Shown piece by piece: positions 1 to 64,000 of a stretch of 64,000 nt of DNA. The position numbers and the translations under genes are program-made. The notes below the pieces were generated by a model that made no database searches, was not told where the DNA came from, and saw only the letters and a list, made by a program, of their open reading frames with translations. Position 1 is the first letter of the stretch. Each line of letters begins with the position of its first letter. Source of the stretch: Magnetospirillum sp. SS-4 (GTDB lineage Bacteria > Pseudomonadota > Alphaproteobacteria > Rhodospirillales > Magnetospirillaceae); contig NZ_CACVCH010000042.1 of assembly GCF_902729425.1 (NCBI RefSeq), positions 1-64,000 on the forward strand, in the 5' to 3' direction.

Positions 1-84
1 GCATCCCGGTCCGACGATGTCTTGACGGCGCCATGCGATCCTTCCACCCTGCCGGGAGGATATGGCGAGAACAAGGGGCGGCGC

Positions 85-762
85 ATGACTCATCCGGCCA
101 AGGCCTTCTGGTCCGAACGCACCGAACCGTTTGGCCGGACCTCGTCGAACGCCAGCCTGTTCCGTTTTTTCGGCCATGGCGGGTTCGACTTCACCGGCAA
201 GGCGGTGCTGGAGGTCGGCTTCGGCTTCGGCGCCGACCTGCTGGAGGCGGGGCGGCGCGGCGCCGACATTCATGGCGTCGACATCAGTTCCCAGGCGGTC
301 GAATCCATGATCGCCAGGACCGGGCTGGACACTTTCCGCCAGGGTGACCCGTCCAGGGACCCCATCTCCTTTTCCAGGACGTTCGACGCGATCTATTGCC
401 GCGACACCATCTATTATTTCACCGACGGGGAGATCGCGGCGTTCGCCCGTCACTGCCGCGCCGCGCTGGCGCCCGGCGGCGTGCTGGTCGTTCAGTTCAT
501 CGAGGGGAATTACCGGCGGACGGTCGAGGATGCCGCCTCGGTCGAGCCGGTCCGGTGGGGCGAGTGGAAAAGGATCGACGGCGTGTTCCACCCCGACAAC
601 CCCATCCGGATTCTCGATCCGGAAGTGGTGGTCCGCCTGATCGCCAGGGCCGGTCTTGACCTTGTCGGCAAGAAGACTCTGTGGGAGACCTACGGTATCC
701 GCGAGGAGATCATGCAATCCAACCGCTATCTGATGTTCCGTCCCGTCGACGGGGCCGGTTGA
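85..762 (+). CDS. class I SAM-dependent methyltransferase
   Basis: A 225-residue protein with a class I methyltransferase fold. Motif I VLEVGFGFG (residues 41-49) is the glycine-rich SAM loop, and GVDIS (64-68) holds the acidic residue that binds the SAM ribose. An RDTIYYF segment and LAPGGVLVV fit motifs II/III. The substrate cannot be read from the sequence; the family includes small-molecule and lipid methyltransferases. I chose ATG at 85, behind an AAGGGG-like ribosome site. A TTG at 22 is in frame but would add 21 unconserved-looking residues. It stands just upstream of a DUF2249/hemerythrin operon but is probably separate, because an FNR-like box lies between them. Confidence 0.75.
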   Translation: MTHPAKAFWSERTEPFGRTSSNASLFRFFGHGGFDFTGKAVLEVGFGFGADLLEAGRRGADIHGVDISSQAVESMIARTGLDTFRQGDPSRDPISFSRTFDAIYCRDTIYYFTDGEIAAFARHCRAALAPGGVLVVQFIEGNYRRTVEDAASVEPVRWGEWKRIDGVFHPDNPIRILDPEVVVRLIARAGLDLVGKKTLWETYGIREEIMQSNRYLMFRPVDGAG

Positions 763-784
763 CGCCGCCGGATGTGTCGGCAAC

Positions 785-798
785 TTAACGAACGTCAA
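785..798 (+). promoter_or_regulatory. FNR/NnrR-type palindromic box
   Basis: TTAAC-GAAC-GTCAA matches the Crp/Fnr-superfamily operator TTGAC/T-N4-A/GTCAA with one mismatch (A for G at position 3). It lies about 55 bp before the chosen ATG of the DUF2249 gene. That is a normal place for activation by an FNR or NO-responsive Dnr/NnrR regulator, and it suits an operon whose products look linked to oxygen or nitric oxide. The regulator is inferred, not seen. Confidence 0.5.
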
Positions 799-852
799 GG
801 TGAGGACGGCGCGACATCGGCACGGTTACCCCAGCTTAGCGAAGGGCGTGTC

Positions 853-1434
853 ATGGCCGAAAACGAGCCGGTGAATGTGAACAGGGAAACGGGCGGTCCG
901 CCGGAATGGCTGACCTTGGCCCTGGAATGCCAACCCCTGGACGTGCGCGGCCTGCTGGCCGAGGGGATCGATCCGTTCGCCGCCGTCATGGAGGCGGCCG
1001 CGCCGATCGAGTTCGGCGGCTCGCTGGTCATCGACGCTCCGTTCAATCCATCGCCGTTACGCAGAATCCTGGCCGGGCGCGGCTTCTCCTCCTATGGCCG
1101 CAAGCTGTCGGAAGGCCATTGGCGGGTGTTCTTCCACCTGGACGGTGGCGCCGACTGGGAAAAGGGCGCCGATGTCGAGGTGATGCCGGAAGGCGCCATG
1201 ACCTGGCGCGAGGAGGACGGCATCCATATCGACGTGCGCAAGCTGACGCCCCCCAATCCGATGCTGTCCATCATCCGCCTGATCGAGGGGATCGAGGGCG
1301 ACGAGACCGTGGTGGTGCATCACGAGCGCGAGCCGCATTTCCTGGCCCCGGAACTGGCCGAGCGCGGCTGGCGCATTGCCCGCACCTCCACCGAGGTGGT
1401 CAATGTCCGCCTGTGGCTGGAGCGCGCCCGCTGA
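853..1434 (+). CDS. tandem DUF2249 domain protein
   Basis: A soluble protein of 193 residues made of two DUF2249 units. The first contains LDVRGLLAEG, a VIDAPFNPSPL strand-loop and HWRVFFHLDG. The second contains IDVRKLTPPNPM, VVVHHEREPHFL and ERGWRIAR. Both follow the DUF2249 pattern of an LDVR start, an acidic strand, a P-x-L helix and a closing W-R strand. The function of DUF2249 is unknown; it recurs beside hemerythrin-like and NO/denitrification genes. ATG 853 has GAAGGG seven bases upstream. An in-frame ATG at 772 would place the FNR-like box inside the gene, so I reject it. The stop overlaps the next start (TGATG), which implies translational coupling. Confidence 0.8.
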   Translation: MAENEPVNVNRETGGPPEWLTLALECQPLDVRGLLAEGIDPFAAVMEAAAPIEFGGSLVIDAPFNPSPLRRILAGRGFSSYGRKLSEGHWRVFFHLDGGADWEKGADVEVMPEGAMTWREEDGIHIDVRKLTPPNPMLSIIRLIEGIEGDETVVVHHEREPHFLAPELAERGWRIARTSTEVVNVRLWLERAR

Positions 1435-2735
1435 TGTTTCCCGGAAGCCTGATGATGGGGGCGAAGGATCGCCTGTTGCCCCTCTCGGTTCCCTACCGCT
1501 TCTTCGCCACCGCCGTGGTGTTCCACATCGCCGCGTGGCTGGTGCTGGCGCTGGCCGGTCCCGACCTGTCCATGGGATTTCGCGGCGGCCAGGGCTGGGT
1601 CCTGGCCGGGCTGCATCTGGTGACGCTTGGCACCCTGGCCATGACCGCCATGGGCGCCGGCATCCAGTTGCTGCCGGTCTCCACCCGCCGCCAGCTGGGG
1701 CCGGTCTGGGCCTGCCGCCTGGTCTATTGGCTGTTCGCTCCCGGGGTGGCGCTGTTCGCCGTCGGCCTTGGCCTGCCCATGGCCGGGCTCCAGCACGCCG
1801 GCGCCACCCTCAGCATCGCCGGCATGGCGGTATTCGGCGGGCTGGTGGCCGGCAACCTGCGCAAGGTCGACGATCTGCCGGGCGTCACCCGCCATGCCTG
1901 GATGGCGGTGGCGTCGCTGGTGCTGCTGGCCGGTCTCGGCCTGCTTCTCGTCATCGACTTCACCAGCGGCATCCTGCCCGATCACGGCGCCATCGCCGCC
2001 GCCCACGCGGTGCTGGCCGGCTATGGCTTCATGGGGATGCTGGCGCTGGGGTTCGCCACCGTGCTGATTCCCATGTTCATCCTGGGGCCGGCGGTGGCCG
2101 ACGCGCCCATCCGTCGCTCGGCCCTGTTCAGCGGCCTCGGTCTGGCCGCCGGAACTCTTGGCGCCGCTTTCGCGCTGCCGCTTGTGGCGGCGGCGGGAAT
2201 CGCGCTGGGACTGGTCGGTCTGGGGCTTTATCTGCGCGCCATGCAACCCTGCATGAAGAACCGCATGAAGAAGCGGCTGGAGCCGTTCTTCCGGCTGGTC
2301 TGGGTGGCGCTGGTCCTGCTGCCGCTCGGCTTGCTGGTGGCACTGGCCCTGACCCTGGGAGCACCCGCCGATCCGTGGGGCACCCTGTGGGGCTTCCTGC
2401 TGGTGTTCGGCTGGCTGCTGTCGTTCGTCACCGCGCTGTTGCAGCGGATCATGCCGTTCCTGGCGTCGATGCATTCCTCGTCGCTGGGAGGCAAGCCGGC
2501 GCTGCTGTCGCATCTGGCGCCGAAGCTGCCGGTCGACATTCATCTCGCCTGCCATTCCGCCGCTCTGGTTCTGATCGGGCTGGGCATCGTCGGCGGTTGG
2601 GCCTGGCCGGTCCGTCTCGGCCTTTATGCCGGGCTGGCCGGCTCCATCGCCTTCGGCGTCTTCGCCTATCTGGTGTTCCGCCGCTACCGTTCCCACATGA
2701 AGGCGGCGGCAGCCGCCGCCAACCAAGGAGATTAG
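1434..2735 (+). CDS. NnrS/heme-copper-oxidase-like polytopic membrane protein
   Basis: A 433-residue, very hydrophobic protein with about 12 predicted transmembrane helices. Histidines sit at or near helix positions in FHIAAW, LHLVTLG, AHAVLAGYG and HLACHSAAL. The HLVTLG-x(n)-QLLPV pattern resembles the heme-ligand helix of NnrS-like and cytochrome oxidase subunit I-like proteins. The canonical CuB histidine set is not evident, so a heme-binding membrane protein of NO or oxygen metabolism is more likely than a terminal oxidase. It starts on the stop codon of the DUF2249 gene and is followed eight bases later by a hemerythrin gene. The three-gene context supports NO/O2 handling in the inner membrane. 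The exact family assignment needs a profile search. Confidence 0.6.
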   Translation: MFPGSLMMGAKDRLLPLSVPYRFFATAVVFHIAAWLVLALAGPDLSMGFRGGQGWVLAGLHLVTLGTLAMTAMGAGIQLLPVSTRRQLGPVWACRLVYWLFAPGVALFAVGLGLPMAGLQHAGATLSIAGMAVFGGLVAGNLRKVDDLPGVTRHAWMAVASLVLLAGLGLLLVIDFTSGILPDHGAIAAAHAVLAGYGFMGMLALGFATVLIPMFILGPAVADAPIRRSALFSGLGLAAGTLGAAFALPLVAAAGIALGLVGLGLYLRAMQPCMKNRMKKRLEPFFRLVWVALVLLPLGLLVALALTLGAPADPWGTLWGFLLVFGWLLSFVTALLQRIMPFLASMHSSSLGGKPALLSHLAPKLPVDIHLACHSAALVLIGLGIVGGWAWPVRLGLYAGLAGSIAFGVFAYLVFRRYRSHMKAAAAAANQGD

Positions 2736-2742
2736 TCGTTCC

Positions 2743-3237
2743 ATGAACACTCAGACCGGCGCCCTGTTGCATCAGGCTCACATGACCACCATCGAGGCCC
2801 TGCAATCGCTGGAGGAATTCCTTGGCGCGAACCGCAAGCCGCCGCAGGTGGACGATCTGGTGGCGCGCAGGATGAAGCAGCTGTCGCGCACGCTGCGTTC
2901 CGAGGTCGAAAGTCATTTCGGCTTCGAGGAGAACCACCTGTTCAAGGCCTTCGTCGAGCAGGGGGAGACCGGCATCGTCACCATGCTGACCCACGAGCAC
3001 CGTTCGATCCTGCCGCTGGCCATCCAGGTGGCCGATCTGGCCCTGGCCGCCGCCGAAGGCGGCAGCTTCAGCGAGTCCGCCTGGACCGAATTCAAGGATG
3101 CCGGCTCGGAACTGATCGAGCGCGAGATCTTTCACATCCAGAAGGAAGAGATGGGTCTGATCGCAGCCATTTCCGCGTTGATCGATCCCGAGGCGGATCA
3201 GGAACTGGCCGACATCTATCGCCGCGAGGTGGGCTGA
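2743..3237 (+). CDS. hemerythrin HHE domain protein
   Basis: A 164-residue cytoplasmic four-helix bundle with the hemerythrin di-iron ligand pattern: His13, His58-x3-Glu62, His84 (or His86) and His131-x3-Glu135. The two HxxxE motifs are the key evidence. Hemerythrin-like proteins bind O2 or NO at a diferric centre and act in sensing, storage or protection of nitrosylated targets. It is the last gene of the DUF2249-NnrS-like operon, with AAGGAG upstream of its ATG. The link to NO or low oxygen comes from context and from the upstream FNR-like box. It lacks a second domain, so its output partner is unknown. Confidence 0.85.
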   Translation: MNTQTGALLHQAHMTTIEALQSLEEFLGANRKPPQVDDLVARRMKQLSRTLRSEVESHFGFEENHLFKAFVEQGETGIVTMLTHEHRSILPLAIQVADLALAAAEGGSFSESAWTEFKDAGSELIEREIFHIQKEEMGLIAAISALIDPEADQELADIYRREVG

Positions 3238-3242
3238 TCGTT

Positions 3243-3282
3243 CCGGCCTGCGGCGGAAATCAGCCGCCCCGCCGCAGGCCGG
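3243..3282. terminator. 14-bp stem-loop between convergent genes
   Basis: A perfect 14-bp inverted repeat (arms 3243-3256 and 3269-3282, loop 12) lies just after the hemerythrin stop. It encloses the stop codon of the opposing Nudix gene at 3260-3262. There is no clear T tract on either strand, so this may be a bidirectional 3'-end stabiliser or a Rho-assisted terminator rather than a classic intrinsic one. Confidence 0.5.
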
Positions 3283-4114
3283 CGACGATGTCCAGGTAAT
3301 CGGGTTCGTCGTCGGGCGACAGCAGCCCGTGGCGGATCAGGAAGTCGGTGATCACCAGGTTGACGTTGAACTTGAAGTCGTCGGAATGGCGCACCCGTTC
3401 CGCCACCTCGGCCACCGGCATCAGTTCGAATCCGGAAATCTCGCCGTCGGTGTTGCGCGGCGTGAAATCCGCCGGCACCTCCAGGTCATAGCAGAACATC
3501 ACGTCGGGCTTCAGGCCCCACTGGTCCTCCATGCAATAGGCGATGGCGCCCACCGGCCGGGCGGTGGCGGCCAGGGCGGCGGGAATGTCGGCCTCCTCGG
3601 CCGCTTCCTTCAGCAGGTTCTCGCGCAGCGACAGCCCGGCGGGCTGGCCGCCGGCCACCATGTTGTCCAGTTTGCCCGGGGCCACCGACTTGTCAGGGGC
3701 GCGGCGTCCGATCCACAGGTGCGGGCCGTCGGGCCGCCGGACGATGCCGTTGACGTGGATGCCGAAGGCGCGGATGCCGAACAGGCTGACCACGCCGCGA
3801 TCCACCGTCATCAAGGCCGGTTCCGAGAAGCTTTGGACCACCCGGTAGCGCTCGCCGCGCAGGCGCGGCGTTCCCCAGTCGCGATGAAGCTCGGCCGCTA
3901 CCCGGTCGATCGCCTCGTCCCGCAGGGCCGGGGTCGCCAGCGCCGGATGCAGGATGACGCGGCCGCCATCCAGGCGGAAGACGTCGGGAAACGCCTCCAG
4001 CCGTCGGGCGACGTCGTGCCGCACTCGGCCGACCGGATGCCCGTCGACGACAAAGGGCAGGAACCTGTCGGGAGCGTGGCGGTTGCAGGCGCGGATATGA
4101 TCCAGGAAGGACAT
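3260..4114 (-). CDS. DUF4743/Nudix hydrolase
   Basis: A 284-residue protein with an N-terminal DUF4743 region (about 1-115) and a C-terminal Nudix fold, as in the Tnr3/thiamine-pyrophosphate-linked Nudix group. The Nudix box lies at about residues 155-177. It is degenerate: the first Glu of GX5E is Leu, the Arg of REUXEE is Lys, and the Gly after EE is Asp. The central EAAEE metal-binding glutamates are kept. Hydrolysis of a nucleoside-diphosphate-linked compound is the family role; the substrate is not evident. I chose ATG 4114 (MSFLDH) over an upstream ATG because it starts the recognisable domain and has GAGAA before it. Confidence 0.75.
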   Translation of the reverse strand: MSFLDHIRACNRHAPDRFLPFVVDGHPVGRVRHDVARRLEAFPDVFRLDGGRVILHPALATPALRDEAIDRVAAELHRDWGTPRLRGERYRVVQSFSEPALMTVDRGVVSLFGIRAFGIHVNGIVRRPDGPHLWIGRRAPDKSVAPGKLDNMVAGGQPAGLSLRENLLKEAAEEADIPAALAATARPVGAIAYCMEDQWGLKPDVMFCYDLEVPADFTPRNTDGEISGFELMPVAEVAERVRHSDDFKFNVNLVITDFLIRHGLLSPDDEPDYLDIVAGLRRGG

Positions 4115-4197
4115 GGGCGGATTCTCTGCCAGGGGGCGCGGGCGCGCCACCCGGGTGCGGCTCCGCCCGCCCGGAGTGGCCCCGCGAGGAGAGGCGT

Positions 4198-4581
4198 TCA
4201 GACCTCGTCCTCGATCTCCTCGTCCATGTGCTCCATGACCTCGGCCATGTCGTCGTCATCCTCGCCCAGGTCGGAAGCGTCCTCGATCAGGCCGCTCTCG
4301 TCGTCCTCGGCGCCATCGTCGCCGGCCAGGACCTCGCCATCGTCGTCGACCGCCACCAGGTCATCGACCTCCAGGTCCGCCACCGGCGCCATCACCGCCG
4401 CCACGGGGGCGGCCGCCTTGGCCTCGGCCTGGGCGGCGCTGCCGCGGCGGACCTTGAACGTCACCTCCGGCTCCACGTTGGCCCCGCATTTGGGGCAGAC
4501 GATGGGAGTGCGCGTCAGGTCGTAGAAGCGGCATCCGCAGCTTTGGCATGTGCGCTTCTGTCCCCATTCCGGCTTGGCCAC
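4198..4581 (-). CDS. TIGR02300/FYDLN acid domain zinc-ribbon protein
   Basis: A 127-residue protein of the alphaproteobacterial TIGR02300 family. The N-terminus has the AKPEWG start, then a zinc-ribbon-like Cys set (C12, C15, C29, C32) around a FYDLT core, which is FYDLN in the family name. The last 50 residues are almost entirely Asp/Glu. Function is unknown. Translation starts at GTG 4581, because a perfect AGGAGG stands seven bases upstream and the protein then begins exactly at the conserved family start. The longer ATG frame adds unconserved residues. It is divergent from aroA. Confidence 0.85.
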
Positions 4582-4587
4582 GTTCGG

Positions 4588-4594
4588 TCCTCCT
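4588..4594 (-). promoter_or_regulatory. strong Shine-Dalgarno fixing a GTG start
   Basis: TCCTCCT on the plus strand reads AGGAGGA on the minus strand, about six bases before the GTG at 4581. It decides the start of the FYDLN protein in favour of GTG. Confidence 0.8.
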
Positions 4595-4777
4595 GTCAGT
4601 CGCGGGACGAGGTCGTCTTCATCCCTGAAGGGGGCATGTGCCATGTTCCCCTCCGCGTGTCAAAATGAAAAATCCCCTGCGGTGCAGCATGGAACGCGGC
4701 TCTATGACGCGGATGCCGCCTGTGGTAGAGCTTCGGCCAATGCCGGCCGTGGCCGGAAAATGCCAGTTGGAGAGGTC

Positions 4778-6106
4778 ATGGCGAAACCCCTGATTTCGGA
4801 GCGCGCCCCCGCCCTTGCCGGATCGGCGCGGGTTCCCGGCGACAAATCCATTTCGCACCGCGCCCTGATGCTGGGCGCCCTGGCGGTGGGCGAAAGTGTG
4901 GTGACCGGCCTGCTGGAAGGCGACGACGTGCTGCGCACCGCCGCCTGCATGCGGGCGCTTGGCGCCGAGGTCACCCGGCTTCCCGACGGCTCGTGGCGGC
5001 TGTTCGGCCGTGGAATCGGCGGTCTGGTGGAACCGGCCGACGTGCTCGACATGGGCAATTCCGGGACCGGTGCCCGCCTGCTGATGGGGCTGGTGGCCAC
5101 CCATCCCTTCACCTCCGTCTTCACCGGCGATTCCTCGTTGCGCTCGCGCCCCATGCGCCGGATCTCCGACCCGCTGAGCCGCATGGGGGCCCGTTTCCAC
5201 GGCCGCGACGGCGGCCGGCTGCCGATGGCGGTGATCGGCACCGACCGGCCGGTTCCCATCGTCTACGAGCTTCCGGTGGCCTCGGCCCAGGTGAAGTCGG
5301 CCATCCTGCTGGCCGGCCTCAACACGCCGGGCGAGACCACGGTGATCGAGCGGGAAGCCACCCGCGACCATACCGAACTGATGCTGCGCAATTTCGGTGC
5401 GGCAATCCGGACCGAGGCGGCCGAGGGCGGTGGACTGGCCATCACCGTCACCGGCTTTCCCGAACTGACCGGCCGCTTGGTGGCGGTGCCGGCCGATCCG
5501 TCGTCGGCCGCCTTTCCGGCGGTGGCGGCGCTGCTGGTGGAGGGCTCGGAGATCCGGCTGCCCGGCATCGGCGTCAATCCGCTGCGGGCGGGGCTCTACC
5601 AGACCCTGCTGGAGATGGGCGCCGACATCGCCTTCGAGAACCGCCGCGATCAGGCCGGCGAGCCGGTGGCCGATCTGGTGGTGCGCTCGTCGCGGCTGAA
5701 GGGCATCGCCGTGCCGGCCGAACGCGCCCCGTCCATGATCGACGAATATCCCATCCTGGCCGTCGCCGCCGCCTTCGCCGAGGGCACCACCCGCATGAAC
5801 GGCCTGGGCGAACTGCGGGTCAAGGAAAGCGACCGGCTGGCCGCCATGGCGAAAGGCCTGGCCGCTTGCGGCGTCGCGGTGGAGGAGGAGAAGGACGCCC
5901 TGATCGTCCACGGCACCGGCCGTCCGCCCGCGGGCGGCGGCGCCGTCGCCACCCATTTCGATCATCGCATCGCCATGTCGTTCCTGGTGATGGGCATGGC
6001 CTCGGAGCAGCCGGTGCGGGTGGACGACGCCGAGGCCATCGACACCTCGTTTCCCGGCTTCGCCGATCTGATGAACGGCCTCGGCGCGCGGATCGGGGCG
6101 GCGTAG
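4778..6106 (+). CDS. aroA: 3-phosphoshikimate 1-carboxyvinyltransferase (EPSP synthase)
   Basis: Joins shikimate-3-phosphate and phosphoenolpyruvate in the shikimate pathway. The protein has 442 residues, the normal family length. Signatures are [13 protein letters not shown] near the N-terminus, [59 protein letters not shown] and DHRIAMSF. The RDHTE and SAQVK motifs are of the class II type, but the expected NPTR-like motif reads NPLR. ATG 4778 follows GGAGAGG, so I reject the longer upstream frame. queE starts two bases after the stop and queD follows, so the three genes probably form one transcript despite unrelated pathways. Confidence 0.96.
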
Positions 6107-6108
6107 CC

Positions 6109-6729
6109 ATGCCCTACACCGTCAAGGAGATTTTCCACAGCCTCCAGGGCGAGGGGGCGCAATCCGGCCGGGCCGCTTTGTTCGTCCGCTTCGCCGGCTG
6201 CAATCTGTGGAGCGGCCGCGAGGAGGATCGCGCCGATTCCGCCTGCGGGTTCTGCGATACCGACTTCGTCGGCGGGACCAAGTATCCCGACGCCGAGATG
6301 CTGGCCGAGACCGTGGCGGGGATGTGGCCGGCGGCGGCGGGCGGCCCCCGTCTGGTGATCTTCACCGGCGGCGAGCCGGCCCTGCAACTGGACGCCGTCC
6401 TGGTGGCCGCTCTGCACGACCGGGGCTTCGAGGTCGCCATCGAGACCAACGGCACCTTGCCGCTGCCGCCGGGACTGGACTGGGTCTGCGTCAGCCCCAA
6501 GGCCGGCACCACCCTGGCGGTGACCCGGGGCAACGAACTGAAGCTGATCTTCCCCCAGGCGGACGCTCGGCCGGAAGCCTTCGAATCCCTCGACTTCGCC
6601 CATTTCTTCCTTCAGCCCATGGATGGGCCGGAGCGGGATGCCAATACCCGCGCCGCCATCGCCCATTGCTTGACTCACCCGCGCTGGCGGCTCAGCCTGC
6701 AAACCCACAAGATCGTCGGAATACCCTAG
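6109..6729 (+). CDS. queE: 7-carboxy-7-deazaguanine synthase QueE
   Basis: A radical-SAM enzyme that contracts 6-carboxytetrahydropterin to 7-carboxy-7-deazaguanine on the way to preQ0, queuosine and other deazapurines. The protein has 206 residues. It starts with KEIFHSLQGEGAQSGR, typical of QueE. The cluster-binding cysteines have CX14CX2C spacing instead of the usual radical-SAM CX3CX2C, a known QueE variant in which an insert replaces part of the loop. FTGGEPALQL is the GGEP SAM-binding motif. It lies two bases after aroA and ten before queD, the enzyme that makes its substrate. Confidence 0.95.
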   Translation: MPYTVKEIFHSLQGEGAQSGRAALFVRFAGCNLWSGREEDRADSACGFCDTDFVGGTKYPDAEMLAETVAGMWPAAAGGPRLVIFTGGEPALQLDAVLVAALHDRGFEVAIETNGTLPLPPGLDWVCVSPKAGTTLAVTRGNELKLIFPQADARPEAFESLDFAHFFLQPMDGPERDANTRAAIAHCLTHPRWRLSLQTHKIVGIP

Positions 6730-6739
6730 GATAGCCCGG

Positions 6740-7267
6740 ATGCCCTCGTTCCGCGTCAGCCGCCGCATCGAGATCGATGCCGGCCACCGCATCATGACCC
6801 ACGGTTCCAAGTGCCGGAACCTGCATGGCCACCGCTATGTCATCGAGGTGGAATGCGAGGCCCGCCATCTGCACGGCAGCGGCGAGCAGACCGACATGGT
6901 GGTGGATTTCGGCTTCCTGAAGGACGAGATGATGCGCCTGATCGACGCGCCCTGCGATCACGGCTTCATCGCCGCCGACGCCGATTCCGAGTTGCTGGCG
7001 CTGTTTGCCCCCGCCGATGGCGCCGCCGGCTGGCTGGATAGCCTGCGGGCCGAGGTGGCCCTGCGGGGGGCCGCCCTCACTTCCGACACCCGGATGATGA
7101 CCAAGCTCTACGTGGTGCCGTTCCAGCCCACCGCCGAATGCCTGGCCCGCCACTGGTTCGGGCTGCTGGCCGAGCCGGTGGCGCTACGTTCCGACGGATG
7201 CGCCCGCCTGGTGGCCGTCCGGGTGTGGGAAACCCCCAACTGCATGGCCGAATACGCGCCGAAATAG
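6740..7267 (+). CDS. queD: 6-carboxytetrahydropterin synthase QueD
   Basis: Converts 7,8-dihydroneopterin triphosphate to 6-carboxytetrahydropterin, the QueE substrate. The protein is 175 residues, longer than minimal QueD, with an insert around 85-120. Zinc ligands are visible as His16, His29 and His31 (HGH), with the catalytic Cys25 in KCRNLHGH. DHGFIA and WETPNCMAEY carry the conserved His and Glu near the C-terminus. It follows queE closely. The remaining preQ0 genes queC and folE are not in the window. Confidence 0.94.
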   Translation: MPSFRVSRRIEIDAGHRIMTHGSKCRNLHGHRYVIEVECEARHLHGSGEQTDMVVDFGFLKDEMMRLIDAPCDHGFIAADADSELLALFAPADGAAGWLDSLRAEVALRGAALTSDTRMMTKLYVVPFQPTAECLARHWFGLLAEPVALRSDGCARLVAVRVWETPNCMAEYAPK

Positions 7268-7270
7268 GCG

Positions 7271-8548
7271 CTATAGCCCTCGCGCCACCGCCCGCCACGC
7301 GATGTCGCGGCGGCAGAAGCCCTCCGGCCAGTCCAGCCGGTCCACCGCCTCGTAGGCCCGCCGGCGCGCCTCGCTGACCGTGGGGCCGATGGCGGTGATG
7401 CCCAGCACCCGGCCGCCGGTCGCCACGACCTTGCCGTCCCTGGCCGCCGTGCCGGCGTGCAACACGGTGACGCCCTCGACCCGGCCGGCTTGGTCCAGGC
7501 CGCCGATGACGGTGTTCTTCTCGTACGGGCCGGGATAGCCCTTGGCGGCCATCACCACCACCAGGGCGACGTCGTCGCGCCAGTCCAGGGTGACGCCGCC
7601 CAGGCGGCCCTCGGCGCCGGCCATCAGCACCGGAGCCAGGTCCGACTTCAGCCGCGCCATCAGCACCTGGCATTCCGGATCGCCGAAGCGGACGTTGTAT
7701 TCCAGCAGCTTGGGGCCATCCGCCGTCACCATGATGCCGGCGAACAGCACGCCGGCATAGGGCTTGCCCTCCGCCGCCATGGTGCGGACCAGCGGCAGGA
7801 TGCAGGTGTCCATGATCCGGGTCTGAAGCTCGGGCGTCACCACCGGGGTAGGGGAATAGGCCCCCATGCCGCCGGTATTGGGGCCGGTGTCGCCGTCGCC
7901 CACCCGCTTGTGGTCCTGGGCGGCGGCCAGGGCCACGGCGTTGGTGCCGTCGCACAGCGCGAAGAAGCTGCATTCCTCGCCGTCGAGGAATTCCTCGATC
8001 ACCAGTTCATCGCCGGCGGCCCCGAACACCTTGTCGCCCATCATCATGTCGATGGCGGCCAGGGCCTCGTCCAGGGTCATGGCGACCACCACCCCCTTGC
8101 CGGCGGCCAGCCCGTCGGTCTTGACCACGATGGGGGCGCCCTTGGCGCGGACGAAGGCCCGCGCGGCTTCCATATCGGTGAAGCGGCCGTACCAGGCGGT
8201 GGGAATGCCGGCCTTGGCCGCCATGTCCTTCATGAACCCCTTGGAGCCCTCCAGTTCGGCGGCGGCGGCCGAGGGGCCGAACACCTTGATTCCGGCGGCG
8301 CGGCACTTGTCGGCCAGACCGGCCACCAGCGGCGCTTCCGGCCCCACCACCACCAGATCGATGGATTTCGCGGTGGCGAAGGCCACCAGGTCGTCCACCG
8401 CCTCGGCGTTGATGGCGACGCACTCGGCCACCTGGGCGATGCCGGCATTGCCGGGCGCGCAATAAAGGCCGGTCAGCAGCGGCGATTGCCCCAGCTTCCA
8501 GCACAGGGCGTGTTCGCGCCCGCCCGAGCCCACCACCAGAACCTTCAT
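7271..8548 (-). CDS. purD: phosphoribosylamine-glycine ligase
   Basis: ATP-grasp enzyme of the second step of de novo purine synthesis, joining glycine to phosphoribosylamine. The protein has 425 residues, as usual. It starts [15 protein letters not shown] with the N-domain nucleotide loop. [33 protein letters not shown]-grasp metal site [13 protein letters not shown] and GGRVLG follow in the family order. ATG 8548 is preceded by GGAGAG. A longer frame upstream lacks conservation and would overlap xseA's leader. The gene is convergent with queD, with only three bases between the stops. Confidence 0.97.
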
Positions 8549-8636
8549 GGCACTCTCCATCGAACCGTTCGGCGGGGTTTTAGCATGGCGGTGGAGGTTT
8601 GCAAATCGGCGGGCTTTGCGCCACCATGCCCCGGCC

Positions 8637-10079
8637 ATGACCGAAGAGCCCCGCCCCCCGTCCAATATCCCCGAATATTCCGTCAGCGAGCTGTCGGGGT
8701 CCTTGCGCAAGACCGTGGAGGAGACCTTTTCCTTCGTGCGGGTGCGGGGCGAGATCTCGGGGTTCAAGCGCCATTCCTCCGGCCATCTCTACTTCGCGAT
8801 GAAGGATGCCGAGGCGGTTCTGGACGCGGTGTGCTGGAAGGGCCAGGCCGCCCGGCTGGGCATCGGCCCCGAGGACGGCATGGAGGTGGTCGCCACCGGC
8901 CGGCTGACCACCTATCCCGGCCGCTCCAAGTACCAGATGGTGGTCGAGCGCATGGAACTGGCCGGGCAGGGCGCCCTGCTGAAGATGCTGGAGGACCGCA
9001 AGAAGCGTCTGATGGCCGAGGGATTGTTCGCCACCGAGCGCAAGCGGCCGATTCCCTTCCTGCCCGAGGTCATCGGCGTCGTCACCTCGCCCACCGGCGC
9101 GGTGATCCGCGACATTCTCCATCGGCTGGCCGAGCGTTTTCCCCGCCGGGTGCTGCTGTGGCCGGTGGCCGTCCAGGGCGATGGCGCCGCCGCCCAGGTC
9201 GCCGCCGCCATCGACGGCTTCAACGCCCTATCCCCCGGGGGGGCGGTTCCCCGGCCCGACGTGCTGATCGTGGCGCGGGGCGGCGGCTCGCTGGAGGACC
9301 TGATGGCCTTCAACGAGGAGATCGTGGTCCGCGCCGCCGCCCGCTCGCTGATTCCGCTGATCTCGGCGGTGGGGCACGAGACCGACACCACCCTGATCGA
9401 CTTCGCCGCCGACCTGCGCGCCCCCACCCCCACCGCCGCCGCCGAGAAGGCGGTGCCGGTGCGGGCCGAACTGGTGGCCGGCCTGGCCGAGCAGGGCGCC
9501 CGGCTGGCGGGGGCGATCGTGCGGGGGATGGAGGAGCGGCGGCGTCATCTCGACCATGCCTTCCGGGCGCTGCCCCATCCCCGCCGGGTGATGGAGGATT
9601 GCGCCCGGCGGCTGGATGACCGGGCCGAGCGGCTGGACAACGCCCTGCCTAATCTGGTGGAACGCCGGCGGGCCGAACTGGACCGGCTTGGCGGTCGTCT
9701 CGACACCTCGATCCGCGCCGTGCGGGTTTCCGAGATGGCGGCGACGGAACGTTCGGCGTTGCGGCTGGAACAGTTGGATCAGCGTCTGGCGGCGGCGATG
9801 CCGCGCCTGCTGGGCGAGCGGAGCGGCCGGGTGGAGCATGCCGGCAAGCTGCTGGAGAGCTATTCCTACCGGAACGTGCTGGAGCGTGGCTACGCCGTCA
9901 TCCGTGACGATGCCGGGCATCCGGTGGTTTCGGCGTCGGCAATCCGGTCCGGCTCGGCCCTGGCGCTGGAATTCGCCGACGGCACCATCCATGCCGTGGC
10001 GCAGGGACAACCGCCCGCCCCGGCGGTCAAGGCGCGAAAAACCCCGGCATCCGACGGACGCCAGGGCAGCCTGCTATAG
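8637..10079 (+). CDS. xseA: exodeoxyribonuclease VII large subunit
   Basis: Catalytic subunit of ExoVII, which degrades single-stranded DNA into oligonucleotides with the small subunit XseB (not in the window). The protein has 480 residues. An N-terminal OB fold starts with [16 protein letters not shown] and includes the [16 protein letters not shown] strand. The nuclease core has [13 protein letters not shown]-type and [13 protein letters not shown] motifs, then [24 protein letters not shown] long helical coiled-coil arm and a C-terminal RGYAVI segment complete the family pattern. I chose ATG 8637 because MTEEPRPPS leads directly into the conserved start. It is divergent from purD and convergent with cheR. 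Confidence 0.95.
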
Positions 10080-10085
10080 CGTGGC

Positions 10086-10901
10086 CTACTTCGCCCGCGA
10101 TGTGGCGTAGACGCCGCGCTGGTCGGGAATCGGCTTGAACTTGTCGGAAATGCCCAGGACTGTCTCGGCGCCGCCGAGATAGAGGAAGGCGTCGTCGGGC
10201 ACGATCCGGCTCATGTTGTCCAGCACGCGGGTCTTGGTGGGCTGGTCGAAATAGATCAGCACGTTGCGGCAGAACACCACGTCGAACTGGCCCAGCGGCT
10301 TCAGGTCGTGCAGCAGGTTGTATTCCCGGTACTGGACCATGCCGCGGATGGCGGGATCGATCTGCCACATCTCGGCGGTCTTCTTGAAGTACTTGACCAG
10401 CAGCTGGATGGGCAGGCCGCGCTGGACCTCGAACTGGGAGTAGAGACCGGCCTTGGCCTTTTCCAGCATTTCGGTGGAAATGTCGGTGCCGAGGATGTCG
10501 ATCTTCCATCCGGCCAGCTTGGCGCCTTCTTCCTTCAGGACCATGGCCAGGGTATAGGCTTCCTGGCCGGACGAACTGGCGGCCGACCAGATGCGGATGG
10601 TCTTGCTGGCGGCCCGCGCCTTCAGCAGGTAGGGCAGCACCACGGTCTTGAACTGCTCGAACGGCTTGATGTCGCGGAAGAAGAACGACTCGTTGGTCGT
10701 CATGGCCTCCGTGACCTCGCGCAGCAGATCCTCGCCGGCACCGCGCAGGCCCCCGACCAGATCGTCCAGTCCCTTCATGCCGCGCTTGCGCGCCACCGGG
10801 GTGAGACGGCTTTCCAGCAGGTAGGACTTGTCGCGGGTGATGATCAGACCGGACCGGTCCTTGAGCAGTTTGGCGACGAAATCGAAGTCTTCGGGCCGCA
10901 T
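10086..10901 (-). CDS. cheR: chemotaxis protein methyltransferase CheR
   Basis: Methylates glutamates on chemoreceptors during adaptation. A 271-residue protein with an all-helical N-domain (FDFVAKLLKDRSG, then YLLESRLTPVARKRG) and a SAM-binding C-domain. MTTNESFFFRD, IWSAASSSGQEAYTLAM (SAM loop), ILGTDISTEML and FDVVFCRNVLIYFD are classic CheR signatures. ATG 10901 lies four bases after the cheB stop and gives the standard start MRPEDFDF; an upstream ATG would sit inside cheB. It is last in the operon cheA-cheW-cheY-cheB-cheR and convergent with xseA. No receptor gene lies in the window. Confidence 0.96.
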   Translation of the reverse strand: MRPEDFDFVAKLLKDRSGLIITRDKSYLLESRLTPVARKRGMKGLDDLVGGLRGAGEDLLREVTEAMTTNESFFFRDIKPFEQFKTVVLPYLLKARAASKTIRIWSAASSSGQEAYTLAMVLKEEGAKLAGWKIDILGTDISTEMLEKAKAGLYSQFEVQRGLPIQLLVKYFKKTAEMWQIDPAIRGMVQYREYNLLHDLKPLGQFDVVFCRNVLIYFDQPTKTRVLDNMSRIVPDDAFLYLGGAETVLGISDKFKPIPDQRGVYATSRAK

Positions 10902-10905
10902 GGGT

Positions 10906-12063
10906 TTAGCGCCTCGCCGCCAGCTTGATGATCCACGGAGCGATTTCGGGCAGGGGCAGAACCGCCGAGCAAATGCCCGCCGTCGCCACTGCTCCCGGCA
11001 TGCCCCACACAACCGATGTGGCCTCGTCCTGAGCGATCACCGTTCCCCCCGATGCCACCACCGCCTGTCCTCCCTTCAGTCCGTCCGATCCCATCCCGGT
11101 CAGGATGCAGGTCAGCACCCGCTTGCCGTAGGCGGCGGCGACGCTGCGCAACATGGGATCGACGGACGGCCGGCAGAAATTTTCCGGCGGGTTCTTGTTC
11201 AGTCTCAGCACCTTATCAGGACCCTTGGTTTCTATCACCATATGAAAATCGCCCGGGGCAATATAAACGCGCCCATTGCGGACGACCTCGCCGTCCTGGC
11301 CCTCGCGGGCCTCCCAGCCGGAAACGCGGCTGATATGCTCGGCCAGGATGGTGGTGAAGGTGGCCGGCATGTGCTGGGTGATGACGATGGGCTGCGAGAC
11401 GGTGCCGGCCCGCATGATGCCCAGCACGGCGAACAGGGCCTGCGGCCCGCCGGTGCTCGATCCGATGGCGATGATGTCGGGCGCCTCTGCGGCGTGGGTC
11501 CGCAATTGCAGCGGCCCGGCCGGGTGAATCTGGACCTTGGGGACCGGATTGGCGATGGGGCGGCTGGCGGGCGGAGCACCGCCGGGGCGGATGGGGCGCT
11601 TGGGGTCGCGGCGCCGCGCCTGGCCCAGCGCCTTGATCTTGCCCACCAGTTCCGCCTTGAACTCGATGCCGCCGGCCAGATCCCTGGTGGCGGTCGGCTT
11701 GGGGATATAATCGGCGGCGCCCATCTGCATGGCGCGCATCGAGATGTCGGCCCCCTTGAGGGTCAGGGTCGACTGCATGATGATCTTGACGCCCGGATCA
11801 ACCTGCAACAGCTTGGGCAGCGCCGTCATGCCATCCATCACCGGCATTTCGATGTCGAGGATGATGACGTCGATATCGCTGCGTTCCAGCGCCGAGATGG
11901 CCATCTGGCCGTTACCGACGGAGGCGGCGATCTGAATGCCGGGCTCGGCTTCGAGGATGCGGGTGACGAGGCCGCGGACCACGGCGGAATCGTCGACCAG
12001 CATCACCCGAATCGGGTCGCTTGCGGGGCTGCCGACAGCCGTCGATGAGGGATCTGAAGCCAT
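10906..12063 (-). CDS. cheB: protein-glutamate methylesterase/glutaminase CheB
   Basis: Removes methyl groups from, and deamidates, chemoreceptors when phosphorylated by CheA. A 385-residue protein with an N-terminal receiver domain (VMLVDDSAVV, phospho-acceptor Asp70 in ILDIEMPVMDG) and a C-terminal esterase domain. The catalytic Ser is in GSSTGGPQAL, His in ITQHMPATFT and Asp in GMGSDGLKGG. A basic, proline-rich linker joins the two. It lies 24 bases after cheY and four bases before cheR, consistent with one transcript. Confidence 0.97.
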   Translation of the reverse strand: MASDPSSTAVGSPASDPIRVMLVDDSAVVRGLVTRILEAEPGIQIAASVGNGQMAISALERSDIDVIILDIEMPVMDGMTALPKLLQVDPGVKIIMQSTLTLKGADISMRAMQMGAADYIPKPTATRDLAGGIEFKAELVGKIKALGQARRRDPKRPIRPGGAPPASRPIANPVPKVQIHPAGPLQLRTHAAEAPDIIAIGSSTGGPQALFAVLGIMRAGTVSQPIVITQHMPATFTTILAEHISRVSGWEAREGQDGEVVRNGRVYIAPGDFHMVIETKGPDKVLRLNKNPPENFCRPSVDPMLRSVAAAYGKRVLTCILTGMGSDGLKGGQAVVASGGTVIAQDEATSVVWGMPGAVATAGICSAVLPLPEIAPWIIKLAARR

Positions 12064-12087
12064 TCTGTGCGCTTTTCCGCAAGCCGC

Positions 12088-12453
12088 CTAGAGCAGGCCC
12101 ACTTGCGAGAACTTCGCCTGCAGGATTTCGCTGTCGAACGGCTTCATGATGTATTCGTTGGCCCCGGCGGTGATCGCCTCCTGGATGTGCTCGATATCGT
12201 TTTCCGTGGTGCAGAACACGACGACCGGGTGGTCCCCCCCCGGAAGCTTGCGCATCTCGCGCAGGAAATCGATACCGTTCATGACCGGCATGTTCCAGTC
12301 GAGCAGAACCGCATCGGGCATGGATCGCTTGCACGCTTCAAGGGCCTGGGCGCCGTCCTCGGCCTCCTCGGTCTTGAAGGTCAATTCATGCAGAATTTTC
12401 TTGGCCACCATCCGGATGACCTTGGAATCGTCGACGATCAGACAGGACTTCAT
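12088..12453 (-). CDS. cheY: chemotaxis response regulator CheY
   Basis: A single receiver domain of 121 residues with the acidic pair in LIVDDSK, phospho-acceptor Asp52 in LLDWNMPVMNG, the switch Thr in FCTTEND and the conserved Lys in IMKPF. It should be phosphorylated by CheA and bind the flagellar switch. ATG 12453 is chosen because MKSCLIVDD is the usual start and GGAGG lies about ten bases upstream; the longer frame adds 14 residues with no match to the domain. No CheZ phosphatase is present in the operon, so a phosphate sink such as the CheA receiver may take its role. Confidence 0.95.
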   Translation of the reverse strand: MKSCLIVDDSKVIRMVAKKILHELTFKTEEAEDGAQALEACKRSMPDAVLLDWNMPVMNGIDFLREMRKLPGGDHPVVVFCTTENDIEHIQEAITAGANEYIMKPFDSEILQAKFSQVGLL

Positions 12454-12537
12454 GCCCAAGCTTGCCTCCGGTGGAGAGGGTGTGGCCGCGCCCAACGGTG
12501 GCCGCCCCCTTCGATGGTCACGTAACTAAAGCCTATA

Positions 12538-13023
12538 CTATTCGTTCCGCGTGAAATCCAGCAGCTTCCCCACGTCCAGAACCACCAGCAGCTTATCATC
12601 AAGCCGGTAGATACCGATGGAGAATTCGCGCCAATGCGGGTCCAGCGTCGGAGGATTGCGTTCGAACTTGGCGGCGGGCAGCGACAGCACCTCGCCAACC
12701 GAATCGACCATGAGGGAGTAGAGCTCGCCGCCCATGTCGACCACGACGCTCATGCCCTTCTTTTCCTCGGCCCGTTTCTTGAGGCCGAGGCGAAGGCGGA
12801 CGTCGATGGCGGTGACGATGCGCCCGCGCAGGTTCAGGCTGCCGGCCACCTCGCGGGGGGCAAGCGGAATGCGGGTGATCTTCTGCGGCCCCAGGACGTC
12901 CTGAACGGTCAGCACCGGAATGCCGAACAGCTGGCCTTCGATGAACATGGTGACGAAGTCCTGGGTCTCGGGAGCGGCCAGCTCCGTCGACTGGCGCTTG
13001 CCGGCGGGGACGATCTGATTCAC
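12538..13023 (-). CDS. cheW: chemotaxis coupling protein CheW
   Basis: Couples receptors to CheA. A 161-residue protein with one CheW domain: FVTMFIEGQLFGIPV, a KITRIPLAPREVAGSLNLRGRI segment seen in all CheW proteins, SVVVDMGGELYSLMVDSVGEV, and a final DDKLLVVLDVGKLL strand. I choose GTG 13023 (VNQIVPAG) because it follows an AGGGGGG-type site and avoids overlap with cheA. An upstream ATG at 13137 would overlap the 3' end of cheA by more than 50 bases and add unrelated residues. It lies 58 bases after cheA. Confidence 0.93.
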   Translation of the reverse strand: MNQIVPAGKRQSTELAAPETQDFVTMFIEGQLFGIPVLTVQDVLGPQKITRIPLAPREVAGSLNLRGRIVTAIDVRLRLGLKKRAEEKKGMSVVVDMGGELYSLMVDSVGEVLSLPAAKFERNPPTLDPHWREFSIGIYRLDDKLLVVLDVGKLLDFTRNE

Positions 13024-13081
13024 TTCGTGGCCCCCCTGATCGCGGATTGAGTCATCTCGGCATCGGCTGTGCGGAGTGTGG

Positions 13082-15742
13082 TCATGCGGCACCTTTGGAG
13101 GCTGCGATGGTCGACGCCAGGGTCGAGAGCAGGGCATCGCGGTCGAACTTGGCGATGTAGTCGTTGAAGCCGACCTGCCTGCCGCGCTCGAAATCCTTTT
13201 CAGTGGCGTGCGACGACAGCGCCACCATGGGAATCTGGCTCCAGCGGAAGTCGGAGCGGACCGCCTGGGCGAACTCGAAGCCGCTCATGCCCGGCATCTC
13301 GATGTCGGAGATGATGGCGTCGAACTCGTCGCCCCGTTCGCGCAGCAGCAGCGCCCGGTCGGCGCTTTCCACCGAGATCACCTCGTAGCCGGCCACCGAC
13401 AGCAGCGGCGTCAGCAGGTTGCGGAAGAACGGCGAATCGTCCACCAGCAGGATGCGCGGCGCGTGGAAGTCGGGATTGCCGAATTCCTTGTCGTTGCGGC
13501 CGAACCAGTCGCCGAACGCCTGCGGCAGGTAATAGCCGGCGTCGATGATGGTGGTCGCCTTGCCGGCGATGACGGCGGTGCCGATGATGCCGGGGCTGCC
13601 GGCCGACAGTTCGACCCGCAGGCGGTCCTCGACGATATCGACGATCTCGTCCACCACCAGTCCCATGGTGTGATCCTGGTCCGAGAACACCAGCACCGGC
13701 TGGCGGCCCTCGTCGCGGAAGTTCATGACGCCGTCGATGGCGATCAGCGGCATCAGATGGCCGCGATACTGGACCATGGGCTTGCCGTGGCTGTGCTCGA
13801 TCTCCTGGAGGTCGATCTCTTCCAGGCGGGCGACCAGGGCCAGCGGCACCGCCTTGAGATCCTCGCCGCCGGCGCGGAACACCAGCAGCGAGGTCTTGGC
13901 GTCGGCATGGCTCTCGCGCGCCACCTGGGCCTCGGCCGCCTGGGCGTTGCCCAGCAGGCCGGACTCACCGGTGACGCCGGCGATGCCGTTGGGGTCGAGG
14001 ATCATGATCACCGAGCCGTCGCCCAGGATGGTGTTGCCCGAGAACATGCTGATGTGGCGCAGGATGGGGGCCACCGGCTTGACCACGATTTCCTCGGTGT
14101 CGAACACGCGGTCGACGATGATGCCGAAGGTGTAGGTGCCGACCTGGGTGACGACGATGAAGGTCTCCTGCCGCTCCTCGGTGTCCTCGGCCAGCAGCAG
14201 CAGCCGCTTCAGCGACACCAGCGGCAGCAGGCGATCGCGCAGGCGCAGCACCGGCGCGTTGTTGATCATCTCGATGCCGTGTTCGGAATTGCCGGTGACC
14301 CGAACCAGTTCCAGCACGCTGATCTGCGGGATGGCGAAGCGTTCGGAGGCGCATTCGACGATCAGGGCCGAGACGATGGCCAGCGTCAGCGGAATCTTGA
14401 TCACGAAGCTCGATCCCTTGCCGGGAACGCTCTTCAGTTCGACGGTGCCGCCGATCTTCTCGATATTGGTGCGGACCACGTCCATGCCGACGCCGCGGCC
14501 CGACACGCTGGTGACCTTCTCGGCGGTGGAGAACCCGGCCTTGAAGATGAACTGGTAGATCTGCTGCGGCGTCAGGGCTTCCAACTCGGACTCGGTGGCG
14601 AGTCCGTTCTGGATGGCCTTCTGCTTGATGCGATCCAGGTTGAGGCCGCGGCCGTCGTCGGAAATCTCGATGATGATATGGCCGCCCTCGTGATAGGCGT
14701 TCAGCACCACCTTGCCGATTTCGGGCTTGCCGATGCGCTTGCGCTCCTCGGTGGGCTCCAGGCCGTGGTCGGCGGAGTTGCGGACCATGTGGGTCAGCGG
14801 GTCCTTGATCAGTTCCAGAACCTGGCGGTCGAGTTCGGTGTCGGCGCCCAGCATCTGGAGGTCGATCTTCTTGTTCATTTCGACCGAGAGGTCGCGGACG
14901 ATGCGCGGCAGCTTGGCCCAGGCGTTGCCGATGGGCTGCATGCGGGTCTTCATCACGCCTTCCTGAAGGTCGGTGGTGATGTGGGACAGGCGTTGCAGCG
15001 GCGTGGCGAACTCGCTGTCGTCCTTGCCGCGCACCATCTGCAAGAGCTGGTTGCGGGTCAGGACCAGCTCGGACACCAGGGTCATCAGGTTTTCGAGCAG
15101 TTCGACGTTGACGCGGATGGTCTGGGCGGCGACCGCCGATTCCTTGGCCTCGACCGGGGCGCCGGTGACCACGGCGGCGGGGGCCGCGACCGCGGGCGGC
15201 TGCGCGGCAGGGACCGGCACGCTGGCGGACGGCGCGGGCTCGTCGTCGGGTTCGGGTTCGGGCGGCGGCGGCGCGGCGGCGGCGACCGGCTCGGGTTCCG
15301 GTTGGCGGGCGACCGATTCGAAGGTGGGCATGGGCGGCGGCGGCGGCGGCGGCGGGCCGCCGGCCCGGCCCTCGGCCATGGCGTTCAGTTGGGCGATCAG
15401 GTCCTCGTCGCTGCCCTCGGGCTCGCACTCGTTCTGTTCGAGATGGCCGAGGATCAGCTTGATGCGGTCGATGGACTGGAGGATCAGGGTCACCGCGGCG
15501 GGGGTGACCTCCAACTCGCCATCGCGGAACTTGCCCAGCACGTTCTCGCCGGCGTGGGCCACATGTTCGAGGCGGGGCAGGCCGAGGAAGCCGCAGGTGC
15601 CCTTGATGGTGTGGACCAGACGGAAGATGTTGCCGAGAATCTGGGGATCGTTCGGATTTTGCTCCAGATTCACCAGAGCCACGTCTAGCGTGGAAAGACT
15701 CTCCGACGTCTCGGTCAGAAATTCGCTGAGGAGATCATCCAT
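13082..15742 (-). CDS. cheA: hybrid chemotaxis histidine kinase CheA with C-terminal receiver
   Basis: Receptor-controlled kinase of the chemotaxis array. 886 residues: Hpt domain (1-105) with phospho-His44 in LVHTIKGTCGFLG; a proline-rich linker (about 128-205) in place of a recognisable P2 domain; dimerisation P3; HATPase with HMVRNSADHGLEP and SDDGRGLN motifs and GRGVGMDVV; then two CheW-like regions in tandem. The first follows the kinase core and the second includes HGKPMVQYRGHLMPLIAI. A C-terminal receiver has ILLVDDSPFF and IISDIEMPGMSG. The length is well above canonical CheA (about 650). The receiver could act as an internal phosphate sink. First gene of the che operon. Confidence 0.96.
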   Translation of the reverse strand: MDDLLSEFLTETSESLSTLDVALVNLEQNPNDPQILGNIFRLVHTIKGTCGFLGLPRLEHVAHAGENVLGKFRDGELEVTPAAVTLILQSIDRIKLILGHLEQNECEPEGSDEDLIAQLNAMAEGRAGGPPPPPPPPMPTFESVARQPEPEPVAAAAPPPPEPEPDDEPAPSASVPVPAAQPPAVAAPAAVVTGAPVEAKESAVAAQTIRVNVELLENLMTLVSELVLTRNQLLQMVRGKDDSEFATPLQRLSHITTDLQEGVMKTRMQPIGNAWAKLPRIVRDLSVEMNKKIDLQMLGADTELDRQVLELIKDPLTHMVRNSADHGLEPTEERKRIGKPEIGKVVLNAYHEGGHIIIEISDDGRGLNLDRIKQKAIQNGLATESELEALTPQQIYQFIFKAGFSTAEKVTSVSGRGVGMDVVRTNIEKIGGTVELKSVPGKGSSFVIKIPLTLAIVSALIVECASERFAIPQISVLELVRVTGNSEHGIEMINNAPVLRLRDRLLPLVSLKRLLLLAEDTEERQETFIVVTQVGTYTFGIIVDRVFDTEEIVVKPVAPILRHISMFSGNTILGDGSVIMILDPNGIAGVTGESGLLGNAQAAEAQVARESHADAKTSLLVFRAGGEDLKAVPLALVARLEEIDLQEIEHSHGKPMVQYRGHLMPLIAIDGVMNFRDEGRQPVLVFSDQDHTMGLVVDEIVDIVEDRLRVELSAGSPGIIGTAVIAGKATTIIDAGYYLPQAFGDWFGRNDKEFGNPDFHAPRILLVDDSPFFRNLLTPLLSVAGYEVISVESADRALLLRERGDEFDAIISDIEMPGMSGFEFAQAVRSDFRWSQIPMVALSSHATEKDFERGRQVGFNDYIAKFDRDALLSTLASTIAASKGAA
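15333..15353. repeat. (GGC)7 trinucleotide tract in the CheA linker
   Basis: Seven perfect GGC repeats on the plus strand encode part of the polyproline stretch of the CheA linker. Such a tract can change length by slippage in steps of one residue without shifting the frame. Confidence 0.7.
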
Positions 15743-15898
15743 GGTCGACTCCAGTAGGACCCTTCAATCACCATCCAAGGATGGCCCGCAAACTTCCCGC
15801 CTAGGCATATTCGTCAAGGCAGCATCGACTAATAGCACGGCCAGGATGGCTTTAGAAGAACCCAAAGCCGGATAAATCCGCTTCCGAAACGAAAAAAG

Positions 15899-16522
15899 TC
15901 AGGCGTCGATTCTGCCGCCTCCGATGGCCGGGTGATAGCGAAGGCGCGCGGACATCGCCTCGGCCAGCCGTCGGGTCAGCCACGCCTGGGCGCCGCGGGG
16001 GCCTTCGGGGCGGCGCCCCTCGATCAGGCTGGGGGCGATCTCGGTCCCCAGGCCGGCTCCCTCGCCCTCGAACGTCACCGAGAGGCCGGCGGATTCCGGG
16101 GGGGGGAGGGCGCTGACCGTGACCGAGATGGCGCCGCCGCGCGGCAGGCAATCGCGGGCCAGCAGCACCAGGTTCAGCAGCAGCCGCCCGAGGTCGCCAT
16201 CCAGGCTGCTCCGTTCGCATTGCCAGCGCAGGGCATGGCCGGTTCGTGCTCCCGGCGCCGACGCCTTCAGGTAGGCGGATATCAGATCGCGGACCGTTCC
16301 GGCCGGCTGGCCCGGCCCGGACGGTCCCAGGGCGGCGCGGAAAAATTTCAGCCGCGCCACCGCCGCCGCCGCGCTGTCGGCCACCATCCGGGCCGTCTCG
16401 GCGTCGAGGCCGTCTTCCAGCAATTCGGCGCCGGCGGCGGTGGCGCCCACCGCCCCGGCCATGTCGTGGCACAGGCGGGCGCACAGCATTTCGGCCAGGA
16501 TCATGTCGTCCAAGGGAGTCAT
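15899..16522 (-). CDS. chpT: ChpT-like histidine phosphotransferase
   Basis: A 207-residue protein of the ChpT (DUF2328) type: a dimerisation/phosphotransfer helix with LCARLCHDMAGAVGAT, phospho-acceptor His19, followed by a degenerate HATPase-like domain. In alphaproteobacteria ChpT passes phosphate from the hybrid kinase CckA to CtrA and CpdR, controlling the cell cycle and motility. ATG 16522 overlaps the stop of the upstream methyltransferase gene by four bases (ATGA), so it is translationally coupled and last in the mce/partner-switch operon. The che operon begins 156 bp downstream. CckA and CtrA are not in the window. Confidence 0.85.
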   Translation of the reverse strand: MTPLDDMILAEMLCARLCHDMAGAVGATAAGAELLEDGLDAETARMVADSAAAAVARLKFFRAALGPSGPGQPAGTVRDLISAYLKASAPGARTGHALRWQCERSSLDGDLGRLLLNLVLLARDCLPRGGAISVTVSALPPPESAGLSVTFEGEGAGLGTEIAPSLIEGRRPEGPRGAQAWLTRRLAEAMSARLRYHPAIGGGRIDA

Positions 16523-17856
16523 CGGCGCAGCACCACCACGGTTTCCAGATGGGACGACCAGGGGAACTGGTCGATGGGGGTCGCCTGTTCCACCCGCCAG
16601 CCGCCATCGGCCAGCAGGCGCAGGTCGCGGGCCAGGGTGGCGGGGTTGCACGACACCATCACGATGGTATCCGGTCCGCCCCTGGCCTCGGCCGGCTTGG
16701 CCAGTTCGGCCGCCTGGGCGCTGGCGCCGGCCCGGGGCGGGTCCAGCACCACGGCGTGGAAGGGGCGCAATTCATGCGGGGCCAGCGGCCGGCGGGCCAG
16801 GTCGCGAAGCTCGGTGACGACGGGCAGGCCGAAGCGACGGGCGGCGGTGTCCAGCGCCGCCAGCGGCCCCTGTTCCCCTTCGACGGCATGGACCGGTCCC
16901 CGCAGCGACAGCGGCACCGAGAAGCTGCCGCAACCGGCGTAGAGGTCGGCGGCGGCGCGGCCCTCGCCGACGGCGGCGAGCACCCGTTCGACGATGGCCA
17001 TCTCGCCGCCCCGGGTCGGCTGGAGAAATCCTCCCGGCGGCGGTTCCACCGCCATTCCGGCGAACATCACCTCGGCCGGCCGGCGCCGGGCGATGGGCTC
17101 GGCGAAGCCGCCTCCCGGCTTGCGCCAGTGTAGCCGCGCCAGATCGGTGGATTCGGCGAAGGCGGCCAGCCGTTCCCGATCGAACAGGTTCAGCCGGGCG
17201 TCGGCCTCCACCAGCAGGTCGATGCCGCCTTCGGTCAGGGTGGCGATCACGTCTCCGCCCGATCCCTCGGCTGCCACCTCGGCCAGCATCGTCCGCAGCG
17301 GCGGCAGCAGGGTCATCAGGGCCGGTTCCAGAAGCAGGCAGCGTTCCACGTCGATCACCGTGTGGCTGGCGCGGCCGTTGAAGCCCGCGACCGCTCCCGC
17401 CCGGACGCGGGCGAAGGTGAACGAGACGCGGCGACGGCTGGCCGGCGGCACCCGCACCAGCGGCGCGACCGCCACCTCATCGAAGCCGTGGCGGGCCAAC
17501 TGGGTCAGCAGCAGGTCGCGCTTCCAGTCGGCATAAGCGCCGTCGTCCAGGTGCTGCAACGAACAGCCGCCGCAGCGGCGGTAGTGGGGGCAGGGAGCCT
17601 CGACCCGGTCGGCGCCGGGGTCCAGCACCTCGATCAGGCTGGCGGCGAGGCCGTCGCCGCGCCGGCTTTCGACCCGGGCCAGCACCCGGTCGCCGGCCAC
17701 CGTGAACGGGACGAACACCGCCTCGCCGTCCAGATGGCCGATCCCGTCGCCACGGGCGCCGATGGATTCGATGTCCAGTTCGACCGTCAGGGCCGGCGGG
17801 GCCGGGGTGCGGGCCTTGCGAAGCGGATGCCTGGCACGGCGCGACGGCTTTCTCAC
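16519..17856 (-). CDS. TRAM domain RNA (uracil-5-)-methyltransferase, RlmC/RlmD/TrmA family
   Basis: A 445-residue m5U RNA methyltransferase. An N-terminal TRAM RNA-binding domain (about 22-80) is followed by a [4Fe-4S] cysteine set in CPHYRRCGGCSLQH, which continues with a fourth Cys near residue 170. The SAM domain has ADLYAGCGSFSVPL, VLDPPRAGA and the catalytic nucleophile in SCNPATLARDL. The iron-sulfur site points to RlmD/RlmC-like 23S rRNA enzymes rather than TrmA, but the target uridine is not certain. It overlaps the lipoprotein gene before it and chpT after it by four bases each. Confidence 0.9.
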   Translation of the reverse strand: MRKPSRRARHPLRKARTPAPPALTVELDIESIGARGDGIGHLDGEAVFVPFTVAGDRVLARVESRRGDGLAASLIEVLDPGADRVEAPCPHYRRCGGCSLQHLDDGAYADWKRDLLLTQLARHGFDEVAVAPLVRVPPASRRRVSFTFARVRAGAVAGFNGRASHTVIDVERCLLLEPALMTLLPPLRTMLAEVAAEGSGGDVIATLTEGGIDLLVEADARLNLFDRERLAAFAESTDLARLHWRKPGGGFAEPIARRRPAEVMFAGMAVEPPPGGFLQPTRGGEMAIVERVLAAVGEGRAAADLYAGCGSFSVPLSLRGPVHAVEGEQGPLAALDTAARRFGLPVVTELRDLARRPLAPHELRPFHAVVLDPPRAGASAQAAELAKPAEARGGPDTIVMVSCNPATLARDLRLLADGGWRVEQATPIDQFPWSSHLETVVVLRR

Positions 17857-18452
17857 GGACGGTCTCCCCGGATGCGGGCAAGGTCGGAGACGAAGCGGGA
17901 GAAGATGTCGGAGACCCCTTTCTCCATGGCGGTCACCACCGCCTCGATATTCCCCGATGGGGCGGGAGGGCGCGCTTCGTAGGTCTCCAGCAGCAGCAAC
18001 GAGCCGTCGCGGGCCGAGATCACCGCCAGTTGCAGATCGACCGCCACATCGCCCGTCGCCGGCCGGTGCTCGAAGCGGCGCAGCTTGCCGCGAACGGTCC
18101 AGTCGGCCAGAACCCGCAAATCCGGCGTCACCACCCGGCCGGCGGCGCCGGTGGTGGCGAGATGGGCCGCCAGCCGCTCCTGGACCAGCACGCCGGGGGG
18201 CTCGCTCCAGTAATCGTAGTTGTAGTGGATCAGCGCGCCGTCTTCCCCGGGCTGAAGGGTGATGGCCCGCTCGGCCAGCACGCCATCGGTGGCGAGGCGT
18301 TCCACCTCCACCACGCCGGGCAGCAATGGGGCCGGCAGGCGGGCCGAGGCGGCGGGCCGAAGCCGGTGGAAAGCATCGGGCGGCGGCGCCTGTCCGGCAC
18401 AGGCGGTGAGGGCGGCGAGAGCGAGGATGGCGAGAAGACGGCGAACATTCAT
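17853..18452 (-). CDS. ABC-type transport auxiliary lipoprotein (PqiC-like)
   Basis: A 199-residue lipoprotein with a signal peptide ending in the lipobox LTAC (lipidated Cys18) and the ABC_trans_aux pattern: a first strand on PGVVEVERLATDGVLAERAI, an NYDYWSEPPGVLVQERLAAHL helix entry and a conserved ADWTVRGKLRRFEH strand. Members of this family (PqiC type) sit in the outer membrane and partner MCE proteins that carry phospholipids across the periplasm. It lies 39 bases after the mlaD-like gene. ATG 18452 is preceded directly by an in-frame GTG; either could start translation. Confidence 0.85.
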   Translation of the reverse strand: MNVRRLLAILALAALTACAGQAPPPDAFHRLRPAASARLPAPLLPGVVEVERLATDGVLAERAITLQPGEDGALIHYNYDYWSEPPGVLVQERLAAHLATTGAAGRVVTPDLRVLADWTVRGKLRRFEHRPATGDVAVDLQLAVISARDGSLLLLETYEARPPAPSGNIEAVVTAMEKGVSDIFSRFVSDLARIRGDRP

Positions 18453-18491
18453 CACTGCAATCCCACTGATTGATTACGCGCTTCCAATTGC

Positions 18492-19454
18492 CTACTTCCG
18501 TGCCGGGCCTTCGTCGCCCCGCTTGGTGCCGCCGATCAGCACGCCGGGATTATCGCGGATCTGGCGGCTGAATTCATGCAGGTTGCGGGTGGTGCCGTCC
18601 AGATTGTAGGTCACCGAATCGATGTTGCGCGATACCGCCTGAAGGGTATGACGCAGGTCCTTCAGGCTCTGGTCGATAGTGTCCTTGTTGCCGGTCACCG
18701 TCTTGTCCAGCGAGGCCAGCATGGAATCGATCTTGTGCCGGCTTTCCTGCAATCCGGCCGACAATTGCGCCACGTTGGCCAGGGATGCCCTGATCTGCTC
18801 GGCATTGGCGTCGGTGATCACCTTGCCGGACAAGGTGCCGGTCATGCGTTCAACATCGGCGGTGATGCGCGGCGTCTTGGCCGCCAGGTCGCTGGCCACA
18901 GCGATCAGGTGGCCCATCAGTTCGGGGGCGTGGCGCTCGACGATGGTCCCCAGGGTTCCCACCTGCTGGGTCAGGCTGAACAGCAGGGGCTTCAGGGCGT
19001 TCTGGTTGAGGTCGGCGATTTGCCCGGCGACGTCGTTCATCACCGCGAAGATGTTGGCGGCGGGGCCGGCGGCGATGTCGGCGCCCGGGCTCAGCATGTC
19101 GGCCGAGCTTCCACCCCTGATGTCCACCGTCACCGCCGCCAGGATGCCCGAGGCGGCGACGCGGGCCACCGAATCCCTGGGGATCTTCCAGTCCCGGCTG
19201 ACCGCCAGTTCCAGGCGGAAGGCGGTCCTGCCGTCCACCCGCAGCGGTTCGATGGTCTCCACCTGTCCGATGGGGAAGCCTTCGTAGGTGACCTTGGTGC
19301 CGTACTTGATGCCGGCGACGTTGTCCATGCGGGTGAAGTAGGAGGCGGTGGCCCCGGTCCGCCCGGTCAGCAGCGCCACCACCACCAGCAGGGCGACCAG
19401 CATGGCGAGCACGAAGCCGCCGACCATGACGTAGTTGATCCTGGCGTCCTTCAT
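18492..19454 (-). CDS. mlaD: MCE/MlaD family lipid-binding protein
   Basis: Periplasmic, membrane-anchored lipid-binding subunit of an Mla/MCE transporter. 320 residues: an N-terminal transmembrane helix (about 8-30), then the MCE domain (about 38-115) with GIKYGTKVTYEGFPIGQVETIE, and a long helical C-terminal region of about 180 residues predicted to form coiled coils. This is longer than E. coli MlaD (183) and closer to single-MCE proteins whose helices form a tunnel. Its ATG overlaps the mlaF stop by four bases. Confidence 0.9.
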   Translation of the reverse strand: MKDARINYVMVGGFVLAMLVALLVVVALLTGRTGATASYFTRMDNVAGIKYGTKVTYEGFPIGQVETIEPLRVDGRTAFRLELAVSRDWKIPRDSVARVAASGILAAVTVDIRGGSSADMLSPGADIAAGPAANIFAVMNDVAGQIADLNQNALKPLLFSLTQQVGTLGTIVERHAPELMGHLIAVASDLAAKTPRITADVERMTGTLSGKVITDANAEQIRASLANVAQLSAGLQESRHKIDSMLASLDKTVTGNKDTIDQSLKDLRHTLQAVSRNIDSVTYNLDGTTRNLHEFSRQIRDNPGVLIGGTKRGDEGPARK

Positions 19455-20293
19455 GTGCGGCGGGCCCCGTCCTGCGGTTTGGAGGCGTCGCCCAGCAGCC
19501 GGCGCAGATAAGCGTCGGGGTCCAGCTCGGCGTCCTCGGTGCGGCGATTGAGAAGGTTCTGGATGCGGAGGTCGGTGCTGGCGCGGATGGCCTCGACGGT
19601 GTCGAGCGCCAGAACCTTGCCCCGGTCCAGCACGCAGATGCGGTCGGCGATCTTGAAGGTGGAATCCAGGTCGTGGGTCACCACCACGATGCTCATGCCC
19701 ATGGCGTCGCGCAGCCGCAGGATCAGGTCGTCGATGGACGACGCCACCACCGGGTCGAGACCGGCGGACGGTTCGTCGCAGAACAGCAGTTCCGGGTCCA
19801 TGACGATGGCCCGCGCCAGGGCGGCGCGCTTGATCATGCCGCCCGACAGCTCGGCCGGCATCAGGTTCTCGAAGCCGGCCAGGCTGACCACCTCCAGTTT
19901 CAGGCGGGTCATGATGCCGATGGTGGTCTCGTCCAGGTCGGTGTGCTCGCGCAGCGGCAGGGCGATGTTGTCGCCGATGCTCATGGAGCTGAACAGGGCG
20001 CCGGACTGGAAGGCGACGCCGGTGCGGGTGCGCAGCATCTGCCGCTGCATGGGCGTGAGACGCCCCAGGTCCTCGCCCAGGATGCGCACGTTTCCCGAAC
20101 TGGGCGACAGCAGGCCGAGAAGGTGGTTGAGCAGCGTGGTCTTGCCCGACCCCGAACCGCCCATGATCACCATGATCTCGCCTTTCCTCACCTGAAGGTT
20201 CACCCGGTGAAGAATCTGACGGTCGCCGTAATGGGTGTCGAGGTCGGTCACCTCGATGCTGAATTCCCCCGATTGCGACGAACGGCCGGCCAT
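19451..20293 (-). CDS. mlaF: ABC transporter ATPase, MlaF-like
   Basis: Cytoplasmic ATPase of the lipid transporter. 280 residues with Walker A GGSGSGKTT (45-53), signature LSGGMIKRAALARA (149-162), Walker B LLFCDEPSAGLDP (169-181) and switch His in VVTHDLDS. The LSGGM-x-KR signature and the FQSGALFSSM segment are typical of MlaF. A C-terminal tail of about 35 residues after LLNRR could contact the STAS or neighbouring subunit, as the MlaF tail does for MlaB. Its ATG overlaps the mlaE stop (TGATG). Confidence 0.93.
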   Translation of the reverse strand: MAGRSSQSGEFSIEVTDLDTHYGDRQILHRVNLQVRKGEIMVIMGGSGSGKTTLLNHLLGLLSPSSGNVRILGEDLGRLTPMQRQMLRTRTGVAFQSGALFSSMSIGDNIALPLREHTDLDETTIGIMTRLKLEVVSLAGFENLMPAELSGGMIKRAALARAIVMDPELLFCDEPSAGLDPVVASSIDDLILRLRDAMGMSIVVVTHDLDSTFKIADRICVLDRGKVLALDTVEAIRASTDLRIQNLLNRRTEDAELDPDAYLRRLLGDASKPQDGARRT

Positions 20294-21108
20294 CAGCGCG
20301 TCACCATGAAGACGAAGATCATGTCGGTGATGACGATGGCCGAGATGGCCTGGACCACCGAGCGGGTGGTCATGCGGCCGACGCCCTCGGCCCCGCCGGT
20401 GACCGAGGCGCCGTTGACCACGCCGACGATGGTGATCAGCACGGCGAAGATGGCGCTTTTGGCCAGCCCGTGCAGCACGTCGTTCATCTTTAGCAGCGAC
20501 ACCACCTCGTCGGCGTAGGCGGTCATGGTGCTGCCCAGTTGCGGCGCGATGTAGAGACCGGCGGCGAACAGGCCCACCAGATCGGCCCACAGGGTCAGGC
20601 ACGGCAGCATCACCATCATGGACACCAGGGGCGGCGCCACCAGGAACCGCACCGGCGAGATTCCCATGACGGTCAGCGCGTCGATCTCCTGGTTGATGCG
20701 CATGGTTCCCAGCCGCGCCGCCAGGGCCGAGCCCGAGCGCCCGGCCACCAGGATGCCGGTGATCAGCGGCGCGAACTCGCGCACGGTCGACATGGCGACC
20801 CCCAGGGTGACCCGGGATTCCGCGCCGAACAGCTTCAGCGAATAGATGCCCTGGATGGCCAGCATGATGCCGATGGTGGCCGACAGCACGGTGACGATGG
20901 GCAGGGCGCCGATGCCGGTCTCCATGGCCTGCGCGACGATGGGGCGCAGCCGCACCGGCTGGCGGCGGCGACGTCCGGCCACCAGCCAGAACAGGCTTTC
21001 GCCCACCAGCATGGCGGCGAAGCCGAATTCGGCCACGCCGGCCGTCACCCGGCGTCCCAGGTGGTCGAGAAACGTCGCCAGACCGTTGCCGCCAGTCCCC
21101 CCGGACAC
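20293..21108 (-). CDS. mlaE: MlaE family permease
   Basis: Inner-membrane permease of the MCE transporter, 271 residues with about five to six hydrophobic segments. MlaE signatures are visible: the amphipathic N-terminal helix, AMETGIGALPIVTVLSATIG, the GVAMSTVREFAPLITGILVAGRSGSALAARLG block, and INQEIDALTVMGISP with the EIDAL motif. It lies four bases after the STAS gene and directly couples to mlaF. Confidence 0.94.
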   Translation of the reverse strand: MSGGTGGNGLATFLDHLGRRVTAGVAEFGFAAMLVGESLFWLVAGRRRRQPVRLRPIVAQAMETGIGALPIVTVLSATIGIMLAIQGIYSLKLFGAESRVTLGVAMSTVREFAPLITGILVAGRSGSALAARLGTMRINQEIDALTVMGISPVRFLVAPPLVSMMVMLPCLTLWADLVGLFAAGLYIAPQLGSTMTAYADEVVSLLKMNDVLHGLAKSAIFAVLITIVGVVNGASVTGGAEGVGRMTTRSVVQAISAIVITDMIFVFMVTR

Positions 21109-21112
21109 GTTC

Positions 21113-21439
21113 CTAGCCTTTCAACGCGGCCTCGGCCGAATCGGTGATGGTGAACACCCGGTCCAGGCGCGCCAGTTGCAGCACCCGGCGCACCGGATCG
21201 CTGAGCGCCGCCAGGACGAAGCGGGTGTTGTTCTTGCGGGCCATCTGATAGGCCTCGACCAGTCCGGCGATGCCGGAGGAATCCACGTAGGTGACGGCCG
21301 ACAGGTCGACCACCACGTCGCGGCGTTCGAACATCAGTTCCATCAGCCGCTTGCGCAGACCGGCGCTGTGGCTGAGATCCACCTCGCCCGACAGGCTTAC
21401 CAGGATGATTCCGTCACTGTCGCGGGTCTCGATGTTCAT
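21113..21439 (-). CDS. STAS domain protein (anti-sigma antagonist or MlaB-like)
   Basis: A 108-residue single STAS domain with SGEVDLSHSAGLRKRL and the phosphorylatable loop YVDSSGIAGL (Ser54/Ser55). STAS proteins of this form are substrates of RsbW/SpoIIAB-type kinases and are restored by PP2C phosphatases. MlaB, the cytosolic partner of MlaF, has the same fold. Both readings are possible here: a fused PP2C/HATPase regulator overlaps it upstream by four bases, and mlaE follows four bases downstream. The retained Ser favours phosphoregulation. Confidence 0.85.
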   Translation of the reverse strand: MNIETRDSDGIILVSLSGEVDLSHSAGLRKRLMELMFERRDVVVDLSAVTYVDSSGIAGLVEAYQMARKNNTRFVLAALSDPVRRVLQLARLDRVFTITDSAEAALKG

Positions 21440-23109
21440 GGCGTGTCGATCCGTTTCACCATTTGCAGCAGGTTGCCGATGCCGGCCGGCGGCGGCAGGA
21501 AGTCCACCTGATCCATGACCGAGCGCATCAGGTGGATGCCGAGGCCGCCCGGCCGCACCTCGTCCAGCGGCCTCGGCCTGATCTTAGACACTTCCACCGG
21601 AGGCGCGAAGTCCATAAGTCGGATCACCAGCAGATCGTCCTCGCGCCCCACATGGACGACGATGTCGCCGTCGCCGCCCCGATAGGCGTGGCGGATGACG
21701 TTCTGGCAGGCCTCGTCCACCGCCAGCACCACGTCCTGGACCAGTCCGGCGGAACAGCCCAGTTCGCGGGCCACCTCGGTCACCTCGGCGCGGATGGTCG
21801 CCAGGTTTTCCGGGCGGGCGGAATAGCGGCGCTCGAACACGCCGGCGGCGGCGAGGCGGCGATCCTCCACCACCATCAAGGTGACGTCGTCGCGCAGGCT
21901 GCCGATGCCGTCCAGCGAGCGGACCACCGCCTGAAGCCGCTCGTCGGCCGGCATGCCGGCGAAGGCGTCCAGCAGGCGGCGGGCGCCATCGCCGCCCACC
22001 ATGGCGCCGCCGCCGGCGCGGGCCTCGGTCAGGCCGTCGGTGAACAGGTAAAGGGCGCCGCCATCCAGGTCGACCACGCTTTCGGGACAGCCGTCGGCGA
22101 ACAGGTCGGGGGCGATTCCCAAGGGCGGCATGCCGTCGTCGACCGGCAGGTATTCGCCGTTCCGGGTGCGCAGCAGCGGCGGCTCGTGCCCGGCATTGGC
22201 CAGGATCACCCGGCCGGCGGCGGGATCGAGGATGCCGGCCACCATGGTGACGAACATGCCGGCCAGCCCGGTCTCGTGCAGTTCGGAATCGATGGCGGCC
22301 AGCATCCGGCCCGGCCCGTCCTCGCGCTTGGCGAGGCAGCGGAACAGGCTGGCGGTCTTGGTCATCAGCAACGAGGCGTTCATGCCCTTGCCGGACACGT
22401 CGCCGATGGCGAAGGCGATGCGGCCGTCCCTCAGCGGCAAAATCTCGTAGAAGTCCCCCGACACGCCCCGGGCCGGCAGATTGACGCCGTGAATGGGAGA
22501 TGCGGCCGGCTGCGGCGGCGGCAGCATCGCCCGCTGAATCTCGGAAGCCAGGGCGATCTCGCGCCGGAACGCTTCCTGTTCGGCCATGCCGGCCACCAGC
22601 CGGGTATTGATCAGCGCCAGCGCCGACGACATGGCCAGCGCGCGCAGCAACTGGCCGTCGGCGCTGGTGAAGCTTTGCCCGTCGGTCTTGTTGAACAGTT
22701 CGATGGCGCCCAGCTTCTGGCCGCGGAACGACATGGGGGCGCACAGGATGGAGCGGGTGACGAAGCCGGTGGCCTCGTCCACCGTCACCGCGAAATCGGG
22801 GTCGAAGCGGGCGTCGCGCACCAGTTGCGGAGTGTCGAGGTCGATGGAGCGCCAGACGATGCCGCGCCCCGGCGCCAGCCGCAGCCCCAGGACCTCGGTG
22901 GGGCCGATGCAGGCGTGGCAGACCAGGTCACCACTGTCTTGTTCCAGCAGGAACAGCGAGGCGGCCTCGGCCCCCAGCCGTTCGCACACCCGCTTCAGGC
23001 CGAGATGCAAGATGGCCTCGATATCGTGCGATTGGGCGAAATCGCTGGTCATCTCGATGATCAGGTCGAGATGGCCGGAGGCGGAGGTCTGGACCGGCGG
23101 TTGCGTCAT
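21436..23109 (-). CDS. GAF-PP2C(SpoIIE)-HATPase partner-switching regulator
   Basis: 557 residues in three parts. GAF domain (about 15-175). PP2C/SpoIIE phosphatase (about 185-415) with metal-binding aspartates in SGDFYE (D219), GDVSGKG (D237), TDGLTE (D358) and LRDDVTL (D407/408). C-terminal RsbW-like HATPase (about 425-555) with the N box E466-x3-N470 and glycine box GGLGIHL. It thus holds both an anti-sigma-type kinase and the opposing phosphatase for STAS proteins. Its substrate is probably the STAS protein encoded next, whose ATG overlaps its stop by four bases. No sigma factor gene is nearby. First gene of the mce operon. Confidence 0.92.
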   Translation of the reverse strand: MTQPPVQTSASGHLDLIIEMTSDFAQSHDIEAILHLGLKRVCERLGAEAASLFLLEQDSGDLVCHACIGPTEVLGLRLAPGRGIVWRSIDLDTPQLVRDARFDPDFAVTVDEATGFVTRSILCAPMSFRGQKLGAIELFNKTDGQSFTSADGQLLRALAMSSALALINTRLVAGMAEQEAFRREIALASEIQRAMLPPPQPAASPIHGVNLPARGVSGDFYEILPLRDGRIAFAIGDVSGKGMNASLLMTKTASLFRCLAKREDGPGRMLAAIDSELHETGLAGMFVTMVAGILDPAAGRVILANAGHEPPLLRTRNGEYLPVDDGMPPLGIAPDLFADGCPESVVDLDGGALYLFTDGLTEARAGGGAMVGGDGARRLLDAFAGMPADERLQAVVRSLDGIGSLRDDVTLMVVEDRRLAAAGVFERRYSARPENLATIRAEVTEVARELGCSAGLVQDVVLAVDEACQNVIRHAYRGGDGDIVVHVGREDDLLVIRLMDFAPPVEVSKIRPRPLDEVRPGGLGIHLMRSVMDQVDFLPPPAGIGNLLQMVKRIDTP

Positions 23110-23286
23110 GGCCCCATCATGACCCGAAGCGGAGCCCCTGCCAAATCCATAAGGCGTCGGCGGCGATTATTACAGGCGGGTGAATTTACGTCCTCGCGGC
23201 CGCGGGCTCGTTGACTCCGCGCCCCGCTCCGACGCTCAATTCCGCCGGGGAAGAAGGGGGAGTGTGCGGCGCAACGGAGTGGCGTG

Positions 23287-25107
23287 ATGAGACCCTACCG
23301 GAATGGCGAGATGTCGCGTCCCCACCAGGGGGCGGACCTGACGGTGGGGGGCTGGCGCGAGTCCCTGGCGGGACTCGACATGGCGTTCCAGCCCATCGTC
23401 AACATTCACTCCGGCGCCTGCTACGGCTACGAGGCGCTGCTGCGCGGCACCGAGCGGCTGGGCTTCGCCTCCATCGCCGATTTTCTCGACGGCTGCCACG
23501 CCATGGGCATCCTGGCCGAGGTCGAACTGGCCCTTCAGGAACTGGCCCTGGCCAAGTTCGCCACCTTGCCGCACCATTCCCAGGTCAAGCTGTTCATCAA
23601 TATCGACAACCGCACCCTGGACGCCGGCGGCGCCCTGCCCCGGCTGTCGCGGGCCATGGCCGAGCGGGCCGGCATCGCCGAATCGGCGGTGACCTTCGAA
23701 ATCTCGGAACGCCATCCCCTGGGCCAGCCCGACGACGCCGTCGCCATCTTCCGCCAGTACAAGCGCCAGGGTTTCCGTCTGGCCATCGACGATTTCGGCA
23801 CCGGATTCTCCGGGCTGCAACTGCTGTACTTTTCCGAGCCCGACGTCCTGAAGATCGACCGGTTCTTCATCGCCGACATCGCCGAGGACGCCAAGAAGAA
23901 GGTGTTTCTGGCCCATATCGTCAACATCGCCCACCTGCTGGGGGTGGTGGTGGTGGCCGAGGGCGTCGAGACCGAGCGGGAGTTCTTCACCTGCAAGGAA
24001 ATCGGCTGCGATCTGGTCCAGGGCTGGCTGGTGCAGTTGCCGGCCACCGACGTGTCGCTACTGACGCCGTACAGCGAGGCCATCGCCGACCTGGCGCGTC
24101 GCGAGCGGCGCTCGCCGACGTCGGATCATCACATCATCGCCGACCAGATCGCCCGGCCGGAGCCGGTTCCCCTCGGCTCCACCATGGAGGCGGTGTTCGA
24201 GCGCTTCCGCGCCGACAAGTCGGCCACCTTCTTTCCGGTGGTGGATCAGGCCGGCCAACCGGTCGGCATCGTGCGCGAGAAGGAACTGAAGGATTACACC
24301 TACTCTCCCTACGGCAAGGAACTGATCGCCAACAAGGCGTTCGGCCGCTCGCTCAAGGATTTCGTCGTCCGCTGTCCCATGGCCGACATCAACAGCAAGG
24401 CGGAACAGGTCCTGGAGGCCTATTCGGCGGTGCAGGGGTCCGAGGGCATCCTGATCGTCGACGCCACCCGCTATGTGGGGTTCCTGTCGGCCCATTCGCT
24501 GCTGAGAGTGATCAACGAGAAGAATCTGGCCGCCGCCCGCGACCAGAACCCGCTGTCCAGGCTGCCCGGCAACACCGTCATCCTGGAATGGGTGTCGCGG
24601 GCCCTGGAGGCGGCGGAACAGGCATATTCAATGGTCTATTTCGACTTCGACAACTTCAAGCCGTTCAACGACAAATACGGATTCCGGCTGGGCGATCGCG
24701 CCATCTTGCTGTTCGCCGAGTCGCTGTCGCGCGCCACCAACCGCGTCGGCGGCTTTGCCGGCCATATCGGCGGCGATGATTTCTTCGCCGGCTTCCGGAC
24801 CACCGACACCGAGGCGGTCATGACGATCTGCCGCGATCTGGTGGAGGGATTCGGCCGCGACGTCGAGAGCTTCTACGACGACGAGACCCGCCAGCGCGGC
24901 CATATCGCGGGCAAGGACCGCCTGGGCAATCCCGCCACCTTTCCCCTGATGACGGTCAGCGCCGTGGTGGTGCACCTGCCCGCCGGGCGGCGTTCGCGCA
25001 CCATCGACGAGATCAGCCGGTTGATTTCGTCCATGAAGACGGTGGCGAAGACCTCGCCGGATCACATGGCGTCGGCCACTCCGGCCGACGACGATTCCCC
25101 GTCCTGA
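23287..25107 (+). CDS. EAL-CBS-GGDEF cyclic-di-GMP enzyme
   Basis: 606 residues with the EAL phosphodiesterase domain first (about 25-265: EALLRG 49-54, TFEIS, DDFGTG 169-174, AEGVE), a CBS-pair region (about 285-410) and a C-terminal GGDEF domain (about 425-590). The EAL catalytic residues look intact. The cyclase signature is GGDDF (495-499), replacing the usual Glu by Asp, and no RxxD inhibitory site precedes it. The order is the reverse of common GGDEF-EAL proteins. CBS domains often bind adenosyl ligands. ATG 23287 has GGAG seven bases upstream and an in-frame GTG just before it. Its last 46 bases overlap the opposing kinase gene. Confidence 0.93.
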
Positions 25108-28100
25108 TCACCGCCGCCGCCCGCCGCCGCCTTGAACAGCGGCAAGTCGCGCAGTGCTCTGGCGGCGGCGTCGAAGTTCAGGCCGTCGATGTCGGCCTTC
25201 ACGCCGGCGAAGGCGGCGGCATCGTCGCCGGCCAACATGGCCGCCACCTCCTGCCCCTTGTCCATGGCGCCAAGGTCGTTGCGCGACAGCAATTCGGCCA
25301 GTTGGCGCAGGCCGTCGGCGATCAGGCCGGCATCGGTGGCGGCGGACGCGGGGGCCGGGGATGAAGCCGCCGAGGCGGTTTCCAACTCGCCGAGGCCGTC
25401 GACGACGCGGGACAGTTCGGCCAGGAATCCTTCCTTGGCCTGGATCGCCTCGTCCCGCTTTTCCATCTTCAGCGCCATTTCCAGGACCCGGCTGCACTCG
25501 TAGAGCGCCTGGGCGCCGATATTCCCCGCCACGCCCTTGACGGTATGGGCCAGCGCGGCGGCTTCGTCCCAGCGTCCGGCCCGCATGGCTTCGTCCATGC
25601 GAAGGGCGCCGCCGCCGTAGCGCTGGCGGAAGTCCAGCAGCAGCTTGCGGTACAGGCCGGCATTGCCCATCACCCGCGCCAGTCCGGCCTGGGTGTCGAT
25701 CCCCGGAAGCGCGGCGGGCAGCGCCTCGGCCAGGGGAGCGGCGGCGGCCGGTTCGGCCGGGGCGGCGTTTCGCCGGGCTGGCGGGCGGTCGCGCAGGCAG
25801 GCCGACAGGACCCGCAGCAGGGTTTCCGGTTCGATCGGCTTGGCGACATGGTCGTTCATGCCGGCGGCAAGGCAGCGCTCGCGCTCCTCGGCCAGGGCGT
25901 GGGCGGTCATGGCCACGATGGGCAGGCCGGTGAAGCGGTCATCGGCGCGGATGCGGCGGGTGGCCTCGATACCGTCCATCACCGGCATCTGGATGTCCAT
26001 CAGTACGGCGTCGTAGCCGTCGGGGCCGGCGGCGTCCAGGGCCATCAGCGCTTCCTCGCCGTTATTGGCCACCTCGACTCCGACCTTCCAGTAGCCGAGA
26101 ATTTCGGCGGCAACCTGCTGGTTGATCTCGTGATCCTCGACCAGCAGGACATGGCGGCCGTTGACCGCATCCAGGTCGGCATCGTCGGGGCCGTGGCCGA
26201 CGGCCGACGATTCGGCGTAAAGGTCAGGGATGTGACCGCCGGCGGCCAGGGTCATCATGGTGTCGAACAGCAGCGATGGGTTGACCGGCTTGACCAGCAG
26301 GCTGTCGATGGCCGAGACGGCCCCGCCTTGCTCCATCACCTCCTCGCGGTCGCTGGCGGTGACCATGATGATGACCGGCGTGACCTGGAGGGAATCGCTG
26401 TCCTTGATGCGTTTCGACGCTTCCAGGCCGTCCATCACCGGCATGCGCCAATCCATCAGCACCACCTTGTAGGGAGGTTCGCCGGCGGCGTCGGCCCGCA
26501 TGATCTCGGCGATGGCGGCCTGACCGTCCTCCGCCTCGCTGACCTGGCATTCCAGGCTGCGCAGCATTTCCCCCAGGACGGCGCGGGTGGTGGCGTTGTC
26601 GTCGGCGACCATGACCCTGGCTCCGCGCAGGTCCTGCCAGCGGGGCGGGGCGGCGGCGCTGCCGGCCGGAATGTCGAGAAGGGCGGTGAAGCTGAAGGTG
26701 CTGCCCTTGCCGTGCTCGCTGGTCACCCAGATGCGTCCGCCCATCAGTTCGACCAAGCGGCGGCAGATGCTGAGACCCAGGCCGGTGCCGCCGAACTGCC
26801 GCGTGGTCGAGGCGTCGGCCTGGCTGAACGGTTCGAACAGGCGGGCCGCCTGTTCCCCGGTCAGGCCGATGCCGGTGTCGCGGACGGAGAACAGCAGCCG
26901 GGCCTTGCCGTCGACGATGGCCTCCAGGGCGACCCGGACCACCACCTCGCCCACATGGGTGAACTTGATGGCGTTGGTGCACAGGTTGGTCATCACCTGG
27001 GACAGTCGCAGGGGGTCGCCGATCACCCGCTGGGGCAGATCGCCCGAGGTGGCGAAGACGATTTCCAGCCCCTTCTCCTCGGCCCGGCGGGTGATCAGGG
27101 CGGCGACGTCATCGAGCACGTCGGTGATCGAGAATTCGATTTCCTCGAATTCCAGGCGCCCGGCCTCGATCTTGGAAAAGTCGAGGATGTCGTTGATGAT
27201 GCCCAGCAGGGTCTGCGAGGCATTCTGGATCTTGACGAGATAGTCGCGCTGGCGGGCGTCGAGCCCGGTGCGCAGGACCAGCCCGGACAGGCCGATGATG
27301 GCGTTCATCGGCGTGCGGATTTCGTGGCTCATGTTGGCGAGGAAGGCGCTTTTGGCCTGATTGGCCCGGTCCGCCTCGTCGCGCGCCAGGGACAGCGCCT
27401 CCTCGCGCTGGCGGATGGCCTCGACGAAATAGCCCAGGCTGTGGGCCATGTCGGTGATTTCGTCCCGGCCCTCGGCGGGAATCGGTACGGCGATGCCGCG
27501 GGCGTGGCTGCCCATGGCCTCTTGCAGCCGCAGCAGGCGGCGGACGACGCGGCGGTTGACGTAGAGCACCACCAGCAGGCCGACGAGGATGGCCGCGCCC
27601 ATCACCGCGTAGAGCAGGGCGGTGTCGCGGGCGATGAAGCGGGAGAACGATTCCCGGTCGGCGCTTGTCTCGCGCTCCAACTCGGCGAACAGATTGGCGG
27701 CCGACAGCGAAAAGCGCGACATCAGGTTGTCGTTGCGCCGCAGCAACCCCTTGACCCTGCCGTCCACCCCCAGCCAGCGGCGGCGGAGGTCGAAGATGCT
27801 GCCCTCGCCCTCGGCCATGCGGCGCAGGTCGGCGGCCGCCTGCCTGATCCGGGGAGGCAAGGCGGTTCCGGCGGCCGATTCCAGCACCTTGACCGCTTCC
27901 TGCTCGACGAGGTCCAGTTCGTGCTCGCGGGTGATGCTCAGCGCCCGGCTCATCAGGGTGATGCCGCGCTCCAGCGCCCACGGGACGCCGTCGCCGGTTT
28001 CGCCGCCCATCCGGCCGATGGTCTGGGAAAACACGTCGAGCCGGCGGGTGGCCCCGGCCATGGCCTCTTCAATCTCGATGCGCTGGCCGACCACCGTCAC

Positions 28101-28478
28101 CAGCTGATCCAGATTGGCCGACATGGCGTCTCGATGCTGGGCCAGTTCCCGGCGCGCGGTCTCGCTGACATCTTGTTCGTCCAGATCGTCGAAGGCGCGC
28201 CCCAGCACCGCCAACTGGTCGTTGATGACCTCGCGCTTGCGGCGGAGTTCGAACTGGCCGGCGGCGGTGGACAGGCTGAGGCCGCTTTCCGACAGGGCCT
28301 CGCTGCGCTGGACCAGACGGGCGACGACGACCAGCCGGCCCATCTGGGTATCGGCGATGTGGCTGAACCCCTGTTCGAAGCGCTGGGCGCCGACCAGGGC
28401 CACCAGGGCGGCGGCGACCGTCATGGCGACGACCGTCAGCAGTCCCAGGGTCAGGCGAGAGGCGAAACCGAACCGCAT
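25062..28478 (-). CDS. hybrid sensor histidine kinase (TM-HAMP-HisKA-HATPase-REC-REC-Hpt)
   Basis: 1138 residues. Two transmembrane helices (about 10-31 and 286-308) flank a 250-residue helical periplasmic domain; a HAMP region follows (about 310-362). HisKA with phospho-His385 in [11 protein letters not shown]; HATPase with N box [16 protein letters not shown] and GGTGLGLSI. First receiver with Asp676 ([11 protein letters not shown]), second with Asp828 ([11 protein letters not shown]), and a C-terminal Hpt with His978 ([12 protein letters not shown]). An extra Ala-rich helical tail of about 100 residues follows. It starts 24 bases after a periplasmic binding protein gene, so that protein may present the ligand. 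Confidence 0.95.
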
Positions 28479-28502
28479 GGTGATTGTTCCCCCCGGACGG
28501 CG

Positions 28503-29531
28503 TCAGCGGAACGGCGGCGACCACAGGACGCCGCCATTGCCGGACAGGGCGTTCTGGCCGCGCTCGATTCCCAGGACCTTGGTCAGGTTGCGGGCGTAAA
28601 TCTCGCCGTAATTGCCCACCTGTTCGATGACGCGCACCGCCCAGTCCTTCTCCAGGCCCAGTCGCGCCCCCGTGTCGCCCTCCAGCCCCAGCAACCGGCG
28701 GACCTCGGGATCGGAGCTGTTGAGGTGGCCGCGCACGTTGACCGAGGTGATCCCCAGTTCCTCGGCGGCGATGGTGGCGAGCACGGTCCAGCGGACCACG
28801 TCCTCCCACTGGCGGTCATCCTTCAGGACCACCGGCGACAGCGGCTCGCGGGTGACGCGCTCGGGCAGGAAGACGTATTCGGCCGGGTTGGGGGCCAGTT
28901 GCTGGCGCAGCGAGGCCAGGATGATTCCGTCGGTGCTGACCGCCTCGCACTGGCGGTCGAAGAAGGCGGCGAACGATCCCTGGATCGAGGAATATTCCTG
29001 GATCTTGAGCCCGAGATTCCTTGCCTTGTCGACCCGCTTCAACCCTCCCACCGAGGTGGCGTGGTTGACCACGCACACCCGGCGGCCCTTCAACTGGTCC
29101 AGGCCGCCGATGCCGCTGTTGCGCTGCACCAGGAAGCCCTGGCCGTCCATCAGGACGGTGGCGGGAAAGGCCAGCCCGCCCAGGTCGCGCTCCAGGGTCC
29201 AGGTCGACGCCTCGGACAGGAGGTCCACCGCCTTCTGGCGCAGGGCGTCGAAACGGTCGACGCTTGAAACCGAGATGAAATCGACCGCGCGGGCGTTGCC
29301 CAGGGTGGCGGCGGCGAAGGCGCGGCAGAAATCGGTGTAGAATCCGGCCCATTGGCCGTTCTCGTTCATGGCGGTCAACGCCGGGCCGTATTCATTGACG
29401 CCGCAACGGACCACCCCCCGCGCCTTGATCTCGTCCAGGGTTCCGGCGGCGGCCCGGTCCGGGGCGGCGGTCAGCCCCAGGATCAAGCCGACGACGGCAA
29501 GCGCCCATATCCACCGATTTCCCCTCAGCAT
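28503..29531 (-). CDS. family 3 periplasmic solute-binding protein
   Basis: 342 residues with a signal peptide (hydrophobic 8-22, likely cleavage near AAA-G) and the amino-acid-type SBP family 3 pattern: DEIKARGVVRCGVNEYGPALT, GQWAGFYTDFCRAFAAA, VDFISVSSVDRFDALRQKAVDLLSEAST, then the second lobe LKGRRVCVVNHATS. It resembles glutamate/general amino-acid binding proteins. No permease or ATPase gene is adjacent; the next gene, 24 bases on, is a hybrid histidine kinase. A sensory rather than transport role is therefore likely (inference). ATG 29531 has GAGGAG about nine bases upstream. Confidence 0.85.
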   Translation of the reverse strand: MLRGNRWIWALAVVGLILGLTAAPDRAAAGTLDEIKARGVVRCGVNEYGPALTAMNENGQWAGFYTDFCRAFAAATLGNARAVDFISVSSVDRFDALRQKAVDLLSEASTWTLERDLGGLAFPATVLMDGQGFLVQRNSGIGGLDQLKGRRVCVVNHATSVGGLKRVDKARNLGLKIQEYSSIQGSFAAFFDRQCEAVSTDGIILASLRQQLAPNPAEYVFLPERVTREPLSPVVLKDDRQWEDVVRWTVLATIAAEELGITSVNVRGHLNSSDPEVRRLLGLEGDTGARLGLEKDWAVRVIEQVGNYGEIYARNLTKVLGIERGQNALSGNGGVLWSPPFR

Positions 29532-29706
29532 TCGTCCGGCTCCTCTGTTCCGCATTGGATTTCGACACGGTCGCGGCCATTTCCCGGCAGACCTCGGAAC
29601 CGGACATGGCGAAGAACGGAGACTCCAGGTCCGACAGCGGTTCCGCCAGCGTCCGGATATCGCTGGCCGAGCCGTCAACGATCAGCATGCCGGTTCGCCG
29701 CGTCAT
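29532..29706 (-). pseudogene. truncated receiver-domain fragment
   Basis: Upstream of the binding-protein gene, an ATG at 29706 opens a frame whose first 40 residues resemble the start of a receiver domain: MLIVDGSASDIRTLAEPL, then ESPFFAMSGSEVCREMA. The same layout is seen in the intact receiver at 29901 (MLIVDDEPANIQIL, then RFARSGEQALKLA). The second acidic residue of the DD pair is Gly, and the phospho-acceptor half of the domain is missing: the frame runs into the next gene without any DxxMP motif. It is probably a decayed or truncated receiver gene, less likely a short real protein. Confidence 0.4.
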
Positions 29707-29900
29707 CCCCGCCTTGGCCGCATGTTCGAAAACATCTGTTCCGCAGGATAGCCCTCAACGATATAAAGCCAAATGACTTCTTCCTCGTTCCAGGAATATT
29801 CCGGCATGGGCGATGCGTTCGATTGGCCGGGGGGGGATTGTCCGGAGTCGTCCGGAATGCCGGCCGACAACGACCTGCCGGCGGGTGGGGGAGGGCGACA
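29707..29900. other. divergent intergenic region of the signalling cluster
   Basis: Between the receiver fragment on the minus strand and the receiver gene on the plus strand. It holds a short AT-richer stretch (about 29750-29790) suitable for promoters, but I could not find a convincing -35/-10 pair. GGGAGGG near 29890 is the ribosome site of the next gene. Confidence 0.4.
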
Positions 29901-30290
29901 ATGACTGATCCGATTCAAATGCTGATCGTCGACGACGAACCGGCCAATATCCAGATCCTGCATGCGGCCGTCGGCGGCCTGGGTCCGGTTCGCTTCGCCC
30001 GTTCGGGAGAGCAGGCGCTGAAACTGGCCCGGGATGCCCCGCCGGATGTCGTCCTGCTGGACGTGGTGATGCCGGAACAGGACGGATTCCAGGTCACCCG
30101 GGCGCTGCGGAGCGATCCGCTGACCGCCAAGGTGATGGTGATGCTGGTTTCGGCCACCTGCGGCGACGCCGACGTCGACCGCGGCCTGGAATGCGGCGCA
30201 GACGATTTTCTTGCCAAGCCGGCTCCGCCGGCCCTGGTGCGGCAGCGTGTCCGGCTGCTGGCGGAACTGGCGTGGCGGCGGCGGGAATAG
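29901..30290 (+). CDS. single-domain response regulator
   Basis: 129 residues, one receiver domain: MLIVDDEPANIQIL with the acidic pair, Asp54 in VLLDVVMPEQDGF as phospho-acceptor, a Ser in LVSAT and Lys in LAKPAPP. No output domain. It lies nine bases before the receiver-PP2C gene and divergent from the hybrid kinase operon, so it may shuttle phosphate from the Hpt domain of that kinase (inference). ATG 29901 is preceded by GGGAGGG. Confidence 0.9.
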   Translation: MTDPIQMLIVDDEPANIQILHAAVGGLGPVRFARSGEQALKLARDAPPDVVLLDVVMPEQDGFQVTRALRSDPLTAKVMVMLVSATCGDADVDRGLECGADDFLAKPAPPALVRQRVRLLAELAWRRRE

Positions 30291-30299
30291 GGCGGCTTC

Positions 30300-31535
30300 A
30301 TGGAAACGGCGAGGGACAACGACAAGGCGCTGATCCTGGTGGTGGACGACGATCCCGCCAACATCCTGATTCTGTCCGGGACGCTGCGGCCCGAACACGA
30401 CGTGACCTTCGCCACCGACGCCGCCAAGGCCCTCGACCTTGCCGCGGCGTCCCTGCCGCACCTTATCCTGCTCGATGTCATGATGCCCGGCATGGACGGC
30501 TACGAAGTGTGCCGGCGCCTGAAGGCGGACCCGCTGACCGCGGATATTCCCGTCATCTTCATCACCAGCCTGGAGGACAAGGAATCCGAGGTTCGCGGCC
30601 TGGAATGCGGGGCGGTGGACTACATCCCAAAGCCGTTCAATCCGCCGGTGGTGCGGGTGCGGGTCCGCAATCATCTGGAGGTGGTGCGTGCCCGCACCCG
30701 CCTGCGCCGCATCAACCAGGACCTGGAGGAAGCCAGCCGCATGGTGGCTTCCGGCATCCGCTACGCCAGCCGCATCCAGGGCGCGCTGTTGCCGGACATG
30801 GAGCGGGTGCGCGCCCACATGGCCGAGGTCGTGGCGCTATGGCGGCCGTTCGACGTGGTCGGCGGCGATTTCTATTGGGCGGACAGCGATGGCCGGACCA
30901 GCGTTTTCGCCTTGATCGACTGCACCGGGCACGGCGTTCCCGGCGCCTTCATGGCGGTGGTGGCCGCCGCCAGCCTGTCGCAGGTGCTGCGCGACCATCG
31001 CCATGCCGGACCGGCGGCGATCCTGGCGGAACTCAACCGCGCCTTTCGCGACCTCTTGCGGCAGGAACCCCGTTCGCAGGCGTGCGACGACGGCTTCGAC
31101 GCCGCCGTCTGCGTCGTCGACACGGCGGCGGGGACGCTGAGCTTCGCCGGCGCCAACATGCATGTCCTGGTCGGCGGCGACGGCGGGGTGGAGTTGGTGC
31201 GCGGCGACCGCATCGGATTGGGATACGGCGATTCGCCGGTCCAGGTCGGCCTGTCGACCCGAACCATTCCGCTGCGGCCGGGTGGGGCGTTCTATCTCTA
31301 TACCGACGGCGTCACCGACAACATGGGCGGCGACGGCGTCCGGCGGCAGCTGTTCGGCTGGCGGCGGCTGGCGGCGGAGCTGGAACGGAGTCGCGCCCTT
31401 TCCCTGCCGGAGCAGATCCGGTGTCTGGAAGACCGCCTGGAGCAATGGCGGGGCGACGAACCGCAACGCGACGACATGACCTTGCTGGCGTTCCGACCCC
31501 TTTCCCGCCCGTCTCCGCCGGGAGGGACGCCGTAG
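30300..31535 (+). CDS. receiver-PP2C (SpoIIE/RsbU-type) phosphatase
   Basis: 411 residues: an N-terminal receiver (ILVVDDDPANILIL, phospho-acceptor Asp59 in LLDVMMPGMDGYE), a short coiled-coil linker (about 125-160), and a PP2C phosphatase with ASRIQGALLPD, VVGGDFYW (D190), IDCTGHGVPGAFMA (D207), YTDGVTDNMGG and RDDMTLLAF. Such proteins dephosphorylate STAS anti-sigma antagonists when the receiver is phosphorylated. The nearest STAS gene in the window is the one leading mlaE, about 9 kb away; whether it is the target is unknown. It is convergent with guaB. Confidence 0.92.
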   Translation: METARDNDKALILVVDDDPANILILSGTLRPEHDVTFATDAAKALDLAAASLPHLILLDVMMPGMDGYEVCRRLKADPLTADIPVIFITSLEDKESEVRGLECGAVDYIPKPFNPPVVRVRVRNHLEVVRARTRLRRINQDLEEASRMVASGIRYASRIQGALLPDMERVRAHMAEVVALWRPFDVVGGDFYWADSDGRTSVFALIDCTGHGVPGAFMAVVAAASLSQVLRDHRHAGPAAILAELNRAFRDLLRQEPRSQACDDGFDAAVCVVDTAAGTLSFAGANMHVLVGGDGGVELVRGDRIGLGYGDSPVQVGLSTRTIPLRPGGAFYLYTDGVTDNMGGDGVRRQLFGWRRLAAELERSRALSLPEQIRCLEDRLEQWRGDEPQRDDMTLLAFRPLSRPSPPGGTP

Positions 31536-31552
31536 CCGCCAAGACGCCGGAA

Positions 31553-35003
<3,451 letters not shown>

Positions 35004-35090
35004 GGCGGCGATATCGGGGGGTGGCGGGGACGACGGGCGACCTAGTTATATTATCGTTCGGTGAATAGGAATTCCTCTTGCGTCGCGGGA

Positions 35091-35112
35091 TATCCACGAT
35101 TCCTGTGGATAA
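35091..35112. promoter_or_regulatory. DnaA box within an inverted repeat
   Basis: TGTGGATAA at 35104-35112 is an exact match, on the minus strand, to the DnaA box TTATCCACA. It is half of a perfect inverted repeat: TATCCAC (35091-35097) and GTGGATA (35105-35111) separated by seven bases. A weaker GTGGATT follows near 35158. Confidence 0.55.
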
Positions 35113-35191
35113 GTCTGTTGGCAAGATTGGGGGAGTCGGGGTTTCCCCAAGGCTCTCCGTGGATTTGAGCGGATTGCCCATATTTTGAGCA

Positions 35192-35209
35192 TCAATGTAA
35201 TATCATTGA
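35192..35209. repeat. 18-bp palindrome TCAATG-N6-CATTGA
   Basis: Perfect 6-bp arms flank an AT-only spacer (taatat). The form is that of an operator for a dimeric regulator, about 190 bp upstream of uvrC; no known binding motif is matched with confidence. Confidence 0.4.
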
Positions 35210-35423
35210 ATATCAGTGCATTAGCTTATGTCAAGTGTAAACGATTGGTAACCGCGGCCAATTTTGTCTGGACAAGCGGACATCTTGAAGTGTAGCTCGC
35301 CTGCCTCGGCGGCCTGTGTAAAACTTGCGTATGCGGTGAATTTCCGGGGCCATCCCAGGCGCAGCAAAGGCCGTTGCGGAATCGTTTCGAAAGCGTCCGG
35401 CCGATTGTCGCCATCGGCGGGAC

Positions 35424-36176
35424 CTACTCGTCCGGGGGACGATCTCCGGTTGCCCAGCAAAGATGCTGTCCGCCGTCCAGGGCGATCATCTGGCCGGTCA
35501 GCGAGGGCGTCGCCAGCAGGAACCGGATGGTCCGGCAGATCTCGTCGGGCGAGGTGCCTCGGGTCAATGGCAGGCTGGCCGCCTGGGCGGCGAACTGCCC
35601 TTCGCTCTGACGGGCGCTGGGCAGGGCCGGACCCGGGCCGATGGCGACGACGCGGATGCGCGGCGCCAGCGCCAGCGCCAGGGTCTGGGTCAGGGTCCAC
35701 AGCCCCGCCTTGGATAGGGTGTAGGTGGTGAAATGGGGGGTCAGGTTCCACACCCGCTGGTCCAGCAGGTTGATCGCCACCCCCTCGGCGGCTTCGGGCA
35801 ACTGGCGGGCGAAGGCCTGGATCAGGACGAAGGGGGCGCGAAGATTGACCTCCATGTGCAGGTCCCACGACGCCCGGGTGGCGCCCAGCGCGTCGTCCCG
35901 CTCGAAGGTCGAGGCGTTGTTGACCAGCACCCCCAGCGGCCCCAGGGCCATGGTGGCGGCGGGAACCAGGGCGGCGACCTCGTCCTCGCGGGTAAGGTCG
36001 GCCCGCAACGCCACCGCCCGGCCGCCCCGGGCGGTGATCTCGTCCACCACCTGGCGGGCGGCGTTGGCCGAGCGGGAGTAATGAATCGCGACGGGGTAGC
36101 CGGCCTCGGCCAGGTCGAGCGCCACGGCGCGGCCGATGCGCCGGGCGGCGCCGGTGACCAGGGCGGCCAGCGGCAT
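35424..36176 (-). CDS. SDR oxidoreductase, pteridine-reductase/FolM-like
   Basis: 250-residue short-chain dehydrogenase. Cofactor motif TGAARRIGRAVA with an Arg pair typical of NADPH use, NNAS (about 85-88), and catalytic Tyr/Lys in FTTYTLSKAGLW. The INLLDQRVWNLTPHF block before the Tyr is characteristic of pteridine reductase and dihydromonapterin reductase (FolM) proteins, so reduction of a dihydropterin to tetrahydropterin is the likely reaction. The usual catalytic Ser before YxxxK is replaced in this block, as in pteridine reductases. Its ATG overlaps the stop of the kinase-like gene (TGATG). Confidence 0.85.
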   Translation of the reverse strand: MPLAALVTGAARRIGRAVALDLAEAGYPVAIHYSRSANAARQVVDEITARGGRAVALRADLTREDEVAALVPAATMALGPLGVLVNNASTFERDDALGATRASWDLHMEVNLRAPFVLIQAFARQLPEAAEGVAINLLDQRVWNLTPHFTTYTLSKAGLWTLTQTLALALAPRIRVVAIGPGPALPSARQSEGQFAAQAASLPLTRGTSPDEICRTIRFLLATPSLTGQMIALDGGQHLCWATGDRPPDE

Positions 36177-37075
36177 CAGGACTCGACAGGGGTGGGGGGG
36201 GCGGAAACCCGGCGACGCGGCTGAATGATGCGAACCACCGGCTTTGGCGTCACCGGACGGGGCGGCGGCACCTTTTCCAGGGCGTTCAGCACCTCGCCGG
36301 CATGGGCCGGGCGCCGGGCCGGATCGGGATCGGTGCAGGCGCGGACCAGGTCGATCAGGATGGGCGGCGCCTCACCGCTCAATTCCGCCGCGCCGGCGGC
36401 AAGATCGGGCAGCGTCCCGGTCAGGACGCGGTAGGCCAGCACCCCCAGCGAGAACACGTCGGCGCGGGGGGTGACGGCGGTGGCGTTGTCGCGTTGTTCG
36501 GGCGCGGTGTATTCGATGCCGCCCATCCAGTGGTCGGGCATGGGCAGGTTGCGTTCCGGCAGCTTGACCATGCTGAAGTCGCACAGCTTCAGCGCCCCGT
36601 TCTGGGGGGCGGACAGCAGGATGTTGGATGGCTTGATGAAGCGGTGAACCAGGTTGCGCCGGTGCAGTGCCAGAGTCGCCGAGCTGATCTGCTTCAGCGC
36701 CACCATGGCGCGGGGCGCCGGCATGCGGCGCGGCCGGTCGCGTTCGTCGGCGGCGGCGGGGTCGTCCTTGCCGATCTCGAACGGCAGATGGGCGGCCATG
36801 TAGGGCATGACGAAATAGGGGCGGCCGTCGCCCAGTTGCTCCATCACCTTGATGCCGACGATGTAGGGATGGTCGAAGCCGGCCAGGGTGCGGGCCTCGG
36901 TGACGAAGCGGGTCAGTTGCTGCGCCGGGCTGAGGGCGCCGTCGTCGCCGGGTTTGGGGTCGAACAGCTTGATGGCGACCGGCACCTGCAAGTCGGGGTC
37001 GTGGCAGAGAAATATCCGGGCATAGCCCGATGTCAGGACCGCCTTGTGAACGACGTATTTTCCGATGCGTTCCAT
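36176..37075 (-). CDS. Ser/Thr protein kinase-like protein lacking the catalytic Asp (candidate pseudokinase)
   Basis: 299 residues with a Hanks-type kinase fold. Kept: VAIK with Lys36, alpha-C Glu60, KPSNILL with Lys148 and Asn151, YTAPEQ (APE motif), and DVFSLGVLAYRVLTG (subdomain IX). Altered: the glycine loop is degenerate (LTSGYARIF), the HRD catalytic loop reads HRF (Phe146 replaces the catalytic Asp, codon TTC), and DFG reads DFS. A proline/arginine-rich C-terminal tail (about 265-299) follows. It may bind ATP without transferring phosphate. It is translationally coupled to the SDR gene. Confidence 0.85.
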   Translation of the reverse strand: MERIGKYVVHKAVLTSGYARIFLCHDPDLQVPVAIKLFDPKPGDDGALSPAQQLTRFVTEARTLAGFDHPYIVGIKVMEQLGDGRPYFVMPYMAAHLPFEIGKDDPAAADERDRPRRMPAPRAMVALKQISSATLALHRRNLVHRFIKPSNILLSAPQNGALKLCDFSMVKLPERNLPMPDHWMGGIEYTAPEQRDNATAVTPRADVFSLGVLAYRVLTGTLPDLAAGAAELSGEAPPILIDLVRACTDPDPARRPAHAGEVLNALEKVPPPRPVTPKPVVRIIQPRRRVSAPPTPVES

Positions 37076-37281
37076 GAGTTCCCGCCCCGCCTCGATTCTG
37101 GAGTCAGTCTAGTGTCCCGATTCGGAAGTTCGCAACTTGATTTGTGGTCCAGGGCGTTGGGGTTCCCATTATCGCCGGATGAACAATCACAGACTTGCCA
37201 GTCCAGGGCAAGTTCCGGCTGGCGGCACGCATGCCGTTTATGGCGTAGGGGGGCATCACGCCGTACCGGGGCACGACGAGA
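37076..37281. other. intergenic region upstream of the kinase-like gene
   Basis: About 205 bp without a gene. It contains AAGTT-cgc-AACTT (37126-37138), about 50 bp upstream of the kinase-like ATG, and an ACTTGCC/GGCAAGT hairpin with a 7-base loop (37193-37213). Either could be regulatory; I recognise no known operator. Confidence 0.35.
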
Positions 37282-37313
37282 AACGCCCTTCCGGAGACGG
37301 CCGGAAGGGCGTT
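37282..37313 (-). terminator. intrinsic terminator after nfuA
   Basis: Perfect 13-bp stem (37282-37294 with 37301-37313, loop 6) starting 25 bases after the nfuA stop. On the minus strand it is followed by TTTCTCGT, a short T-rich run, which makes a good factor-independent terminator. Confidence 0.75.
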
Positions 37314-37337
37314 CGGGACGAAACGAGGGGGTGCCGG

Positions 37338-37886
37338 TCAGTCGACGGCCTGAACCGCCATCACTTCGGGAACGTAGTATTTCAGCATGTTCTCGATGCC
37401 GTGCTTCAGCGTGGCGCTGGAACTGGGGCAGCCGGAACAGGCGCCCTGGAGGTGGAGGTAGACGATGCCGTCCTCGAAGGCGCGGAAGATGATGTCGCCG
37501 CCGTCCTGGGCGACGGCGGGGCGGACGCGGGTGTCCAGCAATTCCTTGATCTGCATGACGATGCCGTCGTCGTCGACGCCGCTGGCGGCATCCTCGGCGC
37601 CCTCGTTGATCACGGGCTGGCCCGACGAGAAATGTTCCATGATGGCGGCCAGGATCTGGGGCTTGACCACCTGCCAGTCGGCGGAATCGGCCTTGGCGAC
37701 GGTGATGAAGTCGGTTCCCAGGAACACGCTGGACACGCCGTCGACCGCAAACAGCCGGGTGGCCAGGGGCGACCGGTCGGCGCGGGAGGAATCGGCGAAA
37801 TCGGCGGTGCCCTGTCCCATGACCACGGTTCCCGGCAGGAACTTGAGGGTGGCGGGGTTGGGCGTGGGTTCGGTCTGGATGAACAT
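37338..37886 (-). CDS. nfuA: NfuA-type iron-sulfur cluster carrier
   Basis: 182 residues: Nfu N-terminal domain (FIQTEPTPNPATLKFLPG, about 1-90) and a NifU-like C-domain (about 108-178) with the cluster-binding CxxC in GACSGCPSSS (Cys150, Cys153). It carries [4Fe-4S] clusters to apo-enzymes and may help supply nitrogenase or the radical-SAM QueE, though nothing in the context shows this. Monocistronic with its own terminator; divergence from neighbours is not shared. Confidence 0.95.
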   Translation of the reverse strand: MFIQTEPTPNPATLKFLPGTVVMGQGTADFADSSRADRSPLATRLFAVDGVSSVFLGTDFITVAKADSADWQVVKPQILAAIMEHFSSGQPVINEGAEDAASGVDDDGIVMQIKELLDTRVRPAVAQDGGDIIFRAFEDGIVYLHLQGACSGCPSSSATLKHGIENMLKYYVPEVMAVQAVD

Positions 37887-37994
37887 GGTGGTCCTTATGC
37901 TCGGCGCTGAACTGCCTTGATTAAATGGCGTTCCCCCCCCCGCGAGTCAAGGAGGAGGGACGAGCACGCCGCACAATGGGGCGGACCTGACATC

Positions 37995-38462
37995 TCAGGT
38001 GATCTGGTCGATCTGCTCGTCGGTCAGGTTGCCCGGCACGATGGTGACGGGAATGCGGAGCTTGCCCATGTACTTGCCGGTCAGCGCGGTGACCAGCGGC
38101 CCCGGTCCCTTCGAACCGGGATCGGCGGCCAGCACCAGCACCGAGATCGACGGTTCCTCGGCGATCACCGCCAGCAACTCCTCGCGGGGTTCGCCTTCGC
38201 GCACATGCAGGACCGGCAGGTGGCCGGACACCGCGTTGACGTCGCCGGCCAGGCGGTTCAGCAGGGTCTCGGCCTCCTGACGCGCCTCTTCGCGCATCAG
38301 GTTGCCGATGGAGGCGAAGTGCTGGTACTCGGCCGGCTCGATGACGCGCAGCAGCGCCACCTGACCGTCGGAGGCCCTGGCCCTGCGGCAGGCGAAACGC
38401 AACGCGGCCCGTAATTCCGGGGAATTGTCGACCACGACCAGGAAGACGCGGCTGGACGGCAT
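37995..38462 (-). CDS. universal stress protein, UspA family
   Basis: 155 residues with the Usp fold: RVFLVVVDNSPELRAALRFACRRA at the start, VALLRVIEP, and a C-terminal strand IPVTIVPGN. The ATP-binding G-x2-G-x9-G(S/T) motif is incomplete: LAADPGSKGPGPLVTALTGKYMG has a different glycine spacing, so nucleotide binding is uncertain. ATG 38462 is chosen for its GAGGAGG upstream. It follows the TIGR02186 gene by 11 bases and probably belongs to the TauE operon. Confidence 0.85.
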   Translation of the reverse strand: MPSSRVFLVVVDNSPELRAALRFACRRARASDGQVALLRVIEPAEYQHFASIGNLMREEARQEAETLLNRLAGDVNAVSGHLPVLHVREGEPREELLAVIAEEPSISVLVLAADPGSKGPGPLVTALTGKYMGKLRIPVTIVPGNLTDEQIDQIT

Positions 38463-38473
38463 GGAAAACCTCC

Positions 38474-39241
38474 TCAGGCCTTCTTGAACGCGACGGCGGC
38501 CAGCCAACCGGCGGCCGCGGCCAACAGGATGGCGATGATACCGTAAGCTGCGGCCTGCTGGTGGGCGAAATCGTATAAGTCGGCGCCGACGCCGATCTTG
38601 CTGACCACCAGCGGCGTGGTCTGGGCGCTGACCACCTGGCCGTCCACCAGCAGGTAGACCTCGACCATGTAGGTCCCCACCGGCACGTTGGCGGGAAAAT
38701 GGACGTCGGTGCGGAACAGGCGCTGGCTCAGCATGCCGATCCTGAGGGTCTCGGTCCCGTACAGGCCGCGCTTCTGGTTGAGGCGGAACAACGCCTTGCG
38801 GTATTCGGCCAGGTCGGCGTCGGCATCCTTGACCCGGATGTCGAGCTTCAGATGGTCGAGGCCGATCTGGTGGCGGTCCAGCACCGATTTCGGCGCCACC
38901 TGATCCAGCGGCCGGGTCGAGGCCACCCGGTAGAACGACGGGGCCGAATCCACCTTGGCGATGCCGGAATTGATCCAGATGCCGCCGGTCCGCGCCTTGC
39001 GCCGCAGAACCTCGGCCCGGTTGGGACCGCGCACCACCACCACCACGTCGCCGGCATTGACGCCGCCGGTCTCCTCGATGGCGCCGAACAGCAGGACGTC
39101 GGTGCCGGCGAAACCGGTGGTGATGGCCACCAGATGCTTGGATAGGTCGGCCACCAGCGGCTCGGCGGCGCGGGAAGGTGCCGCCGCCGGCAGGACGGCC
39201 AGCAGGACGAGGAGCAGGGCAAGGGCGAAGCGGCGACGCAT
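38474..39241 (-). CDS. TIGR02186 family membrane-anchored periplasmic protein
   Basis: 255 residues: a signal peptide (about 1-25, AAAPSRAA), a large periplasmic region with ADLSKHLVAITTGFAGTDVLLFGA and VVVVRGPNRAEVLRRKAR, and a C-terminal transmembrane helix (about 232-252). This is the TIGR02186 protein regularly paired with TauE-like exporters in alphaproteobacteria; its role is unknown. Its ATG overlaps the stop of the TauE gene (TGATG), which supports a joint function in export at the inner membrane. Confidence 0.85.
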   Translation of the reverse strand: MRRRFALALLLVLLAVLPAAAPSRAAEPLVADLSKHLVAITTGFAGTDVLLFGAIEETGGVNAGDVVVVVRGPNRAEVLRRKARTGGIWINSGIAKVDSAPSFYRVASTRPLDQVAPKSVLDRHQIGLDHLKLDIRVKDADADLAEYRKALFRLNQKRGLYGTETLRIGMLSQRLFRTDVHFPANVPVGTYMVEVYLLVDGQVVSAQTTPLVVSKIGVGADLYDFAHQQAAAYGIIAILLAAAAGWLAAVAFKKA

Positions 39242-40176
39242 CAGTGCTTCCCTCCCGCGCCGATGGCGAACAGCTCGTTCGGGACCATGACCATGTCGAA
39301 CAGCAGCTTGGCGCAGACGCCGAGCACCATCAGCGCCAGCAGCGAACGCAGCTGCTCGCCCTTCAGCTTGACCCCGAAGCGGGCGCCGATCTGGGCGCCG
39401 ATCACGCCCCCGGCCAGCAGCAGCAGCGCCAGCACCACGTCGACGGTGTGGTTCATGGTCGATTGCAGGAAGGTGGCGTTGGCGGTCACGAAGATGATCT
39501 GGAACAGCGAGGTTCCCACCACCACGGCGGTCGGCATGCCCAGCAGGTAGATCATGGCCGGCACCATGACGAAGCCGCCGCCGACGCCCATGATGGCGGC
39601 CAGGATGCCGACGAACAGGCCGATCAGGGCGGGCAGCAAGGCGCTGATATAGAGCTTGGAGCGACGGAACCGCATCTTGAACGGCAGGCCGTGCAGCCAG
39701 GAATGTTGGTGCAGCTTGCGCCGGGGGGCGGTGGTGCCGCCGGCGGCGTGCTTGCGGCTGCTGCGCAGCGCTTGGAGGCTTTCCACCAGCATCAGCGCGC
39801 CGATGATGCCGAGAAACACGATGTAGCAGAGCGAGATCACCAGGTCGATCTGGCCCAGATTGCGCAGTATGCGGAACAGATAGACGCCCAGGGTCGAGCC
39901 GACGAAGCCGCCTGCCGTCAGGATCAGCCCCATCTTGATGTCGACGTTGCCGCGCCGCCAATGGGCCAGTACGCCCGATACCGACGAGGCGACGATCTGG
40001 TTGGCCTCGGTTCCCACCGCCACGGTGGGGGGAATGCCCAGGAATATCAGCAGCGGCGTCATCAGAAAGCCGCCGCCGACGCCGAACAGGCCGGACATGA
40101 AGCCGACGCCGCCGCCCAATCCCAGGATCAGAAAGACGTTGACCGACATCTCGGCGATGGGAAGGTAAATCTGCAT
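39241..40176 (-). CDS. sulfite exporter TauE/SafE family protein
   Basis: 311 residues with about eight hydrophobic helices in two repeats. Each repeat starts with the family glycine motif: FMSGLFGVGGGFLMTPLL in the first half and FVGILAAIMGVGGGFVMVPAM in the second. A cytoplasmic loop rich in Arg/His (about 140-170) separates them. Members export sulfite, sulfoacetate or related anions; the substrate is not shown. First gene of the TauE-TIGR02186-Usp operon. Confidence 0.9.
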   Translation of the reverse strand: MQIYLPIAEMSVNVFLILGLGGGVGFMSGLFGVGGGFLMTPLLIFLGIPPTVAVGTEANQIVASSVSGVLAHWRRGNVDIKMGLILTAGGFVGSTLGVYLFRILRNLGQIDLVISLCYIVFLGIIGALMLVESLQALRSSRKHAAGGTTAPRRKLHQHSWLHGLPFKMRFRRSKLYISALLPALIGLFVGILAAIMGVGGGFVMVPAMIYLLGMPTAVVVGTSLFQIIFVTANATFLQSTMNHTVDVVLALLLLAGGVIGAQIGARFGVKLKGEQLRSLLALMVLGVCAKLLFDMVMVPNELFAIGAGGKH

Positions 40177-40270
40177 GCCTTCCGTTCTCCCCTGGTTCCC
40201 GGCATTCTGACCGTGCGCCGGTGAACACTCCCGGTTTTCGCTCCAACCGGGACGGAAGGCAATAGCAATC

Positions 40271-41266
40271 TTATGGTTTTCTAATATTTAAGGCCGCCAG
40301 CACCTCGGCGCCCTGCATCCTCGCCTTGAGCGCCATGTAGCCCTGGGCGGTCAACGGGCTGGGAATCAGGCTGGAATCGGGGGCGCCGGCCCAGACGACG
40401 CGGGGGCGCAGGCTGGCGGCGACGGCCAGATGCCCGACCATGCGGGTCCAGGATTCCGTCAGGCGGCGTTCGGCCAGGACCGCCTCGAAATCGCGGCCCA
40501 GTTCACGCGCCACGATGGATTGGGCGTAAAGCCGGCCCTTGTTGCCGTAAAACACCGTTCCCGCGGCGAAATCGGGCAGCATCGCCGGCCCGGCCGCCGC
40601 CAGGTGGTGGTCGATGGCGGCGGTGGCGTCGTCGATGTCGCGCAGCATGGTTTCCAGCACCGCCGCCAGCGTTTCGGCGCGCAGGTCGATGGTGGCGCCG
40701 CCGGAGACCAGGCGGTCGCTGTAGCGATCCAGCGACCGCTGGGCGTTGCGGTACTGCTTTTCCGCCGAGGCGGTCGGCAGCCACGAGGTTCGGGTGTCGA
40801 ACTTCCACACCGTGCCGGGATATTTCAGCAGGCCGGCGGCGTTGTGCAGGTCGACATCGGGGCCGTTGGGGCCGAATCCCAATCCCCTCTCGCCGGCCAT
40901 GGCGGCGGTGACGCGGGCCAGGGTTCCCACCAGTCCCAGTTGGAAGGCCGGCATGTCGCGCAGCCAGCCGCCGGGCAGGAAAAAGGGGTCGTTGGCCCGC
41001 CAGCGGCTGACGTCCAGTTCGCGGCCGATCAGGGCGGCGGAGACCGCCACCGCCCGTGACCGGCCGGCGGCCACCTGGGCGGGGGCGAAATCAGGGGTGT
41101 CGTCGATGCGGCTGATCACCGTCATGGCGACCGGAAAGCCCAGTGCCACCGCCACCGCGGCCGCCCACAGCACGGCGCGCCGCGACGGGTGGCGCAGCAT
41201 TCCCATCGCCACCTTGAACAGGCCGACGACGGCGATACGGGCGGTGGTGGCAAGCCGTCCGATCAC
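40271..41266 (-). CDS. DUF2333 family membrane protein
   Basis: 331 residues: one transmembrane helix near the N-terminus (about 28-50), then a periplasmic region with the DUF2333 features [40 protein letters not shown] and [18 protein letters not shown]. Function is unknown. No ATG fits: translation starts at GTG 41266, whose last bases overlap the trpS stop (GTGA), so the gene is coupled to trpS. Antisense frames here are shadows of this gene. Confidence 0.8.
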
Positions 41267-42261
41267 GGCTTCAGGAACCCGACGATGTCGTAGACCTCGG
41301 CGATGATGGGGCGGGCGATGGCATCGGCCCGTTCGGCGCCCGAGCGCAGTACGGAATCGATATGGGCGGGGTCGTCCATCAGCCGCTTCATCTCGGCGTT
41401 GATCGGCCCCAGCACCGACACCGCCAGATCGACCAGATCCTTCTTGAACTCCGAGAACTGCCGGCCGGCGAAGCGGGCGGCCACGTCCGCCTTCTCCATG
41501 TCCGACAGGGCGGCGTAGATGCCCAGCAGGTTGGAGGCCTCGGGGCGGCCCTCCAGCCCGTCCAGGGTGGCGGGCAGCGGCTCCAGGTCGGTCTTGGCCT
41601 TGCGGATCTTCAGCGCGATGGTGTCGGCATCGTCGGTCATGTTGATGCGCGAATAGTCGGATTCGTCGGACTTGCTCATTTTCTTGGTGCCGTCGCGCAG
41701 GCTCATGATGCGGGCGGCGGCGCCGAAGATCAGCGGCTCGGGCTGCGGGAAGAACTCGACCCCGAAATCGTTGTTGAACTTCTGGGCGGTGTCGCGGGCC
41801 AGTTCCAGATGCTGCTTCTGGTCCTCGCCCACCGGCACATGGGTGGCGCGGTAGGCCAGGATGTCGGCGCTCATCAGGTTGGGATAGGCGAACAGGCCGA
41901 CCGAGGCGTTCTCCTTGTGCTTGCCCGCCTTGTCCTTGAACTGGGTCATGCGGTTCAGCCAGCCCATGCGGGCGACGCAATTGAAGATCCAGGCCAACTG
42001 GGCATGGGCCGGCACCGTCGACTGGTTGAAGACGATGTGCTTCGAGGCGTCGACGCCGGCGGCGAGCATGCCGGCGGTCACTTCGCGGGTGTTGCGGGTC
42101 AGCTCCTTGGGGTCCTGCCACAAAGTGATGGCGTGCATGTCGACGATGCAGAAGATGCACTCGAACTCGGATTGCAGGCGGACCCAGTTGCGGATGGCGC
42201 CCAGGTAATTGCCGAGATGGAGGTTTCCGGTCGGCTGGACGCCGGAAAAGATGCGCTTCAT
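41263..42261 (-). CDS. trpS: tryptophanyl-tRNA synthetase
   Basis: 332 residues, class Ic aminoacyl-tRNA synthetase that charges tRNA-Trp. The HIGH-type motif is [10 protein letters not shown], after FSGVQPTG; the KMSKS loop is [21 protein letters not shown] and [14 protein letters not shown] are typical. The start at ATG 42261 gives the standard [12 protein letters not shown]. It is followed by DUF2333 with a 4-base overlap. Confidence 0.97.
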
Positions 42262-42338
42262 GGCTGACGGTCGCTCCGCGGGGAATCAGGGGGCTCAGGT
42301 ATACCCTGCCGCAGACCGGCGTCAAGAATCACATGCGG

Positions 42339-43600
<1,262 letters not shown>

Positions 43601-43604
<4 letters not shown>

Positions 43605-44605
43605 GGGGCTTTCCGTTCCGGGACCGGTTCGCGGGGAAGGGCAGATGTAGCGCAGCCGGCGCGGCGGGTCCACAGGCTTCGCGCCGCCTCGACCACCCGG
43701 CCGGCCTCCAGGTCCAGCATCATGCAATTCTGGCTGCGGTGGTCGAAATCGGGGGCGTGGCAGATGTCTTCGAATGAGCGCGGCCCGCGCACGCTGGCGG
43801 CATGGGGGCCGAACGGTCCGTAGAAGACTTCCGACGACGGACCGAACAGGCCCAGGGTCGGAATGCCGGCGGCGGCGGCCATGTGCATCAGGCCGGAATC
43901 GTTGCCGAGATAGAAGGCGCTGCGTTCCAGGCAGGCATAGGCGGTGGCGAGGTCGATTCCGCCGGCCAGATCGATGAGCCGGCCGGAGGGAACGGCATCC
44001 AGCACCGGCTGGGCCTTGGCACGCTCGTCGGCGGAGGCGAACACGGCGACGCGGGCGCCGGGCAGGATGCCGTCGGGCGCGGTCAGGCGGGCGATGACCT
44101 CGGCGAAGCGCCCGCCCGGCCATTGCTTGGCCCCCCAGTTGGCGGTCGGCCCCACCGCCAGCACCGGACCGCCGTCGGGAATCAGGTGCCCGGCCCGCTC
44201 GCGCTCGGCCTCGCCCGCCCACAGCCGGGGCGGCATGGCCTCGCCCAGCCCCAGCACCGAGGCGAGGTGGAGCAGCCGGTGCCTGGGTTCCCACGACGAG
44301 GTGACGATTCGCCGGCGCAAGGTGGGCAGCAGCCAGCCAATGGCCGAGCCGCGCAGGTCGACCACCATGCTCCAGGGCCGGGTGACGGTTCGCCGCCACA
44401 GGTCGATCCAATGGCCGGCGCGCTTGCGCTTGACCATGGGAATCACCGCCTCGACGAATGGCGCCGCCCGGAACAGGCCGGCGGCCGCCTGGCCGCAGGC
44501 CACGGTGAAGCGGGCGGAGGGATGGCGCTCGGCCAGATGGCTCAGCACTCCGGTGGACAGGACGGCGTCGCCGATGCGGCTGGCGGTGATGAACAGGATG
44601 CGCAT
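43601..44605 (-). CDS. glycosyltransferase family 9 (heptosyltransferase-like)
   Basis: 334 residues of the ADP-heptose:LPS heptosyltransferase type. MRILFITASRIGDAVLSTGVL is the family start, and the donor-binding C-domain has FYLGNDSGLMHMAAAAGIPTLGLFGPS. GPTANWGAKQWP fits the inter-domain strand. It probably adds a heptose or related sugar to the LPS core at the inner membrane. The next gene, a nucleotide-sugar dehydrogenase, overlaps its stop. Divergent from aspC across 136 bp. Confidence 0.9.
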
Positions 44606-44662
44606 GCGGCCATGCTCTTACCTCCGTTCACCGCCCCGGACAAGCAAAGCCGTTCTGGCTTC

Positions 44663-44691
44663 GTGACAGGCCGTGAAATCCGGGCTATAAC
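44663..44691 (+). promoter_or_regulatory. sigma-70 type promoter of aspC
   Basis: GTGACA at 44663-44668 (5/6 to TTGACA), exactly 17 bases of spacer, then TATAAC at 44686-44691 (5/6 to TATAAT). It stands 50 bp before the aspC ATG, giving an expected leader of about 44 nucleotides. Confidence 0.6.
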
Positions 44692-44708
44692 GCCCCGTTT
44701 TTCCCTGA

Positions 44709-45944
<1,236 letters not shown>

Positions 45945-45962
45945 CCGCCTTCACGCGAAAGG

Positions 45963-46000
45963 GGGGGGCGTTCCCGCCAGCCGGGAGCGCCCCCCTTTTT
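45963..46000 (+). terminator. intrinsic terminator of aspC
   Basis: A 14-bp GC-rich stem with a GT wobble (45963-45976 with 45981-45995, loop CCAG) followed by five T residues (45996-46000). It starts 19 bases after the aspC stop. The convergent draG ends at 46000, so its transcripts read into the same stem, though their T run is weak. Confidence 0.85.
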
Positions 46001-46914
46001 CATTGCGGTTCCAGCGCCAGCAGGGCCGGGACCTGGGCGCGGATCTCATCCAGCACCGTCCGGTCCAGCTTGCCCAGCCAGGCGCCGGGAATGTCCTGGA
46101 TGCCGTAGGTCGCGCCGGCCAGCATGCCGGCGATGGCGCCGGTGGTGTCGGCGTCGCCGCCCTGGTTGACCACCTCGATCAGGCAGCTCTTGAACGAATC
46201 CGTCAGGAAATAGAAGTGCAGCACCGTCTGCATGGTGTCGACCACATAGGCGGTGGACTGGCCGCGAAAGGTCTCGAACCTGAAGCATTTGTGGGCCTCG
46301 ACCAGGGCGCGGGCCTCGTCGCGGGCCACCTTCATTCCCAGCCCGCTCACCAGCGCCTGCGCCATGCGGCCCAATGCCAGGGTGGCGGCGTCGGACAGGG
46401 GGTGGTGATGGGTGATGTGGCATTGCGCCAGGGTCCAGTCCTCCAGCCGCCGGGGAAATCCCAGGGTGGCCAGGGCCACCGGCAGGTTGCGCATGGCGGC
46501 GCCGTTGCCGGCGTCGCCGTCGCAATAGGCGCCCTCGACCGTGCCGTTGGTGATGTAGCGACGGATGCCGCGCCGGCAGGTGTTGCCGATATCCACCGGT
46601 CCGCTCTTCAGCCAGCCGACGAATTCGTCGCAGACGTCGGCGGCGTCGAAGCCGCCCCGGCGGATGAGGGACCGTCCCAGGCACAGCGCCATCTCGGTGT
46701 CGTCGGTGACCTGTCCGGGGGCCAGGTGCAACCAGCCGCCGCCGATCATCTTGCGGTGCAGGCCGTATTTCTCGCGGATTTCGCCCTTGGTCATGAATTC
46801 GACGGTGGCCCCCAGGGCGTCGCCGACCGCGAAACCCACATAGGCCCCCAGCGCCCGGTCAAGCAGGGTCGGGGCGCTGGGGGCGGCGGGGCGTTCGATG
46901 AACGGGATTTTCAT
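46000..46914 (-). CDS. draG: ADP-ribosyl-[dinitrogen reductase] hydrolase
   Basis: Removes ADP-ribose from Arg100 of NifH, reactivating nitrogenase when energy or nitrogen status allows. 304 residues of the ADP-ribosylglycohydrolase family with the dimanganese ligands in VTDDTEMA (Asp71, Asp72) and QGGDADTTGA (Asp254, Asp256), and GFAVGDALGATVEF at the N-terminus. It lies 11 bases after draT in the same operon, as in Rhodospirillum and Azospirillum. Activity in those bacteria is controlled by GlnB/GlnK and AmtB, which are outside this window. Confidence 0.96.
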   Translation of the reverse strand: MKIPFIERPAAPSAPTLLDRALGAYVGFAVGDALGATVEFMTKGEIREKYGLHRKMIGGGWLHLAPGQVTDDTEMALCLGRSLIRRGGFDAADVCDEFVGWLKSGPVDIGNTCRRGIRRYITNGTVEGAYCDGDAGNGAAMRNLPVALATLGFPRRLEDWTLAQCHITHHHPLSDAATLALGRMAQALVSGLGMKVARDEARALVEAHKCFRFETFRGQSTAYVVDTMQTVLHFYFLTDSFKSCLIEVVNQGGDADTTGAIAGMLAGATYGIQDIPGAWLGKLDRTVLDEIRAQVPALLALEPQ

Positions 46915-46925
46915 GGGGGCTCCGA

Positions 46926-47741
46926 TCAGTAATAGTCCGCCTGGACGCGATAATCCCCGCCGATCACCAGATACTCGCCCTCGCCCTTGAGGGGATGGAC
47001 CGGCAGCAAGGTGTTGAAGAAGGCGATCTTCACCGCCGGCACCCTGACGGTCAGGATGGTGTCGCCGAAACAGTCGGCGACGCCGCGATCGCTGGAGAAC
47101 GACGCCAGGTTGTTGAGGCGCATGACCACGGTCTTGCGGTCCAGGCGCTCGACCACCTGATGCTCGTCGAAGGAATTGATGCCGCGATAAAGCGTGAGAT
47201 GGCTCTGGCCCGGGGCGGCATGCCGGGCCAGCGCCCACTGGCAGAACTCGTAGACCATGTCGAGCTGGCAGTGGATGGAGTTGTTGTGGAACCGGCTCGA
47301 CATCTTCTCTTCGACGTAGCCGGCCCATCCGGCGGTCGAGAAACGGGCGATCATCTCCTTGTGGTAGGTGGGAAACAATCCGAACCGGCTTTCGACCCAG
47401 CCCTTCAGCACCGCGCCCTCGGGGCCGTTGGAATCGAAGCCCCATCCCTTCAGCAGCCGCAGGAAGCTGGCGCGATAGCGCCGCCGCGATCCCCGGACCG
47501 GCTCCTGCTGCTCGGGATCGATGCCGAACATGGCCATCATATAGGCATGGAAGGCCTCGCCGGCGTCGGCCAGCCCTTCGGACTGTTCCAGCATCTCGAA
47601 CATCTGGGCGTTCATCTCGCGCACGCCGGCGATGTGCAGGTCGCGGGGATGGTCGTTGAACGCCACGCTGCCCAGCAGGGCGGTGGACAGTCCCATCAGA
47701 TTGGTGCTGTGGCCGAGATTCCGGCTGCGCTCGTCGATCAT
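46926..47741 (-). CDS. draT: NAD+-dinitrogen-reductase ADP-D-ribosyltransferase
   Basis: Transfers ADP-ribose from NAD+ to an Arg of NifH, switching nitrogenase off in response to ammonium or darkness/energy loss. 271 residues, full length for DraT, with STNLMGLSTALLGSVAFNDHP at the start, LYRGINSFDEHQV (the R-G strand used for NAD binding) and NLASFSSDRGVADCFGDTIL (STS-like strand). It is divergent from nifH with its own sigma-54 promoter, a 17-nucleotide leader and a near-perfect AAGGAGGA ribosome site. draG follows. Confidence 0.96.
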   Translation of the reverse strand: MIDERSRNLGHSTNLMGLSTALLGSVAFNDHPRDLHIAGVREMNAQMFEMLEQSEGLADAGEAFHAYMMAMFGIDPEQQEPVRGSRRRYRASFLRLLKGWGFDSNGPEGAVLKGWVESRFGLFPTYHKEMIARFSTAGWAGYVEEKMSSRFHNNSIHCQLDMVYEFCQWALARHAAPGQSHLTLYRGINSFDEHQVVERLDRKTVVMRLNNLASFSSDRGVADCFGDTILTVRVPAVKIAFFNTLLPVHPLKGEGEYLVIGGDYRVQADYY

Positions 47742-47766
47742 GGCGTCCTCCTTGCCCGGTCACCCC

Positions 47767-47783
47767 AAGCAAGAGCCATGCCT
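47767..47783 (-). promoter_or_regulatory. sigma-54 (-24/-12) promoter of draT
   Basis: Minus-strand AGGCATG-GCTC-TTGCTT. The invariant GG and GC are separated by ten bases, as required. Expected transcription start near 47757, leaving about 17 nucleotides of leader that still includes the draT ribosome site. Confidence 0.7.
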
Positions 47784-47814
47784 GACGGCGGCGCGGCGAA
47801 GCCGGCATCGCGCC

Positions 47815-47830
47815 TGTTGCTCATGCAACA
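47815..47830. promoter_or_regulatory. NifA upstream activator sequence 1
   Basis: Perfect TGT-N10-ACA. It lies 32 bp upstream of the draT -24 element and about 136 bp upstream of the nifH -24 element. Confidence 0.75.
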
Positions 47831-47844
47831 TTCTGTCGGCCCGT

Positions 47845-47860
47845 TGTCGGGTTCCGGACA
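47845..47860. promoter_or_regulatory. NifA upstream activator sequence 2
   Basis: Second perfect TGT-N10-ACA, exactly 30 bp (about three helical turns) from the first, so both sites face the same side of the helix. It is about 106 bp upstream of the nifH -24 element, the classic distance. Confidence 0.75.
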
Positions 47861-47909
47861 GAGGCCCGCCAGGGTGCATCCCTCGACATCAATTCTGGCA
47901 TTCAATTGA

Positions 47910-48926
<1,017 letters not shown>

Positions 48927-48963
48927 TCCGGGGCTTTCGCCTTCCACGACAAGGAGCACGGCC

Positions 48964-50421
48964 ATGAGCCTCGATTACACCAACGACACCGCCTCCGCCG
49001 AGGCGCTGATCAGGGATGTCCTCGACCAGTATCCGGAAAAGGCGGCCAAGAAGCGCGCCCGCCACCTGTCGGTCGCCAAGCCGGCCGAGGAGGAGGGCGC
49101 CACCTCCTGCGGCGTCAAGTCCAACATCAAGTCGATCCCCGGCGTGATGACCATTCGCGGCTGCGCCTATGCCGGGTCCAAGGGCGTGGTGTGGGGACCG
49201 GTCAAGGACATGGTCCACATCAGCCACGGCCCGGTGGGCTGCGGCCAGTATTCCTGGTCCCAGCGCCGCAACTACTTCAACGGCACCGTCGGCATCGACA
49301 GCTTCGTCACCATGCAGGTCACGTCTGATTTCCAGGAACGCGACATCGTGTTCGGCGGCGACAAGAACCTGGACGTGATGATCGACGAACTGGACGAGAT
49401 GTTTCCGCTGAACAAGGGCATCTCGATCCAGTCGGAATGTCCCATCGGCCTGATCGGCGACGACATCGAGGCGGTGGCCAAGAAGAAGCACAAGGAAACC
49501 GGCAAGACCATCGTGCCGGTGCGGTGCGAGGGGTTTCGCGGCGTGTCGCAGTCGCTGGGCCACCACATCGCCAACGACGCCATCCGCGACTGGGTGTTCG
49601 AGAAGGGCACGCCCGAATTCGAGACCGGCCCCTATGACGTCAACCTGATCGCCGATTACAACATCGGCGGCGACGCCTGGCCGTCCCGCAAGCTGCTCGA
49701 AGAGATGGGCCTGCGCGTCATCGGCATGTGGTCGGGCGACGCCACCCTGGCCGAGATGGCCCGCGCCCCCAAGGCCCGGCTGAACCTGATCCACTGCTAC
49801 CGGTCCATGAACTATATCTGCCGGCACATGGAAGAGAAGTACGGCATCGGCTGGGTCGAATACAACTTCTTCGGCCCGACCCAGATCGCCGCCTCCTTGC
49901 GCAAGATCGCGGCCCAGTTCGACGAGACCATCCAGGCCAACGCCGAAAAGGTCATCGCCAGATACCAGCCGCTGGTCGACGCGGTGACCGCCCGCTACAA
50001 GCCCCGGCTCACCGACAAGACGGTGATGCTCTATGTCGGCGGCCTTCGTCCGCGCCACGTCACCAACGCCTACGAGGATCTGGGCATGAAGATCGTCGGC
50101 ACCGGCTATGAATTCGGCCACAACGACGATTACCAGCGCACCGGCCATTACGTGAAGGAAGGCACGCTGATCTACGACGACGTCACCGGCTACGAGCTTG
50201 AGGCGTTCATCGAGAAGATCCGCCCCGATCTGGTCGGCTCCGGCATCAAGGAGAAGTACGCCACCCAGAAGATGGGGGTGCCCTTCCGCCAGATGCATTC
50301 CTGGGATTATTCGGGTCCGTATCACGGCTATGACGGCTTCGCCATCTTCGCCCGCGACATGGACATGGCCATCAACAGTCCCGTCTGGAGCAAGTTCAAG
50401 GCGCCCTGGAAGGCGGCCTGA
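48964..50421 (+). CDS. nifD: nitrogenase molybdenum-iron protein alpha chain
   Basis: Alpha subunit of dinitrogenase, holding the FeMo-cofactor. 485 residues. P-cluster ligands Cys67 (IRGCAYAG), Cys93 ([10 protein letters not shown]) and Cys159 ([11 protein letters not shown]); FeMo-co ligands Cys278 ([10 protein letters not shown]) and His445 ([10 protein letters not shown]). His in [11 protein letters not shown] matches the residue near the cofactor that aids substrate reduction. The Mo-type residues and length exclude the V- and Fe-only alternatives. ATG follows AAGGAGC 37 bases after nifH. Confidence 0.98.
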
Positions 50422-50446
50422 GAGTTCCCGTCAGCCGGAATTAACT

Positions 50447-50486
50447 CCTCCCCGCGCGCCGCCCACCATCCGGGGGCGCGGGGAGG
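50447..50486 (+). terminator. 11-bp hairpin in the nifD-nifK spacer
   Basis: Perfect stem of arms 50447-50457 and 50476-50486 with an 18-base loop, between the nifD stop and the nifK ribosome site (AAGGAGAG at about 50491). No T tract follows. It more likely stabilises the 3' end of nifHD mRNA or tunes the nifD:nifK ratio than ends transcription. Confidence 0.45.
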
Positions 50487-50503
50487 CGACAAGGAGAGTT
50501 GTC

Positions 50504-52039
50504 ATGCCTCAGAGCGCCGAAAAGACCAAGGACCACGTCTCGCTGTTCCAGGAGCCGGAATATGTCGGGATGTTCGCGGCCAAGAAGGCGGCCTTCGAGT
50601 GCCGCCCCAGCGATGAAGCCGTCGCCGCCCAGGCCGAGTACACCAAGACCTGGGAATACCGCGAGAAGAACTTCGCCCGCACCAAGGCGGTGATCAATCC
50701 CGCCAAGGCCTGCCAGCCGCTGGGCGCCGTGTTCGCCGCCGCCGGGTTCGAGGGCACCATGCCCTATGTCCACGGCTCGCAGGGCTGCGTCGCCTATTTC
50801 CGCTCGCACCTCGCCCGCCACTTCAAGGAGGCGGTGCCCTGCGTGTCGGATTCCATGACCGAGGACGCGGCGGTGTTCGGCGGCCTGAACAATCTGGTGG
50901 AGGGGCTCCAGAACACCTATACCCTCTACAAGCCCAAGATGATCGCGGTCTCGACCACCTGCATGGCCGAAGTCATCGGCGACGACCTGTCGGCCTTCAT
51001 CGCCACGTCGAAGGAAAAGGAATCGGTCCCCGCCGATTTCCCGGTCTCCTTCGCCCACACGCCGTCCTTCGTCGGCAGCCACACCACCGGCTACGACAAC
51101 ATGGTCAAGGGCGTGCTGAGCTATTTCTGGGATCGCGAGAAGGGCGAACTGAAGCCCGGCGCGTCAAACGGCAAGATCAACATCATCCCCGGCTTCGACG
51201 GCTACGCGGTCGCCAACAACCGCGAACTGAAGCGGTACATGGACGAGATGGGCGTGGACTACACCCTGCTCGGCGACGTCTCCGACGTCTACGACACCCC
51301 TTCCGACGGCACCTACCGCATGTATGACGGCGGCACGCCACTGGAGGCGGTGCGCGACGCCATCAACGCCAGGGCCACCATCGGCTTGCAGCAATACTGT
51401 TCCGACAAGACCCTGGAATACGTCGCCGCCAAGGGCCAGCCGACCGCGTCGTTCCACTATCCCATGGGCGTGGGGGCCACCGACGCGCTGCTGATGAAGA
51501 TCTCGGAACTATCGGGCAAGCCCATTCCCGACAGCATCGAGAAGGAGCGTGGCCGCCTGATCGACGCCATGGCCGACAGCCAGGCCTGGCTGCACGGCAA
51601 GAAGGTGGCGGTGTTCGGCGATCCCGATTTCGTCTACGCCATGGCCGCCTTCCTGCTGGAGATGGGCTGCGAGCCGACCCATTGCCTTGCCACCAATGGC
51701 GGCAAGGATTGGGCCGAGCAGATGGAGGCCCTGTTCGCCACCTCGCCGTTCGGGGCCGGCTGCAAGGCCTGGCCGGCCAAGGATCTGTGGCACCTGCGCT
51801 CGCTGCTGTTCACCGAGCCCACCGATCTCCTGATCGGCAGTTCCTACGGCAAGTATCTGGAGAAGGACACCGGCATTCCGCTGATCCGCCTGACCTTCCC
51901 CATCTTCGACCGCCACCACCACCACCGCTTCCCCACCATGGGCTATCAGGGGGCGCTCAGGGTGCTGGTGGAAATCCTGGACCGGGTGTTCGAGAGCACC
52001 GACGCGGCCAGCGACATCTCGTTCGACCTCACGCGCTGA
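50504..52039 (+). CDS. nifK: nitrogenase molybdenum-iron protein beta chain
   Basis: Beta subunit of dinitrogenase, sharing the P-cluster with NifD. 511 residues. P-cluster ligands Cys70 (AKACQPLGA), Cys95 (GSQGCVAYF) and Cys153 (STTCMAEVIGDD), with the Ser in SFVGSHTTGYDNM that can ligate the oxidised cluster. ATG 50504 follows AAGGAGAG. The upstream part of the same open frame overlaps the nifD 3' end and is not coding. Last gene of the nifHDK operon; nifENB and other maturation genes are not in the window. Confidence 0.98.
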   Translation: MPQSAEKTKDHVSLFQEPEYVGMFAAKKAAFECRPSDEAVAAQAEYTKTWEYREKNFARTKAVINPAKACQPLGAVFAAAGFEGTMPYVHGSQGCVAYFRSHLARHFKEAVPCVSDSMTEDAAVFGGLNNLVEGLQNTYTLYKPKMIAVSTTCMAEVIGDDLSAFIATSKEKESVPADFPVSFAHTPSFVGSHTTGYDNMVKGVLSYFWDREKGELKPGASNGKINIIPGFDGYAVANNRELKRYMDEMGVDYTLLGDVSDVYDTPSDGTYRMYDGGTPLEAVRDAINARATIGLQQYCSDKTLEYVAAKGQPTASFHYPMGVGATDALLMKISELSGKPIPDSIEKERGRLIDAMADSQAWLHGKKVAVFGDPDFVYAMAAFLLEMGCEPTHCLATNGGKDWAEQMEALFATSPFGAGCKAWPAKDLWHLRSLLFTEPTDLLIGSSYGKYLEKDTGIPLIRLTFPIFDRHHHHRFPTMGYQGALRVLVEILDRVFESTDAASDISFDLTR

Positions 52040-52066
52040 CCCGTCCCACCGCCCTTGGCGGGTGAA

Positions 52067-52096
52067 GCCCCCCGGAGCCGCGATGCTCCGGGGGGC
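52067..52096 (+). terminator. 12-bp hairpin after nifK
   Basis: Perfect 12-bp stem (52067-52078 with 52085-52096, loop CGCGAT) 27 bases after the nifK stop and just before the 3' end of the opposing pentapeptide gene at 52101. There is no T run, so termination may need Rho; it may serve both genes. Confidence 0.55.
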
Positions 52097-52100
52097 AATG

Positions 52101-53528
52101 CTATTCGCCGGCCTTGCGCGGGCGAAAGACGCCGGGCGGCAGGCGGGTGGTCATGTCGCACAGCGACTTCTCGATCTGGGCCTGGGTCAGGCCGTCGACC
52201 TTGGACAGATCGGCCTCGCGCAGGTCGGAACCGATCAGGATGGCGCCCTTGAGGTCGGCGCCGGCCATCCTCGCCCCCGACAGCCGGGCGCCCGACAGGT
52301 CCGAGCCCCGGAGGATGGCGCCTTCGAGGTTGCTGAGATCCAGCTTGGCGTGGCGCAATGCCGCCACCCCCAGGTTGGCGCCGGCCAGATCGGCGGCCGA
52401 CAGGGTGGCGTAGCGGAAATCCGAACCGTCCAGGCGGGCGTCGGCCAGACAGGCGTCGGACAGGTCGACCTCGCGGAAGGTGGCGTTGGCGAGAATGGCG
52501 CCCGACAGATCGGCACCGGCCAGATCCATGCCCTGGAAGGTGGCGCGCTTGCCCTCAGCCCCCTTGGTTTGCAGCCATTGAAGATGCTCGGCCACCACCG
52601 CCGACAGGTCCAGGCCGGCGACATCGCCGCCCTTGCGGGGCTTGCGGCCGGTCTTTTCCAGCGCCTCCTTCCATTGCAGGCGCCGCTTCTCGGCCCGCTT
52701 GCGGGCGGCTTCGGCCTCGGGATCGGGTTTCAGGGGGGCCAGGTCGGCGGCGTCCAGCTTGCCGCCACTCGGCCGTCTGGCCGGGGCCATGTCGTCCAGG
52801 TCGAGCTTGCCGCCGCCCGGCCGTCTGGCCGGCGTCAGGTCGCCGTGGGCGAGACGTCCGGCGGGTGCCGAGGAAGAGGGGGCGGACGCCGGAGGGGAGC
52901 CGGTCATGGAAGCCAGAGCCGGGCCGGGCCGGGCGGCGGACGGAACGATTCCCTTCGCCTCCAGCCGGGCGGTCAGGGCGGCGATCTCGGGGATGACGGT
53001 GGCCGCGGTGGGGGACGGCGTCTCCACCGGCGGCAGGTCGGGCAGCGGATCGGGGTCCTTGATGTAGCTGACCCTGGGTCTGGCCTGGGCTTGGCTTGGC
53101 TTTGGCATCCGGCACGGGGCGGCCAGGGTCTCGGCCACCCGGTGGGCCAGTTCATGGCCTGAAACCGGCTTGGGAATCACGCCCTCGATGCCGATATCCT
53201 TGGCGCGGCTGACGGCATCGGCTTGCGGCGGCGGCGCCACCACCAGAACCGGCACCCGATCGTGGGGGGTGCCGGCGGGCCGGCGCAGCGCCTCGATCAC
53301 CGCCAGGCCGCTTTCCGGGCCGGCGCCCAGGTCGACCAGCACCAGATCGACGCCGCGCGCCATCAGTCCGGTGGTTTCGCCGGGATCGCTGAACGGCGTG
53401 ACATCCTTGACGTTGAGCTTGCGGAAGGTCTGGCGGGCCAGGAAACGGAACTGATCGTCCAGACCGAACACCAGAAGCCGGACGGGCTTCCAGTCGGTAT
53501 CCGGATTGCCGCCGGTGGGATGACGCAT
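52101..53528 (-). CDS. receiver domain-pentapeptide repeat fusion protein
   Basis: 475 residues. An N-terminal receiver-like domain (about 15-137) with LLVFGLDDQFRFLARQTF, a phospho-acceptor-like Asp in LVLVDLGAG, and IPKPVSGHEL with the conserved Lys. A Pro/Ala-rich linker (about 140-265) contains two similar segments, PARRPGGGKLDLDDMAP and PARRPSGGKLDAADLAP. A charged helix follows (about 270-300), then a pentapeptide-repeat region (about 325-455) with A(D/N)LSG-type repeats such as MDLAGADLSGAIL and LSGARMAGADLKGAIL, forming a right-handed beta-helix. Function is unknown; the fusion is uncommon. Convergent with nifK. Confidence 0.85.
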   Translation of the reverse strand: MRHPTGGNPDTDWKPVRLLVFGLDDQFRFLARQTFRKLNVKDVTPFSDPGETTGLMARGVDLVLVDLGAGPESGLAVIEALRRPAGTPHDRVPVLVVAPPPQADAVSRAKDIGIEGVIPKPVSGHELAHRVAETLAAPCRMPKPSQAQARPRVSYIKDPDPLPDLPPVETPSPTAATVIPEIAALTARLEAKGIVPSAARPGPALASMTGSPPASAPSSSAPAGRLAHGDLTPARRPGGGKLDLDDMAPARRPSGGKLDAADLAPLKPDPEAEAARKRAEKRRLQWKEALEKTGRKPRKGGDVAGLDLSAVVAEHLQWLQTKGAEGKRATFQGMDLAGADLSGAILANATFREVDLSDACLADARLDGSDFRYATLSAADLAGANLGVAALRHAKLDLSNLEGAILRGSDLSGARLSGARMAGADLKGAILIGSDLREADLSKVDGLTQAQIEKSLCDMTTRLPPGVFRPRKAGE

Positions 53529-53629
53529 GTAATGCTGTGCCCTTGTCCTTTTTCTTCCCCGCCCTCACCATAGTGCAAATCCGGCCGGGATGGAAACATC
53601 CCCGGCCCCAGGGAGAGACGACCGGCCCC

Positions 53630-54493
53630 ATGACCTCCGCCACCTTGCATCGCGCCCGGGCGCTGGCGGCGCTGCTGCCGCCGCTGCTGGTGGCCGCCGG
53701 CCGGGTCGCCGCCACGGTGGCGCCGGGCAGCCACGGCCGCCGGCGGACCGGGCCGGGCGAAACGTTCTGGCAATTCCGCCGCTCGATGCCGGGCGATGCC
53801 GCCTCCGTCATCGACTGGCGGCAATCGGCGCGTTCGGACCACCTGTTCGTGCGCGAGACCGAATGGGCGGCGGCACGGACGGTCTGGCTGTGGCGCGATG
53901 CGTCCGCCTCCATGGACTGGCGTTCGGACGAACGCCTGCCCACCAAGCGCGACCGCGCCGAATTGCTGATTCTGGCCCTGGCGGCGCTGCTGCTGCGCGG
54001 CGGCGAGCGGGTGGCGCTGCTGTCCGGCGCCCAGGCCCCGGTCTCGGGCGCCGGCGCCCTGGGGCGGCTGGCGGCGGTCATGGCCCGGGACGGGGACGCC
54101 GCCGCCGTCCCGCCGCCGGTTCCGCCCCGTCACGCCACCTTGGTGCTGGTCGGCGACTTCCTGGATCCGCTGGACGAGACCGCCGCCCGCATCCGCGCCC
54201 TGGCGTCCGGCGGCGCCGCCGGCCATCTGATCCAGGTTCTCGATCCGGCCGAGGAAGCCCTGCCCTATGACGGACGTATCCGCTTCGAGGGAATGGAGGG
54301 CGAAGGCGACATGCTGGCGCGCCGCGCCCAGGACCTGCGCCCTGCCTATCGGCGGCGGCTGGCGGCTCATCGTGACGGCCTCGCCGCCCTGGCGCGCAAC
54401 GCCGGCTGGAGCCTTGCCCATCACCGCACCGACCAGCCGCCGCTGCACGCCCTGCTGGCCCTGCACGCCCGCCTGGCCGGAGGCGGCCGATGA
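53630..54493 (+). CDS. DUF58 domain protein
   Basis: 287 residues with the DUF58 core: RRRTGPGETFWQFRRSMPGD, then IDWRQSARSDHLFVRETEW, followed by the vWA-like WLWRDASASMDW with a modified metal-site DxSxS (DASAS). DUF58 proteins act with MoxR AAA+ ATPases and vWA/Bat proteins in envelope or metal-centre maturation. ATG 53630 starts the conserved domain after GGGAGAG. The MoxR gene that usually precedes it is absent; upstream lies the opposing receiver-pentapeptide gene. Its stop overlaps the next start by four bases. Confidence 0.85.
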   Translation: MTSATLHRARALAALLPPLLVAAGRVAATVAPGSHGRRRTGPGETFWQFRRSMPGDAASVIDWRQSARSDHLFVRETEWAAARTVWLWRDASASMDWRSDERLPTKRDRAELLILALAALLLRGGERVALLSGAQAPVSGAGALGRLAAVMARDGDAAAVPPPVPPRHATLVLVGDFLDPLDETAARIRALASGGAAGHLIQVLDPAEEALPYDGRIRFEGMEGEGDMLARRAQDLRPAYRRRLAAHRDGLAALARNAGWSLAHHRTDQPPLHALLALHARLAGGGR

Positions 54494-57201
54494 CTCCGTT
54501 CCTGCCGGGCCTGGTCTTCGCGGCGCCGTGGGCGCTGGGCCTGCTGCCGCTGCTGCCGCTGCTGTGGCGGCTGCTGCGGGTGACGCCGCCGGCGCCGCGC
54601 CGGCTGCGCTTTCCCGCCATCCGCCTGCTGCTGGGGCTAAGCGGGCGCGAACAGCAGGCCGAGGCGACGCCCCCCTGGCTGCTGGCCTTGCGTCTGGCCC
54701 TGGCCGCCTGCCTGATTCTGGCGGCGGCGGGGCCGGTCGTCAATTCCACTCCCGTCGCCGGCCATGCCGACGGGGCCATGCTGGTGGTGGTCGACGACGG
54801 CTGGGCCGCCGCCCGCGACTGGCCGGAGCGCATCGCCGCCCTGGACATCCTGCTGACCGAGGCCCAGCGCGCCGCCCGGCCGGTGCTGCTGCTGACCACC
54901 GCCCCCCCTTCCGATGGTTCTCCCGTGGCCGTGTCGCGGCTGGGCCCGTCCGCCGGACTCCGCTCCGTCCTGGCCGGATTGAGCCCCAGGCCGTGGGCCG
55001 TCGACCGCAAGGCCGCGGCGGCGGCGCTGGCGCGGCTGTCCGGAGAGCGGGTGGGGCGGACGGTGTGGCTGAGCGACGGCCTGCACGACGAGGGGGCCGC
55101 CGAACTGGCGCGGACCCTGCAAGGCCTGGGCGGCGGGCTGGAACTGATGACCGGCCGGACCGGCCGCCAGTTGTTGCCGCCGGCGGAGGATTCGCCCTCC
55201 GAGCGGCTGGCGGTCCAGGTCCGGCGTCTGATCGCCGCCTTGCCGGAAACCCTGGCGGTGCGTGGGCTGGATGCCTCGGGAACCGTGCTGGTCCGCGAGG
55301 AGGTCACCCTGGAGGCCGGCGCGGCCGAGGCGACGGTGGTCCTCGCCCTGCCCTCCGACCTGCGCAACCGGCTGGTCCGCCTGGATATCGAGGGCGAACG
55401 CTCGGCCGCCGCCGTGGTTCTGCTGGACGAACGCTGGCGCCGCCGCGCGGTGGGGCTGGCCGATGGCGGCCGAAGCGCCGCCGCCGCCCTGCTCGATCCG
55501 CTGCATTACGTGGAGCGGGCGCTGGCCCCCCATGCCGATCTGCGGCGGGGGGACCTGGACGGGTTGCTGGCCGAGGATGGCCCCGAAGTGCTGATCCTCG
55601 CCGACCGGCCGCTGCCGCCCGGCCCCCTGGCCGAGCGTCTGGCCGCCGGCATCCATCAGGGCCGGGTGCTGATCCGCTTTGCCGGGCCGCTGCTGGCCGA
55701 GGCCGCCGCCGGACGGGACGGCGCCGGCGACGCGCTGTTGCCGGTTCCCCTGCGCGGCGGCGGCCGCGCCCTGGGCGGCGCCATGTCGTGGACCGCTCCG
55801 ATGGCGCTGGCACCGTTTCCCGATCACGGTCCGCTGTCCGGTCTTGCCATACCCGCCGACGTGGCGGTGCGTTCGCAATTGCTGGCCGAGCCCGGCCTCG
55901 ACCTCGCCGCCCACAGCTGGGCGACGCTGAGCGACGGCACGCCGCTGATCACCGCCCGGCGTCACGGCAAGGGCTGGATCGTTCTGGTTCACACCACCGG
56001 CAACGCCGAATGGAGCAATCTGGCGCTGTCCGGGCTGTTCGTCGACATGCTGCGGCGGCTGGCGGGTCTGGCCCGGGGCGGGCGGGGCGGGGCCGCCGCC
56101 GGGCCGCTGGCGCCGCTGGAGGTTCTGGACGGTTTTGGCCAGGCGCACCCGGCCGCCGGCGGGATCGCCGCCCTGACGGTGGCCGAATCTCCCCGGCCGG
56201 GCCCTCGTCATCCCCCCGGCCTTTACGGAACCGGCGAGGCGAGGCTTGCCTTCAACCTGGGGCCGGCGCTGGCGCCGCCCCGGCCGCTGGACCCGCCGCC
56301 CGGCGCCATCCTCTCCGGACTGGAGGGGCGGCGGGCCGGGCTCGACCTCGGACCGGGACTGCTGGCGGCGGCGCTGCTGCTGGCCGTGGCCGACGCCCTG
56401 GCCAGCCTGTGGCTGCGTGGCGCGCTGTTCCGGCGGGCGGGAACGGTGGCGGCGTTGCTGCTGGCGCTGCCGGTCTCCCCCGCCGGGGCCGGCGCGGCGG
56501 ACAGCTTCGCCCTGGACGCCGGGTTGTCCACCCGGCTGGCCTGCATCCGCACCGGCCAGCCGGCGCTGGACCGCGATTGCCTCGCCGGGCTGAGGGGGCT
56601 GTCGGCCGCCGTCGGCCGCCGCTCCACCGCCCAACTGGCCGAGCCGGTGACGGTGGATGCCGAGCGCGATCCGGTCGTGTTCTTTCCTCTGCTGTACTGG
56701 CGGGTCGGGCCGCTTCAGCCGCCCCTTCCGGCCGCCGCCGTCGAGCGGCTCAACGCCTACATGGCGCGGGGTGGCCTGATCGTCGTGGATGCCGGTGACG
56801 ACAACGACGACGCCGGCCGTGCCCGCCTGCGCGAACTGACGCGCGGGCTGGTGCTGCCGCCGCTGGAGCCGCTGGCCGCCGATCATGTGCTGAACCGCTC
56901 GTTCTATCTGCTGAAGGAAAGTCCCGGCCGCTGGGACGCGCCGCCGCCGTGGGTCGAACGTCCCAACGGCGGCGGCGGCAACGACGACGTCTCGCCGGTC
57001 GTCGTCGGCAACGCCGACTGGGTGGGGGCCTGGGCGGTGGACGAGTATGGCCGGCCGCTTCACGCGGTGGTGCCGGGCGGCGAGCGCCAGCGCGAGATCA
57101 GCCTGCGTTTCGGCGTCAATCTGGTGATGTACGCCCTGACCGGCAATTACAAGGCCGATCAGGTCCACCTTCCCGCCATCCTGGAACGGGTGGGCCGATG
57201 A
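54490..57201 (+). CDS. BatA-like/DUF4159 membrane protein
   Basis: 903 residues. BatA N-terminal region with two transmembrane helices (about 5-27, 62-85) and LRRLRFPAIRLLLGL-type linker, a vWA-like central region (VVVDDGWAAARDWPERI has a degenerate metal site), a second membrane segment pair (about 620-670) and a C-terminal DUF4159 domain (about 680-900: FFPLLYWRVGPLQPP, RGGLIVVDAGDD, LNRSFYLL). This architecture is standard in alphaproteobacterial MoxR-DUF58-DUF4159 clusters. The molecular role is unknown. Overlaps the DUF58 gene by four bases and is followed by another membrane protein. Confidence 0.85.
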   Translation: MTPFLPGLVFAAPWALGLLPLLPLLWRLLRVTPPAPRRLRFPAIRLLLGLSGREQQAEATPPWLLALRLALAACLILAAAGPVVNSTPVAGHADGAMLVVVDDGWAAARDWPERIAALDILLTEAQRAARPVLLLTTAPPSDGSPVAVSRLGPSAGLRSVLAGLSPRPWAVDRKAAAAALARLSGERVGRTVWLSDGLHDEGAAELARTLQGLGGGLELMTGRTGRQLLPPAEDSPSERLAVQVRRLIAALPETLAVRGLDASGTVLVREEVTLEAGAAEATVVLALPSDLRNRLVRLDIEGERSAAAVVLLDERWRRRAVGLADGGRSAAAALLDPLHYVERALAPHADLRRGDLDGLLAEDGPEVLILADRPLPPGPLAERLAAGIHQGRVLIRFAGPLLAEAAAGRDGAGDALLPVPLRGGGRALGGAMSWTAPMALAPFPDHGPLSGLAIPADVAVRSQLLAEPGLDLAAHSWATLSDGTPLITARRHGKGWIVLVHTTGNAEWSNLALSGLFVDMLRRLAGLARGGRGGAAAGPLAPLEVLDGFGQAHPAAGGIAALTVAESPRPGPRHPPGLYGTGEARLAFNLGPALAPPRPLDPPPGAILSGLEGRRAGLDLGPGLLAAALLLAVADALASLWLRGALFRRAGTVAALLLALPVSPAGAGAADSFALDAGLSTRLACIRTGQPALDRDCLAGLRGLSAAVGRRSTAQLAEPVTVDAERDPVVFFPLLYWRVGPLQPPLPAAAVERLNAYMARGGLIVVDAGDDNDDAGRARLRELTRGLVLPPLEPLAADHVLNRSFYLLKESPGRWDAPPPWVERPNGGGGNDDVSPVVVGNADWVGAWAVDEYGRPLHAVVPGGERQREISLRFGVNLVMYALTGNYKADQVHLPAILERVGR

Positions 57202-57211
57202 CGAGCGATCC

Positions 57212-59269
57212 ATGAACCAGACGATCAGTTTGGCGCCGCTGGTTTCCTGGCCATGGCTGGCGGCCCTGGCCGTCGCCGCGACGCTGGTGGCCGGCCTGGG
57301 GCTCGCCCTCGGCGCGCGGGGCGGCGGCTGGCGGGCGCTGGTGCTGGGGGTTTTGGTGCTGGCGTTGGCCAATCCCCGGCTGGTGAGCGAGCGGCGGACC
57401 CCGTTGCCCGACACCGCCCTGGTGGTGGTGGACCAGACCCTGTCGCAGGAGGTCGACGGGCGCGCCGGACAGGCCGAGACCGCCCTGGCGGAGGTTCAGG
57501 AACGCCTGGGCCGGCTGGCCGGCCTGGACGTGCGGGTGGAGAGGGTCTCCGGCACGCCGGGGCAGGACGAGGGAACCCGACTGTTCGCCGCCGTCGACCG
57601 GGCCCTGGCGGAGGTGCCGCGCCGCCGGCTGGCCGGAGTGGTGATGATCACCGACGGCCGCGTTCACGACGTCCCCGCCGACCGGGGCCGCTCGCTCGAC
57701 GCTCCGGTGCATGTGCTGCTCACCGGACGCCCCGGCGAGCGCGACCGGCGGCTGGTGCCCGGCAAGAGTCCCGGTTTCGGACTGGTGGGGCGCGACGCCG
57801 CCTTGTCGTTCCGGGTGGAGGATCAGGGAGGAGAGGGCGACGCCACCGTGACGGTGCGGCTGGACGGCCAGCCGCACGCCACCATCAGCGTGCCGCTCAA
57901 CCGCGACGCCACCATCGAGATTCCCATCCGCCACGCCGGCCAGAACGTGGTGGAACTGGAGGTTGAGCCCGGCCCCGGCGAGATGTCGCCGGCCAACAAC
58001 GCCGCCGCCCTGGTACTGTCGGGAGTGCGCGACCGCCTGAAGGTGCTGCTGGTCTCGGGCGAGCCCCATGCCGGCGGGCGCGCCTGGCGCAATCTGCTGA
58101 AGGCCGATCCGGCGGTCGATCTGGTTCATTTCACCATTTTGCGTCCGCCGGAAAAGGACGACCGCACCCCCATCCACGAATTGTCGCTGATCGCCTTTCC
58201 GGTTCGGGAGCTGTTCGAGGAGAAGTTGTACGACTTCGATCTGGTGATCTTCGACCGCTACCGCCGCCGGGGCGTGCTGTCGGCCGGCTATTACCGGAAT
58301 CTGGCCGAATATGTCCGCCGGGGCGGAGCCTTGCTGGCGGCGGTGGGGCCGGAATTCGCCGAGGCCGGCGGCATGGGCGAGTCCGCCCTGACCGAGGTGC
58401 TGCCGGCACGGCCCGCCGGCACCTTGACCGAGCACCCGTTCCCGCCGCGCCTGACCGAGGCCGGGCGGCGACACCCCGTCACCTCGGGCCTGGCCGGATC
58501 GCGCCCGGGCGACGCTCCCTGGGGGCGCTGGATGCGTCAGGTCGACACCGCGCCGCCCCGCGGCCTGTCCGTCATGACCGGCGCCGGCGACCGGCCGCTG
58601 GTGGTGCTGGACCGGGTCGGCGACGGCCGTGTCGCCATGGTGCTGTCCGACAGCATCTGGCTGTGGGCCAAGGGGTGGGACGGCGGCGGTCCCCATGACG
58701 AACTGCTGAGGCGTCTCGCCCACTGGCTGATGAAGGAACCGGACCTGGAGGAACGTTCGCTGCGGGCCGAGGTCGCCGCCGGCTCGCTGAGCGTCATCCG
58801 CCGCTCGCTCGATTCCGGCGACGCCGAGGTGACCGTCACCGGACCCGATGGCGTTGGCCGGCCCCTGACCCTGCACGACCGCGGCGACGGCAGCGCCGCC
58901 GGCGCCATGCCGGTTTCGCGATCCGGATTGTGGCGGGTGGAGGACGACGGCGGCCTTGCCGCCATCGCCGCCGCCGGTCCGGCCTCTCCGGTCGAAATGG
59001 CGGAGCTGACCGCCGATTCCGGGGCACTGGCTCCGGTGGCCGAGGCCAGCCGGGGCGGCCTGGCCTGGCTGTCGCAAGGCGGGGTGCCCGGGTTCCGCCG
59101 GATCTCCGCCGGGGGCGCGGCCGCCGGACGCGGCTGGATGGGGCTGGTGGACAAGGGCGATTACCAGGTCGACGGCGTGCGCGACATTCCGCTGCTGCCG
59201 GCCTGGGCCCTGCTGCTGCTGGGACTGGGCGGCCTGCTGGCGGCATGGCGTCGCGAGGGCCGGGAATGA
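57212..59269 (+). CDS. membrane protein with glutamine-amidotransferase-like domain
   Basis: 685 residues with transmembrane helices at the N-terminus (about 12-35, 40-55) and C-terminus (about 660-678). Between them are a vWA-like region (LVVVDQTLSQ, VVMITDGRVHD) and a class I glutamine-amidotransferase-like fold (VLLVSGEPHAGG, FDLVIFDRY, RRGGALLAAVGPEF) that lacks the catalytic Cys-His-Glu set. Proteins of this type close the MoxR-DUF58-DUF4159 cluster. It lies ten bases after the DUF4159 gene. Function unknown. Confidence 0.8.
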   Translation: MNQTISLAPLVSWPWLAALAVAATLVAGLGLALGARGGGWRALVLGVLVLALANPRLVSERRTPLPDTALVVVDQTLSQEVDGRAGQAETALAEVQERLGRLAGLDVRVERVSGTPGQDEGTRLFAAVDRALAEVPRRRLAGVVMITDGRVHDVPADRGRSLDAPVHVLLTGRPGERDRRLVPGKSPGFGLVGRDAALSFRVEDQGGEGDATVTVRLDGQPHATISVPLNRDATIEIPIRHAGQNVVELEVEPGPGEMSPANNAAALVLSGVRDRLKVLLVSGEPHAGGRAWRNLLKADPAVDLVHFTILRPPEKDDRTPIHELSLIAFPVRELFEEKLYDFDLVIFDRYRRRGVLSAGYYRNLAEYVRRGGALLAAVGPEFAEAGGMGESALTEVLPARPAGTLTEHPFPPRLTEAGRRHPVTSGLAGSRPGDAPWGRWMRQVDTAPPRGLSVMTGAGDRPLVVLDRVGDGRVAMVLSDSIWLWAKGWDGGGPHDELLRRLAHWLMKEPDLEERSLRAEVAAGSLSVIRRSLDSGDAEVTVTGPDGVGRPLTLHDRGDGSAAGAMPVSRSGLWRVEDDGGLAAIAAAGPASPVEMAELTADSGALAPVAEASRGGLAWLSQGGVPGFRRISAGGAAAGRGWMGLVDKGDYQVDGVRDIPLLPAWALLLLGLGGLLAAWRREGRE

Positions 59270-59329
59270 TTTTTCCTCGTCATTGGACGATTCGATTTGG
59301 AATATCGGATTTGCTGATGTAAGGAGTTC

Positions 59330-59344
59330 TTACCTATAGGTTAA
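59330..59344 (+). promoter_or_regulatory. CtrA-like box upstream of the M23 peptidase gene
   Basis: TTAC-CTATAGG-TTAA matches the CtrA site TTAA-N7-TTAA at seven of eight positions with the exact spacing. It includes the 10-bp palindrome ACCTATAGGT (59332-59341). It lies 66 bp before the GTG start of the M23 gene. Confidence 0.4.
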
Positions 59345-59409
59345 GACCGGCCGTCTGGATACACTGGCCGCGTCTAGGGGATGTCAACAGGTCGGGGGGA
59401 CCAAGGGCA

Positions 59410-60603
59410 GTGGCGGACGAGCGATCGATCCCAAAGCCAGGCAAGCGCATCAAGGCTCTTCGCCGCGCCATTTCATGGGTCATTCCCGAATGGCAGGTCT
59501 TCATCCGCCACCCCGACGGCACGGCGGAGCAGTTCACCTTCACCCGCAAGCGCCAACTGGCCATCATCGGCGGCATGTGCGTCATCGCCATCTGGGCCGG
59601 CACGGTCTCGACCCTGCTGACCCGCCAGCCCGACGAAATCGCCGTCAAGGAACGCCATCTCGAAGAAATGATGGCCGCCACCCGCGCCGCCCAGCATCGG
59701 CTGGTCTCGTCGCAGAAGCTGGTGGCGGACATCGCCCGCGAGGTTGATCAGGTCCATTCCAACATCCTGGTCCTGGCCGAATCCAACGCCGCCCTGGCCA
59801 AGGACCATCCGGTCGGCAAGGTGGCGGCGGCTCCGGTCCGCTCCCGCGCCGGGGTGGAGGTGGGCTGGAACGAGGACGGCCTGCCGGCCAGCGACGAGGC
59901 TCGCGCCGTGCGCGATCAGGTGCGCCGGCTGGAAGGGTCGCTGGAACGGCTGCGCCAGGCCTACGCCCAGGCGCTGCACAACACCAATGCCGCGGCGTCG
60001 TCGCGGATTTTCGACGCCGAGCGGCTGCTGACCCGTCTGGGCATCGATACCCGCCAGTTGTTCGACCGTCCCCAGCGGGAAGGCGGTCGTGGCGGCCCCT
60101 TCATTCCGCTGCCGGTGACGGCGACCGATTCCGGCCTGAACGGCCTGCTGGACCGTCTCGACCGCCTCAGCGGCGTCAAGGCGGCGTTGCGCTCGGTGCC
60201 GCTGGGCGACCCGTTGCCCTCGGACCACTACGTCTCGTCCAATTTCGGCAATCGCGCCGACCCCCTCAACCGCCGCACCGGCATTCACGAAGGCATCGAC
60301 CTGGTGGCGCCGCACGGCAGCCCGATCTACGCCACCGGCGAGGGCGTGGTGGAATTCGCCGGCCCCTGGGACCGTTATGGCCTGGCCATCGAGATCAATC
60401 ACGGCAACGGCATCGCCACCCGTTATGCCCACCTGTCGCGCATCAAGGTCAAGGAAGGCCAGAAGGTGTCGCGTTCCACGGTGATCGGCCTGCTGGGCAA
60501 TACCGGACGTTCCACCGGTCCTCACCTTCATTACGAGGTCCGCCTGTCGGACAGCCCCAAGAATCCCCTCAAGTTCATCGAGGCAGGTAGAAATGCTCCC
60601 TAA
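59410..60603 (+). CDS. M23 family peptidase (LytM domain)
   Basis: 397 residues: a cytoplasmic N-terminus (about 1-48), one transmembrane helix (about 50-70), a coiled coil (about 75-190) and a C-terminal LytM/M23 domain (about 265-390) with zinc ligands in GIHEGIDLVAP (His, Asp) and the HLH motif in GPHLHYEV. HEGIDL departs slightly from the usual HxGxD spacing but keeps the His and Asp. It probably cuts peptidoglycan cross-links. The start is GTG 59410 with AAGGG upstream. Overlaps the bactofilin gene by 11 bases, a recurrent pairing in alphaproteobacteria. Confidence 0.92.
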   Translation: MADERSIPKPGKRIKALRRAISWVIPEWQVFIRHPDGTAEQFTFTRKRQLAIIGGMCVIAIWAGTVSTLLTRQPDEIAVKERHLEEMMAATRAAQHRLVSSQKLVADIAREVDQVHSNILVLAESNAALAKDHPVGKVAAAPVRSRAGVEVGWNEDGLPASDEARAVRDQVRRLEGSLERLRQAYAQALHNTNAAASSRIFDAERLLTRLGIDTRQLFDRPQREGGRGGPFIPLPVTATDSGLNGLLDRLDRLSGVKAALRSVPLGDPLPSDHYVSSNFGNRADPLNRRTGIHEGIDLVAPHGSPIYATGEGVVEFAGPWDRYGLAIEINHGNGIATRYAHLSRIKVKEGQKVSRSTVIGLLGNTGRSTGPHLHYEVRLSDSPKNPLKFIEAGRNAP

Positions 60604-61096
60604 GCTCGGCAAGGCCTTCGGCGCGGTGTCCTCCGCCGCCCATTCCGTCTCCCGCTCCTCCCAGGGGCTGCCGTTGTCGGTGATCGGCCCCGACGTCCGG
60701 ATCGTCGGCAACATCATCACCCAGGGCGAGATGCAGATCGATGGGCAGGTCGAGGGCGACATCTCCTGCCATCGCCTGCTGGTGGGCGAGGGGGGGCGGA
60801 TCACCGGCGAGGTCTCCGCCGAGACCGTGCAGGTCCATGGCGAGCTCAACGGCAAGATCAACGCCTCCACCGTGCTGATCACCAAGTCGGGCCGGGTCAC
60901 CGGCGATGTCACCCAGGACAGCCTGGAGATCGAGGCCGGCGCTTCCATGGAAGGCCGCCTGATCCGGCGTGGCAGCGTCAAGGCGCTGGAACAGCAGGCC
61001 GCCGCCGGCAAGGGCAACGGCAGCGCCGAGCCGGCCCAGATCGCGCCGCCCAAGGCCCCCGACCTGCAACAGGACGCCGCCGCCGGCAACGCCTGA
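60593..61096 (+). CDS. bactofilin
   Basis: 167 residues with the bactofilin (DUF583) beta-helix core (about 28-130): SVIGPDVRIVGNIITQGEMQ, then IDGQVEGDI, LNGKINAST and SGRVTGDV repeats, flanked by low-complexity tails. Bactofilins polymerise without nucleotide at the inner membrane and recruit M23 peptidases or synthases to set cell shape. The ATG lies inside the 3' end of the M23 gene. Coupled expression with that peptidase supports a joint role in localised wall remodelling. Confidence 0.95.
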   Translation: MLPKLGKAFGAVSSAAHSVSRSSQGLPLSVIGPDVRIVGNIITQGEMQIDGQVEGDISCHRLLVGEGGRITGEVSAETVQVHGELNGKINASTVLITKSGRVTGDVTQDSLEIEAGASMEGRLIRRGSVKALEQQAAAGKGNGSAEPAQIAPPKAPDLQQDAAAGNA

Positions 61097-61116
61097 TTTC
61101 CGGCACCCGGCCCCGG

Positions 61117-61153
61117 GGCGGCGTCAGCCGCCGGTGATAGGAAAGGCCTATCA
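61117..61153 (+). terminator. two small stem-loops after bactofilin
   Basis: GGCGGC-gtca-GCCGCC (61117-61132), then TGATAGG-aaagg-CCTATCA (61135-61153). No T run follows either. They may slow or end transcription before htpX, which then needs its own promoter in 61154-61248; I found no convincing one. Confidence 0.35.
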
Positions 61154-61248
61154 GGGTAACAATTTCCCCCGACTTGACCCCACCTGCGATCCACCTCAAG
61201 TTTTATACGGGATCAACGGTTTGGCAGCGTCCCTGTCGGAGAACACCA

Positions 61249-62157
61249 ATGAACTACGCTCGCACGGCTCTTCTTCTCGCCGCCATGACGGGCCTGTTCG
61301 TCGCGATCGGCTGGATGGTCGGCGGACAGAGCGGCATGGTGGTCTCGTTCCTGCTGGCCCTGGCCATGAACGCCTTCGCCTACTGGAATTCGGACCGCAT
61401 GGTGCTGTCCATGTACGGCGCCCGCCAGGTGGATTCCAATTCCGCCCCCGGCCTTCACGCCATGGTGGCGCGCCTGGCCGGGCGCGCCGGCCTGCCCATG
61501 CCCAAGGTCTTCATCATCGATTCGCCGCAGCCCAACGCCTTCGCCACCGGCCGCGACCCCGAGCACGCCTCGGTGGCGGCCACCACCGGGCTTTTGAACC
61601 TGCTGTCGCCGGAGGAGGTCGAGGGCGTCATGGCCCATGAACTGGCCCATGTGAAGAACCGCGATACCCTGATCATGACCATCACCGCCACCATCGCCGG
61701 CGCCATCGGCATGATCGCCCAGTTCGGCATGTTCTTTGGCGGCTCGCACCGCAATGACGAAAACGGCGGCTCGCCGCTGGGCGCGGTCGGCATGCTCCTG
61801 GTGGCCATCATAGCCCCCATGGCGGCGATGCTGGTGCAGATGGCGATTTCGCGCGGGCGGGAATACGCCGCCGACGCCGAGGGCGCCGCCATCTGCGGCA
61901 ATCCGCTGTGGCTGGCCTCGGCGCTGGCGCGGCTCGACGCCGGCGTCCACGCCATTCCCAATCACCGGGCCGAGGCCAATCCGGCCACCGCCCATCTGTT
62001 CATCGTCAACCCGCTGGCCGGCGGCGCCGTCGACAGCCTGTTCTCGACCCATCCCAGCATGGCGAACCGCATCGACGCGCTGCGCCGGATGACGGCCGCC
62101 GCCCCGCCGCCGATGCCGCCGCGCGGTTTCGGCCGCCGTCGCGGGCCGTGGGGCTGA
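61249..62157 (+). CDS. htpX: membrane metalloprotease HtpX
   Basis: 302-residue M48 zinc protease of the inner membrane that degrades misfolded membrane proteins. Two N-terminal transmembrane helices (about 5-45), [16 protein letters not shown], the zinc motif HELAH (130-134) in [14 protein letters not shown], two more hydrophobic segments (about 140-195), and the third ligand in [16 protein letters not shown] 61249 gives the standard [11 protein letters not shown] start with GGAGA upstream. The next gene starts four bases after the stop. Confidence 0.96.
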
Positions 62158-62161
62158 ACGG

Positions 62162-63466
62162 ATGACCCTTGCCCTCGAACTGGCGGTCATCGGCTTCCTG
62201 GTCATCTTGAACGGCTGGTTCGCCATGTCGGAGATGGCGGTGGTGTCGGCACGGCGCGCCCGGCTGGCGGCGCGGGCCGCCGACGGCAGCCGGGGAGCGG
62301 AGGCGGCGCTGGCCCTGGCCGACAATCCGGGGCGGTTCCTGTCCTCGGTCCAGATCGGCATCACCCTGATCGGCATCCTGGCCGGCGCCTATTCCGGCGC
62401 CACCCTGACCAGCCAACTGGCCGCCTGGATCGCCCAGTGGCCGGCCCTGGCGCCGGCGGCCGACATTCTCTCCATGGCCGTGGTGGTGGGGGCCATCACC
62501 TACGCCTCGCTGATCTTCGGCGAGCTGGTGCCCAAGCACATCGCCCTGGCCAATCCCGAGGGCATCGCCGCGCTGATCGCGCGGCCCATGACCAGGGTGG
62601 CCCGTCTGGCGGCGCCCGCCGTCTGGCTGCTGGAACATTCCAGCCAGGCGATTCTCGCCATCTTGCGGATACGCAAGTCCGATGATTCGGCGGTGACCGA
62701 GGAAGAGGTCCGGGCCATGATCGCCGAAGGCACCGAGACCGGCGTGTTCAACCCCAGGGAACAGGAACTTCTGGCCGGCGTCATGCGGTTCGGCGACCGC
62801 AAGGTCCGGGCGATCATGACGCCGCGCAGCGAGGTCGAGATGATCGGCCTCGACTGGGATTTCGAACGCATCCGCGCGACGCTACGCCAAAGCCGGCATT
62901 CGCGCTTTCCGGTCTTTCGCGGCGATTCCGACGACGTCATCGGGCTGGTCCAGGCCAAGACCGTGCTGCACGCCCTGCTGGACGGTGGGGCGCTGGACGT
63001 GGCCGGGCTGGTCGAACCGCTGGAGGTGGTTCACGACAACGGGCCGGCGCTTCGGGTTCTCGACACCCTGCGCGGTTCCGCCATCCACATGGCGCTGGTG
63101 GTCGACGAATACGGCAGCGTCCAGGGCGTCGTCACCCCCTCGGACATCTTGGGGGCCATCGCCGGGCGGCTGGAGGACGGCGATGGCGACGAGGGCGAAT
63201 CGCTGGTGCGGCGCGACGACGGTTCGTTCCTGGTGGACGGCGACATGGCCGCCGATCTGGTGGCCGAGCGCATCGGCTGCCGCATCATGGACGAGGACGA
63301 CGCCGATTACGCCACCGTCGCCGGCTTCATCCTGGCCAAGTCGCGCACCATTCCCGCCACCGGCGACAGCTTCGTCTGGGGCGGCTGGCGATTCGAGGTG
63401 GTTGACATGGACGGCCGCCGCATCGACAAGGTAATGATCGGGCGACAGCCGGAAGAGACCGGCTGA
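62162..63466 (+). CDS. CNNM/CorC-type hemolysin-family protein (DUF21-CBS-CorC)
   Basis: 434 residues: a DUF21 membrane domain (about 1-190, three to four helices, with FAMSEMAVVSARR and FGELVPKHIAL), a CBS pair (about 205-330, IMTPRSEVEMIGL and VVDEYGSVQGVVTPSDIL) and a C-terminal CorC/HlyC domain (about 345-430). The family includes magnesium/cobalt efflux and general cation transporters and TlyC-like proteins; no haemolytic role is implied. It is four bases after htpX and may be co-transcribed. Confidence 0.92.
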   Translation: MTLALELAVIGFLVILNGWFAMSEMAVVSARRARLAARAADGSRGAEAALALADNPGRFLSSVQIGITLIGILAGAYSGATLTSQLAAWIAQWPALAPAADILSMAVVVGAITYASLIFGELVPKHIALANPEGIAALIARPMTRVARLAAPAVWLLEHSSQAILAILRIRKSDDSAVTEEEVRAMIAEGTETGVFNPREQELLAGVMRFGDRKVRAIMTPRSEVEMIGLDWDFERIRATLRQSRHSRFPVFRGDSDDVIGLVQAKTVLHALLDGGALDVAGLVEPLEVVHDNGPALRVLDTLRGSAIHMALVVDEYGSVQGVVTPSDILGAIAGRLEDGDGDEGESLVRRDDGSFLVDGDMAADLVAERIGCRIMDEDDADYATVAGFILAKSRTIPATGDSFVWGGWRFEVVDMDGRRIDKVMIGRQPEETG

Positions 63467-63503
63467 TCCCCACGCCAGGATCAGAGGACCGCCGCACGGC
63501 ATC

Positions 63504-64000
63504 ATGCCCCATTCCCCCATCATCGATTCCCTGATCTTCCTGGTGGTGGCGGTGGTGGTGACGCCGCTGTGCCGGCGGGTTGGCGTCAGCCCCATCCTCG
63601 GCTATCTGCTGGCCGGCACCCTGATCGGTCCCCACGGCCTGCATGTGATCGCCGAGACCGACAGCACCCGGCTGCTGGCGGAACTGGGCATCGTCTTCCT
63701 GCTGTTCATGATCGGGCTGGAACTGTCGCCGGAGCGCCTGCGCGTCATCCGCCACTACATCTTCGGACTGGGCAGCGCCCAGGTGGCGGTGACCGCCGGG
63801 CTGATCGGCGGCGGCGCCGTCCTGATGGGGATGGAGCCCCGCGCCGCCATCGTGGTGGGAATGGCGCTGGCGTTCTCGTCCACCGCCTTCGTGCTGCAAG
63901 TGCTGAACGAGCGCGGCGAGCTGACCAGCCAGAGCGGTCGCGTCGCCATCGCCGTCCTGATCCTCCAGGATCTGGCGGTGGTGCCGCTGCTGGTGCTGGT
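63504..64000 (+). CDS. KefB/KefC-type monovalent cation:proton antiporter (partial)
   Basis: The first 165 residues of a CPA2-family antiporter; the gene runs off the window. IIDSLIFLVVAVVVTPLCRR, then SPILGYLLAGTLIGPHGL, ELGIVFLLFMIGLELSPERL, FSSTAFVLQVLNE and VAIAVLILQDLAVVPLLVL are typical of KefB/KefC. It exchanges K+ or Na+ for protons. A TrkA-N domain would be expected downstream for Kef-type regulation, but is out of view. It starts at ATG 63504, 37 bases after the CNNM gene. Confidence 0.9.
   Translation, partial: MPHSPIIDSLIFLVVAVVVTPLCRRVGVSPILGYLLAGTLIGPHGLHVIAETDSTRLLAELGIVFLLFMIGLELSPERLRVIRHYIFGLGSAQVAVTAGLIGGGAVLMGMEPRAAIVVGMALAFSSTAFVLQVLNERGELTSQSGRVAIAVLILQDLAVVPLLVL

Follow-up and report, generated by a model that had tools for sequence, protein, structure and literature searches.

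The window analysed here is a stretch of 64,000 nucleotides from Magnetospirillum sp. SS-4. On its reverse strand, exactly at 52101..53528 (-), lies an open reading frame with an ATG start and a TAG stop that encodes a protein of 475 amino acids. We refer to this pseudo-receiver/pentapeptide-repeat protein as RPP, a label coined in this analysis. The gene is genuine, its GC content by codon position (0.74/0.54/0.86) being typical of coding sequence in GC-rich DNA, and the architecture of a receiver and pentapeptide repeats is confirmed. In Pfam, Response_reg matches residues 26-131 with 30.8 bits (gathering threshold 30.2, E 3.4e-7), and Pentapeptide reaches 95.4 bits against a gathering threshold of 20.2.

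The receiver fold spans residues 15-137 (53118..53486 (-)) and is followed by a linker of 162 residues (143-304; 52617..53102 (-)), in which Ala and Pro are the most abundant residues and the AF2 confidence is low. Within the linker the sequence contains two 16-residue repeats of the form ARRPxGGKLDxxDxAP (52734..52829 (-)), namely ARRPGGGKLDLDDMAP at residues 234-249 and ARRPSGGKLDAADLAP at residues 250-265. A helix region that forms the N-cap and contains H315, W318 and G326 (52545..52607 (-); repeat alignment and AF2) precedes the pentapeptide right-handed β-helix of 23 repeats, which covers residues 329-445 (52194..52544 (-)) in Pfam, the alignment, AF2 and VIA-align. The protein ends with a conserved tail GLTQxQ...TRLPPG including a C-cap helix at about residues 449-460 (52104..52193 (-); alignment and AF2). 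The original prediction of a receiver joined by a repeat-bearing, Pro-rich linker to a pentapeptide β-helix was thus borne out by Pfam, AF2 and the two linker repeats.

The AF2 model of the full protein was built from three sequences, and its overall pLDDT is low (54.5). Within the receiver the pLDDT is about 60 at residues 11-40, which comprise β1 and the pocket, and 71-87 at residues 41-140. The receiver region has the full (βα)5 order in this model, and residues 15-136 superpose on RR468 (3dgf) with a Z of 17.3 and an rmsd of 1.9 over 119 residues (VIA-align), the match running from residue 15 on 2 at its start to 136 on 121 at its end. The N-terminal domain is therefore predicted to fold as a receiver, as had been expected. 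When the repeat part was predicted alone a pLDDT of 71 was obtained, and VIA-align matched it to solved pentapeptide proteins with Z between 12 and 20 (HetL 16.7, MfpA 16.5). The repeats are of the uninterrupted A(D/N)LXX type and, from sequence and AF2 model, form a right-handed quadrilateral β-helix. HetL, MfpA and Qnr share this β-helix fold with RPP and are stand-alone pentapeptide proteins.

The convergent neighbour of the RPP gene encodes NifK (828 bits against an NCBIfam cut-off of 427), the next two genes past nifK belong to the nitrogenase component 1 and NifH families (Pfam), and draT, for the dinitrogenase reductase ADP-ribosyltransferase, lies divergent from nifH at 46926-47741 (-) (Pfam). 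The location beside nifHDK, convergent with nifK, had thus been predicted correctly. The stop codons of nifK and the RPP gene are separated by 61 bp, with a perfect 12-bp hairpin between them (52067..52096); a stretch of 65 nt here folds with -39.4 kcal/mol (z -3.5). The hairpin is perhaps a shared terminator of both genes. No T run follows it and it is absent from the output of the terminator scan, which gave a single site, inside the RPP gene. The scan for sigma-70 promoters found none. On the other side, divergent from the RPP gene, 53537-59269 holds DUF58, BatA/DUF4159 and a 685-aa protein, a cluster of the BatA/aerotolerance type. These DUF58/BatA genes were not found at other homolog loci; apart from one locus with matches to M23 and bactofilin and a second with a match to M23, the search with the flanking genes gave nothing.

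The position beside nifHDK and draT would fit a nitrogen-fixation accessory, i.e., a scaffold or protector of nitrogenase, and the fold matches to MfpA, Qnr and HetL (Z about 15-17) would fit a DNA mimic acting on gyrase. We consider such a role very improbable. The fetched flanks of 99 homolog loci were searched by tblastn with NifH, NifD, NifK and DraT, and none gave a match; the shorter flank had a median of 5.3 kb, and 77 of these loci were covered by 3 kb or more on either side. In addition, the hairpin separates the RPP gene from nifK. The nif neighbourhood is local to the SS-4 locus and not conserved, and the link to nitrogen fixation implied by the original prediction is not supported. 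RPP scores far below the NCBIfam cut-offs for MfpA (45.6 bits against 360) and Qnr (31.6 bits against 240), which sets it apart from these proteins, and its rod is short (23 pentapeptides) with a net charge of -6. DNA mimicry was set aside on rod length, charge and family scores. Of the two roles suggested for the pentapeptide part, scaffolding fits and DNA mimicry is left without evidence.

In the receiver of RPP three of the five conserved catalytic residues are missing. According to the family alignment G22-L23 (53460..53465 (-)) replace the acidic pair (D12-D13 of CheY) and A98 (53235..53237 (-)) replaces the conserved Ser/Thr; the equivalent of the phospho-acceptor Asp, D66 (53331..53333 (-)), and the conserved Lys, K120 (53169..53171 (-)), remain. 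The Pfam match starts at profile position 9, past β1 and the acidic pair, and the strand 16-21 and the helix from residue 25 of the AF2 model agree with G22-L23 at the position of this pair. The nearby D24-D25 lie downstream of the pocket, because outer relatives read VDRDEQFRF where RPP reads FGLDDQFRF. D66 would fall on D53 of RR468, the Asp changed in the RR468 mutant entries, provided that the structural match is gap-free to residue 66. A pseudo-receiver has been defined in a 2025 review as a recognised receiver lacking at least one of the five conserved residues (PMC12632262), and by this definition the SS-4 receiver, judged from its aligned residues, is a pseudo-receiver retaining the Asp.

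Not one of 90 aligned RPP-family receivers, the one from SS-4 included, has the complete set DD/D/T/K. These comprise a table of 79 receivers (SS-4 RPP and 78 loci, excluding L038, L039, fragments and receiver-less homologs) plus L038, L039 and nine homologs from other orders, the latter eleven also without any complete set. In the table of 79, Asp and Lys alone are kept in 28 receivers, 42 keep the first acid and lack both the second acid and the Asp, and 9 have other incomplete sets; the phospho-acceptor Asp is present in 32 and missing in 47. The near rows conserve D66 in 30/30 and K120 in 28/30 cases. Three of the nine homologs from other orders carry the first acid, Asp, Ser and Lys and lack only the second acid, and a fourth carries both acids, Asp and Lys and lacks only the Ser/Thr. 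Since these four lack one residue each, the ancestor of the family may have been a working receiver, and as their sites are near-complete some members may still be phosphorylated.

As a control, unrelated receivers of the same loci were read in the same HMM columns. The set started at 40 rows, from which L079, L135, L134 and two receivers of L132, all incomplete, were set aside by eye as RPP-family receivers, and 5 of the 35 unrelated receivers did not span all columns. The spanning receivers keep D/E-D-D-K in 30/30 and Thr/Ser in 27/30 cases.

RPP might still be a true if inefficient response regulator, in which a cognate kinase would phosphorylate D66 and the signal would move the pentapeptide effector. 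Such a regulator would agree with the conservation of D66 and K120 in the near rows, with a histidine kinase gene directly downstream in 5 near loci and with the homologs from other orders that lack a single residue; changes at DD, T or K, moreover, do not always abolish phosphorylation according to the 2025 review (PMC12632262). However, RPP lacks both acids and the Ser/Thr, the acids are kept in all spanning unrelated receivers, and the Asp itself is missing in more than half of the 79 aligned receivers, which makes a phosphorylated regulator improbable. Of the original proposal of a plausible phospho-Asp the residue itself stands, in a site without acidic pair and Ser/Thr. Control by phosphorylation is not supported: the pocket is missing (G22, L23, A98), the very finding that had been named as its refutation.

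At a threshold of E<=1e-20 RPP matches are present in 45 of 55 genomes of the host's taxonomic family and in 100 of 297 genomes sampled from its order, SS-4 included in both counts. In the class sample outside the order, full-length or split full-length matches occur in 8 genomes of four families, with one further partial match. The survey of the domain pair thus found receiver and pentapeptide helix conserved across an order and beyond; this is an old, conserved family. Among the 60 listed of 295 PDB profile matches, taking the best stretch of each, none joined a receiver to pentapeptide repeats, and no such fusion was found in the literature matches listed (titles and starts of abstracts, with subscription journals mostly outside the scope). 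RPP is a conserved receiver-pentapeptide pair for which no description was found in the literature searched.

Of the 82 aligned rows of the repeat region 78 have no gap and none has an insert, and so the number of coils is fixed in these rows; the table excludes L038, L039, fragments, L122 and the receiver-less L124-L131, and some of the rows left out may differ in rod length. H315, W318, G326, Q451 and P464 are invariant across the 82 rows; when the group of homologs linked to motAB (described below) is set aside, D370, R372, R392, H393 and D410 show almost no variation. A conserved docking face on the rod was considered and rejected, the face-level shuffle not being significant in 57 rows outside the motAB group (2250/5000 as low); the same test gave 73/5000 in a hand-picked subset of 16 rows and 0/5000 for face 4 in 25 related motAB rows. 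In two homologs (L086:800-1960 (-) and L088:5292-7004 (+)) a hemerythrin domain instead of a receiver stands before the same pentapeptide module, and some others have no sensor domain visible by eye. This suggests that the rod with its caps provides a constant output, preceded by an exchangeable input domain. The receiver-less homologs of family f31 (L126-L131) have a rod with a histidine-rich ADLH variant of the repeat.

The Cle proteins of Caulobacter have FliM as a binding partner and work through c-di-GMP, which is bound by a tandem [YF]xGP[DE][RK]R region after the CheY-like receiver, and their activation is independent of the phosphorylation residues (PMC5677366). The RPP family shares with them the CheY-like receiver, the motility context in a part of the family, and the Arg-rich motif, which 16 of 98 rows carry immediately behind the receiver (SS-4 RPP and L040-L136, receiver-less rows included). 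The motif is also present in 5 of the 9 homologs from outside the order, and in family f29 decayed forms, YFGPAR and YFGPSP, were seen in the two rows printed. Unlike Cle, SS-4 RPP lacks the motif at its expected place, the start of the linker, as do all 32 near loci (L038-L069, thus also L038 and L039). The RPP family further differs from Cle in its long linker and its pentapeptide domain: as extra domains of Cle proteins the Cle paper gives cNMP-binding, hemerythrin and adenylsucc_synt, pentapeptide repeats are not named there, and the word pentapeptide does not occur in its main text (PMC5677366). Among the short receiver proteins found with the RPP-family profile 17 of 19 HMM matches (17 loci) have the motif. 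From these sequence features, the RPP receiver is likely to have descended from Cle-like, CheY-like receivers of Alphaproteobacteria.

Two further receivers can be compared with RPP. The second receiver of PleD (D2), which gave the best sequence match among the natural solved receivers in the matches listed, lies between another receiver and a GGDEF domain and serves as an adaptor. FrzS comes from a different lineage and is not known to have a pentapeptide domain. This motility protein of Myxococcus has an atypical receiver fold that works without phosphorylation (PMC1974792), and it is this that it has in common with RPP.

In the families f29 and f17 a motA-motB pair lies before the RPP homolog and on the same strand in all 25 homologs fetched, 19 genomes being from f29 and 6 from f17. 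These genomes are the ones that passed the E<=1e-20 threshold; the sample also contained f29 genomes without a match. The distance from the MotB stop to the first ATG of the homolog is at most 118 bp in 22 cases, 248 and 424 bp in two and 2.5 kb in one. Labels for histidine kinases, MCPs, OmpR, MotA and MotB were assigned by BLAST to one Pfam-checked reference each, and MotA and MotB were confirmed by Pfam in one locus. In 5 of the 6 f17 homologs the Arg-rich motif and motAB occur together. Reciprocal best hits with one f29 genome speak for orthology, the best match of the f29 protein in the SS-4 genome being RPP with 106.5 bits vs 40.6 for the next. In the tree of the repeat domain, which has long branches and weak deep support, the homologs linked to motAB fall into one group, and the linkage may therefore be a single rearrangement.

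Other flagellar genes are found near the homologs L082, L087 and L094 of family f4, which are convergent to an flhA cluster with putative flhF and flhG, and in the host's family L052 and L068 are convergent to such a cluster with a kinase gene in between; FlhF and FlhG are our reading of Pfam SRP54 and ParA-type matches beside the FHIPEP (FlhA) gene. In 8 of 16 other genomes of the host's genus an MCP gene is next downstream on the same strand at 67-160 bp, with a NIT sensor in the Pfam-checked case. A HisKA kinase is encoded by the next downstream gene in five genomes of genus g15, and in another group 6 of 11 loci have an OmpR-like regulator no more than 112 bp upstream; both neighbours fit an ordinary two-component partnership too. 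In 27 of the 32 near loci an ABC exporter is encoded divergently, and SS-4 RPP itself has no motility neighbour at its locus. The proposed survey of gene neighbours therefore gave flagellar or signalling genes for a part of the homologs, and nifHDK for none of the 99 loci. FlhA was found in 90 of the 100 order genomes with an RPP match vs 159 of the 197 without (hand-tallied from match lists, 159 by subtraction), a weak co-occurrence with a Fisher p of 0.045 that ignores kinship.

The variation of the neighbours by clade, with ABC exporter, OmpR-like regulator, histidine kinase, PFK and YjbQ, together with the RPP matches in 10 order genomes without FlhA and the weak flagellar co-occurrence, could mean that RPP is a generic pseudo-receiver scaffold for some signalling complex, the motAB adjacency in one clade being there by chance history. 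The consistency of the motAB group across two families, the MCP neighbours in the host's own genus and the Cle-type motif in relatives argue against this, and we regard a generic scaffold as rather unlikely.

We tentatively favour, as plausible though far from certain, that RPP is an adaptor made up of a Cle-like pseudo-receiver and a pentapeptide part, with the flagellar motor or the chemosensory machinery as its probable site. Because some relatives adjoin flagellar-motor genes, a motility or signalling adaptor is more likely than a part of nitrogen fixation; adaptor function, motor as site and c-di-GMP as ancestral switch are what we infer from the family, and a motor or chemosensory role of the SS-4 protein itself would be by analogy with these relatives. 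In the adaptor reading a pseudo-receiver would sit on a flexible linker before a rigid pentapeptide rod with conserved caps, the receiver surface would dock on one partner and the rod would hold another, most likely at the flagellar motor or the chemosensory machinery. To our knowledge few pentapeptide proteins have a known cellular partner. In relatives with the Arg-rich motif the switch would be c-di-GMP and not phosphate. As the SS-4 lineage is without the motif, RPP would there be constitutive, with its level as the means of control, or else the binding of a partner would switch it, e.g., of the chemoreceptor or kinase whose gene adjoins that of RPP in some relatives. The presence of the phosphate pocket, of the c-di-GMP motif and of the Asp varies across the family, and the length of the pentapeptide output stays fixed. 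The activation of pseudo-receivers was called a mystery in the 2025 review (PMC12632262).

A more specific form of the adaptor, to which we give a small chance, is that proteins of receiver, Arg-rich motif and pentapeptide repeats constitute a class, so far undescribed, of stator regulators gated by c-di-GMP; the SS-4 lineage would have lost the c-di-GMP switch and kept the adaptor. The receiver with its Arg-rich peptide would then sense c-di-GMP and dock at the motor, and the rod would engage the MotAB stator from the same operon as a clutch or brake. Since the RPP gene follows motA-motB in two families, a stator function is directly testable.

Two further observations concern receiver proteins. 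The SS-4 genome encodes six receiver-like proteins in which the receiver is followed by [YF]xGP[DE]RR (L186-L190; contigs C4, C78, C79, C89 and C99). Their receivers look degenerate by eye, and from their sequence they are possible c-di-GMP effectors; the bare DNA pattern of the motif is, with 5 matches in this genome vs 4 in the control, little above background. On one short contig (L132) three RPP-family members, with receiver and pentapeptide genes, stand in a row, possibly as a local expansion.
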